A stretch of 64,000 nucleotides of DNA from positions 930,001 to 994,000 of the forward strand of contig LYSY01000002.1 of NCBI GenBank assembly GCA_001657395.1, in the 5' to 3' direction. The position numbers and the translations under genes were made by a program. Origin of the DNA: Rhodospirillales bacterium BBD 1991-14 (GTDB lineage: Bacteria > Pseudomonadota > Alphaproteobacteria > Kiloniellales > Kiloniellaceae). The notes below the pieces were generated by a model. It did no database searches. It saw nothing but the letters and a program-made list of their open reading frames with translations, and had not been told where the DNA came from. Of the stretch, positions 1-64,000 are shown one piece after another (position 1 is the first letter of the stretch; each line of letters opens with the position of its first letter).

Positions 1-1
1 G

Positions 2-550
2 GACGGTGACCGCCGCCGGCTGGTCGCCCTCATCGTTGCCTATGGCCTCTTCGGCTTCGGCTACGTCATCACCGCGACCTTCATCTCCACCCTGGTGCGC
101 CTGACGCCGGAGATCCGCTGGCTGGAGCCCTACGTCTGGCTGACCGTGGGCCTCGCCGCCGTGCCCTCGGTCGCCTTCTGGACCTGGGTGGCCGGGCGCC
201 TCGGCAAGGCGCGCGGCTTCGCGCTGGCCTGTCTGGCGGAGGGGCTGGGCGTGGCGCTCTCCGTCCTCGGCAGCGGCGCCCCGGCGGTGCTGCTCGCCGC
301 CGCGCTGCTGGGCGGCACCTTCATGGGCATCACGGCCCTGGGCCTGGTCTACGCCCGCAGCCTCACCGCCGGCGATCCGCGCCGCTCCATTGCCCTGATG
401 ACGGCGGCCTTCGGCCTCGGCCAGATGATCGGCCCCAGCTTCGCCGGCTACGCCTACGGCTTCGGTCAGTCCTTCCTGCTGCCCAGCCTGGTGGCCGCCG
501 GCGCGCTGCTGGTGGCCTTCGCCCTCACCATGGACTGGCGCCGCGCCTGA
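2..550 (+). CDS. MFS transporter, YbfB/YjiJ-like (C-terminal part)
   Basis: The reading frame is open from the window edge, so the N-terminus lies outside; about 182 residues are visible. They form strongly hydrophobic helices with short basic loops, including a glycine- and alanine-rich helix before the segment GLVYARSLT and a final helix ending TMDWRRA. This resembles the last six helices of a Major Facilitator Superfamily carrier of the YbfB/YjiJ kind. It would sit in the inner membrane; the substrate cannot be told. Family assignment is from overall pattern, not a search. Confidence 0.75.
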   Translation, partial: DGDRRRLVALIVAYGLFGFGYVITATFISTLVRLTPEIRWLEPYVWLTVGLAAVPSVAFWTWVAGRLGKARGFALACLAEGLGVALSVLGSGAPAVLLAAALLGGTFMGITALGLVYARSLTAGDPRRSIALMTAAFGLGQMIGPSFAGYAYGFGQSFLLPSLVAAGALLVAFALTMDWRRA

Positions 551-589
551 CCACGGTCTCGCGGGCTGCCGAAGCCGCACTTCACCCCT

Positions 590-1459
590 TCAGCGACATC
601 CCTTCAGGGGCATATGGATCTCGGTGATGTTGTCCGCGGGCGCCACCTCGCGCGGGTTGGTGAGGTAGTACTCCATGCAGGGGGCATCGCCAGGCTCCTC
701 GCCGCTTTGCGGCAGCCAGGTGCCGAAGAACCAGTTGTAGGCGCCGAGCAGCTCGGCATAGGCACCCTTGAAGCGCAGGATGGCATGGCGCCCGCCGGGC
801 ACGTCCACCAGCTGGATCGGTTCCTTCACCGGCGTGCCGGGTTCCACCGAGATGCCGACGTCGGAGCGCAGGTCCTCTTCCGCCACTGCACCCGGGTCGT
901 CGTGGTAGATGCCGATGACGCGGGTCGAGGGCCCCATCTGGCCGGCGCCCATGGCCCAGGCGAAGACTTGGTTGAAGGGTTTCTCGACCTCCAGGTAGGG
1001 GCCGACATGGCGGATCGCGGCCAGGGTGACCGGCTCCACCTCTTCGATACGGACGTCATGCATTGCGGAGTTTCCTTCTTTCGGGGGGCTGAGGGTGATG
1101 GGCGGGTCGAGCCGCCCTTCGGTGCGGTAGACCGCCGGGCTGCGCCCGAAGGCGCGGGAGAAGGCCCGGGTAAAGGCGGCGGCCGAGCCATAGCCCGCCG
1201 CGCGGGCCACGGCCTCCACCGGGTCGTTGTCCTTGATCAGCGCGTTGGCGGCGTGGTGCAGGCGCAGGCGCGTCACCATCTGGGCCAGGGTCTCGCCGGT
1301 GAAGGCGTGCCAGCAGCGGTGGAAGTGGTAGGGCGAGAGGCAGGCCACCTCCGCCAGGCGGTCCAGGTCCAGATCCTCCTCCAAATGCGCGGTGATGTAG
1401 TCGCTCACCCGGACGAAGCGGCCCAGCCAGGCCTGCTGCGTGGTCTCTCTTTGGCTCAT
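590..1459 (-). CDS. AraC-family regulator with GyrI-like effector domain
   Basis: A 289-residue protein with two parts. Residues about 10-112 form an AraC-type double helix-turn-helix; the segments LSPYHFHRCWHAFTGE and AGYGSAAAFTRAFSRAFG are the usual recognition-helix regions. Residues about 133-289 look like a GyrI/SOUL-type small-molecule binding domain (IGIYHDDPG, and ILRFKGAY further on). The order, DNA binding first, matches the Rob/BmrR-like regulators that sense amphipathic compounds. A strong purine-rich ribosome site (GAGGGAGG) lies upstream of the ATG. It faces away from the MFS gene on its left, which could be a target, but this is only inference. Confidence 0.9.
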   Translation of the reverse strand: MSQRETTQQAWLGRFVRVSDYITAHLEEDLDLDRLAEVACLSPYHFHRCWHAFTGETLAQMVTRLRLHHAANALIKDNDPVEAVARAAGYGSAAAFTRAFSRAFGRSPAVYRTEGRLDPPITLSPPKEGNSAMHDVRIEEVEPVTLAAIRHVGPYLEVEKPFNQVFAWAMGAGQMGPSTRVIGIYHDDPGAVAEEDLRSDVGISVEPGTPVKEPIQLVDVPGGRHAILRFKGAYAELLGAYNWFFGTWLPQSGEEPGDAPCMEYYLTNPREVAPADNITEIHMPLKGCR

Positions 1460-1797
1460 GGGCGGGCTCCCTCCCTCGCGGTTCTCTCAGGCGCTCTGTC
1501 GGCATCGGCCTCTGGTTCGTGGCCTCTGGGCGCGCCCCAAGACCTATCCGAAGCCCGCTTGATCTGTCTTGCGGAATTGCGGGCGGCGGGGAGCGGGGGT
1601 GCAGGCCCTGCCGAATTCTCCCGACTGTCACCCTTTTGCTTGTCACGAGGGTCCATCGCGCCACTGGCTCAGCGTCGGCCTGAGAGACCCGGTCTGGCCG
1701 TTCCATGGATGCTCGGGACAAGCCCGAGCATGACGGGTGGAGGCGGTGGCGCTAACCTGCGGCGCTAACGTGGGAAATGCACGAAGGAGGCGGTTGA
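1460..1797. other. Gene-free stretch with one REP-like palindrome
   Basis: No convincing coding sequence is seen between the regulator and nrtS. The right half holds a copy of the TGTCACCC...CATGACGG repeat (given separately). The last dozen bases carry the GGAGG ribosome site of nrtS. Confidence 0.6.
1626..1736. repeat. REP-like composite palindrome, family A, copy 1
   Basis: The right half, GGATGCTCGGGACAAGC then CCGAGCATGACGG, is a strong hairpin. The left half (TGTCACCC, GAGGGTCCAT) is degenerate compared with other copies near 4996, 7241, 8915 and 13995. It is extragenic. Confidence 0.7.
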
Positions 1798-2025
1798 ATG
1801 AACAGATGGGTCGCCATCGCCCTCCGCCCGGCCGTGGTGCGCCGCTCTCTGACCGTCGCGCTGGTCGTCGGCACCGCGCTGGTGGCCATCAACCAGGGCG
1901 ACCGCCTCGTCGCCGGCCAGGGCCTCGACCTGATGAAGGCCGTGCTGACCTACCTCGTCCCCTACTGCGTCGCCACCTACGGCGCCGTTTCGGCGCTGCT
2001 GGGGCACGGCGCCGGCCCGGAGTGA
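1798..2025 (+). CDS. nrtS: NrtS-like small nitrate/nitrite transport protein
   Basis: A 75-residue protein with two hydrophobic segments (about residues 15-35 and 45-67) separated by a short polar loop (NQGDRLVAGQ). Size, the N-terminal RPAVVRRSL, and the PYCVATYGA stretch fit the NrtS family, small membrane proteins linked to nitrate/nitrite uptake in marine bacteria. GGAGG sits eight bases before the ATG. A hairpin follows the stop. NnrS and NnrU are encoded 17 kb away, consistent with nitrogen-oxide metabolism, but no nitrate reductase is in view. Confidence 0.75.
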   Translation: MNRWVAIALRPAVVRRSLTVALVVGTALVAINQGDRLVAGQGLDLMKAVLTYLVPYCVATYGAVSALLGHGAGPE

Positions 2026-2028
2026 CAA

Positions 2029-2076
2029 GGCAGAAATCCCCCTCCCCATGGTGGGAAGAGGGATCGGGTTTCTGCC
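2029..2076. terminator. Imperfect inverted repeat after nrtS
   Basis: GGCAGAAATCCCCCTCCCC pairs imperfectly with GGGATCGGGTTTCTGCC across a short loop. It lies between the convergent nrtS and the 2099-2428 gene and could end transcripts from both sides. No clear T-run follows. Confidence 0.45.
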
Positions 2077-2098
2077 GTCGCCAAACGGTCCGCAAGGG

Positions 2099-2428
2099 TT
2101 ACCAGACCCGGGTTCCGTCCGCCTTGGTGCAGCTGGTGGAGCCGTCGGGGTTGGTGCTGATTCCGCCGTCGGAAAGCAAGCAGGCCTTGAGCCAGATTTC
2201 GTCTTCCCGCTCTTGTTGTGACTTCTTGGCGGCGGGGCTTGCGTTGGTGCCGTTTCCTCGCAGACCCGGAGTAGCGGGCTTGCTGTTCTGTTGCTGAATG
2301 GCCGCGGGGTTAGTGGGTTTTTGGGGAGAGCCAGCTTCGCTGACAGTGGCGAGGCTCCCTGTTGCAACCATGGCGGCAACTGCGACCAGCGCCGCTTTGA
2401 CGGCAGGTCGGGTAGTGAGACTGATCAT
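2099..2428 (-). CDS. Small secreted hypothetical protein
   Basis: Read from the ATG at 2428, chosen because GGAG lies 8 bases upstream (longer in-frame starts lack one), this encodes 109 residues. Residues 1 to about 31 are a signal peptide (MISLTTRPAVKAALVAVAAM, small residues before the cut). The mature part is Pro/Asn/Gln/Ser-rich and low in complexity, then ends in a compact polar segment with two cysteines (KACLLSDGG and STSCTKADG) that may form a disulfide. The last residues, TKADGTRVW, look like a small conserved tail. I do not recognise a named family and assign no function. Confidence 0.65.
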   Translation of the reverse strand: MISLTTRPAVKAALVAVAAMVATGSLATVSEAGSPQKPTNPAAIQQQNSKPATPGLRGNGTNASPAAKKSQQEREDEIWLKACLLSDGGISTNPDGSTSCTKADGTRVW

Positions 2429-2644
2429 TGAAGAACTCCGGAAAGTGGCGGTGAAACTGTCAGTCCGTAGGTCGGGCCCGCACACCGACCGGTTCGTCTT
2501 TGTCGCCTGGCCTCCGTTCGGTCTAACCCCAAAGCGCGGATGCCAGCTTGTCTTCTTTGCCCCAGACCGTTCGTCCGCCTATACTGCACCTGCGAAATGG
2601 CAGCCTGCGCCGGTCTGGCCGGCGATGAGACGAGGGCGGAGACG

Positions 2645-4798
<2,154 letters not shown>

Positions 4799-4805
4799 GG
4801 TTTAT

Positions 4806-4943
4806 CCCCTTCACCCCGGCCCTCTCCCCGCAGTCTTTCGAAAAGAGGGGGAGAGGGAGTCGTTCGCCTCTGTTTCCCTCGGCCCTTCGGGGAGAGGGAG
4901 GGGCCCGCCCTCGATGAAGAGAGTGGGCGGGAGGGTGAGGGGG
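4806..4943. repeat. CCCTCACC...GGTGAGGG intergenic palindrome, family B, copy 1
   Basis: Bounded by CCCCTTCACCCC and GGGAGGGTGAGGGGG, with internal CCCTCTCCCC and GGGGAGAGGGAG pairs. Purine- and pyrimidine-rich halves would fold as one long imperfect hairpin. Confidence 0.75.
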
Positions 4944-4995
4944 TGACCCCGATCCGCCGCCGGGCCATAAAACGGGATCGCCGCGACGGTTCATG

Positions 4996-5085
4996 TGTCA
5001 CCCTCGGACTTGATCCGAGGGTCCACTGTGCTGGCGTCTCGGCTTGCCGGAGCCATGGATGCTCGGGTCAAGCCCGAGCATGACA
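4996..5085. repeat. REP-like composite palindrome, family A, copy 2
   Basis: Two hairpins in tandem: CCTCGGACTTGATCCGAGG and GCTCGGGTCAAGCCCGAGC, flanked by TGTCAC on the left and ATGACA on the right, so the whole element is also an inverted repeat. Confidence 0.8.
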
Positions 5086-5115
5086 ATGCTGTAGCGGCTG
5101 CCTGCGGTGTTTGCT

Positions 5116-5274
5116 CCCCTCACACAGCTCCGGCCCTTCGCGACTCCAGGGGGTTCGATCTTCGATCTCACCAAGCCTGCGCAACCCTCTCCCACAAGGG
5201 GAGAGGGGTAAGTCTGCAGGGGCGAGGCGCCCTTTGCTCCCCCTCCCCCTTGATGGGAGAGGGATGGGGTGGGG
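5116..5274. repeat. Family B palindrome, copy 2 (divergent)
   Basis: Starts CCCCTCACACAGCTCCGG and carries CAAGCCTGCGCAACCCTCTC and GGGAGAGGGATGGGGTGGGG, so the right end has decayed from the usual GGGTGAGGGG. Confidence 0.65.
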
Positions 5275-5361
5275 CCACAGATGGTCGGCGTGGAGTCACC
5301 CGCCCGACAGAGTGTTGGGCAATCGGCCCCGCGGTCTATATTCTGGAGCGCAGGAGAGAAA

Positions 5362-7209
5362 ATGCGTGCCACAACCATAGAGCCGGGGCAGAAGGCGACC
5401 CTCGGCCAACTGAAGGTTCTGACCAACCTTCTGCCCTACCTCTGGCCCGAGGGGCGGGCGGATCTTAAGACCCGCGTCATCTTGGCGCTGGTGCTGCTGG
5501 TCTGCGCCAAGGTCGCCACGGTCACGGTGCCGCTGGTTCTGCGCGAGGCGGTCGATGCCCTGACGGCGGAGGACGGCAGCAACCTGATCCTCGTGCTGCC
5601 GCTCGGCCTCCTGCTCGCCTACGGCTCCGTGCGGGTGGCGGCGCTGGCCTTCGGCGAGCTGCGCGATGCCCTCTTCGCCCGCGTGGCGCAGAACGCGGTC
5701 CGGCGGGTGGCGCTGGCCACCTTCCGCCATATCCACGCCCTCTCCCTGCGCTTTCACCTGGAACGCCAGACCGGCGGCCTCAGCCGCGCCATCGACCGCG
5801 GCACCAAGGGCATCGAGTTCCTGCTGTTCTTCACAGCCTTCTCGGTGATCCCGACGCTGATCGAGATCGCGCTGGCCTGTGGCATCCTCTGGGCGCTCTT
5901 CGACTGGCGCTTTGCCGTCATTCCCCTGGTCACCATCGCCGGCTTCGTGGTCTTCACCTTCAAGGTGACGGAGTGGCGCATCGAAATCCGCAAGCGCATG
6001 AACGATGCGGACAACGACGCCAACACCAAGTCCATCGACAGCCTCTTGAACTACGAGACGGTAAAGTATTTCGGAAACGAGGGGCACGAGGCATCGCGCT
6101 ACGACGTCGCGCTGGCGGGCTACGAGAAGGCCTCCATCAAGAGCCGCACCTCCCTCTCGCTCCTGAATGTCGGCCAGTCGATCATCATTGCCATCGGCAT
6201 CACCCTGCTGATGATCCTGGCCGCGCAGGGGGTCGTGGCCGGAACCATGACGGTGGGCGACTTCGTCATGGTGAACGCCTACCTGCTGCAGCTCGCCATG
6301 CCGCTGAACTTCCTCGGCACCGTCTACCGCGAGATCAAGCAGTCGCTGATCGACCTGGAGACCATGTTCAAGCTGCTGAAGTCCGACGCCGAGGTGACCG
6401 ACAAGCCGGGCGCGCCGGGCCTTGCGCTTCAGGGCGGCGAAGTGGTCTTCGACCATGTGAGCTTCGGCTACGATCCGCGCCGGCCGATCCTGAAGGACGT
6501 CAGCTTCACCGTGAAGGCCGGCGACACCGTGGCCATCGTCGGGCCCTCGGGCGCCGGCAAGTCGACGATCTCGCGCATTCTCTTCCGCTTCTACGACGTG
6601 CTGGAGGGCTCGGTGAAGATCGACGGCCAGGATCTGCGCGATGTCACGCAGGACAGCCTGCGCGCGGCCATCGGCATCGTCCCCCAGGACACGGTGCTGT
6701 TCAACGATACCGTCGGCTATAATGTGGCCTACGGCCGGCCGGAGGCGAGCGAGGAGGAGATGGTGGAGGCGGCGAAGCTGGCGCAGATCCACGACTTCGT
6801 CGAAGGCCTGCCCGACGGCTATGCCACCACCGTGGGCGAGCGCGGCCTGAAGCTCTCCGGCGGCGAGAAGCAGCGCGTCGCCATTGCGCGGACCATCCTG
6901 AAGGGCCCGCAGATCCTGCTCTTCGACGAGGCCACCTCGGCGCTGGACACCAAGACCGAGCGGGAGATCCAGGCGAGCCTGAAGGAGGTTTCCCGTGATC
7001 GGACCACATTGGTGATCGCCCACCGCCTCTCCACCGTGGTGGAGGCCGACGAGATCCTGGTCCTCGAACAGGGCCGCATCGTCGAGCGCGGCAGGCACGA
7101 GGCCCTGCTCGCCCAGCACGGCGTCTACGCCCAGATGTGGGCCCGCCAGCAGGCCGCGCGCTCCGAGGACGAAAGCGGCGACAAGCAGGCCGAGACCGCG
7201 GCGGAGTAA
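5362..7209 (+). CDS. Atm1-type ABC exporter (fused permease and ATPase)
   Basis: A 615-residue half-transporter. The N-terminal half has about six membrane helices; the motif LNYETVKYFGNE and LLNVGQSIIIAIG are typical of the Atm1/HMT1 branch. The ATPase half shows Walker A GPSGAGKST (394-402), signature LSGGEKQR (from 498), and Walker B ILLFDEATSALD (from 518). It should work as a homodimer in the inner membrane. Relatives export glutathione-linked sulfur or metal compounds for Fe-S assembly and metal detoxification. The ATG at 5362 follows CAGGAGAG; an upstream in-frame ATG lies in repeat sequence. Placement between the mutase and meaB may be incidental. Confidence 0.93.
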   Translation: MRATTIEPGQKATLGQLKVLTNLLPYLWPEGRADLKTRVILALVLLVCAKVATVTVPLVLREAVDALTAEDGSNLILVLPLGLLLAYGSVRVAALAFGELRDALFARVAQNAVRRVALATFRHIHALSLRFHLERQTGGLSRAIDRGTKGIEFLLFFTAFSVIPTLIEIALACGILWALFDWRFAVIPLVTIAGFVVFTFKVTEWRIEIRKRMNDADNDANTKSIDSLLNYETVKYFGNEGHEASRYDVALAGYEKASIKSRTSLSLLNVGQSIIIAIGITLLMILAAQGVVAGTMTVGDFVMVNAYLLQLAMPLNFLGTVYREIKQSLIDLETMFKLLKSDAEVTDKPGAPGLALQGGEVVFDHVSFGYDPRRPILKDVSFTVKAGDTVAIVGPSGAGKSTISRILFRFYDVLEGSVKIDGQDLRDVTQDSLRAAIGIVPQDTVLFNDTVGYNVAYGRPEASEEEMVEAAKLAQIHDFVEGLPDGYATTVGERGLKLSGGEKQRVAIARTILKGPQILLFDEATSALDTKTEREIQASLKEVSRDRTTLVIAHRLSTVVEADEILVLEQGRIVERGRHEALLAQHGVYAQMWARQQAARSEDESGDKQAETAAE

Positions 7210-7240
7210 CCGGACTTCTCGCGTGGTCGTTGTTTTCGGT

Positions 7241-7329
7241 TGTCACCCTCGGGCTTGACCCGAGGGTCCATTGTTCTGTTTTCGAGTCTGCCAGACCCAT
7301 GGATGCTCGGGTCAAGCCCGAGCATGACG
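7241..7329. repeat. REP-like composite palindrome, family A, copy 3
   Basis: TGTCACCCTCGGGCTTGACC, GAGGGTCCATTG, then GGATGCTCGGGTCAAGC and CCGAGCATGACG. Nearly the same as copy 2. Confidence 0.8.
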
Positions 7330-7366
7330 ATGTTTCTTTACCTGCTTGCAGCGGAAAAACCAAAGT

Positions 7367-7511
7367 CCCCTCACCCAGCTTCGGCTAGGCTCGCCAAGCC
7401 TGCGCAACCCTCTCCCGCGCTGGGGAGAGGGTTTCCTTATTGTCCCTGTCCCCTGGTGGGAGAGGGAGGGGCCCGCGCCGAGATAGAGAGTGGGGCGGGA
7501 GGGTGAGGGGG
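7367..7511. repeat. Family B palindrome, copy 3
   Basis: Bounded by CCCCTCACCCAGCTTCGGC and GGGAGGGTGAGGGGG, with AAGCCTGCGCAACCCTCTCC inside, shared with copies 4 and 5. Confidence 0.8.
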
Positions 7512-7522
7512 ACGCCGTTCGC

Positions 7523-7903
7523 CTATCCCGGCAGCACGAAGACCTGGCGGGCGAGGTCGCTTTTGAGGATGGACGTGTCGTAGCGGGCGGTGAGGATCTC
7601 TTTTTCGAAGAGGTCGGGGTTGGCTTCGGCGAAGGCCTCCCAGGAGAGGGCGCCGCCGCTCTCCGCGCGGCGCTGGTTGATCAGCGCCATGAAGGCCACG
7701 GTGATGGTCTCGTGGTAGAGCCCGGCCTTGCCGATGCTCTCGGCGTAGGCGGTGATGAGCGCGCGCATGCGCTCCAGCGCCGCGCCGAAGCTGTCCGCCT
7801 CGCCGAGCACCAGGTAGGCGGCGCGCACGTGGCCGCGGTGATCGAAGGCCTCGATCGGCAGGCTGCAGTCCGCCAGGCGGCGCAAAAAGTCTTCATCGGT
7901 CAT
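7523..7903 (-). CDS. Hypothetical protein with HRGHVRAAY motif
   Basis: A soluble, mostly helical protein of about 126 residues. The start at 7903 (MTDEDFLRRLA) is chosen because GAAGGA lies 8 bases upstream. A GTG at 7933, in a GTGA overlap with the preceding gene's stop, would add 10 residues. The segment FDHRGHVRAAYLVLGE near the N-terminus and YHETITVAF in the middle carry regularly placed His, Arg and Glu residues that could bind a metal or a ligand. I have seen similar short proteins called hypothetical and do not assign a function. It follows a small RHH-like gene in an apparent two-gene operon. Confidence 0.7.
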   Translation of the reverse strand: MTDEDFLRRLADCSLPIEAFDHRGHVRAAYLVLGEADSFGAALERMRALITAYAESIGKAGLYHETITVAFMALINQRRAESGGALSWEAFAEANPDLFEKEILTARYDTSILKSDLARQVFVLPG

Positions 7904-7929
7904 GGGATCGGGTCCTTCACGGGAGTCCT

Positions 7930-8172
7930 TCACTGGGGGTCTTCCTTCAGCGTGTGGCTGTCGGCGGCGGTGAGGTCCAGGCCGTAGACCCGCTTCAGGT
8001 CCTCGACGGCCTTGAGGGTGTCGGCATCGAAGGGCGCCTTGCCCTCGAAGGCATGGAGGACGATCCCCTCCAGGAGGTCGCCCAGGCTCATGTCCTTCAA
8101 TTCGGCCAGGCCCTTCAGGACCTTCAGCAGGCGCCTTTCCAGCCGCACGCCGGTCTGCACGCGTTCGATCAT
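7930..8172 (-). CDS. Small hypothetical protein, RHH-like N-terminus
   Basis: An 80-residue protein. The N-terminal half (MIERVQTGVRLERRLLKVLK, then SLGDLLEGIVLHAFEG) has the strand-helix-helix pattern of ribbon-helix-helix DNA-binding proteins, with a basic first strand; the rest is polar and acidic. Its stop overlaps a possible GTG start of the downstream gene, so the two are likely co-transcribed. Upstream DNA (8173-8220) is comparatively AT-rich and may hold the promoter. A DNA-binding or antitoxin-like role is possible but unproven. Confidence 0.72.
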   Translation of the reverse strand: MIERVQTGVRLERRLLKVLKGLAELKDMSLGDLLEGIVLHAFEGKAPFDADTLKAVEDLKRVYGLDLTAADSHTLKEDPQ

Positions 8173-8246
8173 GGTTGCTGTCTCGAATGTTATCTATGTA
8201 CCAATGTACCTATTTTCAAGCGCGGTGTCCAGGGCGGGCAACGGCT

Positions 8247-8416
8247 CCCCCTCACCCAGCTTCGGCTAGGCTCGGCTGAAAGCCTCGCCAAGCCTGCGCA
8301 ACCCTCTCCCACCAGGGGAGAGGGTCTTTCGGAGGGGTTGCATCGGTTCCCTCTCCCCTCGTGGGAGAGGGAGGGGCCCGCGCCCGAAATAGAAACTGGG
8401 CGGGAGGGTGAGGGGG
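8247..8416. repeat. Family B palindrome, copy 4
   Basis: Bounded by CCCCCTCACCCAGCTTCGG and GGGAGGGTGAGGGGG, with AAGCCTGCGCAACCCTCTCC and GGGGAGAGGG inside. At about 170 bp it is among the longest copies. Confidence 0.8.
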
Positions 8417-8454
8417 CCTTTGCGCCATGCCCCCGCCCGCGCTAGCCTTCTCCC

Positions 8455-8889
8455 ATGACCCCCGCCTTCACCCATCTGGCGCTGCACGTGCGCGACCTGG
8501 AGGCCTGCATCGCCTTCTACCGCGACTACTGCGGCATGAAGACGGTGCACGAGCGCGACGATAATGGCGCCAAGGGAGAGGGGCGCGTGGTCTGGCTGGC
8601 GGAGCCGGGGCGCGAGAGCGACTTCATCATCGTGCTGCTGCCCGGCGGGCCCGGGCGCGACCAGGCGGAGGGCGACTTCAGCCATTTCGGCTTCGCGCTG
8701 GAGAGCAAGGCGGCGGTGGACGCCATCGCCCAGAGGGCCGAGGCCGCCGGCTGCCTCGCCTGGGCGCCGCGCCAGGAGCCCTATCCCGTCGGCTATTACT
8801 GCGGCCTGAAGGACCCGGACGGCAACTTCGTCGAGTTCAGCTACGGCCAGCCGCTCGGGCCCGGCGCCGCGGAGCGCGGGGCGCCTTAG
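8455..8889 (+). CDS. VOC-superfamily protein (glyoxalase/dioxygenase fold)
   Basis: A 144-residue protein with the paired beta-alpha-beta units of the vicinal oxygen chelate fold. Candidate metal ligands are His7 (FTHLALHV), His77 (FSHFGFALE) and Glu127 (GNFVEFSYG). The second unit ends with the common KDPDGNFVEF segment of lactoylglutathione-lyase-like proteins. Its place between methylmalonyl-CoA mutase and meaB suggests methylmalonyl-CoA epimerase, but the C-terminal pattern typical of that enzyme is missing, so the substrate is open. No strong ribosome site is visible before the ATG. Confidence 0.85.
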   Translation: MTPAFTHLALHVRDLEACIAFYRDYCGMKTVHERDDNGAKGEGRVVWLAEPGRESDFIIVLLPGGPGRDQAEGDFSHFGFALESKAAVDAIAQRAEAAGCLAWAPRQEPYPVGYYCGLKDPDGNFVEFSYGQPLGPGAAERGAP

Positions 8890-8914
8890 GCCAAGTCCAT
8901 GCAACGTCCCCGCT

Positions 8915-9004
8915 TGTCACCCTCGGACTTGTTCCGAGGGTCCATGGTGCTGCTTCCCGGGTCTGCCCGAGAAATGGATGCTCGGGACAAGCCCGAGCAT
9001 GACG
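8915..9004. repeat. REP-like composite palindrome, family A, copy 4
   Basis: TGTCACCCTCGGACTTGTTC, GAGGGTCCATGG, then GGATGCTCGGGACAAGC and CCGAGCATGACGG. Confidence 0.8.
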
Positions 9005-9125
9005 GAAAGAACAGTTTGCTCCCTTTGCGGCGTGATCGATCAATGACGTACGCACAAGAACGGCGCTGCGGCAGTGTCGGGTAAGGGGCTTGCCTTCCCG
9101 CCCCTCGACGGCCCATAAGCGGGGC

Positions 9126-10118
9126 ATGACGGATGCCTTTTTCGTGAAAGCCGCCGATCTGGCCGGGCAGGTGCGCGCCGGCGACCGCCGGGCGCTGGCC
9201 CGCGCCATCACCCTGATCGAATCGACCAAGATCGATCACCTGGGGGAGGGGGAGGCGCTGCTGGAGGCCCTGCTGCCCCACAGCGGCAGCTCGGTGCGGG
9301 TCGGCATCTCCGGCGTGCCGGGGGTCGGCAAGTCGACCTTCATTGAGCGCCTCGGCCTGGATCTCGTCGGCGCCGGCCACAAGGTGGCGGTGCTGGCGGT
9401 CGACCCCTCCTCGCGGGTCAGCGGCGGCTCGATCCTGGGCGACAAGACCCGCATGGAGGAGCTCTCCCGCCATCCGGCGGCCTTCATCCGCCCCTCGCCC
9501 ACCGGCGGCACCCTGGGCGGCGTCGCCCGGCGCACCCGCGAGGCGATGCTGATCTGCGAGGCCGCGGGCTTCGATGTGGTGATCGTCGAGACCGTGGGCG
9601 TCGGCCAATCGGAGACCGCGGTGGCGGAGATGGTGGACATCTTCCTGCTGCTGCTGCTGCCCGGCGGCGGCGACGAACTGCAGGGCATCAAGAAGGGCAT
9701 CGTCGAACTGGCCGACGTGGTGGTGGTGAACAAGGCCGACGGCGACCTGGCCGCGGCGGCGGAGCGGGCGGCGGCGGAATACCACGCGGCGCTTGGCCTC
9801 CTGCGCGCGCCCAACCCCAACTGGCGCCCGCCGGTGCTGCGCTGCTCGGCCCTCACCGGCGCCGGCATTGCCGAGGTCTGGGAGACCGTGCAGGAGCATA
9901 AGGCAGTCATGGAGGCCAACGGCGCCCGCGCTGCCAAACGCTCCGCCCAGGCCGGTGCCTGGATGTGGAGCGAGGTGCGTGAGGGGCTGTTGCGGGAGTT
10001 CCGCGAGCATCCGGAGGTCTCCGCCGCCCTCGCCGACCTGGAGGCCGAGGTCCGCGCCGGCCAGACCCCGCCGACCGCCGCCGCCCGGCGCCTGATCCGC
10101 CTGTTTCTGGGGAAATAG
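9126..10118 (+). CDS. meaB: Methylmalonyl-CoA mutase-associated GTPase MeaB
   Basis: A 330-residue G3E-family P-loop GTPase. Visible motifs are Walker [10 protein letters not shown] (63-71), the AVDPSS switch segment (91-96), [10 protein letters not shown] (155-163) and the base-recognition motif NKADGD (202-207). MeaB gates cobalamin loading into methylmalonyl-CoA mutase and protects the enzyme from inactivation, so it works with the mutase encoded 4.3 kb upstream on the same strand. The start at 9126 gives the usual family length; an in-frame ATG 12 codons upstream lies in low-complexity DNA. Confidence 0.95.
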
Positions 10119-10451
10119 GCGAAAAGTCCTAGAGAAGGCTCTTGCCTGCTCTTTGGCACGCGGAAAGCGGGTCCCCCTCACCCAGCTCCGGCTAGGTTCA
10201 CTATGCTCACCAAGCCTGCGCAACCCTCTCCCGCCAGGGGAGAGGGTTTTTGTCGTTTGGCGCCCCTTGGGTTCCCTCTCCACTGGTGGGAGAGGGAGGG
10301 GCCCGCGCCAGTGAGAGAATGGGGCGGGAGGGTGAGGGGGAGAAACCCCGGCTTTCGGCTTGACTGCCCGGCGGTGCTGCCTTAGAACCTGCGGCGCACC
10401 GGGCGGCCTGCCGCCCGGTAACCTTTTTCTGACAGCCTTGGGATGACCATC
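10119..10451. other. Gene-free stretch with a family-B palindrome
   Basis: Holds one family-B repeat, then about 110 bp before rpmB. The latter part should contain the rpmB promoter; no confident -35/-10 pair was picked out. Confidence 0.6.
10173..10340. repeat. Family B palindrome, copy 5
   Basis: Bounded by CCCCCTCACCCAGCTCCGG and GGGAGGGTGAGGGGG, with AAGCCTGCGCAACCCTCTCC in the left half and GGGAGAGGGAGGGGCCCGC in the right half. Confidence 0.8.
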
Positions 10452-10745
10452 ATGGCACGACGGTGCGATTTCACCGGCAAGGGCGTTCAGGCCGGCAACA
10501 ACGTGAGCCACGCCAACAACAAGACGCGCCGGCGTTTCCTGCCGAACCTGCAGGAGACCAGCCTGTTGAGCGACGCGCTGGGCACCACGGTGCAGCTGCG
10601 CCTCTCCACCCGCGCCATCCGCACCATCGAAAAGCGCGGCGGCATCGACGCCTACCTGCTCTCGACCAGCTCGGAAAAGCTCGGCAAGCGCGCCCGCGAT
10701 CTGAAGCGCCAGATCAAGAAGGCCCTGGAGAAAAAGGCGGCTTAA
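10452..10745 (+). CDS. rpmB: 50S ribosomal protein L28
   Basis: A 97-residue protein beginning [20 protein letters not shown], the hallmark L28 N-terminus, with the basic core [13 protein letters not shown] and a lysine-rich tail. It binds 23S rRNA in the large subunit. The length and KALEKKAA ending fit alphaproteobacterial L28. The ATG at 10452 is preferred over one three codons earlier because the family starts MARRC or MSRRC. A strong terminator follows at once, so the gene is probably monocistronic. Confidence 0.97.
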
Positions 10746-10773
10746 CCGCCCAAACTTTCAGGTTCTTTGGCAG

Positions 10774-10796
10774 AGGCCCGCTTCGGCGGGCCTTTT
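10774..10796 (+). terminator. Rho-independent terminator of rpmB
   Basis: Perfect stem AGGCCCGC / GCGGGCCT with a TTCG tetraloop, followed by TTTT. Confidence 0.92.
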
Positions 10797-10834
10797 CGTT
10801 TGGCGGACACCAGACGGTCGGCCAGGTGGGCCCC

Positions 10835-10902
10835 GCCCTTCGAGACGGGCCTCCGGCCCTCCTCAGGGTAAGGTATTATCGGGCCTCATGATGAGGAGGC
10901 CG
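10835..10902. repeat. Family C intergenic palindrome (partial copy)
   Basis: CCCTTCGAGACGGGCCTCC, CCTCCTCAGG and CCTCATGATGAGGAGGCC match parts of the longer repeat at 42405-42518. Confidence 0.55.
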
Positions 10903-10913
10903 CGTCCCGGCCT

Positions 10914-11315
10914 TCAATCCTCTCCGCTGTCGCTGGGGCTGGTGATCAGCACCAGTTGGCGCAAGGCCTCGTCCCAGAAGGCCACATCCACCGCCACGCC
11001 ATGACGCTGGGCCTGATGGCGGAAGCGGACGATCCGCTCGAAGGGGTGGGGCAGCAGCACGGCGGCCATGACGGCGGCGCTGAGCGGGCGTTCGCTGAGG
11101 CCGAGGGGGCGGCTGTCGCGCGCAGCATTCTCGCCGCGCAGCCGGTCCAGGAACTCCGCGTCGCTCATCGGCGGCTGCGCCCCCGACGTGTTCGCATTCG
11201 ACGCGTCCGGCGGCGTCGCAGCCTCGACGAAAAGCGCCACTACGGTTGCCCCCGACACCGCCTCTGGATGGCCGTCCTTCCGCGTTCCGTCGGATGGTCC
11301 GAAATCCTCGCTCAT
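10914..11315 (-). CDS. Hypothetical protein
   Basis: About 133 residues from the ATG at 11315 (MSEDFGPSDG), which has AGGGA just upstream. The first 60 residues are Ser/Thr/Asn/Pro-rich and probably disordered. The C-terminal part (MSDAEFLDRLRGENAARD, then HPFERIVRFRHQAQRHG and VDVAFWDEALRQLVLI) looks like a small folded domain, and translation could instead begin at that second Met. No family is recognised. The opposite strand is also open, as is common at this GC content, so confidence is moderate. Confidence 0.5.
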   Translation of the reverse strand: MSEDFGPSDGTRKDGHPEAVSGATVVALFVEAATPPDASNANTSGAQPPMSDAEFLDRLRGENAARDSRPLGLSERPLSAAVMAAVLLPHPFERIVRFRHQAQRHGVAVDVAFWDEALRQLVLITSPSDSGED

Positions 11316-11555
11316 GTTCCCTGTCCCCGATGTGCGGCCTTGCGGTCTGCCCACGCGGTGAGAAGCGCAAGCATTGGATTCGATTTTAGAGGCAAGGAGC
11401 AGAAGAGAGAACTGTTCGTGATTGTAAAAACTTTCGAAAAGGGAGCTTATTTTTTTCGAAAAACAAAACTCACTTTATATCTTAAAAACTGTGCTTGATT
11501 TGGTGGTGTAAAACCACTTGCGCTTGCCACGAGCTGTCGGCATTTCTCGCAGAGG

Positions 11556-11792
11556 ATGATTACGGGAGAACAGTGCCGCGCGGCGCGCGCCCTTTTGCGT
11601 TGGAGCCAAAGTGACTTGGCGGAGCGCACCAGCATAAGCACCGTGACCATCCGCAATTTCGAGCTGGGGCGGAGCGTTCTGAAGGAAAGCACCGCGCGCC
11701 TCGTGCGGTTCACTTTTCAGGACGCCGGCGTGGTCTTTCTGGATCCCGACGACGAAGGTCCGGGCGCCCGACTCGCCAAGCCGGTCGACTGA
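11556..11792 (+). CDS. Small XRE-family helix-turn-helix protein
   Basis: A 78-residue protein that is almost entirely one Cro/C1-type DNA-binding domain: MITGEQCRAARALLRWSQSD, LAERTSISTVTIRNFELG, then a short C-terminal strand (DAGVVFLDPDDEG). The pattern, five helices then GVxFL, is frequent in alphaproteobacterial one-domain regulators. It lies right of an AT-rich patch (about 11370-11550), unusual for this window, which may be its promoter or a sign of transfer. Targets are unknown. Confidence 0.9.
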   Translation: MITGEQCRAARALLRWSQSDLAERTSISTVTIRNFELGRSVLKESTARLVRFTFQDAGVVFLDPDDEGPGARLAKPVD

Positions 11793-11807
11793 ATCTTTCC
11801 CGCCGCC

Positions 11808-12875
11808 TCACTGTGCCTCAGACAACTCGAACTGCACGATGAGGGTGCGCTGCAGGGCGTTGAAGTTGTCGTCGGAGAGCAGGGTGAGGCGGGTGGCGCC
11901 CGCCGGTGTCTGGTGCACGGCAAGGCCTTCGAAGTTGTCGACGGTGAGCGGCAGGCGCAGCTCGGCGATCTCCGTGCCGGTCAGCACAGCGCCGGGCGCA
12001 ATCGCCGCCGCCGGTATCAGGCGCAGCCGGATGCCGACGCCGCCCAGCAGCGTGAAGCGCCGCTCCAGCAGCATGACATCCCCGCCGGGCAGCAGGGCCG
12101 CCCCGGTGGGCCGGAACAGCCCCACCGGCTTCAGCGCCAGTTCGGTCCATCCTCTCCCCTGTTCCCAGAGATAGACGGCGTAGTTCTCAGGCCCGTTGGC
12201 GGCGGAGGCCGCCTGGCTCTCGGTGAAGGCCAGCAGCCGCCCGTCGGCCAGGGCCACCAGGGCCTCGACACCGGAGTTGAGGGCAGCGGCGGAGAGGCGC
12301 GGCGGCGCTGCGAGCGATTGTGGGCGGGCGTTGAGATCGTTTCCCGCCGGAAACAGCCTGATGCGGTGGTCGCGTTCGTAGCCGACCACCAGGCCGCCAC
12401 CGTCCGGCAGGCGGGTCAGGGCTTCGGCATCCTGGCGCCGCTTGCCCTGCAGGACTGCGCCGTCGACGCCTCGCAGATGCCCGAAGCGCGTCGCCGTCAT
12501 GCCGGAAAGCTGCCCGGCGCCGTCGTAGCTGAGGGTCGCGCTCAGCCAGCGCCCGCTGTCGCTGACGGCCAGGATTTCCCGGCCCGCAGGGTCGATCGCC
12601 AGGTCCGACAGCCCGCCGAAGTCCCGGTCGTCGGCGGTGACCACGAGGCCGCCGCGCCAGACCAGCGCGCCGATCCTCTGCTGGGCCTTGTCTTCCGGGT
12701 TCAGCGGCAGGGCGCGGACGCTGAGGCCCAGGGTGCCGGATGCGCCCTCCGATGCGCCCTCCGCCGGGCGCGTCAGCGGCGGCGCCAGAACGGCGACGAA
12801 GAGCGCGCTCAGGACGGGTGTGATCAGGGCGAGGGCGATCAGCAGGGCCGCGGGGCCGGAACGCAGATGTCTCAC
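11808..12875 (-). CDS. Phytase-like esterase-domain protein, exported
   Basis: About 355 residues. A membrane-spanning or signal segment covers residues about 7-32 (ALLIALALITPVLSALFVAV). The rest has the repeating strand pattern of a beta-propeller-like phytase-like esterase domain (DFGGLSDLAIDPAGREILAV, then LPDGGGLVVGYERDHRIRLF, and DNFEGLAVHQTP, LLSDDNFNALQRT near the end). The final LLSDDNFN-type stretch is typical of that family. GTG at 12875 is preferred over TTG at 12881 because GAGGAA is then eight bases upstream. The linker codes EGASEGAS through a perfect 12-bp duplication. Confidence 0.85.
   Translation of the reverse strand: MRHLRSGPAALLIALALITPVLSALFVAVLAPPLTRPAEGASEGASGTLGLSVRALPLNPEDKAQQRIGALVWRGGLVVTADDRDFGGLSDLAIDPAGREILAVSDSGRWLSATLSYDGAGQLSGMTATRFGHLRGVDGAVLQGKRRQDAEALTRLPDGGGLVVGYERDHRIRLFPAGNDLNARPQSLAAPPRLSAAALNSGVEALVALADGRLLAFTESQAASAANGPENYAVYLWEQGRGWTELALKPVGLFRPTGAALLPGGDVMLLERRFTLLGGVGIRLRLIPAAAIAPGAVLTGTEIAELRLPLTVDNFEGLAVHQTPAGATRLTLLSDDNFNALQRTLIVQFELSEAQ
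12739..12762. repeat. 12-bp perfect tandem duplication in the esterase gene
   Basis: GATGCGCCCTCC occurs twice in a row, coding the repeated EGAS on the minus strand just after the membrane segment. Confidence 0.9.
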
Positions 12876-13090
12876 ACGCAATCGCTTCCTCGTCTGCTGC
12901 GCGGCCCGCGCCGCCGAACATCCGGGCCATCAAAAGGCCGCGAGCGCCGCTCGCCGGGCGCCGGCTCTCGATCTATAGTCCCAGCGCTCTATATCGCTTT
13001 TCGGGTAACCGCGGCCAGATCAAGCTCTACAGCCGTAACTGGCTAAGTCCGGATCTGGGCGATTTCATGATCGATCGAGGGAGAACAGAC

Positions 13091-13858
13091 ATGCCATCCG
13101 TCGCGCGCCGTAACGTGCTGACCTCTCTGGCGGGCATTCCGCTGGCAACCATTCTGGCCAACCCGCAGCTGGCGCGGGCCGCGGCTATGGGCCTGGAGGA
13201 GGTCTCCATCACCACCGCGGGCGGCCGCGAGGTCACTGCCTCCCTGGCGCTGCCGGAGACCACGCCGGCGCCGACCATCGTGGTGATCCACGAGTGGTGG
13301 GGCCTGAACGACCAGATCAAGACGGTGGCGGCGGAGTACGCCAAGGAAGGTTTCGTCGCGCTGGCGGTCGATCTCTACGGCGGCCAGCTGGCCGACGACC
13401 CGGACGGCGCCCGCGCCCTCATGCAGGCCACCGATGCGGAGGAGGCGAGCGACAGCCTGACCTCCTGGATCGCCTGGCTGAAGCAGCACCCCAACAGCAC
13501 CGGCAAGGTCGGCACCGTCGGCTTCTGTTTCGGCGGCGGCTGGTCGCTGAACGCCTCCATCGCCGCGCCGGTGGACGCCACCGTCGTTTACTACGGCCGG
13601 GTCAACCGCCCGGCGGAGGATCTGAAGAGCCTGGCCGGGCCGGTCCTCGGCCACTTCGGCACCGAGGACGCCTTCATCAACGAGGCCATGGTCGGCGGCT
13701 TCGAGGCGGAGATGGCCAAGGCCGGCAAGACCTTCGAGAACCACTGGTACGTGGCCAACCACGCCTTCGCCAACCCCTCCTCGGCGCGCTACGACGAGGA
13801 GGACGCGGCGCTGGCCTGGAGCCGCACCCTGACGTTCTTCAAGAAGCACCTGGGGTAA
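13091..13858 (+). CDS. Dienelactone hydrolase-family protein, exported
   Basis: A 255-residue alpha/beta hydrolase with the dienelactone-hydrolase triad: Cys146 in GFCFGGG, Asp193 (GTEDAF) and His224 (ANHAFANPS). The N-terminus MPSVARRNVLTSLAGIPLAT reads as a twin-arginine-like signal, so the enzyme is probably periplasmic. The start at 13091 follows GAGGGAGAA; a Met eight codons upstream has no such site. The substrate is unknown; family members cleave dienelactones or similar small esters. It is followed by repeats and stands alone. Confidence 0.9.
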   Translation: MPSVARRNVLTSLAGIPLATILANPQLARAAAMGLEEVSITTAGGREVTASLALPETTPAPTIVVIHEWWGLNDQIKTVAAEYAKEGFVALAVDLYGGQLADDPDGARALMQATDAEEASDSLTSWIAWLKQHPNSTGKVGTVGFCFGGGWSLNASIAAPVDATVVYYGRVNRPAEDLKSLAGPVLGHFGTEDAFINEAMVGGFEAEMAKAGKTFENHWYVANHAFANPSSARYDEEDAALAWSRTLTFFKKHLG

Positions 13859-13860
13859 CT

Positions 13861-13979
13861 CCCCCCTCACCCCGGCCCTCTCCTCTCAACTTTTGAAATG
13901 AGGGGGGAGAGGGGGAACAAAAAAGCCCTCTCCCCAGCGGGGAGAGGGAGGGGCCCACGTGAGTGGGAGGGTGAGGGGG
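13861..13979. repeat. Family B palindrome, copy 6 (short)
   Basis: Bounded by CCCCCCTCACCCCGGCC and GGGAGGGTGAGGGGG, with GAGGGGGGAGAGGGGG inside; it lacks the CAAGCCTGCGCAACC block of copies 2-5. Confidence 0.75.
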
Positions 13980-13994
13980 CACGCACACACTGCT

Positions 13995-14103
13995 GTCATG
14001 CCCGGGCTTGTCCCGGGCATCCATGGCGTGGCGAGACAGGGCCTTCGGAACCGCCATTCGGGATGCTGATGCATGGACCCTCGGGACAAGCCCGAGGGTG
14101 ACA
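13995..14103. repeat. REP-like composite palindrome, family A, copy 5 (inverted)
   Basis: TGTCATGCCCGGGCTTGTCC, CGGGCATCCATGG, later GCATGGACCCTCGGGACAAG, CCGAGGGTGACA. The order of the two hairpins is opposite to copies 2-4. Confidence 0.75.
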
Positions 14104-14167
14104 TTCGAGGCTCAAGTTCGGGAGGCGGAAGTGGCGCCCGACTGTATTCGGCGGCGCCAAGCAGGTC

Positions 14168-16042
14168 CTACCGGCCAGCAGCGCGGCGGCGGCGCGGGGC
14201 GGGGTGGGTCATGGCGGGGCCCTCTTCGTCGAAGAGTTCGGCCAGTTTCTCCATCACCGTGCCGCCGAGCTGTTCGGCATCGACGATGGTCACGGCCCGG
14301 CGGTAGTAGCGGGTCACGTCGTGGCCGATGCCGATGGCCAGCAGTTCCACCGGCGAGCGGTTCTCGATGTAGCCGATCACGTCGCGCAGGTGGCGCTCCA
14401 GGTAGTTGCCCGGGTTCACCGAGAGGGTTGAGTCGTCCACCGGCGCGCCGTCGGAAATCACCATCAGGATGCGCCGCTGTTCCGGCCGCCCGATCAGACG
14501 GTTATGGGCCCAGAGCAGGGCCTCGCCGTCGATATTCTCTTTCAGAATCCCTTCGCGCAGCATCAGCCCCAGGTTCTTGCGCGCGCGCCGCCAGGGGGCG
14601 TCGGCGGGTTTGTAGACGATGTGGCGCAGGTCGTTGAGCCGGCCCGGCGTCGGCGGCTTGCCGGCGGCGATCCAGCGCTCGCGGGACTGGCCGCCCTTCC
14701 ACATGCGCGTCGTGAAGCCGAGGATCTCCACCTTGACGCCGCAACGCTCCAGGGTGCGGGCGAGGATGTCGGCGCTCATGGCCGCCACGGTGATGGGCCG
14801 CCCGCGCATGGAACCGGAGTTGTCGATCAGCAGGCTCACCACGGTGTCGCGGAAATCCGTGTCGCGCTCCTGCTTGTAGCTGAGCGAGTGCATGGGGTTC
14901 ACCACCACACGGGCGAGGCGCGCAGTGTCGAGAATGCCTTCTTCCAGGTTGAAGTCCCAGGCGCGGGTCTGCTTGGCCAGCAGGCGGCGCTGCAGGCGGT
15001 TGGCGAGGCGCGCAATCACGCCCTGCAGGTGGGCGAGCTGCTGGTCGAGAAGCTGGCGCAGGCGGGTCAGCTCGTCGGGGTCGCAAAGCTCGTCGGCCTC
15101 GATGATCTCGTCGAAGTCCTGGGTGAAGGCGCGGTAGGCCTCGCTGTCCGGGGCGTTCTGGCCAAAGAGTTCGGGAAGTTGGCCCGGCCGGCCCGGATCG
15201 TCCTCGCCCTCGCCCTCCATCATCTCGGCGTCGGACTCGGCGGTCTGCGGATCGCTGGTCTCCGCTTCGCTGCCGTCGCTGTCCTCGCCGTCCAGGGTGG
15301 TCGGCGTTTCCGCCGACTCGTCGCCGTCGGTCTGGGTGCCGCTGTCGTCCTGCTCGCTCTCGTCCTGCTGCTGCTGGTCCTCGTCGTCGTCCTGCTCTAA
15401 TTCGTCTTCCAGGCCGATGTCGATATCCAGGTGGCTCAGCATGTCGCGCACCTTCTCGGCGAAGGTCGCCTGGTCATCGGCGCGGGACGCCAGTTCGGCA
15501 ATGTCCTGAATGACCTCCGGCCCCAGCACCGGGCGCCAGAGGTCGACCAGCGCCCGCGCGGCCGGCGGCGGCGGCATGCCGGTCATGGCTTCGCGGGCCA
15601 GCAGGCGCAGCGCCTCGCAGAGCGGTGCGTCGTCCCGGCTGGCGGCGCGGTTGAGGCCGCGGTTGCGGTACTGCTCGGTGAGTGCGGCGTCCAGGTTCTG
15701 GGCGACGCCGCACATGCGCCGCATGCCCAGCGCCTCGCAGCGTGCCTGTTCGACGGCATCGAAGATCTCCCGTGCTTCCTGCGCGCGCGGCCGGCTGGAG
15801 GCATGCAGGCTGCCGTCGTGATGGCGCAGGCGCAGGGCGGCGGCATCGGCCTCCCCGCGGACCAGGGCGGCGTCCTCCGCCGGCAGGTTGCGCGCCGGCA
15901 GGGTCACCTTCACTTCCTTGCCGACGAGCCCCTGGCCACGTGGCGCGAAGTTGACGTTGACGTCGTCGCGCTCGGCAATGGCACGCACCGTCGACGCGGT
16001 GGTGCGCCGGAAGAGGTCGAGCGGATTTTCCGGTTGGCTCAT
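14168..16042 (-). CDS. cobT: Aerobic cobaltochelatase subunit CobT
   Basis: A 624-residue subunit of the CobNST complex, which puts cobalt into hydrogenobyrinic acid a,c-diamide in aerobic B12 synthesis. The N-terminal 200 residues are the CobT domain, followed by a long acidic, Gln/Asp/Glu-rich linker (about 210-300). The C-terminal third is a von Willebrand A domain with the MIDAS motif DNSGSMRGR near residue 407. This matches the usual architecture and length. CobS is encoded immediately upstream with a long hairpin between; the large CobN subunit is not in the window. B12 made here would serve methylmalonyl-CoA mutase. Confidence 0.97.
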
Positions 16043-16078
16043 GGGCTAATCCGAACTTCGTTCGCTTCTACGGCACCG

Positions 16079-16142
16079 GCCCGCTCCCCCTCCCGGCCAC
16101 CCATAGGATACTGGTGCTGGGTGGCCGGGAGGGGGAGCGGGC
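16079..16142. other. Perfect 25-bp inverted repeat between cobS and cobT
   Basis: The left arm (16079-16103) begins GCCCGCTCCCCCTCCC and the right arm (16118-16142) ends GGGAGGGGGAGCGGGC; all 25 positions pair around a 14-base loop. There is no T-run. It may stabilise or attenuate the cobS-cobT transcript. Confidence 0.85.
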
Positions 16143-16173
16143 TGGAACCGTCTCGACGCAAGTCGAACATCAT

Positions 16174-17178
16174 CTACGACAGCGTCGCCTTCACCCCGGA
16201 CTCCGGCAGGTCGCTGCCGAAACAGCGCTGGTAGTATTCGGCAACGACGGGCCGTTCGATCTCGTCGCACTTGTTCAGGAAGGTGACCCGGAAGGCAAAG
16301 CCGACGTCGTCGAAGATCTTGGCGTTCTCCGCCCAGGTGATCACCGTCCGTGGGCTCATAACGGTGGAGATGTCACCATTCACGAAGCCGCTGCGCGTGA
16401 GGTCGGCGAGGGAGACCATGGCGGCGATGCTCTCGCGCCCCTCGGCGGAGTCGTAGTCCGGGCACTTCGACAGCACGATGTCGGTTTCCTCGTCGTGCGG
16501 CAGATAGTTCAGAGTGGCGACGATGTTCCAGCGGTCCATCTGGCCCTGGTTGATCTGCTGGGTGCCGTGGTAGAGGCCGGTGGTGTCGCCCAGGCCGATG
16601 GTGTTGGTGGTGGCGAAAAGGCGAAAGGCCGGATGCGGGCGGATGACCCGGTTCTGGTCCAGCAGGGTCAGCTTGCCCTCCACCTCCAGCACGCGCTGGA
16701 TGACGAACATCACGTCCGGGCGCCCGGCGTCGTACTCGTCGAAGACCAGAGCCGTCGGGCGCTGCAGCGCCCAGGGCAGCAGGCCCTCGCGGAATTCGGT
16801 CACCTGCTTGCCGTCCTTCAGCACGATGGCGTCCTTGCCGACGAGGTCGATACGGCTGATGTGGCTGTCCAGGTTGATGCGGATGCAGGGCCAGTTGAGG
16901 CGCGCGGAGACCTGCTCGATGTGGGTCGACTTGCCGGTGCCGTGATAGCCCTGGATCATGACACGGCGGTTGTGGGCAAAGCCGGCCAGGATCGCCATCG
17001 TGGTGTCGTGGTCGAAGCGGTAGGACTCGTCGACGTCGGGCACATAGTCGCTGGCCTGGCTATAGGCCGGTACCTGGATATCGCTGTCGATGCCGAAAGT
17101 CTGCCGCACCGAGACTTCGATATCCGGACCCTGCTCCGGCATGTCGCCGCCCAGGGCCGTGGGGTCTGCAGTCGCCAT
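16174..17178 (-). CDS. cobS: Aerobic cobaltochelatase subunit CobS (AAA+ ATPase)
   Basis: A 334-residue MoxR-like AAA+ ATPase, motor of the cobalt chelatase. Walker A is GYHGTGKST (77-85), Walker B is LVFDEYDA, and sensor 1 is in [20 protein letters not shown]. It forms a ring with CobT and drives insertion by CobN. The N-terminal [14 protein letters not shown] segment is typical of CobS. The gene lies between the J-protein gene and cobT, all on the minus strand, as in many Alphaproteobacteria. The ribosome site before its ATG is weak. Confidence 0.97.
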
Positions 17179-17253
17179 GAATTAGGAATTCCGTCGTTCA
17201 GTCATGAGAATAAAGGTGGGGGGTCGGACCTGCGCCCCCTCTGTTGAACATCA

Positions 17254-17823
17254 CTAGAAGGCGGCCTTCAAGTCCGAATACGCCAAGTTTATGATTTTTA
17301 GCCGTTCTTCCGCCGCGCTGTCGCCGCCGTTGCGGTCCGGATGCAGCTCTTTGGCCAGTGCCTTGTAGCGGGCCTTGACCTCCTCCAGGGTGGCGTTGGG
17401 CCCCAGGTTGAGCGCCGCCAGCGCCCTGGCCGGCTTGCTGTTGGGCGGAAAGCGGCCGCTTCGGGCTGCGGTCTCGGCGGCTTCCTCGGCGAAAAAGCCG
17501 AAGTCGTCGCGGAACTGGCCCGCGGCCGTGCCGTTGCGCTGTTTTTCGCGCCCGGAGAACGGCCAGGACGGACGCTGCCATACGGCATCGCGGCGGCGGA
17601 TCGCCTCGATCGACTCTTCGCTCAGATCCTTGAAGTAGTCCCAGGCCTGGTTGTATTCGCGCACGTGCTCCAGGCAGAACCAGTAGTAGCTGTTGAGCGA
17701 TTCGCGCGAGCGCGGGGCGCGGTGCAGGCCCTCGGCCTCGCAGCCCGGCCGGTCGCAGCGGCGCTGCCCTGTATCGCCGCTGTCTTGGTGCCCGAAAGCG
17801 CTGTTTTTGCCCGGTTGGATCAT
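17254..17823 (-). CDS. J-domain protein next to cobS
   Basis: About 189 residues from the ATG at 17821-17823 (MIQPGKNSAF). The N-terminal part has paired cysteines (CDRPGC) and an aromatic segment (SLNSYYWFCLEHVREYNQAW), which is conserved in this protein class. The C-terminal 60 residues are a DnaJ-type J domain with the HPD motif at about 161-163 (LAKELHPDRNGG), expected to stimulate DnaK. Position beside cobS-cobT recurs across Alphaproteobacteria, suggesting help in chelatase assembly, though that is inference. No strong ribosome site is seen. Confidence 0.9.
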   Translation of the reverse strand: MIQPGKNSAFGHQDSGDTGQRRCDRPGCEAEGLHRAPRSRESLNSYYWFCLEHVREYNQAWDYFKDLSEESIEAIRRRDAVWQRPSWPFSGREKQRNGTAAGQFRDDFGFFAEEAAETAARSGRFPPNSKPARALAALNLGPNATLEEVKARYKALAKELHPDRNGGDSAAEERLKIINLAYSDLKAAF

Positions 17824-17879
17824 CACGCGAAGTATGAAGATGGCGTCATCGCGGCGCAAGGCAAGGCAGGGTTGCCGAG

Positions 17880-18815
17880 TTAGCGGTTGCCTTGCTTCGC
17901 GGCCGTTTCCGGGCGCTCCGGCAGGTTGACCAGGGCCATGCCGCCGACGATGAGGGCAAGCCCGCCGATCAGGGTTGCAGTCATGGCCTCGCCCAGGACG
18001 AGGGCCGAGGACAGCACGCCGACCACCGGCACCGCCAGGAAGGACAGCGCGGTGGTGATCGCCGGCAGGGCCCGGGTCACGGCAACCGAGGCCCAGAAGC
18101 AAAAGGCCGTTGCAACAGGCCCGTTGTAGATGAGCGCGCCCAGCATCTCCGGCGTCCAGGCGACCGTGCCCCAGTCCTCCCGCAGCCAGGAGAGGATCGT
18201 CAGGGGCGGGACGGCGATCAGCATCTGCCAGGGGGCAAGCTGCAGGGGCGAGGACTCCCAGTCGTGGGCCCGCACGTGCAGGATGCCGACGGACCAGGCC
18301 AGGGCGGCGCCCAGCAGGTAGGTATTGCCGATCAGCGTCTGGCGGTCGCCCCAGTCGAAGCCCAGAGGATTGAACAGAACCGCGACGCCGCCGAGCCCGA
18401 GCGCCAGGCCGAAGAGCTTACGGCCGTTCAGCACCTCTCCCAGCAGCCAGACCGCGGCCGGGGTGACCCACAGCGGCGTGGTGTAGGCCAGGATGGCCGA
18501 GCGCCCGGCATCGACGTAGAGCAGGCCAAAGTTGATGAGGGCGACGAAGCCGATCATCTGCACCACGCCGATGGACAGCACCACCGGTAGGTCGCGGCGC
18601 GTCGGCAGGGAGAGCCGCCCGAGCGCCGCCAGCAGGACGAAGAAGCAGAGCACGCCCAGGATCATGCGGGCTGCGGCGAACCACAGCGGCGGCATGAACT
18701 CCAGCCCGACCTTGATGATCGGCCAGTTGGCGCCCCAGAGCACCACGAGAGCCAGCAGCAGCAGCCGGGCGGCCGTGGGGCTGAGGGGAGCAGAATTGAG
18801 CGGGCTGTCGGACAT
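17880..18815 (-). CDS. DMT/EamA-family inner-membrane transporter
   Basis: A 311-residue protein with about ten hydrophobic helices arranged as two EamA repeats. Typical features are the first helix LALVVLWGANWPIIKVGLEF and, in the second half, IYNGPVATAFCFWASVAVTR and VPVVGVLSSALVLGEAMTAT. Relatives export metabolites or amino acids; the substrate cannot be read. It sits between the J-protein gene and bolA, which are often direct neighbours elsewhere. Confidence 0.92.
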   Translation of the reverse strand: MSDSPLNSAPLSPTAARLLLLALVVLWGANWPIIKVGLEFMPPLWFAAARMILGVLCFFVLLAALGRLSLPTRRDLPVVLSIGVVQMIGFVALINFGLLYVDAGRSAILAYTTPLWVTPAAVWLLGEVLNGRKLFGLALGLGGVAVLFNPLGFDWGDRQTLIGNTYLLGAALAWSVGILHVRAHDWESSPLQLAPWQMLIAVPPLTILSWLREDWGTVAWTPEMLGALIYNGPVATAFCFWASVAVTRALPAITTALSFLAVPVVGVLSSALVLGEAMTATLIGGLALIVGGMALVNLPERPETAAKQGNR

Positions 18816-18902
18816 GGCGCCAGGTTGACCGGAAACGCAGGTTGACTGGGAGCGGGCGCCACCACACCTTCAGGACGTTATATCACCTGAAGGAGCGGGC
18901 CC

Positions 18903-19205
18903 TTGGCTGTTGCAGAGACTATCGAGCGGAAACTGACGGCGGCTCTGGAACCGCAACGTCTGAGGATCGTTGATGACTCGGAAAAGCACAAGGGCCATGC
19001 CGGCTACCGCGAGGGCGGCGAGACCCACTTCCGCGTCGAGGTGGTTTCCGAAAGCTTCGCAGGGCTGAGCCGGGTTGCGCGGCAACGCAGGGTCTACGAG
19101 ATTCTCCAGGCGGAAATCGATGCCGGCCTCCATGCCTTGCAACTGAAGACCCTGACGCCGGCGGAAGACGCGGCGAACCCGGGCCGCCGGCGGCGGGACG
19201 GCTAG
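18903..19205 (+). CDS. bolA: BolA-family protein
   Basis: A 100-residue protein with the class II KH-like BolA fold: residues about 8-85 include EDDSEKHKGH-like text (here VDDSEKHKGHAGYREGG), ETHFRVEVVSESFAG, and RVYEILQAEIDAGLHALQL. The conserved His that can bind Fe-S with a monothiol glutaredoxin is the one in the KHKGH region or the C-terminal GLHAL. Translation starts at TTG (18903), preceded by a good GAAGGAG. It is divergent from the DMT gene and convergent with nnrS, whose 3' end overlaps it by 4 bp. Confidence 0.93.
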   Translation: MAVAETIERKLTAALEPQRLRIVDDSEKHKGHAGYREGGETHFRVEVVSESFAGLSRVARQRRVYEILQAEIDAGLHALQLKTLTPAEDAANPGRRRRDG

Positions 19206-20422
19206 GGCTCCCGCTTTTTCGCCAGGAGCGGCACGAAGCGCAGCAGGAACAACGCAAAGCCGCCCGTCCAGGCTGCCGCTGCGAGATGCAGCAGAAGCAT
19301 GGGGTCGGCCGTCCAGTCCGCGGCGATGCGCGCGGCGGCGGAGAGAAAGACCAGCCCGAAGGCTATCGTCGTGGCACGGTCGGCGGTGAGCGCCCGGCCG
19401 GAGTGGCCCAGGCTGGCGCGGGTCATCACGGCCAGGGTCATGAGGCCGATGCCGCCGGCGCCCAGGGCATGGAGGGCCTGCTGCGGCAGCACCAGTGCCG
19501 GCATCGCAACAGAAAGCGCAAGCAGCGCAAAACCCAGCGGCAGCCAGACATAAGCCAGGTGCAGCACCAGCAGCAGCGGCTCCGCCATCGTTGCAGCGCC
19601 GCGCCAGCGGGCCAGACGCCAGAGGTTCGCGGCGGCGGCGCCCGACAGCAACACGGCTGCCGGCAGTTCTTCGGGCCAAACCACCCACACGGCGAGGGCT
19701 GCCAGGCTCAGCGCGAGCACGATCTTGTCGCCGCGCCCGAAGGGCGCCGGCAGGGCGGCGGTGCCGCGCTTGTTCAGCCAGTTGGTGGTGAAGCTGGGGA
19801 TGATGCGTCCGCCGATGAGCAGGATCATCATCGCCGCGGTGGCGAAGCCGAGCCGCAGGCCGGCCTCGGCCGGACCCAGCAGATACAGGATCTGCGCGAC
19901 GGCGAGGGTTGTCACCAGCAGGCAGACCGGCAGGTTGCGGCGGTTGCCGGCGGCGGCCACCTCGCGCCAGACCACCGCGGCCAGCACCGGCAGGAAGATG
20001 AGGGCCACGGCAGTCCCGACCATACCCTCGGCATCGATCAGCATTGCGATGCGCCCGGCCACCCAGAGGCCGAAGAGGGCCATCAGCGGGCCGCCGGCAA
20101 TGGGCAGGCGCCCGGTCCAGTTCGGCACGGCGGTCAGCAGAAAGCCCGCCAGGGCGGCCCCCAGATAGCCGAACAGCATCTCGTGGCTGTGCCAGGCCAG
20201 CGGGTCGGGAACGCCGGGCAGGCTGAGGGCGCCGATGAACTGCAGCATCCACAGCGGCAGCGCCGTCACCGCCAACAGACCGGCGGCCAGGAAGAAAGGC
20301 CGGAAACCCTGGGAAAACAGAAAGACGCCGGTCCGGCTGTTTCGGGCGCGACGCGATGTCGCTGCCTTCCGCAGGTTCTGCGGTTTGCCGTCTTCATTCG
20401 GCTTTGCTAGTGCTGCGGTCAT
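19202..20422 (-). CDS. nnrS: NnrS-family heme/copper membrane protein
   Basis: A 406-residue protein with about twelve membrane helices. The signature N-terminus FSQGFRPFFLAAGLLAV and the following WHSHEMLFGYLGAALAGF, then TAVPNWTGRLPI, are diagnostic of NnrS, including conserved histidines thought to bind heme and copper. NnrS relieves nitric-oxide stress in denitrifiers. It is divergent from nnrU, so both may share the control region at 20423-20540. Confidence 0.95.
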   Translation of the reverse strand: MTAALAKPNEDGKPQNLRKAATSRRARNSRTGVFLFSQGFRPFFLAAGLLAVTALPLWMLQFIGALSLPGVPDPLAWHSHEMLFGYLGAALAGFLLTAVPNWTGRLPIAGGPLMALFGLWVAGRIAMLIDAEGMVGTAVALIFLPVLAAVVWREVAAAGNRRNLPVCLLVTTLAVAQILYLLGPAEAGLRLGFATAAMMILLIGGRIIPSFTTNWLNKRGTAALPAPFGRGDKIVLALSLAALAVWVVWPEELPAAVLLSGAAAANLWRLARWRGAATMAEPLLLVLHLAYVWLPLGFALLALSVAMPALVLPQQALHALGAGGIGLMTLAVMTRASLGHSGRALTADRATTIAFGLVFLSAAARIAADWTADPMLLLHLAAAAWTGGFALFLLRFVPLLAKKREP

Positions 20423-20540
20423 GATTGCTGATGGTCGGCAGCGGCCATCGCAAAGTCAATCGGCCGGATTGCCGCATGGCTCATGCTGGCGCGCCGCAGC
20501 CGTCCGGGAGCCGCAAAACAGCATCGAAGACCGAGTGCTC

Positions 20541-21212
20541 ATGATTGAATTCGCCATAGCCATCCTGGTGTTCCTCGGCGCCCACGTTCTGCCGGCGGCG
20601 ACAGGACTGCGCGGTGTCCTGATCGAACGCATCGGGCGCCGGCTCTATGTCGCGGCCTACTCGCTGGTATCGCTGGCCACCATTGCCTGGGTCATCATCG
20701 CGGCCGGCAAGGCACCCTACATGGAACTCTGGCCGCCCGGCGCGACGGCGGCCCGCGTCACCTTCCTGGCGATGATACCGGCTTCGCTGCTGTTCGCCGG
20801 CGCGGTCCTGCGGCCCAATCCGCTGTCGGTTTCCTTCCGCGGCGGCATGACCGATCCGCAAAGCCCGGGCCTGCTGGCGCTGACCCGCCATCCGATCCTC
20901 TGGGCATTCTCTTTCTGGGCGGCTGGGCACCTTGTGGCCAACGGCGACGTGGTCTCGGTGGTGCTCTTCGGGGCGCTGGCCGTCTTCAGCCTGATGGGCA
21001 TGCGGCGTCTGGAGAAGCGCGCCCGTCAACGTCTCTCCGCTGAGGACTTCGAAGCGGCCATGGCGGTGGCCGGGAGTGGTCTCGCTGCCCGCCTGCGCCG
21101 CGCCGCGAGCCTGCGCACGGGCCTGGAATTACTCGCCGGGCTCCTGCTTTACGGGTTCTTCCTTCATGTCCACGAAGCCGTCATTGGCGTCGACCCGCTG
21201 GCCGCTTTCTGA
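20541..21212 (+). CDS. nnrU: NnrU-family membrane protein
   Basis: A 223-residue protein with five to six hydrophobic helices. The start MIEFAIAILVFLGAHVLPAA, the conserved LTRHPILWAFSFWAAGHLVANGD motif region (His and Asn) and the GMRRLEKRARQRL segment match NnrU, a protein needed for normal nitrite and nitric-oxide reductase activity in denitrifiers and related to methyltransferase-like isoprenoid enzymes. The ATG at 20541 is the first matching the family start. The last 84 bp overlap the 3' end of the DUF2889 gene on the other strand. Confidence 0.92.
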   Translation: MIEFAIAILVFLGAHVLPAATGLRGVLIERIGRRLYVAAYSLVSLATIAWVIIAAGKAPYMELWPPGATAARVTFLAMIPASLLFAGAVLRPNPLSVSFRGGMTDPQSPGLLALTRHPILWAFSFWAAGHLVANGDVVSVVLFGALAVFSLMGMRRLEKRARQRLSAEDFEAAMAVAGSGLAARLRRAASLRTGLELLAGLLLYGFFLHVHEAVIGVDPLAAF

Positions 21213-21782
21213 GGAGCGGACGGCGGGCGCATCGGTCCCGGTATAGAATGCCGGCCAGGATTTCCTGACGATGTCGCCGTCGCTGCGAAAGGCGTAGCAG
21301 GTGTCGATCAGACCCGGCTTCTCGCCTGATTTGCGCGCGTTGGCCCGCCGTGCCCGGACCGGGTAGAGGGTCTGAAACGCGACGGTGGCCATGGCGCCCA
21401 GCATTTCGATCAGATGGGTGCAGCCATCGGCGGCGCCGATCTGCTTGCGCACCTGCTGGCGCCAGCCGGCCTTGATCTGGCAGCCGATGATGCGCTTGAA
21501 GTTCGGTGCCACGGCGGTGCAGACGGCAAAGGGGCTGTCGTCGGTAACCGCTTCGATATCGTGAACCACGAAGTCCTCGTCGATGGTCAGCCGGATCGAC
21601 ATGTCGTGCAGCGCTTCGCCCGGCCGGATCTCGCCGCGGTAGTCGTTGTCGAAGGCGTAGGTCTTGGTATCGACGATGCGCCCTTCGATGTCCCACAGTC
21701 CGTCGCTGCGCTGATAGCCTTGAAAATCGTAGGTGCGATTGTGCAGCTTGGTCCGTTCCACCGGGGGCGGGCTCAGGGGCAT
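21129..21782 (-). CDS. DUF2889 protein
   Basis: About 217 residues from the ATG at 21782 (MPLSPPPVERTKLHNRTYDF). The family usually opens this way and continues with the segment SDGLWDIEGRIVDTKTYAF; TTG at 21827 would add 15 residues. Other family signatures are GEALHDMSIRLTIDEDF, CTAVAPNFKRIIG and GCTHLIEMLGAMATVAFQT. No biochemical role is known. The start codon lies in a perfect 17-bp tandem duplication, and the 3' end overlaps nnrU in antisense by 84 bp. Confidence 0.9.
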   Translation of the reverse strand: MPLSPPPVERTKLHNRTYDFQGYQRSDGLWDIEGRIVDTKTYAFDNDYRGEIRPGEALHDMSIRLTIDEDFVVHDIEAVTDDSPFAVCTAVAPNFKRIIGCQIKAGWRQQVRKQIGAADGCTHLIEMLGAMATVAFQTLYPVRARRANARKSGEKPGLIDTCYAFRSDGDIVRKSWPAFYTGTDAPAVRSSESGQRVDANDGFVDMKEEPVKQEPGE

Positions 21783-21801
21783 GGCGGGCTCAGGGGCATG
21801 G
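21768..21801. repeat. 17-bp perfect tandem duplication over a start codon
   Basis: CGGGCTCAGGGGCATGG is present twice in direct tandem. Each unit holds the complement of an ATG, giving a second, out-of-frame ATG 17 bp upstream of the DUF2889 start. Confidence 0.92.
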
Positions 21802-22050
21802 CGGTCTTCCGCGACGGCTGTTTCCAACAGGACCCGTGACTATAGAACCGGAACCCGGCGCGTCAACCGAGCGCGCCTGCCCCGTGAATTTAGACATGAT
21901 CGCCGCAATTTCGCCTTGGAAGCGAACCTGCCGCGCCCGTATGGCGCCTTAAACCGCTGTCACAACGGCGTTCGGCACAGACGGGTATCCCGCCGCCGGC
22001 CCCTGTCCTGCCCGCTGCGTGAACTGTGATTCGAACTCGGGGGACCGACG

Positions 22051-23511
22051 ATGGAAAAGGACAAGACCCTGCCCGGCTTTTTTGCGCGCAACGCCGCCCT
22101 GTTGAAGATCGCCCTGCTGGGGCTTCTGGTGCTGGTCATGACGGTGCCGCTGGAATACGTCTGGTCGGTGATCCAGGAGCGGGCCTATCTGAGCCGGGCC
22201 GTGGAACGGGAACTGGGCGAGAGCTGGGGGCGGGCGCAGACCATCGCAGGTCCTGTCCTGATCCTGCCCATCGAAGAGCCGCAGACCGTCAAGGTGCGCG
22301 CGCCCGGCTGGACCGCGGCGCAGCCCGTTTACGTCGAAGAGCAGAAGTGGCACCGCCGCCACCTCTACATCCTGCCGGAGGAGCAAGGCGTCTCCGCGAC
22401 CCTTGCCAGCCAGACGCGCAAGCGCGGCATCTACGAAGCCCTGCTCTATACCGTGGCGTCCGAAACCTGGGGCGCGTTCCGCCTTCCCGCCGCAACCGCG
22501 CTGCCGGTGAAGCAGGATGCACGCCTGCTGTGGGACCAGGCGCGGCTTCTCGTACACATCGCCGATCTCCGCGGCAGCGCCAATGCGCCGCAACTGCAGT
22601 GGGGGGACCGGCGTCTCCCCTTCGACGTCCGCAGCGAGCCGCTGCTTGGCGGCGGCGACAGCGGGCTTTCCTGGATCGAGGCACCGCTGCCGAGACTCGC
22701 GGCCGGCGCCGGGCCTCTGACCTTTTCGCTCCAGGTCGACCTGAAGGGCAGCGGGGCCCTGCGCTTCGTTCCCCTTGGACGCTCCAGCGAGATTGCCCTG
22801 TCGGGCGACTGGCCCCACCCCAGCTTTGCCGGGGTGAACCTGCCGACGGCCAGCACGGTCGAGGCTGCAGGCTTCTCCGCCGCCTGGCAGGTCTCTCACC
22901 TTGCCCGCGGCCTGCCCCAGGTTCTGCGTGACGACAACGGCGGCACGGCGGCGCTCTTGCGGCAGATCACCTCCGGCGGTGTCGAGACGCGTCTGGTGAA
23001 CCCGGTCGACTTCTATCTGAAGAGCGAGCGTTCTGTGAAATACGGGCTGCTCTTTGTCATCGTCACCTTCGGCACCCTGTTCACCTTCGAAGCGCTGGGG
23101 CGGCGCCGCCTGCATGCCGTGCAGTACCTCATGGTGGGGGCGGCGCTGACCCTCTTTTTCCTGCTGCAGCTTTCCCTGGCCGAAGTCGTCGGCTTTGCCG
23201 CCGCCTACGGCCTTGCCGCCCTGGCCTGCGTCGCCCTTGTCACGCTCTATGCCGCCAAGATCACGACCAGCCGCGCGCGGGGCCTGCTGCTCGGCGGGCT
23301 GCTGGCCGGCATCTACGGCTACCTCTTCATCACCCTGCAGTCAGAGGACCACGCGCTTCTGATGGGCAGCGTTCTGCTGCTGGTGCTCCTGGCGGCGGCC
23401 ATGTACGTGACCCGCAACTTCGACTGGTACGCTCTCGGCCAGCGCATGACGCAGACGGCCGTGGAAGGGGAGGAGACGCGCAAGGCCGAGGACGCCGCGG
23501 GCGCAACCTAG
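22051..23511 (+). CDS. creD: CreD-like cell-envelope membrane protein
   Basis: A 486-residue inner-membrane protein of the CreD family. One N-terminal helix (LLKIALLGLLVLVMTVPLEY) is followed by a large periplasmic domain (GRAQTIAGPVLILPI, FAGVNLPTASTVEAAGFSAA) and five or six C-terminal helices beginning near VKYGLLFVIVTFGTLFTFEA. In enterobacteria CreD is controlled by CreBC and affects colicin and beta-lactam responses; no creBC is near, so the role here is open. GGGGGA precedes the ATG. Confidence 0.94.
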   Translation: MEKDKTLPGFFARNAALLKIALLGLLVLVMTVPLEYVWSVIQERAYLSRAVERELGESWGRAQTIAGPVLILPIEEPQTVKVRAPGWTAAQPVYVEEQKWHRRHLYILPEEQGVSATLASQTRKRGIYEALLYTVASETWGAFRLPAATALPVKQDARLLWDQARLLVHIADLRGSANAPQLQWGDRRLPFDVRSEPLLGGGDSGLSWIEAPLPRLAAGAGPLTFSLQVDLKGSGALRFVPLGRSSEIALSGDWPHPSFAGVNLPTASTVEAAGFSAAWQVSHLARGLPQVLRDDNGGTAALLRQITSGGVETRLVNPVDFYLKSERSVKYGLLFVIVTFGTLFTFEALGRRRLHAVQYLMVGAALTLFFLLQLSLAEVVGFAAAYGLAALACVALVTLYAAKITTSRARGLLLGGLLAGIYGYLFITLQSEDHALLMGSVLLLVLLAAAMYVTRNFDWYALGQRMTQTAVEGEETRKAEDAAGAT

Positions 23512-23545
23512 CGACCCTTCGCGCGGCGGCCACCCGACTCAAAGC

Positions 23546-23572
23546 CCGGCGCCGGGGTCCCCCGGGCGCCGG
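23546..23572. terminator. GC-rich hairpin between convergent creD and the CBS gene
   Basis: CCGGCGCCGGGG pairs with CCCCGGGCGCCGG with one bulge and almost no loop. No T-run, so termination is only suspected. Confidence 0.45.
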
Positions 23573-23618
23573 CCTTGCGTCTCGCTGTCTTCCTGCCGGT
23601 CTTCGCGTGAGAAGGGCG

Positions 23619-24065
23619 TCAGCCGGTGCCGTAGCCGGTGTCGAAGATGAAGGCTTCGCGCTGCTGGAGGTCCTCCTCCAGTTCGCGCTTTACGGCGGCA
23701 TAGAGATCGCGGATCGAAACGATTCCGATCACCTTGCCGGTGTCGACCACAGGAAGGTGGCGATAGCCAGAGGCACGCATCCGCTCGAGGACGTGGAGGG
23801 CGATGTCGTCTGGGCCGACCGTATCCGGGTTTGGTGTCATGACCGACTCCAGCCGGGTGTTCTCCGGATTCAGGCCCTGCGCCACCACACGGGTCAGCAC
23901 GTCGCGCTCCGTAAAAATACCTTCCAGGTTCTCGGCCGTACCCACCAGGACCGCGCCGATGTGCCGTTCGGTCATCTTGCGCGTCGCGTCACGGACCGTG
24001 GTGCTTGCCGGCAGCACTTCGATGCGCTGCTTGTTGACGATATCAGGAACAACCTTGCGCTGCAT
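23619..24065 (-). CDS. Two-CBS-domain regulatory protein
   Basis: A 148-residue protein made of two CBS domains. The first covers TTVRDATRKMTERHIGAVLV and FTERDVLTRVVAQG; the second covers MTPNPDTVGPDDIALHVLER and GYRHLPVVDTGKVIGIVSIR. CBS pairs bind adenosyl ligands such as AMP or ATP. No catalytic domain is attached. The ATG at 24065 is chosen over an upstream one for its excellent GGGAGGAA ribosome site. It stands alone. Confidence 0.93.
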   Translation of the reverse strand: MQRKVVPDIVNKQRIEVLPASTTVRDATRKMTERHIGAVLVGTAENLEGIFTERDVLTRVVAQGLNPENTRLESVMTPNPDTVGPDDIALHVLERMRASGYRHLPVVDTGKVIGIVSIRDLYAAVKRELEEDLQQREAFIFDTGYGTG

Positions 24066-24293
24066 GTATTCCTCCCGCCTGCACGTTGATGGCCGGGCGA
24101 CCTTTTGGTCTTTTCTTGGGACCAATTGTGAAGGCGCACGGCGAACGCGTCAAGCAATGGGCTGAATCCAGGCTGTGACCGGCGGAAAGCCTCGGCTTCC
24201 CGAGCCTCTGCCCCGAGCCCCCGGAGCCGCTCTGGGGCTACCCGCTATGCTGGCAAGCGGCCACCCGTCGAGATTGCGCTGGGCCTTAGGTTT

Positions 24294-24356
24294 AGAGCGG
24301 ATCCACATGTTCTGACGCAAACACGAAAGTGTTTCCGTCCAAGCATGATCCGCTCT
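24294..24356. repeat. AGAGCGGATC...GATCCGCTCT inverted repeat
   Basis: The ends AGAGCGGATC and GATCCGCTCT pair, with an inner AACACGAAAGTGTT hairpin. It overlaps the stop codon of the CorC-like gene and resembles a weaker element at 49469-49526. It may act as a terminator. Confidence 0.65.
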
Positions 24357-25716
24357 AGGCCGTGCCGTCGGGCCGGGCGGGGGCACGGTGCGGCTCCGCT
24401 TCCGGCGCCTCGGTCTTTTTTACCCCGGCCTCCGGTACCCCGGCTTCCGGCGGCTGGGTGATGCGGATCGAGGTGACCTGGTTGCGCTTGCGCCCCAGGA
24501 TCTCGAAGTTCAGCCCGTGGAAGGTGAAGACCTGGCCGATCTCCGGGATGCGGCGGGCCTCATGCAGGACCAGGCCGGCGATGGTCGAAGCCTCCTCGTC
24601 GGGCAGGCGCCATTCGAAGCGGCGGTTCAGGTCGCGCAGGGTGACCTTGCCTTCGACGATGAAGCTGCCGGCCCGCTCCATCTGCACGCCTTCCATCTCG
24701 ATGTCGTGCTCGTCGGAGATGTCGCCGACGATCTCCTCGAGAATGTCCTCGAGGGTCACGATGCCGAGCACCTCGCCGTATTCGTCGACGACGATGGCGA
24801 AGTGCTCGTGGCGGCTGCGGAAGGCCTGAAGCTGCGAAAGCAGGTCTGTGGTTTCCGGGATGAACCAGGCGTCGTTGGCGATGTCCACGATGTCGAGGCC
24901 GTCCAGCTTGTTGTCGGCGGCCTGGACGGCCCGCAGCAGCGCCTTGGCGTGCAGCACGCCGACGATGTTGTCCGGGTCGTCGCGCCACAGCGGCAGGCGG
25001 GTGTAGGGGCTGGACAGCACCTCCTCGACGATCCGGGCCGGCGGCTGGTCGATGTCGATGGAGACCATTTCCTTGCGGTGAACCATGATCTCTTCGACCC
25101 AGACGTCGCCGAGGTCGAGGATCGAACGCAGCATCTCGCGTTCATGCTTTTCTTCTTCGCCTTCGCCCTCGCCCTGGTGCAGATCGATGGCACCGCGGAG
25201 CTGTTCCTCGATGGCTTCGGAGGTCAGCGTGTGACGCACCTCGATACCGAAAGAAGAAAGCGCAGAGCGGACGATCACCTGGATCGCCACGGAGATCGGC
25301 TTCAGTATCGTGACGATCACGCTGAGGATCGGCGCCACGTTCAAGGCGGCCCGATCGGCATTCTGCAGGGCGTAGGTCTTGGGCAGCACCTCGGCGAAGA
25401 TCAGCACCATCAGGGTCATGCCGAGCGTTGCGTAGACCACGCCGGCCTCGCCGAAGAGGGCGATCAGCACGCTGGTGGCCAGCGCCGAAGCCAGGATGTT
25501 CACCAGGTTGTTGCCCAGCAGGATCGCGCCGATCAGGTGCTCCTTTTCCAGCCAGAGCTCGTCGACCAGATAGGCTCGCCGGTTGCCGGACTGGGCCAGA
25601 TTGTGCATCCGCGGCCGCGAAGCCGCGGTCAGCGCGGTTTCCGATCCGGAGAAGAATGCCGAAATGGCCAGCAGCACCAGAATGGCGCCGAGGGTGATGG
25701 CAATGTCCATGTCCAT
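24355..25716 (-). CDS. CorC/HlyC-type CNNM membrane protein
   Basis: A 453-residue protein in three parts. The N-terminal DUF21 (CNNM) membrane domain has about four helices, starting near ITLGAILVLLAISAFFSGSE. A CBS pair follows (VSIDIDQPPARIVEEVLSS, then HFAIVVDEYGEVLGIVTLED). The C-terminal CorC_HlyC domain covers GSFIVEGKVTLRDLNRRFEW onward. Homologues are magnesium/cobalt efflux-type proteins, although transport is debated. The C-terminus contains PEAGVPEAGV from a 15-bp duplication, and the stop lies in an inverted repeat. Confidence 0.94.
   Translation of the reverse strand: MDMDIAITLGAILVLLAISAFFSGSETALTAASRPRMHNLAQSGNRRAYLVDELWLEKEHLIGAILLGNNLVNILASALATSVLIALFGEAGVVYATLGMTLMVLIFAEVLPKTYALQNADRAALNVAPILSVIVTILKPISVAIQVIVRSALSSFGIEVRHTLTSEAIEEQLRGAIDLHQGEGEGEEEKHEREMLRSILDLGDVWVEEIMVHRKEMVSIDIDQPPARIVEEVLSSPYTRLPLWRDDPDNIVGVLHAKALLRAVQAADNKLDGLDIVDIANDAWFIPETTDLLSQLQAFRSRHEHFAIVVDEYGEVLGIVTLEDILEEIVGDISDEHDIEMEGVQMERAGSFIVEGKVTLRDLNRRFEWRLPDEEASTIAGLVLHEARRIPEIGQVFTFHGLNFEILGRKRNQVTSIRITQPPEAGVPEAGVKKTEAPEAEPHRAPARPDGTA
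24421..24450. repeat. 15-bp tandem duplication near the CorC-like C-terminus
   Basis: TACCCCGGCCTCCGG is followed by TACCCCGGCTTCCGG (one mismatch), coding the repeated PEAGV on the minus strand. Confidence 0.85.
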
Positions 25717-25791
25717 TGTTTGTCTGTTGTGGTGTGGGGTTGATGGGCCGTGCGGTCTGGCGGGCGGGTCTCGCTGGATCTCGCTGGGGGG

Positions 25792-26970
25792 CTAGCTGCC
25801 CAGGGTCGCGCGCGACGTCATGTCCGCCGCGGTGTTTTCTTTGGCCAGTTGGTCGGATTGGTCGATGGCGTTGGTGAGCAGCGCCATCACTTCGTCGTTG
25901 CCCACATCTTTCTCTATGTAGGCATCGCCGATGCCCCGCGCCAGGATGAAGTTGATAGTGCCCTTGTGAACCTTCTTGTCGCGGCTCATGTGCTCCATCA
26001 GGCGGGCCGCGTCCCAATGCCTTGGCGAGAGGTCGGCAAAGCCGGTGGGCAGGCCGACGGCGGCCAGGTGGCGGCGCAGCCGGTCCGCGTCCTCCGGCGG
26101 GCAGTGCCCGCGCTGGACCGAAAGATCGAAGGCCATCACCATGCCGACGGCAACCGCCTCGCCGTGAAGCAGCTCGCCGCCGTAGCCGGTCTCCGCCTCC
26201 AGGGCATGGCCGAAGGTATGGCCGAGATTGAGCAGCGCCCGGCGTCCGCCCTCGCGCTCGTCGGCGGCCACCACCTCGGCCTTGCAGGCGCAGCTGCGCA
26301 GCACCGCGGTCTCGAGTGCCGCCCGGTTGCCCTCGATCAGGTCGGCGCCGTGCGACTCCAGCCAGGCAAAGAACGCCGCATCCTGGATCAGCCCGTACTT
26401 CACCACCTCGGCATAGCCGGCCAGCATCTCGCGGCGCGGCAGGGTGGTGAGGATCGAGGTGTCCGCCAGCACCAGGCGTGGTTGGTAGAAGGCGCCGATC
26501 AGGTTCTTGCCGTGGCGGCTGTTGATGCCGGTCTTGCCGCCGACGGAGCTGTCGACCTGGGCCAGAAGGCTGGTGGGGATCTGCACGAAATCGAGCCCGC
26601 GCAGGGTGACGGCCGCGGCAAAGCCGGCCAGATCGCCGATGACGCCGCCGCCCAACGCGATCAGCGTCGTGCTCCGCTCGACCTTCATCTCCAGGAGACG
26701 GTCCAGCAGCGCGCCCAGTTGATCCCAGGACTTGCTGGCATCGCCCGGCGGCAGGGTGATGGTTTCGTGCTGCAGGCCGGCGTCGCCCAGCGCGCGCTCC
26801 AGGCGTGCCAGATGCAGCTCGGCCAGATGGTTGTCGGTGACGACCACCACGCGCGGGCTCTTCAGCAGCGGTTGCATCAGCCGTCCTGCCTCGGCCAGCA
26901 CCGTGGTGCCGACGAGGATGTCGTAGCTGCGCGCGCCAAGCTCGACGGTGAGACTCTGGTGGCTGGTCAC
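25792..26970 (-). CDS. aroB: 3-dehydroquinate synthase
   Basis: A 392-residue NAD- and zinc-dependent enzyme making 3-dehydroquinate from DAHP, step two of the shikimate pathway. The NAD-binding motif GGGVIGDLAGFAAAVTLRG, the VDSSVGGKTGIN segment and the metal-binding GHTFGHALE are all present. Starts at GTG in a GTGA overlap with the stop of aroK, so the two are translationally coupled. The aroK-aroB pairing is standard in Proteobacteria. Confidence 0.98.
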   Translation of the reverse strand: MTSHQSLTVELGARSYDILVGTTVLAEAGRLMQPLLKSPRVVVVTDNHLAELHLARLERALGDAGLQHETITLPPGDASKSWDQLGALLDRLLEMKVERSTTLIALGGGVIGDLAGFAAAVTLRGLDFVQIPTSLLAQVDSSVGGKTGINSRHGKNLIGAFYQPRLVLADTSILTTLPRREMLAGYAEVVKYGLIQDAAFFAWLESHGADLIEGNRAALETAVLRSCACKAEVVAADEREGGRRALLNLGHTFGHALEAETGYGGELLHGEAVAVGMVMAFDLSVQRGHCPPEDADRLRRHLAAVGLPTGFADLSPRHWDAARLMEHMSRDKKVHKGTINFILARGIGDAYIEKDVGNDEVMALLTNAIDQSDQLAKENTAADMTSRATLGS

Positions 26971-27683
26971 AGCGCGGCGCTCCGCCCCTTGTTGGCGTGC
27001 GAACCGCTGCGGCCTTCCTTGCCGGCGTAGGCGCGCAGCCCCTCGATCACCCGTCCCAGGGTGACTTCCGGCGGTCCGTCGACGGAATCGACCGTGACGT
27101 CGGCCTCGGCGTAGACCGGGTAGCGCAGCGCGATGAGGTCGCTCAGGATCTGCCGCGGGTCGCCGCGTTTCAGCAGCGGGCGGTTGTTGCGCCGCGCGGT
27201 CCGCCGCAGCAGCAGATCCAGATCGGCCCGCAGCCAGACGGAGGTTGCGCGTTCGTGGATCAGCTTGCGGGTCTCCGGGTCCATGAAGGCGCCGCCGCCG
27301 GTCGCCAGGACCATGGTCGGCTGGTTCAGCAGGCGCGCGATCACGCGCCGCTCGCCGGCGCGGAAGGCGTCTTCGCCGTGTTCTTCGAAGATGTCCTCAA
27401 TCGAGCATCCGGCAGCCGCCTCGATCTCCTTGTCGGCATCGATAAAGGGCAGGTCCAGGGCCGCGGCGAGGTTGCGGCCGATGCAGGACTTGCCGGCCCC
27501 CATCAGGCCGACGAAGACGATGGTGCGGGGGACCGCCAGCCCGTCCCCTGCCGAGGCGCTGCCTTTCGCCGACACATTGTCTTTCGAGGTCGAGCCGTTT
27601 GAATCTGAGCGAGCCAAGCGTCTGCCAATCGTTGTCCGGGTCGGGCCATCTTTGCCGCCCCTGGGTCGCGCCCGGCGCCGCAA
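26967..27683 (-). CDS. aroK: Shikimate kinase
   Basis: A P-loop kinase phosphorylating shikimate at the 3-hydroxyl. Walker A is GLMGAGKS (59-66 in the longest reading), followed by FIDADKEIE, the shikimate-binding Arg segment (DAFRAGERRV) and ATGGGAF. The lid carries NNRPLL. The open frame gives 238 residues, about 50 more than usual; the basic N-terminal extension may be untranslated, and GTG at 27575 would give about 202 residues. Overlaps aroB by 4 bp. Confidence 0.93.
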   Translation of the reverse strand: MRRRARPRGGKDGPTRTTIGRRLARSDSNGSTSKDNVSAKGSASAGDGLAVPRTIVFVGLMGAGKSCIGRNLAAALDLPFIDADKEIEAAAGCSIEDIFEEHGEDAFRAGERRVIARLLNQPTMVLATGGGAFMDPETRKLIHERATSVWLRADLDLLLRRTARRNNRPLLKRGDPRQILSDLIALRYPVYAEADVTVDSVDGPPEVTLGRVIEGLRAYAGKEGRSGSHANKGRSAAL

Positions 27684-27890
27684 TCGCCCCTCGGGCGATC
27701 ATTGCCAGGGGTGTAGACCCTAGGTAAACTGCCGCCTTCGCGCCAGATTCGGACCTTACCATAGAATCTTCGGGGCGGTGCAAGTAGTACGGTCGCAGCC
27801 CATTTGGGGGCCCTCTGGAGGCGTCCGAAGTTGGGCGTTTCAAGTCTCGCGTTCAATGTCTGGCGTTTTCAGCCGCAAGCAAGTGAATTG

Positions 27891-28031
27891 ATGAAAAAGA
27901 CCAGCCTCATCGCCCTGATCGTTCTCGCCGGGCTCATCGTCTCCGGCGGTTTCTTTCTTCTGACCTGGGATATACCGCCCCCTTCGGCGCCGGTCGAGAA
28001 GGTCCTTCCCGATGAACGTTTCCCGCGCTGA
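27891..28031 (+). CDS. 46-residue single-pass membrane peptide
   Basis: A very small gene whose product has one N-terminal hydrophobic segment (MKKTSLIALIVLAGLIVSGG, continuing to about residue 25) and a short proline-rich tail with TWDIPPPSAPVEKVLPDERF. I recall closely similar tails (TWDIP.P.APVEKV) in other Rhodospirillales, which argues it is real rather than chance. It would be an anchored periplasmic-tail peptide. The final 20 bp overlap the start of the next gene, implying coupled translation. Function unknown. Confidence 0.75.
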   Translation: MKKTSLIALIVLAGLIVSGGFFLLTWDIPPPSAPVEKVLPDERFPR

Positions 28032-29982
28032 GGGCGCCTGCCGCCGCCGCGCTTTGCCGTGGCGGCCCGTGCCGGCAATCAGCCGCAGTGCAATCAGCCG
28101 TAGTGTGAGGTCCTTGTCCGGGGCCGCCGCTCTGGCCGTGCTGACGGGGATGCTGTCGATCGCGCCGCTGGCCGCGCAGGATCGGCCGGAGGGGCCGATC
28201 AGCCTCTTCCCGCCCACCGTAGTTGCCCCGGAAGGCCCGGACGCGCCGCAGAGTGGGACGCCGCCGGCTGTACCTTCCGCGCCGGCCCCTGTCGAGGCGG
28301 CGCCGGAGACGCCTCAGTACGAAGGCATCCAGGTCGACCGCCTGCAGGAACTCGACACGGAGTCCCTCGGCATCCTGGAGGCGGATTCCGGCGGGCTCGG
28401 CGTCGATGCCTGGGCGGGCAGCGAGCGCGCCCTTATCGCCGCGCTGATCCGCAGCTTGCCGGGCGACCCGGCGTCGCCGACGCTGAGAGCGCTGACCACG
28501 CGTCTGCTGCTCAGCAACGCCCGCGCGCCCGGGTCTTCGGGAGGCGGCGCGCCGGCGGGCGGGCCGACACTGGCCGATGCGGTGGCTGGTGCCCAGGGGG
28601 GCCTGGACGGCGGGTTTTTACGGCTGCGGGCGGAACGGCTGCATGCCATGGGCGAGTTGGCGGGCCTCAACCGTCTGCTCTCCATCGTCCCGCAGCGGGC
28701 CGAGGATTCCTGGCTGGCCCAGGCGCGGGTCGAGGGTCTGCTTCTTGCCGGCCGGGACCAGGAAGCCTGCAGCCAGGCGCGCAGCGCGGTCGCGCGCTTT
28801 GCGGGCGCGGCCTACTGGGGCCAGGCCCTGGTGTTCTGCCAGCTCCTGGCCGAGCAGCGCGATCAGGCTTTCCTGGGGCTCGATCTGCTGCGCGAGGAGC
28901 ATCCGGACGCCGACCCGGTGTTCTACGCCCTCAGCAACCTTTTCATCGGCGGCACGGTGGCCCCGCCGGCACCCGAGGATCTGACGCCCCTGACCCTCGC
29001 GATGCTGCGCCTTGGGAAGGGAACGCCGCCGGAAGGACTGGCGGAGCGGGCCTCGCCCCTTCTGCTGCACGGAATTGCAGCGCTGGACAGCGCCGCGCCG
29101 GCGGACAGGGCCGGCGCCGCCGAGCGACTGGTGCAGGCCGCGGTCCTGCCGGGCAACGCCCTGGCGGAAGCCTACGACGCCGTACCCTTCGAGACCTCCG
29201 ATCTGGCCGACCCGCTGGTCCGCGCCGAAGCCCTGGGCGGGGTGCGCGGGCGGGCGCTGCTGGTGCATGCCGCCGGGCGCGAGACCCTTGCCCAGACCAA
29301 GGCCGAGTACCTGCAGGCCGCCCTTCTGGCCGCCGAGCGGGACGGGCGCGGCTTCGCCATGGCACGGGCGGTGCAGGCGCAGCTGGAGCAGGTGGCGCCG
29401 GCTGTGGAACTCGCCTGGTTTGCCGGCACGGCGGCGCGCAGTCTTTACCGGGTCGGCGGTTTCGAGCGCGCCGGCGCCTGGGCGGCGGTGCTGCGGCTCG
29501 ACGGCGCCAAGAACCCGGAGTCCCTGGCGGCCTTCGCGGCGCTGAAGCCGCTCACGCGCCTGGCCGGCGGGACCGATCCGATTGCACTGCGCCCGATCAC
29601 TTCCGGGGAGGGCGCGGAGGACCCGGAGGCTGGCGAACGGCTGCTGACAGCCATGATGCTGTCGCGGGCGCTTGGTCAGGACGAGGGGGCCTGGCCGGGG
29701 GTCGCCGAGGGCGCGCAGTCAGCCGACGCTGTTATCGCCGATGAACCCCTGGACGAAGAGCCGCTGGAGCGGCTGACCACCCTGCTGGCATTGAGCGACG
29801 CGGCGGCGGCCGGGCGCAGCGGCGAGGCTGTGCTGCTCGCCAGCCATGCGCTGGGCGACGAATCGTTAGCCGAGCGCCACCCCCTGGCACTCGCCTATGC
29901 CGTCTCCGCGCTGCGGTCCGTCGGGCTCGGCGGGGATGCCCGGGCCCTGGCCCTGGAGGCGGCGCTCGACGCCGGGCTCTAG
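28012..29982 (+). CDS. Large exported helical-repeat protein of unknown function
   Basis: Up to 656 residues. A hydrophobic signal segment ends near residue 55 (SGAAALAVLTGMLSIAPLAA, then QDRPEG). The ATG at 28012 gives a long basic N-region; GTG at 28105 would give a normal-length signal peptide. After a proline-rich linker the chain is a long run of short Ala/Leu-rich helices (RLHAMGELAGLNRLLSIVPQ; LLAGRDQEACSQARSAVARF), suggesting a TPR-like or similar solenoid. Probably periplasmic. No named family recognised. The stop is 7 bp before xerD; it overlaps the 46-residue gene upstream. Confidence 0.8.
   Translation: MNVSRAEGACRRRALPWRPVPAISRSAISRSVRSLSGAAALAVLTGMLSIAPLAAQDRPEGPISLFPPTVVAPEGPDAPQSGTPPAVPSAPAPVEAAPETPQYEGIQVDRLQELDTESLGILEADSGGLGVDAWAGSERALIAALIRSLPGDPASPTLRALTTRLLLSNARAPGSSGGGAPAGGPTLADAVAGAQGGLDGGFLRLRAERLHAMGELAGLNRLLSIVPQRAEDSWLAQARVEGLLLAGRDQEACSQARSAVARFAGAAYWGQALVFCQLLAEQRDQAFLGLDLLREEHPDADPVFYALSNLFIGGTVAPPAPEDLTPLTLAMLRLGKGTPPEGLAERASPLLLHGIAALDSAAPADRAGAAERLVQAAVLPGNALAEAYDAVPFETSDLADPLVRAEALGGVRGRALLVHAAGRETLAQTKAEYLQAALLAAERDGRGFAMARAVQAQLEQVAPAVELAWFAGTAARSLYRVGGFERAGAWAAVLRLDGAKNPESLAAFAALKPLTRLAGGTDPIALRPITSGEGAEDPEAGERLLTAMMLSRALGQDEGAWPGVAEGAQSADAVIADEPLDEEPLERLTTLLALSDAAAAGRSGEAVLLASHALGDESLAERHPLALAYAVSALRSVGLGGDARALALEAALDAGL
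28075..28104. repeat. 15-bp tandem duplication at a gene start
   Basis: GCAATCAGCCGCAGT is followed by GCAATCAGCCGTAGT (one mismatch), coding the repeated AISRS before the signal segment. Confidence 0.88.
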
Positions 29983-29989
29983 AGCCGCG

Positions 29990-30958
29990 ATGCCGGTCCG
30001 GCGTCCGCCTCCGCCGATACCGCAGCTGGAGCCTTTCCTGGAGATGCTGGCTGCCGAACGCGGCGCGGCCGCCAACACGCTGGAGGCCTACCGGCGTGAC
30101 CTGGAGAGTTACGCGGCCTTTCTGCAGCGCCGCCGTAGGCGGCCGGAGACGGCGGAAGCCGACGACCTTCGGGCCTTTCTCTCGCAGCTGGCCAAGGCCG
30201 GCATGGCGCCGCGCACCGCGGCCCGCCGGCTCTCGGCGCTGCGTCAGTTCTATCGCTTTCTGCTGAGCGAGGGACTGCGGGGCGACGACCCGAGCGCGGC
30301 GGTCGACTCGCCCCGCCAGGGCCGCGCCCTTCCCAAGGTGCTCAGCGAGGCCGAGGTCGAGACCCTTCTGACGACCGCCCAGAGCCGGCAGGATGCCGAG
30401 GGCCTGCGTCTGGCCGCCCTGGTCGAACTGCTCTATGCCACCGGCCTTCGGGTCTCCGAACTGGTCGGGCTGCGCCTTGCCGCCACCCAGCGCGACCAGC
30501 GCCTGCTCATCGTCCGCGGCAAGGGCAACAAGGAGCGCATGGTGCCGCTGAGCGACGCCGCAAGGCGCAGCCTCGCCGCCTACCTGGAGGTGCGCGACGG
30601 TTTTCTTCCGAAGGTGGGGGGAGGCACAGGCGCGCGCCGCGCGCCCTCGCCCTGGCTGTTTCCGTCGCGCGGGGCCAGCGGCCACATCACCCGTCACCGC
30701 GTCGGCCAGCTGTTGAAGGACCTCGCCCGTGCCGCGCAGGTGGATGCGGCGAAGGTCTCCCCCCATGTCCTCCGTCACGCCTTCGCCAGCCATTTGCTGG
30801 ACCACGGTGCCGACCTGCGCTCCCTGCAGAAGATGCTGGGGCATGCGGATATCTCGACCACCCAGATTTACACCCACGTTCTCAACGAGCGGCTCAAGTC
30901 GCTGGTTCAGACTCATCATCCGCTGGCCCAACTGCCTGCAAAGGACGTGTCGCGCTGA
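29990..30958 (+). CDS. xerD: Tyrosine recombinase XerD
   Basis: A 322-residue site-specific recombinase that resolves chromosome dimers at dif with XerC. The N-terminal SAM-like domain spans about 10-95. The catalytic residues are Arg154 (TGLRVSEL), Lys178 (RGKGNKER), His259 and Arg262 (PHVLRHAFASH), His285 (LGHADIS) and Tyr294 (TQIYTHV). All six are present and the length is normal, so this is the housekeeping enzyme and not a phage integrase. It is 7 bp downstream of the 656-residue gene. Confidence 0.95.
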   Translation: MPVRRPPPPIPQLEPFLEMLAAERGAAANTLEAYRRDLESYAAFLQRRRRRPETAEADDLRAFLSQLAKAGMAPRTAARRLSALRQFYRFLLSEGLRGDDPSAAVDSPRQGRALPKVLSEAEVETLLTTAQSRQDAEGLRLAALVELLYATGLRVSELVGLRLAATQRDQRLLIVRGKGNKERMVPLSDAARRSLAAYLEVRDGFLPKVGGGTGARRAPSPWLFPSRGASGHITRHRVGQLLKDLARAAQVDAAKVSPHVLRHAFASHLLDHGADLRSLQKMLGHADISTTQIYTHVLNERLKSLVQTHHPLAQLPAKDVSR

Positions 30959-31191
30959 GCGTTGGATGCAGCGAACGCTGCACCGCCCCTGTCCTGCCGC
31001 CGAAGTCGGCAGGAAAAGCGCCATGTTCCGGTTGACAAGAGCAAGTGGTATGACCAGTTTGCCCAGCGTGCGCGATCGGCTGCCGCGGATAGGGTCTCGC
31101 CTTGTCTCCTGCGCGTCTGCCGAGTGTTGATGACCGCCCGGAGTCCGCAGGACCGGACTCCATAGGGGCCAGATCCACCAGGGGAACGTCC

Positions 31192-32169
31192 ATGAGCTTT
31201 ACCATTGTCGAACAGGCGCCGGCGCGCCTGAACCGCAGCGAACTTGCCGTGCCGGGCAGCAATCCGAAGCTGTTCAAGAAAGCTGCGGAGTCAGAGGCCG
31301 ATGTGATCTTCCTGGATCTCGAAGACGCCGTGGCGCCGGACGACAAGGTCCAGGCACGCAAGAACATCATCAAGGCCCTGAACGAGGTCGACTGGGGCAA
31401 CAAGACCATGTCGGTGCGCATCAACGGCCTCGACACCCATTACATGTACCGCGATGTTATCGACATCATCGAGCAGGGTGGCGAGCGCCTCGACCTCTTC
31501 ATGATCCCGAAGGCGGGCACTGCTGCCGACATCTATGCCGTCGACATGCTGGTCAGCCAGGCCGAAGAGGCGGTCGGGCGCAAAAAGCGGATCGGCTTCG
31601 AGATGATCATCGAAACCGCACTGGGCATGGCCAATGTCGACGAGATCGCCAAGGCCTCGACGCGCAACGAGAGCCTTCACTTCGGCGTGGCCGACTATGC
31701 CGCTTCGACCAAGGCGCGGACCACGGTCATCGGCGGCCCCAACGAACTCTATGGCGTCCTGACCGATCCCGACGAGGCGGGCGAGCGGCTCTATCACTGG
31801 GGCGACATGTGGCATTACGCCATCGCCCGCATGGTGGTTGCGGCGCGGGCCGCCGGGCTGCGGCCCATCGACGGGCCTTTCGGAGATTTCTCGGATCCCG
31901 AGGGCTTCCGTGCCCAGGCCAACCGCGCCGCGGTGTTGGGCTGCGAGGGCAAGTGGGCCATCCATCCCAGTCAGATCGGCTTGGCCAACGAGGTCAACAG
32001 CCCCTCCAAGGCCGAGGTCGACAAGGCCAAGCGCATCCTGAAGGCCATGCGCCAGGCCCAGAAAGAGGGCAAAGGCGCCGTTTCCCTCGACGGGCGCCTC
32101 ATCGATATCGCCTCCATCAAGCAGGCCGAAGTGATGGTGAAGAAGGCCCGGCAGATCGCCAAGGGCTGA
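31192..32169 (+). CDS. mcl1: L-malyl-CoA/beta-methylmalyl-CoA lyase
   Basis: A 325-residue CitE-like TIM-barrel enzyme. Signature segments are RLNRSELAVPGSNPKLFKKA, FLDLEDAVAPDDK (acidic Mg ligand), the GFEMIIETALGMANVDEI glutamate and AIHPSQIGLANEV near the end. The close match to Rhodobacter Mcl1 in pattern indicates cleavage of beta-methylmalyl-CoA or malyl-CoA into glyoxylate plus propionyl- or acetyl-CoA, a step of the ethylmalonyl-CoA pathway. Propionyl-CoA formed could enter the mutase at 2645. AGGGGAA lies before the ATG at 31192. Confidence 0.93.
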   Translation: MSFTIVEQAPARLNRSELAVPGSNPKLFKKAAESEADVIFLDLEDAVAPDDKVQARKNIIKALNEVDWGNKTMSVRINGLDTHYMYRDVIDIIEQGGERLDLFMIPKAGTAADIYAVDMLVSQAEEAVGRKKRIGFEMIIETALGMANVDEIAKASTRNESLHFGVADYAASTKARTTVIGGPNELYGVLTDPDEAGERLYHWGDMWHYAIARMVVAARAAGLRPIDGPFGDFSDPEGFRAQANRAAVLGCEGKWAIHPSQIGLANEVNSPSKAEVDKAKRILKAMRQAQKEGKGAVSLDGRLIDIASIKQAEVMVKKARQIAKG

Positions 32170-32212
32170 GGCTTACGCGGGCGCTGCAGGCCCGCGAGAG
32201 GTCCGAAGTTTC

Positions 32213-32243
32213 GAGGCCGGCGCCCTGAGGGCGCCGGCCTCTT
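32213..32243 (+). terminator. Hairpin terminator after mcl1
   Basis: A perfect 13-bp stem GAGGCCGGCGCCC / GGGCGCCGGCCTC with a TGA loop, followed by TTCGATTCT. Confidence 0.8.
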
Positions 32244-32417
32244 CGATTCTGGTTCAGGCGCCCCGGATTCAGGCGCATCAGGCTTTATTTCCCCGGCCCA
32301 GACGATTATTTAGGGGTGCAAGCGCGGCAAACGGGCCGGACTCAACCAAAAGAGCGCGGCTGGAAGGCCCGGAGCGAAAGCGTGCCAGCCGTTGGCCGCT
32401 GTGCTAGACAGGATCTC

Positions 32418-33374
32418 ATGCATAACTTTCTCGACTTCGAAAAACCCATCGCAGAACTCGAAGGCAAGATCGAGGAACTGCGGCATCTCTCCGACGATGG
32501 CGAGATCAACATCGCCGAAGAAGTCGAGAAGCTTCAGGGCAAGGTCGACCGGCTGCTGCGCCAGACCTACGGCAAGCTTTCGGCCTGGCAAAAGACCCAG
32601 GTCGCCCGCCATCCCGACCGTCCCCATTTCGGCGACTACATCGCCGCCCTGGTGGAAGACTTCACGCCGCTGTCCGGCGACCGGCTGTTTGCCGAAGACA
32701 AGGCCATCGTCGGCGGCTTGGGGCGGTTCCGCGGTTACTCCGTCGTGGTCATCGGGCACGAGAAGGGCTCGGACATCAATTCGCGCGTCACCCACAACTT
32801 CGGCATGGCGCGGCCGGAGGGTTACCGCAAGGCGCAGCGCCTGATGCGCATGGCGGCGCGCTTCGGCCTGCCGGTGATCACCCTGGTCGACACCGCCGGG
32901 GCCTATCCCGGCGTCGGGGCGGAGGAGCGCGGCCAGGCCGAGGCCATCGCCCGTTCCATCGAGGTCTGCCTTGACGTCGAGGTGCCCCTGCTGTCGGTGA
33001 TCATCGGCGAGGGTGGCTCCGGCGGCGCCATTGCGCTGGCCGCGGCCAACCGCATCTTCATGCTGGAACACTCGATCTACTCGGTGATCTCGCCGGAAGG
33101 CTGCGCGTCGATCCTCTGGCGCTCGTCCGAGCAGGCGCAGGAAGCCGCCGAGGCCTTGCGCCTGACGGCCCAGGACCTGCAGCGCCTGGGTGTGATCGAC
33201 GAGATCATTCCCGAGCCCCTGGGCGGGGCGCACCGCGGCGGCGAAAGCACCATCACCGCGGTCGGCGACAAGCTGGAGGAAGGCATTCGCGAGTTGCTGC
33301 GCGAAAGCGGACCGCACCTGAAGCAGCGCCGGCGCGAAAAGTTTCTGGAAATGGGTCAGAAGGGCCTCGGGTAA
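32418..33374 (+). CDS. accA: Acetyl-CoA carboxylase carboxyltransferase subunit alpha
   Basis: A 318-residue subunit pairing with AccD to transfer the carboxyl group from biotin to acetyl-CoA, giving malonyl-CoA for fatty acids. Starts [20 protein letters not shown]; the crotonase-like core includes [40 protein letters not shown], and [19 protein letters not shown], all standard. AGGA precedes the ATG at 32418. Two short tandem-repeat arrays follow the gene. Confidence 0.97.
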
Positions 33375-33387
33375 GCCTGACGCCCCC

Positions 33388-33433
33388 GTCTTTTCTCCGG
33401 CCGTCTTTTCTCCGGCCGTCTTTTTCTCCGGCC
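33388..33433. repeat. Tandem array of a 15-bp unit
   Basis: GTCTTTTCTCCGGCC occurs twice exactly and a third time with one extra T; a decayed fourth unit follows. Confidence 0.9.
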
Positions 33434-33481
33434 CTCTTTTCGCGGCACCACCAACGTGCGGGTGCCGATCTTCACGTTTTA

Positions 33482-33548
33482 AAAGCCGACCCTGCTTTCA
33501 AAGCCGACCCTGCTTTCAAGCCCGACTCTGCTTTCAAGGCCTACTCTG
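33482..33548. repeat. Tandem array of a unit of about 19 bp
   Basis: AAAGCCGACCCTGCTTTCA repeats about three and a half times with growing divergence to the right (CCCGACTCTGCTTTCAAGG). Confidence 0.85.
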
Positions 33549-33810
33549 GCGCAACCGCCAGGGGTAGTCCTGCGCGTGGCAGGCGGTAGGTCTAAGTGAT
33601 TCGACTAGGAAATCATTCAATACGTATACATAGGAACCTACCACTGCAATTTGCCCCAGAAGGAGTCTTGTAACCTCAGGGCGTTGGGGCTCTATTATGA
33701 CGAGAACACCGGCGTGCAGGCGTCGGCTCACCGTCAAGCGGCTGGTTTCGGGGGGAACCTGTCAGCGAGGTGGGGAAGGCTCACAACAACAAGAATGGGA
33801 GAGCGATTTT

Positions 33811-35397
33811 ATGCTTCTGAAACACTTTAAGCGCGCCTCATTGAGCATCGGCATTGCCCTTGCTCTGGCCGGGACGGCGTCGGCCGAGACGGTCTTGCGC
33901 GTCGGCAACATGGGTGAACCCGCGACCCTGGATCCCCATCATGTGGCCGGCGTATGGGAAAACCGGATCATCGGCGACATGTTCCTGGGGCTCACCACGG
34001 AAGGCCCTGACGGCAGCGTCGTGCCCGGCGCGGCGGAGAGCTGGACCATCAGCGACGACGGGCTGACCTACACCTTCCAACTGCGCGACCATAGCTGGTC
34101 CGACGGCGCGCCGGTCACCGCCGACGACTTCGTCTTTGCCCTGCGCCGCATCCTCTCGCCGGAACTGGCGGCCAAGTACGCCTCGCTGCTCTATCCCATC
34201 AAGAACGCCGAAGAGATCAACAACGGCAGCATTGCCGACTCTTCGCTGCTGGGCGCCCGGGCGATCGACGCAAAGACGCTGGAGATCACCCTGGTCGCGC
34301 CGACGCCCTACTTCATCGAGCAACTCACCCACTACACGGCCTTCCCGGTGCCCAAGCATCTGGTCGAGGCGCATGGCGACGACTGGATCAAGAAGGACAA
34401 CATCGCCAGCAACGGCCCTTATGTTCTGGATGAGTGGGTGCCCAACACCCATGTGCGTCTGGTCAAGAACATCGACTTCTACGACGCGTCCAACGTCTCC
34501 ATCGAGACAGTGGAGTTCTTCCCCTCGGAAGACCGCGGCGCGGTGCAGAAGCGGTTCCGTTCAGGCGAGATCGACATCGCCAAGGACTTCGCCTCCGAGC
34601 AGTTCGACTTCCTGAAGAAGAACCTGCCGGACGAGACCCGCGTCGCGCCCTACCTCGGCATCTACTACTACCCCGTCAACTCCAACAAGCCGCCCTTCGA
34701 CGACAAGCGCGTGCGTCAGGCCCTGTCCATGGCGATCGATCGCAGCGCGATCACCGACAAGGTTCTGAAGACGGGTGAGGTTCCGGCCTACAGCTTCGTG
34801 CCGCCGGGCACCGGCAACTACGGCGACCCGGCCTTCGTGAGCTGGATGGAGACGCCCTACAAGGAGCGCGTCGAGACGGCCAAGGCCCTGCTGGCCGAAG
34901 CCGGCTACGGTCCCGACAACCCGCTGAAGTTCACGCTGTCGTACAACACCAGCGAAAACCACAAGCGCATCGCCATTGCCGTATCCGCGATGTGGAAGCA
35001 GCTGGGCGTGCAGGCCGAACTCTTCAATCAGGAAGTGACGCCGCACTACAACAAGCTGGAGCAGAACGACTTCGACGTGGCGCGGGCCGGCTGGATCGCC
35101 GACTACAACGACGCGCAGAACTTCCTTTATCTCCTGGAGACGCGGACCGGCCGCCAGAACTACGGGCGCTATTCGAACCCGGAGTTCGACGAGTTCATGG
35201 CCAAGGCTGCCAACACCACCGACATGGACAAGCGTGCGCAGTATCTGCGTTCCGCGGAAGCCATTGCGATGGAAGACCAGCCGGTCATTCCGATCTACTA
35301 CTATGTGTCCAAGAACCTGGTTTCCAACGACGTGGCCGGTTGGGAACCGAATGTGAAAGACATTCAGCGAACCCGCTATCTGTCGATCAAACCCTGA
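33811..35397 (+). CDS. oppA: Oligopeptide ABC transporter, periplasmic binding protein
   Basis: A 528-residue SBP_bac_5-type binding protein. Residues 1 to about 26 are a signal peptide (MLLKHFKRASLSIGIALALA, ending ASA). The mature start ETVLRVGNMGEPATLDPHHV and the segments SWSDGAPVTADDFVFALRRI and RQALSMAIDRSAITDKVL are typical of OppA/DppA. It captures peptides for the permease encoded downstream. The ATG at 33811 follows GGGAGAG. A hairpin with a T-run follows the stop, likely lowering read-through to the permease genes. Confidence 0.95.
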   Translation: MLLKHFKRASLSIGIALALAGTASAETVLRVGNMGEPATLDPHHVAGVWENRIIGDMFLGLTTEGPDGSVVPGAAESWTISDDGLTYTFQLRDHSWSDGAPVTADDFVFALRRILSPELAAKYASLLYPIKNAEEINNGSIADSSLLGARAIDAKTLEITLVAPTPYFIEQLTHYTAFPVPKHLVEAHGDDWIKKDNIASNGPYVLDEWVPNTHVRLVKNIDFYDASNVSIETVEFFPSEDRGAVQKRFRSGEIDIAKDFASEQFDFLKKNLPDETRVAPYLGIYYYPVNSNKPPFDDKRVRQALSMAIDRSAITDKVLKTGEVPAYSFVPPGTGNYGDPAFVSWMETPYKERVETAKALLAEAGYGPDNPLKFTLSYNTSENHKRIAIAVSAMWKQLGVQAELFNQEVTPHYNKLEQNDFDVARAGWIADYNDAQNFLYLLETRTGRQNYGRYSNPEFDEFMAKAANTTDMDKRAQYLRSAEAIAMEDQPVIPIYYYVSKNLVSNDVAGWEPNVKDIQRTRYLSIKP

Positions 35398-35404
35398 TCG
35401 CTGA

Positions 35405-35438
35405 GGCCCTCCGTCCCCCAGGGGCGGAGGGCCCTTTC
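35405..35438 (+). terminator. Attenuating hairpin between oppA and oppB
   Basis: Stem GGCCCTCCG / CGGAGGGCC with an 11-base loop and CTTT following. Such hairpins commonly let the binding protein be made in excess of the permease. Confidence 0.8.
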
Positions 35439-35525
35439 GCCGCACACTGACGGATAGGCGGACCGCTTCGACGGCCACGCATCCTCTTTGCTGCGGCGAC
35501 GACAGGGATCAGGGGAGCTGGTTCC

Positions 35526-36449
35526 ATGTTCGCCTATGCGCTTCGCCGCCTGTTGGTGGCCATACCCACACTCTTCGTCATCATCACGCTGGCGTTTTTC
35601 CTGATGCGTCTGGCGCCCGGCGGGCCTTTCGACTCCGACCGGGTCCTGCCGCCGGCCATCGAGAAGAACGTGCTGGCCCACTACAATCTCGACCTGCCCC
35701 TCTGGCAGCAGTACCTGAAGTATCTCGGCGGGCTGGTTCAGGGCGATTTCGGCCCCTCCTTCCGGGTCCGCGACTTCTCGGTCGCCGAGCTCATCATGTC
35801 GGGTTTTCCCGCCAGTCTGCAGATCGGCGGCACGGCCATCCTGCTGGCGGTGATCATCGGGGTCTCGCTCGGCGCCTTTGCGGCGCTGCGCCAGAACACA
35901 CTCACCGACTACTCGGTCATGGGTGCGGCGATGGTGGGGATCGCCATACCCAACTTCGTCATGGCGCCGCTTCTGACCCTGGTGCTCGGCGTCTACCTGT
36001 CGTGGCTACCGGTCGCCGGCTGGGGCGGTGGCGCACTCGCCAACAAGGTGCTGCCGATTATCGCGCTGGCGCTGCCGCAGATCGCCTACATCTCGCGCCT
36101 GACCCGCGGTTCGATGGTCGAGGTGCTGAACGCCAACTTCGTGCGCACCGCCCGCGCCAAGGGCCTGCGCGAGCAGCTGGTGGTGGTGCGCCATGCGTTG
36201 AAAGGCGCACTCCTGCCCGTGGTCTCCTACCTCGGCCCGGCGACGGCGGCGGTCATCACCGGCTCTGTCGTGATCGAGACCATCTTCGATATTCCCGGCA
36301 TCGGCCGCTACTTCATTCAAGGCGCCCTCAGCCGCGACTACACCCTGGTGATGGGCGTGATGATCTTCTACGCCGTGCTCATCATGGTGCTCAACCTGAT
36401 CGTCGACCTGCTCTACGCGGTGCTCGATCCCAAGGTGAGGTACACGTGA
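35526..36449 (+). CDS. oppB: Oligopeptide ABC transporter permease OppB
   Basis: A 307-residue inner-membrane permease. The first helix (LLVAIPTLFVIITLAFFLMR), the long periplasmic loop and five C-terminal helices with the EAA-type loop (NFVRTARAKGLREQLVVVRH) are typical of the OppB/DppB type. It contacts the ATPases through that loop. The stop overlaps the oppC start (TGATG), so translation is coupled. Confidence 0.96.
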   Translation: MFAYALRRLLVAIPTLFVIITLAFFLMRLAPGGPFDSDRVLPPAIEKNVLAHYNLDLPLWQQYLKYLGGLVQGDFGPSFRVRDFSVAELIMSGFPASLQIGGTAILLAVIIGVSLGAFAALRQNTLTDYSVMGAAMVGIAIPNFVMAPLLTLVLGVYLSWLPVAGWGGGALANKVLPIIALALPQIAYISRLTRGSMVEVLNANFVRTARAKGLREQLVVVRHALKGALLPVVSYLGPATAAVITGSVVIETIFDIPGIGRYFIQGALSRDYTLVMGVMIFYAVLIMVLNLIVDLLYAVLDPKVRYT

Positions 36450-37348
36450 TGATCCATACCACTGCCTCCGCCGATGCCATGGCCGGCATGGAAGAACTGG
36501 AAGGGCGCTCCCTCTGGCAGGACGCGCGCATCCGTCTCTTCCGCAACAAGGCCGCCGTGGTCTCGATGATCGTCCTGGGCATCATCGCCGTGATGGCGAT
36601 CCTGGCGCCCTATCTCAGCCCGCATCCCTATGACGAGGTCTACTGGGAGCGCATTCAGGTCGGCCCCGACTTCGAAAACGCGCACTGGTTCGGCACCGAC
36701 GGCAACGGCCGCGACCTCTTCGTGCGCACGCTCTACGGCGCGCGGGTCTCGCTGATGGTGGGCATCCTCGCCACAACGGTCAGCCTGATCATCGGCGTCA
36801 CCTACGGTGCCGTGGCCGGCTATGTCGGCGGGCGCGTCGACAACCTGATGATGCGCTTCGTCGACGTGATGTATTCCCTGCCCTTCATGTTCTTCGTCAT
36901 CCTGCTGATGGTCATCTTCGGGCGGAACATCTTTCTGATCTTCATCGCCCTGGGCGCGGTGGAATGGCTGACCATGGCACGCATCGTGCGCGGCCAGACG
37001 CTCTCGGTGAAGCGCAAGGAATTCATCGAGGCGGCGCATGCCGGCGGCGTCTCGAATTTCAAGATCATCTTCCGCCACATCATTCCCAACGTCCTGGGGC
37101 CGGTCATCGTCTATATGACGCTCACCATTCCCCAGGTGATCCTGACGGAGAGCTTCATCTCCTTCCTGGGGCTGGGCGTGCAGGAACCGCTGACCTCCTG
37201 GGGTGTCCTGATCTCCGAGGGCGCGCGGGTGATGGAGCAGTCGCCCTGGATGCTGATGTTCCCGGCAGTGTTCCTGGCGGTGACGCTCTTTGCCTTCAAC
37301 TTTATCGGCGACGGTCTGCGCGATGCGCTCGACCCGAAGGATCGGTGA
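36449..37348 (+). CDS. oppC: Oligopeptide ABC transporter permease OppC
   Basis: A 299-residue permease partner of OppB. A cytoplasmic OppC N-terminal region (SLWQDARIRLFRNKAAVVSM) precedes the first helix, and the segment HWFGTDGNGRDLFVRTLYGA is diagnostic. The EAA loop is EFIEAAHAGGVSNFKIIFRH. The ATG at 36449 overlaps the oppB stop by one base; a GTG one codon earlier is also possible. The gene is followed 2 bp later by oppD. Confidence 0.96.
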   Translation: MIHTTASADAMAGMEELEGRSLWQDARIRLFRNKAAVVSMIVLGIIAVMAILAPYLSPHPYDEVYWERIQVGPDFENAHWFGTDGNGRDLFVRTLYGARVSLMVGILATTVSLIIGVTYGAVAGYVGGRVDNLMMRFVDVMYSLPFMFFVILLMVIFGRNIFLIFIALGAVEWLTMARIVRGQTLSVKRKEFIEAAHAGGVSNFKIIFRHIIPNVLGPVIVYMTLTIPQVILTESFISFLGLGVQEPLTSWGVLISEGARVMEQSPWMLMFPAVFLAVTLFAFNFIGDGLRDALDPKDR

Positions 37349-37350
37349 GC

Positions 37351-38412
37351 ATGGATGCGACAAGCAACGCTGCGGGTGCCAAGGTCCTGGAGGTCGCCGG
37401 CCTCGACACCCGCTTTGCCACCCCCGACGGGGAGGTGCATGCGGTCAATTCGGTGAGCTTCGACATCGCCGAGGGCGAAAGCGTTGGCGTGGTGGGCGAG
37501 TCCGGTTCCGGCAAGACCCAGATCTTCCTCTCGATCATGGGCCTCCTCGCCAAGAACGGCCGCGCCGGTGGATCGGTGCGTTACCGCGGGCAGGAGATTC
37601 TGGGCCTGCCGGCCAGCGATCTGAACAAGATCCGCGGCGTCACCATGTCGATGATCTTTCAGGACCCCATGACCTCTCTGAACCCCTTCCTGCGCATCTC
37701 CAAGCAGATGAACGAGGTGCTGGTGGAGCACAAGGGCATGAGCGAGGACCAGGCCCGCGCCCGCGGCATCGAACTGCTGGACCGGGTCGGCATTCCCGGC
37801 GCCAAGGCGCGCTACGATCTCTACCCGCACGAGTTCTCCGGCGGCATGCGCCAGCGGGTGATGATCGCCATGGCGCTGCTTTGCGAGCCGGACCTGCTGA
37901 TCGCCGACGAGCCGACGACGGCGCTGGACGTCACCATCCAGGCGCAGATCCTGGACCTTATGGCCGATCTGAAGCGCGACTTCCGCACCTCGATCATCAT
38001 GATCACCCACGACCTGGGCGTGGTCGCCGGGCTCTGCGACCGCGTGATGGTGATGTATGCCGGGCGGGTCGTGGAAAAGGGCGCCGTGCGCGACATCTAC
38101 TACCGCCCGCAGCATCCCTATTCCCTCGGTCTGCTCAGTTCCATGCCGCGCCTCGACCAGGCCGGCGCCAGCGAACTCAGCACCATTCCCGGCCAGCCGC
38201 CGAACCTGCAGAACCTGCCGGAAGGCTGCGCCTACCAGGACCGCTGTCCCTATGTCTTCGACGCCTGCCGCTCCGTGGAGCCCGAGTTGCACGTCCTCGA
38301 GCCGGGCCGCGAAAAGGCCTGCCACCTGACCGGGATGCCGCAAGAGGGAGAGAGCGCAACGCCGGAGCCTCAGCCTGAGACTCAGCCAGGGCCTCAGGAG
38401 GTGCGGCCATGA
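37351..38412 (+). CDS. oppD: Oligopeptide ABC transporter ATPase OppD
   Basis: A 353-residue ATPase. Walker [10 protein letters not shown], signature FSGGMRQRV and Walker [13 protein letters not shown] are present, with the C-terminal oligo_HPY extension carrying cysteines ([15 protein letters not shown]) that bind an Fe-S cluster or metal in some relatives. The far C-terminus is low-complexity ([13 protein letters not shown]). The stop overlaps the start of oppF by 4 bp (ATGA). Confidence 0.96.
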
Positions 38413-39398
38413 GTACGCCGATCCTCTCCGTGCGCGACCTCAAGGTGCACTTCGACATCCGGGTGGGCGGCGTCCTGGCCGGGCGCTACCAGCCGCTGAA
38501 GGCGGTGGATGGGGTCAGCTTCGAACTGAAGCCCGGCGAGACGCTGGGCATCGTCGGCGAATCCGGCTGCGGCAAGTCGACCCTGGGGCGCGCGGTGCTG
38601 CAGCTCATCCCGCCGACCGCCGGCAATGTGGTCTGGCTGGGCGACGATCTGGGACACCTCGGCGTCGAAGCCCTGCGTGCCAAGCGCCAGGAAATGCAGA
38701 TCATCTTCCAGGACCCGCTGGCCAGCCTCAATCCGCGCATGACGGTGGGCGAGATCATCGGCGAGCCGCTGCGCACCTTCGCGCCGGGCATCGGCAAGAC
38801 GGCGATGAAGGCGCGGGTGAAGGACATGATGGCCAAGGTCGGCCTGCTGCCGCAGATGATCAACCGCTACCCGCACGAGTTCTCCGGCGGCCAGTGCCAG
38901 CGCATCGGTATCGCCCGGGCCATGGTGCTGGGGCCGAAGCTGATCATCTGCGACGAGCCGGTCTCGGCCCTCGACGTCTCGATCCAGTCGCAGATCATCA
39001 ACCTTCTGATGCGCCTGCAGCAGGAGTTCGGCCTCTCCCTGCTGTTCATCAGCCACGATCTCTCGGTGGTGCGCCACATCTCCCACCGCGTCATGGTGCT
39101 CTATCTCGGCAAGGTGATGGAAATCGCCGACCGGGCGTCGATCTATGCGGCGCCGCGCCATCCCTACACCCAGGCGCTGATCTCGGCCGTGCCGATCCCC
39201 GACCCGGACAAGGAGCGCAACAAGCAGCGCGTGGTCCTGCAGGGCGACCTGCCGTCGCCCATGGCGCCGCCCTCGGGCTGCGTGTTCCGCACCCGCTGTC
39301 CCAAGGCGACCGAACTCTGCGCCAGGACGGAGCCGGCGCTGGAAGACGACGGCGCCGCCGACGATCACCTGATCGCCTGCCACCACTGGCGGGAGTGA
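38409..39398 (+). CDS. oppF: Oligopeptide ABC transporter ATPase OppF
   Basis: A 329-residue ATPase partner of OppD. Walker A GESGCGKST, signature FSGGQCQRIGIARAM and Walker B LIICDEPVSALD are intact. The C-terminal oligo_HPY region has HPYTQALISAVPIPDPD and a cysteine cluster (CVFRTRCPKATELC). Last gene of the five-gene operon; it is convergent with dgkA. Confidence 0.96.
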   Translation: MSTPILSVRDLKVHFDIRVGGVLAGRYQPLKAVDGVSFELKPGETLGIVGESGCGKSTLGRAVLQLIPPTAGNVVWLGDDLGHLGVEALRAKRQEMQIIFQDPLASLNPRMTVGEIIGEPLRTFAPGIGKTAMKARVKDMMAKVGLLPQMINRYPHEFSGGQCQRIGIARAMVLGPKLIICDEPVSALDVSIQSQIINLLMRLQQEFGLSLLFISHDLSVVRHISHRVMVLYLGKVMEIADRASIYAAPRHPYTQALISAVPIPDPDKERNKQRVVLQGDLPSPMAPPSGCVFRTRCPKATELCARTEPALEDDGAADDHLIACHHWRE

Positions 39399-39428
39399 AC
39401 GCCCGGCGTAAGCGGCCGCTTCAGGTGG

Positions 39429-39845
39429 TCAGGTCAGGGTGTCGACGATCATGATGATGCCGAGCAGGAAGACGCCCGCGGAGGCGACGATGACGGCGGC
39501 GGCGGACATGTCCTTGATGGCCTTGATGCGCGGGTGACGGCGGCCGTCGACGTGGTCGATGACCCGCTCGATGGCGCTGTTCACCAGTTCGAGCGCCAGC
39601 AGCAGTGCAGAGCACAGCAGGGCCAGGGCCCACCACATGGCCGTGGGGTTGAGCACCAGCAAGGTTGTAAGCATGGCCAGGGCCCCCAGCACGTGGTTGC
39701 GGAAGCCCGGCTCTTCGCGCCAGGCTGCGCGCAGCCCGTGCAGGGCGACGGTCAAACGGGTCAACTTGATTGCTGTTGTGGCCGGGACTGGCAGGCCGAG
39801 TTCTTCGGTGCGTTCACGCGGTTGTTGGTCTTGTTTTGGATCCAT
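39429..39845 (-). CDS. dgkA: Diacylglycerol kinase (DgkA type)
   Basis: A 138-residue integral-membrane kinase that recycles diacylglycerol to phosphatidic acid. After a polar N-terminal extension of about 25 residues come the amphipathic region (LHGLRAAWREEPGFRNHVLG) and three helices; the catalytic motif ALELVNSAIERVIDHVD and RIKAIKDMSAAAVIVAS are conserved. Convergent with oppF. Confidence 0.95.
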   Translation of the reverse strand: MDPKQDQQPRERTEELGLPVPATTAIKLTRLTVALHGLRAAWREEPGFRNHVLGALAMLTTLLVLNPTAMWWALALLCSALLLALELVNSAIERVIDHVDGRRHPRIKAIKDMSAAAVIVASAGVFLLGIIMIVDTLT

Positions 39846-40067
39846 GACTGCTACTGATTCTGGAAAGGGTTCTGGAAAGGAATGCTGCGGGTTCGGCGGG
39901 AGCCGTCTGCGAAGGTATGATTACGGTCTTGTTAAATAGGTAACACTCCCCGTGATGAAAGGCAGTCGAAAGAGGGCTCGGGCACCTTTGGTTGAGACGT
40001 TGCTGAATTGTGACAGTGTGCGATTGCACTTACGGTCGTCCGCTCCCCGCAGGCTAGCGATTCTGTG

Positions 40068-41096
40068 ATGTCGAAGCTGGGTTTAGCCGCTCTGTTTATG
40101 GGGCTGTCCCTGGCGCTTGGGCTGATCGCCTGGCAGGGTTTCGGGGACGTCGCCAAGGCGTTGAACCAGGCCGGTTTCCAGCTTCTCTGGCTGGGTCCGG
40201 CCTTCGCCCTGCCGCTGGTCCTCTCGGCCTTTGCCTGGGCGGCGATCTTTCCTCCCGGGACACGCCCCGCGCTGTCGCGGCTGCTCCTGGCATCCTGGAT
40301 TGCCGTCTCGATCAATTGGCTGTTACCGGTGGCCCAGATCGGCGGCGAGATCGCCAAGGCGGCCTGGCTGGCGCGCCGCGCGGGGCCCGCGGCGACCATG
40401 GTGGCGGCTACGGTCGTGGATAAGGTGCTGCAGACCGCCGGCCAGGCCCTGGTGGCGCTTGCCGGCGTCGGGCTTGCGCTGGCCCTGGCCGGCGCAAGCG
40501 ATCTCGTGCCCTTTGCCCTGGTCTTCGCGCTGCTGATGCTCGGGCTGTTGGTCGGCTTCGTCTACGCCCAGCGCCACGGGCTTCTGCAGCGCCTTGCGGG
40601 AGCGGCGGAGCGCGCCTTTCTGAAGCGGGCCCTCTCGCGCAGGGACAACCAGGGGCACCCGGACAGCCCGGACGGGGCCGACGGCGGTCTGGCCGGCAGG
40701 ATCGCGGGCCACACTGCCGACGTCGGCGCCGCTGTCACGCAAATCTGCGCCGCGCCCGGCCCGATGGCAGCCTATCTGGCGCTACGGCTCGCGTCGCGCC
40801 TGGTCATGGCCGGCGAGGTCTGGCTGGTGCTGATGCTCCTGGGCCATCCCGTTACCGTCCCGGAGGCCCTGATGATCGAGTGCCTGGCCCAGACCCTGCG
40901 CTCGGCGGCCTTTGCCCTGCCTGGGGCCTACGGCGTTCAGGAAGGCGGCTTCATCCTGCTGGGTGCCCTGGTGGGGGTGCCGCCGGATCTGGCGCTGACG
41001 GCGTCCCTGGCCAAGCGTCTGCGCGAGTTGCTGGTGGGACTGCCGGGGCTGGCGTTCTACCAACTGAGCGAGGGCCGCCTGCGGGCGCCCGCCTGA
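40068..41096 (+). CDS. HpnL-like flippase (lysylphosphatidylglycerol synthase TM family)
   Basis: About 342 residues with seven or eight hydrophobic helices. Hallmarks are NWLLPVAQIGGEIAKAAWLA, the ATVVDKVLQTAGQALVAL stretch and, near the end, FALPGAYGVQEGGFILLGAL. This pattern matches HpnL-type relatives of the LPG synthase membrane domain, often near hopanoid genes; no hopanoid gene is close here. The role, moving lipids across the inner membrane, is inferred from the family. ATG at 40068 is preferred to GTG one codon earlier. Confidence 0.85.
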   Translation: MSKLGLAALFMGLSLALGLIAWQGFGDVAKALNQAGFQLLWLGPAFALPLVLSAFAWAAIFPPGTRPALSRLLLASWIAVSINWLLPVAQIGGEIAKAAWLARRAGPAATMVAATVVDKVLQTAGQALVALAGVGLALALAGASDLVPFALVFALLMLGLLVGFVYAQRHGLLQRLAGAAERAFLKRALSRRDNQGHPDSPDGADGGLAGRIAGHTADVGAAVTQICAAPGPMAAYLALRLASRLVMAGEVWLVLMLLGHPVTVPEALMIECLAQTLRSAAFALPGAYGVQEGGFILLGALVGVPPDLALTASLAKRLRELLVGLPGLAFYQLSEGRLRAPA

Positions 41097-41195
41097 CCCT
41101 GGTCCTTGGCTTGCCCGGCTTGACCAGCCGGGGGGCCGGCCACACACTCCTTTGCTGGACCTCTTTTTCGGCGCGGTAACGCGAGGCAAGGCGCA

Positions 41196-42401
41196 ATGAG
41201 CAGGTTGACGGCAGAGCAGGACGCGATCCGCACGAGAGCGCGGCAACTGGCCGAGGCGGTGATCGCCCCCCGCGCGGCGGAGGTCGACCGCCAGGAGGCC
41301 TATCCCTGGGACAACTGCCGGGCCCTCCGGGAAGCGGGCTTTTTCGGCATGACCATTCCGCGGGAATACGGCGGCCCCGGCCTCGGCTATCTGGAGGCGA
41401 CCCTGGTGATCGAGGAGATGGCCAAGGTCTGCGGTGTCACCGGCCGCATCGCCGTCGAGGCCAACATGGGGGCCATCGGTGCGATCATGGCCTACGGCAG
41501 CCCGGCCCAGTGCCGCCTGGCGGCCGAGCAGGTGCTGAAGGGCGACAAGCCCGCCATCTGCATCACCGAGCCGGGCGCCGGCTCGGCGGCGACGGAGATG
41601 ACCACCCGCGCCGACAGGAAAGGCGACCGCTACGTCCTGAACGGCGGCAAGCATTGGATCACCGGCGGCGGCGTGTCGCGGCTCCACCTCATTTTCGCGC
41701 GGGTCTTCGAGGACGGTGTCGAGCAGGGCATCGGCGGCTTTATCGTCGTCCGCGATCCGGAAAGTGGCACGCCTCAAGGCCTCACCCTCGGCCGGCGCGA
41801 GCCCACCATGGGCCTGCGCGGCATTCCGGAAACCGAGATCCTCTTTCACGACCTGGAGGTGTCCGAAGACATGCTGCTGCGCCCGGACCAGGGGCTGCGC
41901 CGTGGCTTCGGGGCCTTGATGGCCGCGTACAACGCACAGCGCGTCGGCGCGGCCACGGTCGCCCTCGGTATCGCCCAGGGCGCCTACGAGGAAGCCCTGG
42001 CCTACACCCAGAAGCGCGAGCAGTTCGGCCGGCCGATCTGCGAGTTCCAGGGCCTGCAGTGGATGCTGGCGGACATGGCGACACAGCTGTCTGCCGGCCG
42101 TGCCCTGATCCGCCAGGCGACCGACGCCAGCGGCTTTCCCGATGCGCTGGAAGCCGCCCAGGCGAAGGTCTTTGCCTCGGAAATGGCAATCAAGGTCACC
42201 AACGACGCCCTGCAGCTTTTCGGCGCCGCCGGCTATTCGCGCAGCAACCCGCTGGAGCGCATGGTCCGCGATGCCCGCATGTTCACCATCGGCGGCGGCA
42301 CCGCCCAGATCCTGCGCACCATGATCGCCGGGCGCCTGTTGGAGCGGAAACTGCCGCAGACCCGCGACGGCTACCTGAATCTGGCAAGGGCGGGGGAGTA
42401 G
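41196..42401 (+). CDS. Acyl-CoA dehydrogenase
   Basis: A 401-residue FAD enzyme. The three-domain layout is visible: helical N-terminus (FFGMTIPREYGGPGLGYLEA), beta-domain FAD/substrate motif CITEPGAGSAATEMTTRA and KHWITGGGVS, then a helical C-terminus with QFGRPICEFQGLQWMLADMA and RDARMFTIGGGTAQILRTMI. It oxidises an acyl-CoA to the trans-2-enoyl form. Substrate (short, branched or other) cannot be told. It could be linked to propionyl-CoA or branched-chain metabolism in this window, but is not in an obvious operon. Confidence 0.95.
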   Translation: MSRLTAEQDAIRTRARQLAEAVIAPRAAEVDRQEAYPWDNCRALREAGFFGMTIPREYGGPGLGYLEATLVIEEMAKVCGVTGRIAVEANMGAIGAIMAYGSPAQCRLAAEQVLKGDKPAICITEPGAGSAATEMTTRADRKGDRYVLNGGKHWITGGGVSRLHLIFARVFEDGVEQGIGGFIVVRDPESGTPQGLTLGRREPTMGLRGIPETEILFHDLEVSEDMLLRPDQGLRRGFGALMAAYNAQRVGAATVALGIAQGAYEEALAYTQKREQFGRPICEFQGLQWMLADMATQLSAGRALIRQATDASGFPDALEAAQAKVFASEMAIKVTNDALQLFGAAGYSRSNPLERMVRDARMFTIGGGTAQILRTMIAGRLLERKLPQTRDGYLNLARAGE

Positions 42402-42404
42402 CGC

Positions 42405-42518
42405 CATTCATCCTTCGAGACGGCGCTTGCGCGGCTCCTCAGGATGAGGTCCGGAAAAGTGCGCAATGAAGAGGCCTCATCCTGAGGAGGCCCGATAGGG
42501 CCGTCTCGAAGGATGAAT
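42405..42518. repeat. Long inverted repeat, family C
   Basis: ATTCATCCTTCGAGACGGC and GCCGTCTCGAAGGATGAAT... pair as outer arms, with inner CCTCAGGATGAGG and CCTCATCCTGAGG. It lies between convergent acyl-CoA dehydrogenase and secA and may end both transcripts. Confidence 0.85.
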
Positions 42519-42531
42519 CGCCAAAGCCCGA

Positions 42532-45288
<2,757 letters not shown>

Positions 45289-45464
45289 TCAGAATCCTTA
45301 AGGCAAAGAGGGGGCCGTGGCCGGATCGTCCGTGAGGTGACACATAGGGCCCTGGCTTCAGGCTGTCAACGATGGCGGCGCGGCCTTCGCCCTCCTCATT
45401 CGGGCGCTGTCGGAGGCCCTCTGGGCCCTTGTGATATGGTGCCCGGCGTGCATGATGCGTAGCC

Positions 45465-46505
45465 ATGAAGGTTGGGGACCGATTTTCCGCAAGGCGCCCG
45501 GCCGTGGCGCGGCCGAAGCCCTTGGAAAGGGCTGTATTCCGGCGATTCTTGACGGTTTTGTTGCTGACATCAGCCGCCTTGCTCTGGCTTTCGGCGGCGG
45601 CTCTGACGGCGCGGCAGGCCACTGCGCAGCAGGCCCCGGCGGAAGGCACCGCCACTTTGCCTCTTGAGCTTCCCGACGGTGAAGCGGACCCGGGGATCGC
45701 GCGTCTCGGCGAAGCCCTGCAGCAAATGAAGACACAAAATCCCGTGGTCGCACGGGTCGATGGCCACGAGATCCGCTGGGCCGAGGTGCTGACCTCGGCC
45801 GACGACCTGCCGGAGCGCTATCGCGATCAGATCGAGTCGGTGTTCCCGGCCCTGCTGGACCGCCTCGTGGATATCCGGCTTCTGGCGAACGCCGCCCGGG
45901 AGCAGGGCGTTGCGGAGGAGAAGGCGGTCCGCAGCAGCCTTATCCGCTACGAAGATAAACTGCTTTCCGGTTTGCTGTTGGAGCGCTATCTCGACGAGGA
46001 GGTGACCACCGCGAAGGTCCGCGAGCGCTACGACTCGCTGGTGGCCGTACGGCGCGCCAACCGCGAGATGCGCGCCCGGCACATCCTGGTGGGGACAGAG
46101 GAGGAAGCCCGGGACCTCATCGCCGAGCTCGACGCGGGGGCGGTCTTCCCGACGCTGGCGCGGGAGCATTCGATCGGCCCTTCGGCGGACCGCGGCGGCG
46201 ATCTCGGCTACTTCTTTGCCCGGCGCATGGAGCCGGCCTTTGCCGCGGCCCTCTTGGACCTGGAGCCGGGCGTCTACACGCCAAAGCCGGTGGAAACGGA
46301 TTTCGGCTGGCATGTGATTCTGCTGGTTGACCGCCGTGATGACGACGTTCCCTCGTTCCTGGACATGCAGGCGCAGCTGCGCCAGGAAGTGACCAAGGAG
46401 GCCATCGGCCGTCTGATCGGCAGCCTGCGCCAGCGCGCCGACCTTGAAATGTTTCCCGAAGACGGTGCTGCAGCGGATGACGAAGCCCAGGGCGGCAGCC
46501 AGTGA
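45465..46505 (+). CDS. Parvulin-type peptidyl-prolyl isomerase, exported (first copy)
   Basis: A 346-residue periplasmic-type foldase. A long basic N-region precedes the signal segment (RFLTVLLLTSAALLWLSAAA, about 28-48). The parvulin domain spans about 205-300: RARHILVGTEEEARDLIAEL, GDLGYFFARRMEPAFAAALL and TDFGWHVILLVDRRDD. N- and C-terminal helices resemble SurA/PrsA chaperone arms. It is followed by a second paralogue, 139 bp later. Confidence 0.92.
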   Translation: MKVGDRFSARRPAVARPKPLERAVFRRFLTVLLLTSAALLWLSAAALTARQATAQQAPAEGTATLPLELPDGEADPGIARLGEALQQMKTQNPVVARVDGHEIRWAEVLTSADDLPERYRDQIESVFPALLDRLVDIRLLANAAREQGVAEEKAVRSSLIRYEDKLLSGLLLERYLDEEVTTAKVRERYDSLVAVRRANREMRARHILVGTEEEARDLIAELDAGAVFPTLAREHSIGPSADRGGDLGYFFARRMEPAFAAALLDLEPGVYTPKPVETDFGWHVILLVDRRDDDVPSFLDMQAQLRQEVTKEAIGRLIGSLRQRADLEMFPEDGAAADDEAQGGSQ

Positions 46506-46519
46506 AGCGGGAGCCCGTG

Positions 46520-46551
46520 ATCGGGGAACCTGTAAATCGGGGAGCCTGGAA
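46520..46551. repeat. 16-bp imperfect tandem duplication between parvulin genes
   Basis: ATCGGGGAACCTGTAA is followed by ATCGGGGAGCCTGGAA. Confidence 0.75.
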
Positions 46552-46629
46552 GACCCGGCTGCCGACCGAAACCCCGCCGCAACAGAGATAAGCCGCTGAT
46601 CCAGGCCAATTCCGGCCGCGCGGCCCCGC

Positions 46630-46644
46630 AAGGAGGACCTCCTT
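46630..46644 (+). promoter_or_regulatory. Ribosome site buried in a perfect palindrome
   Basis: AAGGAGGACCTCCTT ends one base before the ATG at 46645. The Shine-Dalgarno core AAGGAG can pair with CTCCTT with a GAC loop. Folding would hide the ribosome site, so translation of the second parvulin gene may be conditional. Confidence 0.7.
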
Positions 46645-47649
46645 ATGTTCAGCAAGTTCTTGGCCGCCGTTCTGCTGCTCGGCGGCACGGCCATGGCCGC
46701 CCAGCCGCTGTTCGCCCAGAGCGAGGCCGAACAGTCCGGCGCCCAGGCCGAGTCGGCGCCCGCCACGGAAACCATGTCGGACGGGGAGGCCATGCCGGCC
46801 GAGGAGATTGCGCCCGCCGCCGATGCAGACAGTGGCCCGGCGGACCCGGTCATCGCCCGGGTCGACGGGGAGGACATCCTGCAGTCGGATCTGGTCGCCT
46901 TCATCCAGACGCTGCCGCCGCAGATCCAGGGCCAAGTCGGCTTCCTGATGCCCCAGCTGGTCGAGCAGATGGTGAACAACGCCCTCGTCACCAATGCCGG
47001 GCGCAAGGCGGACATGGCCGCGGATGCGGAGGTCATGGCCCGTCTCGCCCAGTTCGAAGACATCATCATCCGCCAGGTCTTCCTTCAGCGCACCATCGAC
47101 GCGCGGACCACGCCGGAGCGTCTGGACTCGGCCTACCAGGCCTATCTGGAGGAAAACCCGCCGGAACCGGAGCTGGTCGCACGTCACATCCTGGTGGAGA
47201 CAGAGGACGCCGCGAAGGCGCTGATCGTCGAACTCGACGGCGGCGCCGATTTCGCAACGCTGGCCGAGGAGAACTCCATCGGGCCCAGCAAGGCCAACGG
47301 CGGGGAACTGCCGCCCTTCGTTGCCGGCGACATGGTGCCGGAGTTTTCGGAAGCGGCCTTTGCCATGGAGGCGGGCAACCATTCCGCCGCGCCGGTGCAG
47401 ACCCAGTTCGGGTTCCACATCATCAAGGTGGAGGAGCGGCGCATGACCGAGCCGCCGAGCCAGGAAGCGCTGGAAGCCCAGCTGCGCGAACAGCTTGCGC
47501 AGGACGTGGTTCAGGATCTCTATGCCGAACTGCGCGAGCGCGCGGAGGTCGAGGTCCTGCTCGGCCGGACGGCAGAGGAAGAGCCGGCTGCCTCTGAAAG
47601 CGAGACGCCGGAGCAGGCGGAACCCGAGGCCGATTCCACGAACCAGTAG
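46645..47649 (+). CDS. Parvulin-type peptidyl-prolyl isomerase, exported (second copy)
   Basis: A 334-residue paralogue of the upstream gene. Signal peptide is residues 1 to about 23 (MFSKFLAAVLLLGGTAMAAQ). A Glu/Ala-rich linker follows, then SurA-like helices (DSDLVAFIQTLPPQIQGQVG region) and the parvulin domain: VARHILVETEDAAKALIVEL, GPSKANGGELPPFVAGDMVP and QTQFGFHIIKVEERR. The C-terminal tail is acidic. Probably a periplasmic folding helper for exported proteins. The start codon lies just after a palindrome that contains its ribosome site. Confidence 0.93.
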   Translation: MFSKFLAAVLLLGGTAMAAQPLFAQSEAEQSGAQAESAPATETMSDGEAMPAEEIAPAADADSGPADPVIARVDGEDILQSDLVAFIQTLPPQIQGQVGFLMPQLVEQMVNNALVTNAGRKADMAADAEVMARLAQFEDIIIRQVFLQRTIDARTTPERLDSAYQAYLEENPPEPELVARHILVETEDAAKALIVELDGGADFATLAEENSIGPSKANGGELPPFVAGDMVPEFSEAAFAMEAGNHSAAPVQTQFGFHIIKVEERRMTEPPSQEALEAQLREQLAQDVVQDLYAELRERAEVEVLLGRTAEEEPAASESETPEQAEPEADSTNQ

Positions 47650-47720
47650 GGTTCTCGCAGGGCTCGCCCTGCGCTGCATTCTCCTCAAAGCAAGAAGGAC
47701 TCTGGAGCCCTGCGTTTGCG

Positions 47721-48950
47721 ATGTTGAAGCGATCTCCCCTGGCACCCAAACGCTTTCCGGCCATGCCGGCGGTGGAGGGCGTCTCCATCGCTACGGCAAA
47801 AGCCGGCATCAAGTACCGGTCCCGCACGGACCTGTGCATGATCGCGTTCGATCCCGGCACCACAATCGCCGGTGTCCTCACACGTTCGAAGACTGCTGCG
47901 GCGCCGGTCGAGTGGTGCCGAAAGATCCTGTCGCGCGGGCGCGCGCGCGCCATCGTCGTGAACTCCGGCAACGCCAATGCCTTCACCGGCAAACTCGGCA
48001 GCGCTTCGGTGGAGCGGATCGTGGCCGCGGCCGCCGACCGGCTGGGCTGCCGGCGCGGCGAGGTTTTCGTCGCCTCCACAGGGGTGATCGGCGAGGCGCT
48101 GCCCGACGGGCTGGTGATCGATCGCCTGGCCGGCCTCGCGGACGACCTTGGGCCGGGCCGCTGGCAGGCCGCCGCCGAGGCGATCATGACCACCGATACC
48201 TTCCCCAAAGGGGTCGCGCGCAGCTGCGAGATCGGCGGCAAGCCCGTAACCCTCGCCGGCATTGCCAAGGGCTCCGGCATGATCGCCCCGGACATGGCGA
48301 CCATGCTGGCGTTCGTCACCACCGATGCGCGCCTGCCGGCGCCGTTGCTGCAGAGCCTCCTGTGGCGCAGCGCGGACCGCAGCTTCAACTGCATCACCGT
48401 CGACGGCGACACCTCAACCAGCGACACGCTGCTGCTTGCAGCCACCGGAAAGGCGAAGCATCCGAAGATCACCGCTGCAGGAGATCCGCAGCTCAAGGGC
48501 TTCAAGGCCGCATTGGAAGACCTGCTTTGCGATCTTGCGCAGCAGGTGGTGCGCGATGGCGAAGGCGCCAGCAAGTTCGTCACCATCACCGTCAGCGGAG
48601 CGGCCTCGCGGGCGGCCGCACGCCGCATCGGCCTGGCGATCGGCAACTCACCGCTGGTGAAGACAGCGGTTGCGGGCGAGGATGCGAACTGGGGGCGGAT
48701 CGTTATGGCCGTGGGCAAGTCCGGCGAGCGCGCAGACCGCGACCGCCTCGCCATCAGGATCGGCGGCGTGGCCGTGGCGGACGCGGGCGAGGTCGTGCCC
48801 GGGTATGACGAGGCGCCGGTGGCCGCGCACATGAAGGGCGAGTCCATCGAGATCGCGGTCGATGTCGGTGTCGGGCGCGGGCGGGCCACGGTCTGGACCT
48901 GCGACCTGACTCACGGCTACATATCGATCAACGCCGACTATCGGAGCTGA
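47721..48950 (+). CDS. argJ: Bifunctional ornithine acetyltransferase/N-acetylglutamate synthase
   Basis: A 409-residue enzyme that moves the acetyl group from N-acetylornithine to glutamate (and, in bifunctional forms, also makes N-acetylglutamate), recycling acetyl in arginine synthesis. The self-cleavage motif KGSGMIAPDMATML gives a new N-terminal Thr194. VNSGNANAFTG and AGEDANWGRIVMAVGKSG are other family markers. Whether it is mono- or bifunctional cannot be read. The secA/parvulin/argJ/mutT order is frequent in Alphaproteobacteria. Confidence 0.97.
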   Translation: MLKRSPLAPKRFPAMPAVEGVSIATAKAGIKYRSRTDLCMIAFDPGTTIAGVLTRSKTAAAPVEWCRKILSRGRARAIVVNSGNANAFTGKLGSASVERIVAAAADRLGCRRGEVFVASTGVIGEALPDGLVIDRLAGLADDLGPGRWQAAAEAIMTTDTFPKGVARSCEIGGKPVTLAGIAKGSGMIAPDMATMLAFVTTDARLPAPLLQSLLWRSADRSFNCITVDGDTSTSDTLLLAATGKAKHPKITAAGDPQLKGFKAALEDLLCDLAQQVVRDGEGASKFVTITVSGAASRAAARRIGLAIGNSPLVKTAVAGEDANWGRIVMAVGKSGERADRDRLAIRIGGVAVADAGEVVPGYDEAPVAAHMKGESIEIAVDVGVGRGRATVWTCDLTHGYISINADYRS

Positions 48951-48978
48951 GCTGCTGAGCGACGTCACCAGAGACAAG

Positions 48979-49455
48979 TTGGAAGATGCATCCCCCGCGA
49001 ACACGCAAGCGGACCCGCAGGGCTGCTGGGGTGCAGAGGATCGGCAGGACGAGGCCCAGCCGATTCTCCTTGTCGCCGCTGCGGCTCTGATCGATATCGA
49101 CGGACGGGTGCTGATCGCCGAGCGCCCGGCGGGCCGGTCCATGGCCGGCCTTTGGGAATTCCCGGGCGGAAAGGTCGACGAAGGCGAAACGCCGGAGGCC
49201 GCCTTGGTCCGCGAACTGCGGGAGGAACTGGGCATCGACACCCGGCAGAGCTGCCTGGCGCCCGTCGCTTTCGCATCCCACGCCTATGACGACTTTCATC
49301 TGCTGATGCCGTTGTTTGCCTGCCGGACCTGGCAGGGCACCGTCCAACCGCAGGAAGGCCAACGCCTCGCCTGGGTGCTGCCGGCGCGCCTGGGCGACTA
49401 TCCGATGCCGCCGGCTGACGCGCCTCTGGTCGCGTTGCTGCGCGATCTGCTTTAA
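48979..49455 (+). CDS. mutT: MutT-like Nudix hydrolase
   Basis: A 158-residue Nudix enzyme expected to remove oxidised dGTP from the nucleotide pool. The Nudix box GGKVDEGETPEAALVREL, continuing REELGI, spans 63-86 with all conserved Gly, Arg and Glu residues. A TTG start at 48979 is used because no ATG is in frame upstream of the domain; the first 27 residues are polar and could be partly untranslated. It lies 28 bp after argJ and is probably in its operon. Confidence 0.9.
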   Translation: MEDASPANTQADPQGCWGAEDRQDEAQPILLVAAAALIDIDGRVLIAERPAGRSMAGLWEFPGGKVDEGETPEAALVRELREELGIDTRQSCLAPVAFASHAYDDFHLLMPLFACRTWQGTVQPQEGQRLAWVLPARLGDYPMPPADAPLVALLRDLL

Positions 49456-49468
49456 GTCCTCAAACCAG

Positions 49469-49526
49469 CGCGGGATCATATGCTTCGGCGAAACCGCAGA
49501 TGGGTCCCGGCAGAACATGATCCGCG
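49469..49526. repeat. GCGGGATCAT...ATGATCCGC inverted repeat
   Basis: A weaker relative of the element at 24294-24356, just after mutT. Confidence 0.5.
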
Positions 49527-49712
49527 TCAGGCGATATCCGGGACCTGCGCCGCTTGAAGCGGCCGGGCGGTGCGGGACGCGCGACCAGGCAGCGTGAGTT
49601 TCGACATTTCCGCGTAGGTCTCGTTAAGACTTGCTACTGATAGTTGCTGTTGGTTAATATCGTTTACCCAGTTCGTTGAACGATATTGTTTAAGAGATTC
49701 TTTTGGAGGCGT

Positions 49713-49988
49713 GTGTCTACTCTCATTAGCCGTAATGTGACGCTCTCGGATCGGCGGACCAGTATTCGTTTGGAACCTGAGATGTGGGATGCTCTGGGTG
49801 AAATCTGCACACGGGAATCCCGAAGCCTGCACGATATCTGCAGGCAGGTTGATCGGGAGCGTACGCAGTCCGGCCTGACCGCCGGCGTCCGGGTTTTCAT
49901 TTTGAGCTACTTTCGCGCTGCCGCCACGGAAGAGGGACACGCCGCCGCGTCCCATGGCAATTCCGCAAAGGTTCCGCCTGACCCCTAG
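49713..49988 (+). CDS. Ribbon-helix-helix domain protein
   Basis: About 91 residues from the GTG at 49713 (VSTLISRNVTLSDRRTSIRL). This opening matches the usual M.TLISRNVT..GRRTSIRLE family start, followed by EPEMWDALGEICTRESRSLH and the second helix region FILSYFRAAATEEG. GGAGG is only 3 bases from this GTG; an ATG nine codons earlier (MFKRFFWRR) is the alternative. The RHH fold binds DNA or acts in protein contacts; target unknown. The surroundings are less GC-rich than average. Confidence 0.85.
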   Translation: MSTLISRNVTLSDRRTSIRLEPEMWDALGEICTRESRSLHDICRQVDRERTQSGLTAGVRVFILSYFRAAATEEGHAAASHGNSAKVPPDP

Positions 49989-50075
49989 CGCTGGTTCGGG
50001 GCGCACGGTTTTGCGCCGAATCGGCCTATCAGTCCGGCTTCGCGATCCGTCCCACCAAGCTGGGCCTGTTCTGCC

Positions 50076-51035
50076 CTAGCTGTCGTCGGCGCCGCGCGTG
50101 CGCCCGCGCCGCGGGGTCGCAGCCTCCCCGGCGGGGACTTCGCGGCTGTCGAGGGCGGCGGCGAGGCGTGCCTTGGCGCTGCCGGGGCGCAGCGCTTTTT
50201 GCTGGGATTCGTGGGGACGCCAGCCGGTCAGATAGATGATGTCGAAGACCGCCGGGATCCGGCCGTTGCCGTCGCCGAAGCGTTCCTGGTAGAGCGCGGC
50301 GGCGCGCAGCAGGGTTTCGCGCCGCATCGTGCTGCGTCTGCGTTCCTTGCTGGCATTGGATTCGCCCATGCCCCGCAGTTCCTTCATCAAGGCGAGAGCG
50401 GAGGGATAGCTGACGGTGATGCTGTCGACATCGCTGACGGGCAGGGCAAAGCCGGCGCGCTGCAGCAGCCCGCCCATGTCGCGCAGGTCGGCAAAGGGCG
50501 ACACCCGCGGACTGGCGCCGCCTTCGATTTCGACTTCCGCCTCCATCAGTGCGCTGCGCAGCGCCGCAAGACTGTTGCCGCCGATCATGGCTGCGAGGAA
50601 CAGGCCATCGGGCTTCAGTGCCTGGCCGATCTGCAAAAGCGCCCCAGGCAGGTCGTTCACCCAGTGCAGGCTGAGCAGGGAGACGACGAGGTCGAGGCTG
50701 CCGGGGGCCAGCGGCAGGGCCTCCTCGTCGGCCACCAGTGTCGGGCCGCCGTTCGCCGCGGCCAGGCGCGCGAGCGGCAGCGAAAGGTCCGCCTGGATCA
50801 GCGTCCCGACTTTGGTGCTGCCGGCGGCGCCGGCCGCCAGAAGGTCGGCGATCACGCCGTGATGACAGCCCAGGTCGAGGGCCAGGGGAAAGTCCCGCGT
50901 AATGTCGCTCAGGCGGTCGAGCAGGCGTTCGCCCACCTCGCGCAGCAGAAAATCGTGCTCGGTCAGGGTCGCAGCCGCCCGGTCGCGATGCAGACGCAGG
51001 CTGTGCCGATCGAAGACTTCCGGAGAGTCGTTCAT
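50076..51035 (-). CDS. SAM-dependent methyltransferase, NDUFAF5/BioC-like
   Basis: About 319 residues from the ATG at 51035 (MNDSPEVFDRHSLRLHRDRA); TTG at 51044 would add three. Motif I is LALDLGCHHGVIADLLA, followed by EALPLAPGSLDLVVSLLSLH and WVNDLPGALLQIGQALKPDG. This pattern, with VFDR at the start and HWVND, matches the bacterial relatives of the complex I assembly factor NDUFAF5, which are hydroxylase/methyltransferase-like. Divergent from comF. Confidence 0.9.
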   Translation of the reverse strand: MNDSPEVFDRHSLRLHRDRAAATLTEHDFLLREVGERLLDRLSDITRDFPLALDLGCHHGVIADLLAAGAAGSTKVGTLIQADLSLPLARLAAANGGPTLVADEEALPLAPGSLDLVVSLLSLHWVNDLPGALLQIGQALKPDGLFLAAMIGGNSLAALRSALMEAEVEIEGGASPRVSPFADLRDMGGLLQRAGFALPVSDVDSITVSYPSALALMKELRGMGESNASKERRRSTMRRETLLRAAALYQERFGDGNGRIPAVFDIIYLTGWRPHESQQKALRPGSAKARLAAALDSREVPAGEAATPRRGRTRGADDS

Positions 51036-51118
51036 TGTCCGCAATATGGCCTCGGCGTGCCCGGAGGAAAAGCCGTGTGCCGCTTGACCGCTCCAGGGCA
51101 GGCGGTGAGACTTTGGTC

Positions 51119-51994
51119 ATGCGTAACCACGGCAGCGAGACCGGCACAGACGATTGGCCCGGGGACTACTCGCCCAGGGAGTCGGTCGGGGGTCGGCCTG
51201 AGGAGCGGGCGCGCTCCTGGGCTGGGGCTGTCTGGTCAGGGGCCGTCTGGTCAGGGGCTGTCCGGCGCTCCCTGCGGTCCACGATCGACCTGCTGTTGCC
51301 GCCGCGCTGCCTGTCGTGCGGTGCGCTGGTTGATCGGCAGGGTGCGCTCTGCGTGCCCTGCTGGTCCGCCATGACCTTTATCGGCGATCCCCAGTGTGCC
51401 CGCTGCGGACTGCCGTTCGACCACGATCCGGGCCACAATCAGGACGCAGAGATGCACTGCGGCGCCTGCCTGCGGCAGCCACCGCCCTATGATCGGGCGC
51501 GGGCGGTGCTGCGCTACGACGACACCAGCAGGCGCCTTGTGCTGGGCTTCAAGCATGCCGACCGCACCGAAGCGGCCGCCACCTTCGCCGCCTGGATGGC
51601 CCGGGCAGCGCCGCAACTGGTTGCCGACAGCGCCGTGATCGCGCCGGTGCCGCTCCACTGGCGCCGTCTTTTCGGGCGGCGCTACAACCAGTCCGCACTG
51701 CTCTCCCAGGCGCTGGCTGCGCAGAGCGGGCGGCCGGGCCTGCCGGACCTGCTGGTTCGGCGCCGGGCGACGCCCAGCCAGGGCCGGCTGAGCGCCACGC
51801 AGCGCCGGCGCAACGTGGCCGGCGCTTTTGCGGTGCGTGCCAGCCATGCGGAGGTGCTGCGCGGGCGCCGCCTGCTGCTTGTCGACGACGTGATGACCAC
51901 CGGTGCCACCGTGGGGGCCTGTGCGCGGGCGGCACTTGCGGCGGGGGCGAAGGCGGTCGATGTGGTGGTGCTCGCCCGTGCTGTTCGCGATTGA
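51119..51994 (+). CDS. comF: ComF-family phosphoribosyltransferase-like protein
   Basis: About 291 residues. A double zinc-ribbon region carries CLSCG, LCVPCW, CARCG and CGAC pairs (about 65-125). The C-terminal PRTase fold has the PRPP-binding motif LLLVDDVMTTGAT. ComF proteins aid DNA uptake or recombination in some bacteria; enzymatic activity is unproven. The N-terminal region has a repeated SGAVW from a 15-bp tandem duplication, and the stop codon lies in a 14-bp direct repeat. Confidence 0.92.
   Translation: MRNHGSETGTDDWPGDYSPRESVGGRPEERARSWAGAVWSGAVWSGAVRRSLRSTIDLLLPPRCLSCGALVDRQGALCVPCWSAMTFIGDPQCARCGLPFDHDPGHNQDAEMHCGACLRQPPPYDRARAVLRYDDTSRRLVLGFKHADRTEAAATFAAWMARAAPQLVADSAVIAPVPLHWRRLFGRRYNQSALLSQALAAQSGRPGLPDLLVRRRATPSQGRLSATQRRRNVAGAFAVRASHAEVLRGRRLLLVDDVMTTGATVGACARAALAAGAKAVDVVVLARAVRD
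51224..51265. repeat. 15-bp tandem repeats in comF
   Basis: GGGGCTGTCTGGTCA repeats almost exactly (51224, 51239), with a partial third unit from 51254, coding repeated WSGAV. Confidence 0.88.
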
Positions 51995-52013
51995 TGGCGG
52001 TTCGCGATTGATG
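51983..52013. repeat. 14-bp direct repeat over the comF stop codon
   Basis: GTTCGCGATTGATG at 51983-51996 and again at 52000-52013, period 17; the first copy includes the TGA. Confidence 0.9.
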
Positions 52014-52120
52014 AAGGGGCAGGATCGCGGTTGCCTCGGCTGCCGCCCCCTGGACTTGGGGCGATTGGCACACCATCTCTGCAAACGGGCTTGCAGTGCA
52101 AGGGGAGTGGGACGTTAACC

Positions 52121-52384
52121 ATGGCGAAGATCGAGATCTATTCGAGCATGCTCTGTCCGTATTGCTACCGGGCGAAAAAGCTGCTCGAGCAAAAAGGGGC
52201 CGATTTCACCGAGATCGACGTCATGCTCAACCCGCGCCGCAAGGCTGAGATGGTGCAGCGCAGCGGCGGGCGCACCAGCGTGCCCCAGATCTTCATCGAC
52301 GACCGCCACGTCGGCGGCTGCGACGAGCTTTTCGCCCTGGACGCGGGCAACAAGCTCGATCCGCTGCTGCAGGCGGTCGGCTAG
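52121..52384 (+). CDS. grxC: Glutaredoxin 3
   Basis: An 87-residue dithiol glutaredoxin with active site CPYC (Cys12, Cys15 in SSMLCPYCYRAKK), the cis-proline TSVPQIFID, and the glutathione-binding GGCDELFALD. It reduces disulfides with glutathione. The gene follows comF in the same direction; the 3' end overlaps the stop of the next gene by 4 bp on the other strand. GGGGAG upstream. Confidence 0.96.
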   Translation: MAKIEIYSSMLCPYCYRAKKLLEQKGADFTEIDVMLNPRRKAEMVQRSGGRTSVPQIFIDDRHVGGCDELFALDAGNKLDPLLQAVG

Positions 52385-53004
52385 ACCGCTTCGCCTTCTG
52401 GGTCCTCTGGGTTCTCTGGGTCCTCTGGGCCCTTTGGGCGCTTTGCCGCCGGGGCGGCGGGCCGCATCGCGGCGATGCGCTGAACCATGGCCGGCTTCGG
52501 CTCCCGGACTTCCAGGTTCTCGTAGGCCAGCACCTCAAGCTGTGGGTGCAGCCAGTCCAGGAGTTCGCCTTCTGCAAGGAGGAAATCCGGGTTTCTCGGG
52601 CGCCCGAAGCGCTCGTTGCCGCGGGCGAAGGTTTCGTAAAGCAACAGGCCGCCCGGGGCCAGCGCGCCAAGAAGGGCCGGAAACAGCGGGCGGAAGAGGT
52701 AGTTGGTGACGACAATGCCGCCGAAGCCGCGTTCGAGAAACCCGGGAGTCCCGCCGTCCTCCAGGTCGCACTGCAGCGTCTCCAGACCGGGGTGATCGGC
52801 AAGCGCTCCGAGCCGCGAGAGATCCCGGTCGACGGCCAGCACCGGATGGCCACGATCGAGGAACAGCCGGCTGTGCCGGCCGCTGCCGCAAGCGAGATCC
52901 AGAACCCGGCAGCCTGCCGCCATCTGCGGGGCGAAGCGGAGCACCCAGGGCGAGGGGGCCACCGCCGGCGCTGAAGACCCTCGGCTTTCGCCACCCTGTC
53001 CCAT
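52381..53004 (-). CDS. Class I SAM-dependent methyltransferase
   Basis: About 207 residues from the ATG at 53004 (MGQGGESRGSS); TTG at 53025 is the alternative. Motif I is VLDLACGSGRHSRLFLDRGH, followed by VLAVDRDLSRLGALADHPGL and GGIVVTNYLFRPLF. The pattern resembles the TehB-like small-molecule methyltransferases; substrate unknown. The C-terminal tail PEDPENPEDPE comes from a 9-bp tandem array and is probably disordered. Confidence 0.9.
   Translation of the reverse strand: MGQGGESRGSSAPAVAPSPWVLRFAPQMAAGCRVLDLACGSGRHSRLFLDRGHPVLAVDRDLSRLGALADHPGLETLQCDLEDGGTPGFLERGFGGIVVTNYLFRPLFPALLGALAPGGLLLYETFARGNERFGRPRNPDFLLAEGELLDWLHPQLEVLAYENLEVREPKPAMVQRIAAMRPAAPAAKRPKGPEDPENPEDPEGEAV
52397..52441. 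repeat. 9-bp tandem array at a methyltransferase 3' end
   Basis: TCTGGGTCC and close variants occur five times in a row (52397-52441), in frame on the minus strand. Confidence 0.9.
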
Positions 53005-53191
53005 TTGATTACCGTCTTGTTTCAACGCGCTTCTTTCGGTAAGGCTAAGGGGGTCAAAGTACAGCGTTTCCGCGCCTTAGGCGCCTGTTTCGGGGCAGGT
53101 TTACTGTCGCGGAGCGACAAGGCGCAGGGCCGGAACGGCGCGACAAGGACTGCCAGCAAAAGAGATTGCCAGACGGGATAGCCGGACCGGA

Positions 53192-53614
53192 ATGATTGTC
53201 TTCGATTTGAAGTGCCGCAAGGACCATGTCTTTGAAGCCTGGTTCCGCGACAGCGAGAGCTTCCGCGGACAGGTGGCCGCGGGCAAGGTGCAGTGTCCGG
53301 TCTGCGGCAGCAAGAAGGTCGAGAAGGCGCTGATGGCGCCCAATGTCGCAAAGGGCGAGGCCCGCCAGATGGCGGTGTCGGATGCCGGTCAAGCCGCTGA
53401 GATCCGCCAGAAGCTGAAAGAGATCCGCCAGCACGTGGAGCAGAACTGCGACTACGTGGGCGCCGAGTTCGCCGAAGAGGCGCGCAAGATCCACTATGGC
53501 GAAGCCGAGAGCCGCGGCATCTACGGCGAGACCTCGGACGAGGAAGCCAAGGCCCTTGAGGACGAGGGCGTGGCGGTCCAGAAGGTTCCCTGGCTGCCGC
53601 GCGAGAACTCGTAA
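53192..53614 (+). CDS. DUF1178 family protein
   Basis: A 140-residue protein starting MIVFDLKCRKDHVFEAWFRD and carrying a zinc-ribbon-like pair of cysteines (CRKDH and CPVCGSKKVEKALMAP). The C-terminal IRQHVEQNCDYVGAEFAEEA, then KIHYGEAESRGIYG, is a family hallmark. No function is established. It stands between two minus-strand methyltransferase genes. Confidence 0.95.
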   Translation: MIVFDLKCRKDHVFEAWFRDSESFRGQVAAGKVQCPVCGSKKVEKALMAPNVAKGEARQMAVSDAGQAAEIRQKLKEIRQHVEQNCDYVGAEFAEEARKIHYGEAESRGIYGETSDEEAKALEDEGVAVQKVPWLPRENS

Positions 53615-53683
53615 GCGAGCGTCCCAAGGTGCGCGCATCCCCGGGAGCGCGTCCCTCTCGGAGCGTGCGTTCTCAGGGCCGCG

Positions 53684-54499
53684 CTAAGCCGGCTTCTCCG
53701 CCAGGACCATGTAGTTGACGTCCAGATCGCGGGGCGCCAGTCGCCAGCTGTCGGTCAGGGGATTGAAGGCCACTCCGGTCATCTCGGCGATCTCCAGGCC
53801 GCTGCCGCGCAGGTCCGCGGCCAGTTCTGACGGCCGCAGGAAGCGCCGCCAGTCGTGGGTGCCGCGCGGCAGCCAGCGCAGCACGTACTCCGCGCCGACA
53901 ATCGCCAGCAGAAAAGACTTCGGCGTGCGGTTCAAGGTGGCGACCACCATGATCCCGCCCGGGCGCACAACGGCCGCACTGGCACCCAGGAAACTGCCGA
54001 CGTCGGCCACGTGTTCGACAACCTCCATGTTCAAGACCGCGTCGAACTGCGCGCCGGCGGCAGCCAGATCTTCGACGCTGCCGTGCCGGTAGTCGATGTC
54101 CAGCTTCGACTCCGCCGCGTGCAGGCTGGCGATGCGGATGTTCTTTTCCGCCGCGTCCAGTCCCGTCACCGTTGCGCCGAGCCGCGCCATCGGCTCGGAC
54201 AGCAGCCCGCCGCCGCAGCCGACATCGAGGATGCGCAGACCCGTGAGCGGCTGTTCGGCGGCGGGGTCGCGGTCGAAGTGGCTGCAGAGCTTGTCGCGGA
54301 TATAGGCCAGGCGCACCGGGTTGAAGCGGTGGAGCGGGCGGAACTTGCCGTTGGGGTCCCACCAGGCCTCCGCCATGGCAGTGAACTTGGCGATCTCGTC
54401 AGGGTCGACGCTGGCGGGATCGACGCTGGCGGTCGCGCTTGGCGGCACGGTCTCGGCACTCTGGCTCGGGGCACTCTGGCTCGGCGCGGTCTGGCTCAA
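53684..54499 (-). CDS. ubiG: UbiG, ubiquinone O-methyltransferase
   Basis: About 271 residues. UbiG methylates two hydroxyls in ubiquinone synthesis. The start of the domain ([33 protein letters not shown]) and SAM motif I ([20 protein letters not shown]) are diagnostic, as is [20 protein letters not shown]. The TTG at 54499 is the longest start; about the first 30 residues are Ser/Ala/Pro/Gln repeats from tandem duplications and may not all be translated. Confidence 0.95.
54405..54498. repeat. 15-bp tandem duplications in the ubiG N-terminus
   Basis: Two arrays: TCGACGCTGGCGGGA repeated at 54405 and 54420, and GCACTCTGGCTCGGG at 54456, 54471 and (decayed) 54486. Confidence 0.85.
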
Positions 54500-54814
54500 C
54501 GGGGGCCGGTCCTTTCCGGGTGCTGTCTGGGCGTGTCTTCAGGCGGTTGCGGGGGCCACAGACGCCGCCAGAGGCACCACCGGGGGGCCTCGGGGGCACC
54601 TCGGAGGCGTGGCGACACCGCAGTGCGCTTTGCCATCCCGCCTAACCTCATCTATCCCCCCGCGCCCTTGCGTCAAGGAGACGCTGAGAGTATGGATAGC
54701 CGCCGTCTTCGGGGCAACCGTCCCGCGCAGGACGGCAGAGCCGGTTGCGCAGCCATCTTGAATCAGTTGCCCGCCGGGTGCGCGGCCGAACCCAGGTGAG
54801 AGTCAGGACCGTCG
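54500..54814. other. Gene-free region between divergent ubiG and lysC
   Basis: No gene is supported. A 35-codon open frame at 54692-54799 with AGGAGA upstream ends just before lysC; it has no lysine or threonine codons, so a classic attenuation leader is unlikely. CCGTCCCGCGCAGGACGG (54719-54736) is a small hairpin. Confidence 0.5.
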
Positions 54815-56035
<1,221 letters not shown>

Positions 56036-56119
56036 GGAATGGCTGGTTCGCTGCGAACCAAGCCCGCATCCGGCGCAGAGGGGCGCCGAACTTCCACCGC
56101 AACGACGGACTGAGCCGGA

Positions 56120-58399
56120 ATGACCGCGCCTTCGGACATCGATCACGGTTGGGCCGGTTCGCGCCGTCTGCTGCGTCTGCTGCGCGACCTGATGAAGGCC
56201 GGCGGCAGCAGCCAGGAGCGGCTCGACAAGGTCGTCGACCTGATCGCCCAGCACATCGTGGCCGAAGTCTGCTCGATCTACGCCATGCGCAGCGGCGAGA
56301 TGCTGGAGCTTTTCGCCAGCAAGGGGTTGCAGCCTGCTGCCGTGCACATGACGCGCCTGCGGGTGAACGAGGGACTTGTCGGGCTGATCGCCGCACAGGC
56401 ACGCCCGGTGGCGCTGGCCGATGCCCAGGGCCATCCGAACTTCGCCTACCGCCCGGAAACCGGTGAAGAGGTCTATCACTCCCTGATGGGCGTGCCGATC
56501 ATGCGCAGCGGACGGGTGCTCGGCGTCCTGGTGGTCCAGAACCGCACCCAGCGCAACTACGGCGAGGAGGAGGTCGAGGCGTTGGAGACGGTCGCCATGG
56601 TGCTGGCCGAACTGCTCGCCGGCGACCGCCTGCTGGAGCGCCCGGCCGGCTCCGGTGGGGCCGAAAGCGACCTGATGCCCGCGCGTCTCAGCGGGATCAC
56701 CCTGAACCGCGGCCTGGCCATCGGCGTGGCGGTGCCGCACCACCGCGGCATCGTGATCTCCCAGGTTGTGGCCGAGAATCCCGACGCCGAGCGGAAACGC
56801 CTCGACACGGCGATGGGTGAGATGCGCGACGCCCTGGATGCCATGCTGGCGCGTCAGGAGGTGGCGCGCGCCGGCGAGCACCGGGAAGTCCTGGAGACCT
56901 ATCGCATGTTCGCCGACGACCGTGGCTGGCGCCGGCGCATGCACGACGCGGTCCGCGGCGGCCTGACGGCCGAGGCTTCGGTGCAGAAGGTGCAGAACGA
57001 GACGCGCGCCCGGATGGCGAGCATCAAGGACCCCTATCTGCGGGCCCGCCTGGCCGACCTGGACGATCTCGGCAACCGCCTGCTGCACCACCTCCTGGGG
57101 CTGGAGGAGAAGCGGCGCGAGGACCTGCCGGAAGACATGGTGCTGATCGCCAACGACCTGGGCCCGGCCGAACTGCTGGACTACGACCAGAACCGTCTGC
57201 GCGGTGTCGTTCTGGAACAGGGCGCGCCGACCTCTCACGTGGCCATCGTTGCCCGGGCGCTGCAGATCCCGATGATCGGGCGCTGCGAGGGCATCGCGAC
57301 GCAGGCCGGCGAGGGCGAGCCGATCATCGTCGATGGCGAGACCGGCCAGGTCCTTCTGCGGCCCAGCGCTTCGGTGCGCGCCGGCTTTCAGGACAGCATC
57401 GCAAGCAAGAAGCGCCAGCAGGAAGCCTATCGTGCGGTGCGCGACCTGCCGGCGGTGACCCTGGACGATCAGAATGTCACGCTGCTGATCAATGCCGGGT
57501 TGATGATCGACCTTACCCACCTCGACGATGCCGGCGCCGAGGGGATCGGGCTTTATCGCACCGAGGTCCCCTTCATGATCCGCGACTCCTTCCCCGGCGT
57601 CGAAACGCAGGCCGACATCTATCGCCGGATTCTCGAACATGCCGGCGACAAGCCGGTGGTCTTTCGCACCCTCGACGTCGGCGGCGACAAGCTGCTGCCC
57701 TACTGGCGCGGCAGTCACGAAGACAACCCGGCGATGGGGTGGCGGGCAATCCGCATCGGGCTCGACCGGCCGGCGCTGCTGCGCCAGCAACTGCGCGCGC
57801 TGCTGCGGGCGGCGGCGGGACGGGATCTCTACGTGAAGTTTCCGATGATCAGCGACGTGGCGGAGTTTTCCGCCGCGCGCGCGCTGCTGCAGCGGGAGAT
57901 GGACCGCGAGACGGCCCTGGGCGGCGCGCTGCCCAAGGCGGTGCGTGTGGGGACCATGCTGGAGGTCCCGGCGCTCGCCCTGCAACTGCAGCAGCTTCTG
58001 CCGCTCTGCGATTTCCTGTCGCTGGGCAGCAACGACATGCTGCAGTTCCTCTTTGCCGCCGACCGCAGCAACCCCCGCCTTGCCCGCCGCTATGACCCGC
58101 TGTCCCCGGCCATGCTGAGTCTGGTTCGCGACATCGCCGGGCAGTGCGCGGCCCGGGGGGTTCCGTTTACGGTCTGCGGCGAGATGGCCGGCGACCCGCT
58201 GGAAGCCATGGCGCTGCTCGGCTGCGGCGTGCGCCGCCTGTCGATGACGCCGAGCGCGGTCGGGCCGGTCAAGACCATGGTGCGCGGTCTTGATTCAGCG
58301 GCGCTGAGCGATGCCATCAATCAATTCTTAACTTTACCCGATCACAGTATCCGGGAACCGTTAAGGTCCTACGCGATCGAGCGGAACATCGCCATCTAA
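56120..58399 (+). CDS. ptsP: Phosphoenolpyruvate-protein phosphotransferase PtsP (EI-Ntr)
   Basis: A 759-residue nitrogen-PTS enzyme I. An N-terminal GAF domain covers about 20-160 (MRSGEMLELFASKGLQPAAV), followed by the PEP-utiliser domains with phospho-His373 (APTSHVAIVARALQIPMIG) and the PEP-binding TIM barrel (VFRTLDVGGDKLLPY; FLSLGSNDMLQFLFAADRSN; Cys686 in VCGEMAGDP). It passes phosphate to NPr and EIIA-Ntr in carbon/nitrogen regulation. The GAF domain in relatives senses glutamine or alpha-ketoglutarate balance. Confidence 0.96.
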   Translation: MTAPSDIDHGWAGSRRLLRLLRDLMKAGGSSQERLDKVVDLIAQHIVAEVCSIYAMRSGEMLELFASKGLQPAAVHMTRLRVNEGLVGLIAAQARPVALADAQGHPNFAYRPETGEEVYHSLMGVPIMRSGRVLGVLVVQNRTQRNYGEEEVEALETVAMVLAELLAGDRLLERPAGSGGAESDLMPARLSGITLNRGLAIGVAVPHHRGIVISQVVAENPDAERKRLDTAMGEMRDALDAMLARQEVARAGEHREVLETYRMFADDRGWRRRMHDAVRGGLTAEASVQKVQNETRARMASIKDPYLRARLADLDDLGNRLLHHLLGLEEKRREDLPEDMVLIANDLGPAELLDYDQNRLRGVVLEQGAPTSHVAIVARALQIPMIGRCEGIATQAGEGEPIIVDGETGQVLLRPSASVRAGFQDSIASKKRQQEAYRAVRDLPAVTLDDQNVTLLINAGLMIDLTHLDDAGAEGIGLYRTEVPFMIRDSFPGVETQADIYRRILEHAGDKPVVFRTLDVGGDKLLPYWRGSHEDNPAMGWRAIRIGLDRPALLRQQLRALLRAAAGRDLYVKFPMISDVAEFSAARALLQREMDRETALGGALPKAVRVGTMLEVPALALQLQQLLPLCDFLSLGSNDMLQFLFAADRSNPRLARRYDPLSPAMLSLVRDIAGQCAARGVPFTVCGEMAGDPLEAMALLGCGVRRLSMTPSAVGPVKTMVRGLDSAALSDAINQFLTLPDHSIREPLRSYAIERNIAI

Positions 58400-58551
58400 C
58401 GCGTTGCTGCGGCGAAGAGAAAATTGTTAACTTGACGGGGTAGAGGTGCCGGTCAGTCTGGTTCCTGCGGGCGATCCGGCAGAGGACGTTTTCCGGGTGT
58501 CCGCGCAAGCGGGCGAAGACGCCGCCCCGAAAGCAAAGCTGGTGAGAATCG

Positions 58552-60021
58552 GTGGCCCAGACAGCCAAGAAACGTGAGCCCAAGCTCGTCGATCCCGACA
58601 AGATCTCCGAAACCGAGCCGGAATCCGCTCCGGAGATCACCATCGCCCAGAAGCTGGAGGGAGAGACGGTTGCCGACACCCTGATCCGGGCGCGGCAGCA
58701 GTACGGCCAGGACTTGCGCTCCATCGCCCAGGTGTTGTGCATCCGCTACTCCTATCTGGATGCCATCGAGCGCGCCAATTACGAGAATTTGCCGGGCCCG
58801 ACTTATGCCGTAGGCTTTGTGCGGACCTATGCCGAGTTTCTGGGGCTGGACGGCGACACCATCGTCGAACGCTTCAAGAACGAGGTCCAAGGCCTGAACG
58901 GGCAGACCAAGCTGCACTTCCCGACACCGGCGCCGGAGGGCAAGATGCCGGGCGGGGCCGTCTTCCTGGTCGCCGCTCTGTTGTTTGCCGGCGCCTACGG
59001 CGTCTGGTTCTATCTGTCCAACAAGGACGAAACCCTCACCGACCTCGTCGCACCGGTACCCGAACGTCTGCAGGAGTTGGCCGCGTCCGACACGGCCGGC
59101 GACTCCGCCGCTCCGGCGGCATCATTGCCCGCCCAGCAACCGGCCCAGCAACCGGCCCAGCAGGACGACGGTGAACCCGCTGCTGCACCTTCCGAGGAGC
59201 CGGCGGCGCTGGCGGAAAGCACGGAAGCTGCCGAGGCGCCGACAGCAGGCGCGCCGGCGGGTGCTGATGCTTCTGGCGCGGGCGTTGCTGCGGAAGAGGC
59301 GGGTTCTACCGACGCTGCCCCGCCTGCGGCAGGGGCTGCGCGGGACACGCTCTCTGCTTCTGCGGCATCCGCTGAAGCTGAGGCCCCCGCTGCGGAAGAG
59401 GTGCCGGCCGAAGCGGTGTCCGGCTCCGGCACGGCCGCGGCCGAGGTACCGGTGGTCACTGCGCCCCTGGATGCGGTGGTCCCGCAGGCGACCGAGCCGG
59501 CTGCCGCCCCGACGCCCGCCCCGACGCCCGACCCGACGCCCGCCCCGACGATTGTCCTGCGACAGCCCGAAGCGCCGGCCGCAGATGGGCAGGACAGCCT
59601 GCAAAGCGGGGTCGTTCCGCCGGCGCAGCAGGAGACCACGCCCCCGGCGGCCAATGACCAGACGGCCTATGCCATCCCGTCGGCGCCTGAGAGCGCCCCG
59701 GCCAGCAGCTTCCTGGTCAATCAGGAACCGCAGGTCTACGGCAGTGACAATGCGGATTCCCGCGTCGTCCTGCGCGCCAACCAGGATGCCTGGGTGCAGG
59801 TCCGCGACCGCGAGGGCACGCTGCTGCTGACCCGCGTGCTGCGGGTGGGCGACAGCTATCGGGTGCCCAATCAGGAAGACCTGACTCTGCTGACCGGCAA
59901 CGCCGGTGGCCTGGAGATCCTGGTCGACGGCACGCCCCTGGCGCCGCTGGGGCCGGTTGGCGCGGTGCGCCGCAACATTCCCCTGGATCCCGACCAACTG
60001 GTCGCCGGCGCAGGCCGCTGA
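58552..60021 (+). CDS. rodZ: RodZ-like helix-turn-helix membrane protein
   Basis: A 489-residue protein. Residues about 34-112 are the HTH_25 domain (GETVADTLIRARQQYGQDLR, YSYLDAIERANYENLPGPTY). A membrane helix follows at about 135-155 (GAVFLVAALLFAGAYGVWFY). A long Ala/Glu/Pro-rich periplasmic linker leads to a C-terminal DUF4115 domain (RANQDAWVQVRDREGTLLLT to AVRRNIPLDPDQL). RodZ links MreB to the cell wall machinery. GTG start; the linker has 12-bp tandem repeats (APAQQPAQQPAQQ, PTPAPTPDPTPAPT). Confidence 0.93.
   Translation: MAQTAKKREPKLVDPDKISETEPESAPEITIAQKLEGETVADTLIRARQQYGQDLRSIAQVLCIRYSYLDAIERANYENLPGPTYAVGFVRTYAEFLGLDGDTIVERFKNEVQGLNGQTKLHFPTPAPEGKMPGGAVFLVAALLFAGAYGVWFYLSNKDETLTDLVAPVPERLQELAASDTAGDSAAPAASLPAQQPAQQPAQQDDGEPAAAPSEEPAALAESTEAAEAPTAGAPAGADASGAGVAAEEAGSTDAAPPAAGAARDTLSASAASAEAEAPAAEEVPAEAVSGSGTAAAEVPVVTAPLDAVVPQATEPAAAPTPAPTPDPTPAPTIVLRQPEAPAADGQDSLQSGVVPPAQQETTPPAANDQTAYAIPSAPESAPASSFLVNQEPQVYGSDNADSRVVLRANQDAWVQVRDREGTLLLTRVLRVGDSYRVPNQEDLTLLTGNAGGLEILVDGTPLAPLGPVGAVRRNIPLDPDQLVAGAGR
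59131..59164. repeat. 12-bp tandem repeats in the rodZ linker
   Basis: GCCCAGCAACCG repeats twice and a partial third time. A second 12-bp array (CCCGCCCCGACG type) lies at about 59503-59550. Confidence 0.85.
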
Positions 60022-60028
60022 ACGGAAC

Positions 60029-60071
60029 GGGCGGTTTCTGACCCCTCGGGGCCCCGAAACCGCCGCCCTTT
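60029..60071 (+). terminator. Hairpin with T-run after rodZ
   Basis: GGGCGGTTTC pairs with GAAACCGCCGCCC around a loop that itself holds CCCC/GGGG; CTTTC follows. Confidence 0.75.
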
Positions 60072-60274
60072 CAGCTCTTGAAAGCACCCCGCCAGCCTTG
60101 AAGTTTGCGGCATTTCGGCGCATCTTCTCGCCCGAGGGCGTACCCATTTATACCTATGACGGCCGCCGGGCCGCCGCCCCATGCCGCGACGGCTGAGGCC
60201 GGACTCCGCGGTGCTTCGCAGATTTGGGGCCAGGCAGATATCAGATCGGGGCCGGGTAGGTCAGGAAGGACTGC

Positions 60275-61465
60275 ATGAGCGTTAGGCCATATCGGGACAT
60301 CTACCGGCGGAAATCGCGCCAGATTCACGTCGGCTCCGTGCCGGTGGGCGGCGATGCGCCGATTACCGTGCAGTCGATGACCAATACGCTGACCAGCGAC
60401 GTCGCGGCGACCATCGCCCAGGTCCGTGCGCTGGAGGTGGCCGGCGCCGACATCGTACGGATTTCCTGTCCTGACGAGGACTCGACGGCGGCGCTCAAGG
60501 AGATCATCCCCGAGGTCACTGTCCCCATCGTCGCCGATATCCACTTTCACTATCGCCGCGGCATCGAAGCGGCGGAGGCGGGGGCCGCCTGCCTGCGCAT
60601 CAACCCCGGCAACATCGGTTCGCGCGACCGCGTGCGCGAAGTGGTGAAGGCAGCGCGGGATAACAACTGTTCCATCCGCATCGGCGTGAACGCCGGCTCC
60701 CTGGAGCGCGATCTGCTGGAGAAGTACGGCGAGCCCTGTCCGGAAGCGATGGTGGAGAGCGCGCTGAACCACGCGCGCATCCTGGAGGACGAGGATTTCT
60801 TCGAGTTCAAGATCTCCTGCAAGGCCTCCGACGTCTTCCTGGCCGTGGCGGCCTACACCGCGCTGGCCGAAGCTTGCGATTACCCGCTTCACCTGGGCGT
60901 GACCGAGGCCGGCGGCCTGCAGACCGGAACCATCAAGTCCTCGATCGGCATCGGCAACCTGCTTTGGGCCGGCATCGGCGATACCATCCGGGTCTCGCTC
61001 TCGGCCGATCCGGTGGAAGAGATCAAAGTCGGCTTCGACATACTGAAGTCGCTCGGCCTGCGCCACCGCGGCGTGAACGTCATCTCCTGCCCGTCCTGCG
61101 CGCGCCAGCAGTTCGAGGTCATCAAGACCGTCGAGGTGCTGGAGAAGCGCCTGGCCCATATCACCACGCCGATGACGGTGTCGGTGATCGGCTGTGTGGT
61201 CAACGGCCCCGGCGAAGCGTTGATGACCGATATCGGCTTCACCGGCGGCGGGCGCGGCACCCACCAGGTCTATGTGAACGGACTGCCGGACCACCGCCTG
61301 AAAGACGACGACATCGTCGGTCATCTCGTCGAGATGGTGGAGCGCAAGGCGGCGGAGATCGAGGCCGCCAAAGCTGCCGAAGAGGCCGGTCAAGAGGCTG
61401 GGGCGCAGCAGATCAAAGACGGCGCCAGCAGCGAAGATCCGACGCCGGCCGCTGCGGCCTCTTAG
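60275..61465 (+). CDS. ispG: 4-hydroxy-3-methylbut-2-enyl-diphosphate synthase
   Basis: A 396-residue 4Fe-4S enzyme of the MEP isoprenoid pathway, converting MEcPP to HMBPP. The N-terminal TIM-barrel domain starts with [20 protein letters not shown]; the C-terminal cluster cysteines are Cys272 and Cys275 ([12 protein letters not shown]) and Cys307 ([10 protein letters not shown]). This is the bacterial one-chain GcpE form. GGAAGGA precedes the ATG. The C-terminal tail is Ala/Glu-rich and longer than usual. Confidence 0.97.
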
Positions 61466-61483
61466 CCTCTCCGGGAGATCGCC

Positions 61484-62740
61484 TTGAGCAGCCTTCAGCC
61501 CGTCAGGGGCACGCACGACCTGTTGCCCGATGCCATGCGCCGCCACCGCGCGGTCGTCGACTCTGCGCGGGACGTCGCTGCGCGCTATGGCTTCCAGGAA
61601 ATGGCCACGCCGATCTTCGAGTTCACCGAGGTCTTCAAGCGCACCCTCGGCGACACCTCCGACATCGTCACCAAGGAGATGTACACCTTTGCCCCCGGTG
61701 GCCGCGATCAGGAGAGCGAAAGCATTACCTTGAGGCCGGAGAACACCGCCGGCGTCGCCCGCGCCTTCATCTCCGGCGGGCTCGCGCAGCAGGTTCCGGT
61801 GAAGGCCTTCTACGCCGGCCCGATGTTCCGCCGCGAGCGGCCGCAGAAGGGCCGCCAGCGTCAGTTCCATCAGTTTGGCGTCGAACTGATCGGCATTCCC
61901 CAGCCGCAGGCCGATGTCGAAGTGATCGCCTGCGGCGCGCAGATCCTGGAAGCGCTGGGCCTGCAGGATGCCGTGGTACTGGAACTCAATACCCTGGGCG
62001 ACCCGGAGAGTCGGACCGCCTACCGGGAGGCGCTCGTCGCCTATTTCTCGGACCACCGCGACAGCCTTTCGGAGGACAGCCGGGAGCGGCTCGCGCGCAA
62101 CCCGCTGCGGATCCTCGACTCCAAGGACGAAGGGGACCGCAGGTTGGTGGCCGACGCGCCGCTCTTCGAACACTACCTGAACAAGGACAGCCGGGACTTC
62201 TTCGCCGCGGTGCGGGCGGGTCTGGACAGTCTCGGCATCGCCTATCGGCTCAATCCTCGTCTTGTGCGCGGCCTCGACTACTACTGCCACACGGCTTTCG
62301 AGTTCACCACCGACCGGCTCGGCGCGCAGTCCGCAGTGATGGCGGGGGGACGCTACGACGGCTTGATCAAGACCATGGGCGGCCCGCCGACACCGGGGGT
62401 CGGCTGGGCAGCGGGCGTCGAACGGCTGGCCATGCTGACCGGTGAACCCGCTGCAGCGCCGCGGCCCATCGTTGTCGTTCCGGTCGGTGAGGCTGCGGCG
62501 GAGACGGCGCTCAAGGTGACACAGAGCCTGCGGCACGCGGGTTTCGTCGCCGAGCTGGGATACTCTGGGAACCTGAAGAAGCGCCTCCAGCGCGCCGACA
62601 AGATGAATGCCCGCGCGGCCCTGCTCCTCGGCGAAGAGGAACTGGTGGCCGAAAGCGCAACCCTGCGCGACCTCGACTCCGGAGAGCAGGAGCTCGTCAA
62701 ACTCACATCTTTGACCGAGCGCCTCTCCCGCCTCGCTTAG
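61484..62740 (+). CDS. hisS: Histidyl-tRNA synthetase
   Basis: A 418-residue class II synthetase. Motif 1 region starts LQPVRGTHDLLPDAMRRHRA; ESITLRPENTAGVAR is motif 2, and the histidine-A/B segments LVRGLDYYCHTAFEF and MAGGRYDGLIKTMGGP are conserved. The C-terminal anticodon-binding domain ends near residue 418. TTG start at 61484, preceded by GGGAGA. It lies 18 bp after ispG, suggesting one operon. Confidence 0.97.
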   Translation: MSSLQPVRGTHDLLPDAMRRHRAVVDSARDVAARYGFQEMATPIFEFTEVFKRTLGDTSDIVTKEMYTFAPGGRDQESESITLRPENTAGVARAFISGGLAQQVPVKAFYAGPMFRRERPQKGRQRQFHQFGVELIGIPQPQADVEVIACGAQILEALGLQDAVVLELNTLGDPESRTAYREALVAYFSDHRDSLSEDSRERLARNPLRILDSKDEGDRRLVADAPLFEHYLNKDSRDFFAAVRAGLDSLGIAYRLNPRLVRGLDYYCHTAFEFTTDRLGAQSAVMAGGRYDGLIKTMGGPPTPGVGWAAGVERLAMLTGEPAAAPRPIVVVPVGEAAAETALKVTQSLRHAGFVAELGYSGNLKKRLQRADKMNARAALLLGEEELVAESATLRDLDSGEQELVKLTSLTERLSRLA

Positions 62741-62750
62741 CGGGCCGGCG

Positions 62751-64000
62751 ATGGCGGACGGCGACAGCACGAGAGATGCAGCGAGTGCCGAGAAGCTTCG
62801 GCGCCTGTCCCTGGTCGGCGTCAGCCATCGCAGCGTCAATGCCGCGCTGCGCGGACGTTTTTTCGATGAGGAGCCGGACCAGGCGGCGCTGCTGGAGGCG
62901 CTGCGCAGCGCCGACTGGGAGGAAGCCCTGGCGGTCGCCACCTGCGAGCGCCTGGAATTCGTCGTGATCGGCCGGCCGGAGCATGAGCCGGCGGCGGAAC
63001 TGCTGCAGCGCATCGCCCGGACGGCCGATGTCTCTCCAGTCGATCTGGCGGGCCAGAGCTACTGCCATACCGGCACGCAGGCGCTGCGCCACCTCTTCGC
63101 CGTCGCCGCCTCGCTGGACAGCCTCGTGGTCGGGGAACCGCAGATCCTGGGCCAGATGAAACAGTGCTACCGCGCCAGCCGGGAGGCAGGGCTGTCCGGA
63201 CCGCTGCTGGATAGCGCCCTGCAGGCGGCCTTTGCCGCCGCCAAGAGGGTGCGCAGCGAAACCCCGATCGGCCAGCAGACCAGCTCGATGACGCTGATCG
63301 CCCGCCAGGTCGCCGAAGACCTGCACGGGCGTTTCGATGCCCTCAAGCTGCTGTGGCTGGGGCTCGGCGAGATGGGCGAGATGCTGTCCGGCGATTTCCT
63401 CTCCGCCGGGATCGAACATCTGCTGGTCATGCATAGCTCGCCCCTGCGGGCGGAAGCCGTGGCGCGGCGCCTCGCCTGCAACTTTGCGCCACAAGAAACG
63501 CTGGATCATCATCTGGCGGAGGCCGACATCGTGATCACCGACACCAGCGCCGGGCGCTTCACCCTGGATGCCGAACAGGTCGAGGCGGCCTTGAAGCGTC
63601 GTCGTCGTCGTCCGATGCTGCTGATCGATGCCGGGGTGCCATCGGATATCGAACCCGGCGTCGCCGACCTCGACGGTGCTTTCGTCTACGACCTCGACGA
63701 CCTGGAACGGCTTGCGCGCAGTGAGGCCGGCGGCCGCGCCGCTGCCGAGGCTATGGCCTGGGGGGTTGTGGAGGAGGAACTGGAGCGCTTCTGCCGGACC
63801 CAGGCCGAACGCAGCGCCGCCCCCTCCGTCACCGCCCTGCGGCAGCACTTCGAGGCGGTGCGCCGGGAGGTGCTCGCCCAGGGCGCGGACGATGCCGAGG
63901 CGGCCACCCGGCTGTTGATCAACAGGCTGCTGCACGGCCCGTCCGAGGCCCTGCGCCACACCGCAGGCAGCGACCCTGCTGCGGGGGAAGCGCTGGAGCG
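62751..64000 (+). CDS. hemA: Glutamyl-tRNA reductase (3' end outside window)
   Basis: At least 416 residues, open at the window edge. The catalytic Cys65 lies in ATCERLEF (usually TCNR), His114 in LRHLF and the diagnostic SLVVGEPQILGQ at 124-135. The Rossmann start is GLGEMG (204-209). The C-terminal dimer domain is present (MLLIDAGVPSDIEPGVADLD, ATRLLINRLLHGPSEALRHT). The enzyme makes glutamate-1-semialdehyde for 5-aminolevulinate by the C5 route, while most Alphaproteobacteria use ALA synthase. Several usual motifs are altered. It starts 10 bp after hisS. Confidence 0.88.
   Translation, partial: MADGDSTRDAASAEKLRRLSLVGVSHRSVNAALRGRFFDEEPDQAALLEALRSADWEEALAVATCERLEFVVIGRPEHEPAAELLQRIARTADVSPVDLAGQSYCHTGTQALRHLFAVAASLDSLVVGEPQILGQMKQCYRASREAGLSGPLLDSALQAAFAAAKRVRSETPIGQQTSSMTLIARQVAEDLHGRFDALKLLWLGLGEMGEMLSGDFLSAGIEHLLVMHSSPLRAEAVARRLACNFAPQETLDHHLAEADIVITDTSAGRFTLDAEQVEAALKRRRRRPMLLIDAGVPSDIEPGVADLDGAFVYDLDDLERLARSEAGGRAAAEAMAWGVVEEELERFCRTQAERSAAPSVTALRQHFEAVRREVLAQGADDAEAATRLLINRLLHGPSEALRHTAGSDPAAGEALE

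Follow-up and report, generated by a model that had tools for sequence, protein, structure and literature searches.

In the C5 pathway, the cysteine of glutamyl-tRNA reductase (GluTR, also GtrR or HemA; EC 1.2.1.70) is described as taking up glutamate in a thioester that is reduced by NADPH (PMC7242693), and an esterase activity of the enzyme is described as being prevented when NADPH is in its place (PMC4726326). The product of the reductase, GSA, is used by the aminomutase HemL. ALA is alternatively supplied by ALA synthase (ALAS), and according to PMC11480375, a recent paper, Alphaproteobacteria use the ALAS route and all other bacteria that of GluTR. One alphaproteobacterial GluTR homologue, Rru_A0749 of Rhodospirillum rubrum, has been expressed in Rhodobacter sphaeroides, with reported 5-ALA levels of 25.9 versus 12.4 mg per g dry weight (PMC4684066). 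In that study ALA was measured by a colour assay, in two replicates, in a host that has an ALAS itself; the study includes no enzyme assay, relies on the host's annotated aminomutase and treats Rru_A0749 as an ordinary GluTR. No other paper on a GluTR in HemL-less Alphaproteobacteria was recognised in the open full-text literature, which was covered mostly at listing level.

The gene analysed here lies at the end of a 64,000-nucleotide stretch of the genome of Rhodospirillales bacterium BBD 1991-14, hereafter the window (Table 1), and is the only GluTR copy in that genome. It is one of a set of alphaproteobacterial GluTRs, here termed orphans, whose genomes yielded no HemL. The orphan resembles GluTR (EC 1.2.1.70) in its three-domain fold, its catalytic Cys and His, the Arg after the Cys, the adjoining prfA-prmC genes and a score above the TIGR01035 cut-off, but differs in carrying Asp or Glu for the Asn of TCNR and in having lost the NADPH-side motif, and its genome differs in possessing ALAS and no HemL above cut-off.

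Table 1. Features of the orphan GluTR locus, in window coordinates
Feature	Position	Strand	Basis
ispG, upstream of hisS	60275..61465	+	profile search
hisS, directly upstream of the GluTR gene	61484..62740	+	profile; neighbour in 100/115 testable orphan loci
Orphan GluTR-family gene, 436 aa	62751..64000 (real end at window coordinate 64061)	+	profiles, predicted fold
TCER: Cys65 (catalytic) and Arg67 kept, Glu66 at the Asn of TCNR	62940..62951	+	alignment
His114 (E. coli H99), kept	63090..63092	+	alignment
GLGEMG, Rossmann-domain glycine loop, kept	63360..63377	+	alignment
HSS where NRT is expected; NADPH-side motif lost	63432..63440	+	alignment
Arg329 (E. coli R314), kept in all Cys-bearing orphans examined	63735..63737	+	alignment

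The open reading frame starts with ATG and runs for 436 codons, extending 61 bases past the window end, and its full reading, those 61 bases included, contains no stop or frameshift. The sequence-only reading had allowed for an interruption just beyond the window that would mark a pseudogene; none occurs up to 64061, and a pseudogene was rejected on the strength of the intact frame together with the dN/dS values given below. Its other descriptions of the locus are borne out: a full-length GluTR begins 10 bases after the end of hisS, and Cys65, His114, TCER (residues 64-67), GLGEMG (204-209) and the missing NRT, replaced by HSS (228-230), are all as it described. The gene prfA, which it had named as a possible downstream neighbour, does follow, with a start that overlaps the GluTR gene by 4 bases, and prmC comes next. 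The TIGR01035 (hemA) model matches the 416 residues encoded within the window at 274.9 bits (cut-off 209.55), six further NCBIfam GluTR models match, each under its own cut-off, and the Pfam domains GlutR_N, Shikimate_DH and GlutR_dimer are all above cut-off. Judged from its sequence, with homology over the whole length, the predicted three-domain fold and a Cys followed two residues on by Arg, the protein is a GluTR homologue. As a GluTR of the C5 pathway, however, it lacks three defining features: the Asn of TCNR, the NR[TS] motif and a HemL above cut-off in the genome.

An AlphaFold2 model of the protein, computed from alignment A1 of 42 orphans, has a mean pLDDT of 90.2. Its nearest solved structures by Foldseek and VIA-align are the GluTRs of Methanopyrus and Arabidopsis; VIA-align gave Z 27.2 and an rmsd of 9.1 over 361 residues for 1gpj, and Z 27.0 and an rmsd of 9.1 over 390 residues for 4n7r_A. 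No structure in the VIA-align list ranked over the GluTRs, and the top non-GluTR row had Z 17.4. The large rmsd is probably due to domains that have moved relative to each other. A regained GxGxxG loop was considered as a special trait of the orphan and dropped, because the Methanopyrus and Arabidopsis enzymes also have GxGxMG, which makes GLGEMG unremarkable.

The suggestion, made from the sequence, that this lineage might use the C5 pathway is not supported by the pathway genes. A genome search found two ALA synthases that pass the equivalog cut-off of 338.55 bits (657.9 and 656.2) and no HemL above cut-off, the top match reaching 358.4 bits against 527.3 and also missing, with 382.3, the cut-off of 398 set for PRK00062.1, a model of the HemL subfamily. 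At G000:C19:237455-240251, one ALAS gene is preceded on its own strand, at a distance of approximately 600 bases, by a class-III aminotransferase-like match. Among 61 genomes of the order, GluTR was above cut-off in 54 and ALAS in 58, and HemL was found in none at an E threshold of 1e-150, at which it was detected in nine of 14 control genomes; Haloferax, a GluTR-bearing control genome, was missed at this threshold in both the order and the class runs. In the class sample, for which HemL was sought at the same threshold and up to four first-look candidates for GluTR and HemL were scored per genome, 72 of 385 genomes had GluTR; HemL was found in five of these and in no others, four of the five being above cut-off, which leaves 67 genomes with an orphan. 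ALAS was sought in 67 of the 72 GluTR genomes, the remaining five being orphan genomes of the order sample, and was above cut-off in none of the five HemL genomes but in 56 of the 62 orphan genomes searched. The five orphan genomes common to both samples all possess ALAS, with a stop inside the ALAS match of G004, bringing the overall count to 61 of 67 orphan genomes. The six without ALAS above cut-off, which weigh against the reading favoured below, are G112, G115, G123, G146, G318 and G410. G318, listed as 100% complete, yielded no match for ALAS or HemL at the thresholds applied, and is a possible ALA auxotroph or carrier of a divergent ALAS. G058 of the order sample, also listed as 100% complete, has ALAS, but its sole GluTR match is weak (7.4e-7) and limited to a piece of the Rossmann domain; the orphan can therefore be lost. 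In the phylum control of 150 genomes (HemL threshold 1e-130), HemL accompanied GluTR in 99 of the 104 GluTR genomes outside the class, missing in G460, G513, G533, G537 and G566, and three more genomes possessed HemL without GluTR.

A second possibility raised by the sequence-only reading, that of an additional, divergent GluTR kept beside ALAS with a possibly changed role, holds insofar as the gene is divergent and stands beside ALAS; it is, however, the sole GluTR of its genome. No result of the analysis favours the link that this reading drew to a high demand for tetrapyrroles. The combination extends far wider than one gene, to 54 of the 61 order genomes and to the 67 of 385 class genomes without HemL. 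The altered motifs are real but not peculiar to this protein, being common to almost all GluTRs of the HemL-less Alphaproteobacteria examined, and although GluTR itself is not universal in the clade, the same changes recur in nearly all orphans. The phenomenon is general and not the quirk of one gene.

The signature lies directly beside the catalytic cysteine, at N51 in E. coli numbering, which is used from here on. In an alignment of 155 proteins, two partial genes were left out, giving 117 orphans, of which 55 are from the order, the protein described here included, and 62 from the class sample. Position 51 is Asn in all 31 canonical rows and all five HemL-bearing alphaproteobacterial rows, and Asp or Glu in 115 of the 117 orphans, which divide into C-D-R (73), C-E-R (35) and C-N-R (2) motifs and seven Cys-less proteins with D or E. 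A further 80 named loci were retrieved with a search pattern that had been built from orphans; the ten assigned to Alphaproteobacteria all have D or E at N51, one more, titled Proteobacteria only, has Glu, and the other 69 have Asn. Azospirillum melinis (L184) is among the ten, and cultured species therefore carry the orphan. Because the 69 named loci within the 105 reference rows were picked for Asn51, these rows are uninformative on N51, and the comparison at this position rests on the 31 canonical and five HemL-bearing rows. Four of the 69, all outside Alphaproteobacteria, have Ser or Thr at the Asn of NRT (N213). The two motifs are separable in a few orphans: L079 has TCDR with CNRT kept, and L089 and L101 keep TCNR and have lost NRT.

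The primers given in PMC4684066 for Rru_A0749 translate to RVEIFGH and HILGQVK. The first His of HILGQVK occurs in Azospirillum and in ten of the 117 orphans but is absent from all 105 reference rows, so that Rru_A0749, annotated as a GluTR like the orphans, is probably of the orphan kind, as judged from primer letters that fit the orphan set.

Beyond N51, the orphans are conserved on one side of the active site and variable on the other. R52 and S109, which we take to act at the atomic level in the glutamyl-tRNA half, and NRT, which we take to act on the NADPH side, exemplify the two sets of residues. All 110 Cys-bearing orphans keep each of T49, R52, S109, G113, E114, Q120, R153 and R314, and 101 of the 117 orphans keep His99, which is replaced in 16. 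Of the NADPH-side residues, N213 survives in 1 of the 117 orphans, R214 in 27, T215 in 15, S249 in 10 and T250 in 5; the canonical rows keep N213, R214 and T250 in all 31 and S249 in 30. HemL-bearing Alphaproteobacteria keep N213 and R214 in all five rows and S249 and T250 in just three each, and the NR pair is therefore the stronger sign and S249 and T250 are weak evidence. The persistence of R214 in 27 orphans, and of T250 in the protein described here, suggests that nucleotide binding may survive in part. New letters are common among the 117 orphans, with Glu at Q304 in 115, His at F177 in 103, Gly at N310 in 102 and Phe at A352 in 97. A general decay of the NADPH domain was rejected, given that the columns of domain II average nearly the same entropy in orphans (1.86) and in the wider reference set (1.81).

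The seven Cys-less orphans are L138, L140, L142 and L143, all of family f66, and L071, L133 and L146, and each keeps the Arg and the acidic residue before it. S109 is retained in 2 of the seven, E114 in 1, R153 in 2 and R314 in 2, with S109 and R314 both lost in the f66 rows, and R52 and G113 are retained in all seven. Thioester chemistry is therefore not universal in the set. Since four of the seven belong to one lineage, the loss of the Cys may be secondary, and the joint losses may amount to few events.

Gene order and selection both bear on the history of the gene. The next gene downstream is prfA in all 115 testable orphan loci, in four of five HemL-bearing alphaproteobacterial loci and in all 31 canonical loci; hisS is next upstream in 100/115, 4/5 and 0/31, respectively. 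The HemL-bearing alphaproteobacterial GluTRs (L075, L076, L077 and L096) thus share the hisS-GluTR-prfA operon place with the orphan but, unlike orphan genomes, keep TCNR and NR[TS] with a HemL above cut-off and no ALAS above cut-off. Two trees of a quick kind were calculated. The first, of 69 of the 155 rows with the long rows L147, L146 and L096 included, separates Alphaproteobacteria from other Proteobacteria, leaves the base of the former open and needs three changes between Asn and Asp or Glu (Asn in L089 and L101). The second, of 49 hand-picked rows without the long ones (34 of 117 orphans, three of five HemL-bearing and 12 of 31 canonical), places the 34 chosen orphans on one side of a branch with an SH-aLRT of 99 when the columns of N51 and 213-215 are left out. 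By the Nei-Gojobori method, GluTR dN/dS is 0.04-0.32 in the 12 measurable of 13 chosen pairs, with dS >1 in two; the value exceeds that of prfA in 11 of 12 pairs and matches it in one, and exceeds that of hisS in eight of nine and lies below it in one. The orphan gene is under purifying selection, looser than that on its neighbours. The simplest history, we infer, is an ancestral hisS-hemA-prfA-prmC operon followed by takeover by ALAS, loss of hemL and a single hemA change.

A different arrangement is seen in L147 (G150), from an alphaproteobacterium with no ALAS match, where positions 5989-12464 hold a cluster of hemA, hemL, a sensor kinase, a response regulator, hemC and hemE, the last four named by eye from translations. 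The branch of its HemA is very long and the gene adjoins neither hisS nor prfA; the cluster is probably a secondary gain of the C5 pathway.

Glutamyl and thioester parts that are frozen, NADPH parts that vary and a HemL partner that is gone point to an enzyme that would go no further than the esterase half-reaction of GluTR. We give roughly even chances to the orphan being an old, vertically inherited former GluTR that binds glutamyl-tRNA, probably forms a thioester and no longer makes GSA. After ALAS had taken over ALA supply and hemL had been lost, hemA would have stayed in the hisS-hemA-prfA-prmC operon as the front half of a GluTR: glutamyl-tRNA(Glu) would be bound and attacked by Cys65 to give a glutamyl thioester, which the NADPH reduction step could no longer follow. 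Hydrolysis, with help from the new acidic residue beside the Cys, might then free the glutamyl group, or the group might be handed to another acceptor; in the cell the protein may act as a deacylase of glutamyl-tRNA, as a sensor of its charging or as a glutamyl donor that depends on tRNA. The more specific proposal, that of a GluTR-derived thioester former without reduction, in which the acid beside the Cys steers the glutamyl group to water or another acceptor and which ALAS-using Alphaproteobacteria would keep for charge sensing, for quality control in translation or for a new glutamyl transfer, is offered tentatively; no description of such a thioester former lacking the reduction step was found in the open full-text literature searched. 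A binding-only role and continued reductase activity are jointly next best.

Continued activity would mean a working reductase with changed cofactor contacts, perhaps for NADH, whose GSA goes on to ALA or elsewhere through another aminotransferase. We consider this unlikely, even though the Cys, Arg52 and the glycine loop are all kept. NADH sites usually end the second Rossmann strand with Asp or Glu, and neither is common at this position in the 117 orphans (His 65, Ala 26, Gly 13, Asp 8); the scarcity of N213, S249 and T250 and the presence of ALAS in nearly all orphan genomes also argue against it. The ALA increase reported for Rru_A0749 in PMC4684066 is in favour of a reductase, and counts against the role proposed for the orphan. 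A candidate aminotransferase exists in the HemL-like protein noted above, with 358 bits under the HemL cut-off (L007, 1405-2688 of G000:C1). Among 80 genomes followed, a similar protein was present in 15 of 40 GluTR genomes versus none of 40 GluTR-less genomes, many of the latter being smaller genomes, and this bias is counter-evidence to a loss of reductase function. As a hidden HemL, however, L007 was rejected as an obligatory partner owing to its patchy occurrence across the 80 genomes: 25 of the 40 GluTR genomes, including three of four from the same genus, had no match at E 1e-80. The binding-only role, that of a non-catalytic regulator or scaffold that binds tRNA(Glu) or a partner through the GluTR dimer and, for example, tunes hisS-prfA expression or ALAS activity, also appears improbable. 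The nearly constant operon place fits it, as do the seven orphans that lack the Cys yet all keep Arg52 and the preceding acid, and the mean entropy of the dimer domain, at 2.04 in orphans, lies below the 2.45 of the wider reference set, although the orphans cover fewer taxa. Against it, 110 of 117 orphans retain the Cys, and S109, E114, R153 and R314, invariant in these and mostly missing from the seven without it, are kept or lost jointly with the Cys, as expected for chemistry.

Two further explanations carry very little weight. A slowly decaying relic without function would account for the lost NADPH-side motifs and for dN/dS values above those of prfA and hisS in most pairs, but it is highly improbable, as these values are well below 1, none of the GluTR matches listed for the order and class has an internal stop and new letters, such as Glu at Q304, have become common to the orphans. 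Horizontal gain of a GluTR beside ALAS, for which nothing speaks beyond the oddness of the gene in an ALAS organism, is the least credible of all and was rejected on gene order and tree: hisS-GluTR-prfA also occurs in four of the five HemL-bearing Alphaproteobacteria, and Alphaproteobacteria group together against other Proteobacteria.

The finding means that 67 of 385 sampled alphaproteobacterial genomes contain a GluTR without the enzyme that uses its product, and with one common change beside the catalytic Cys. Since HemL-bearing and HemL-less relatives exist within one class, a change of function is directly testable. If the orphan acts on glutamyl-tRNA, it would add to the uses of charged tRNAs outside translation, and any pipeline naming it glutamyl-tRNA reductase would then be inferring the C5 pathway, or guiding the engineering of ALA production, on a wrong basis.
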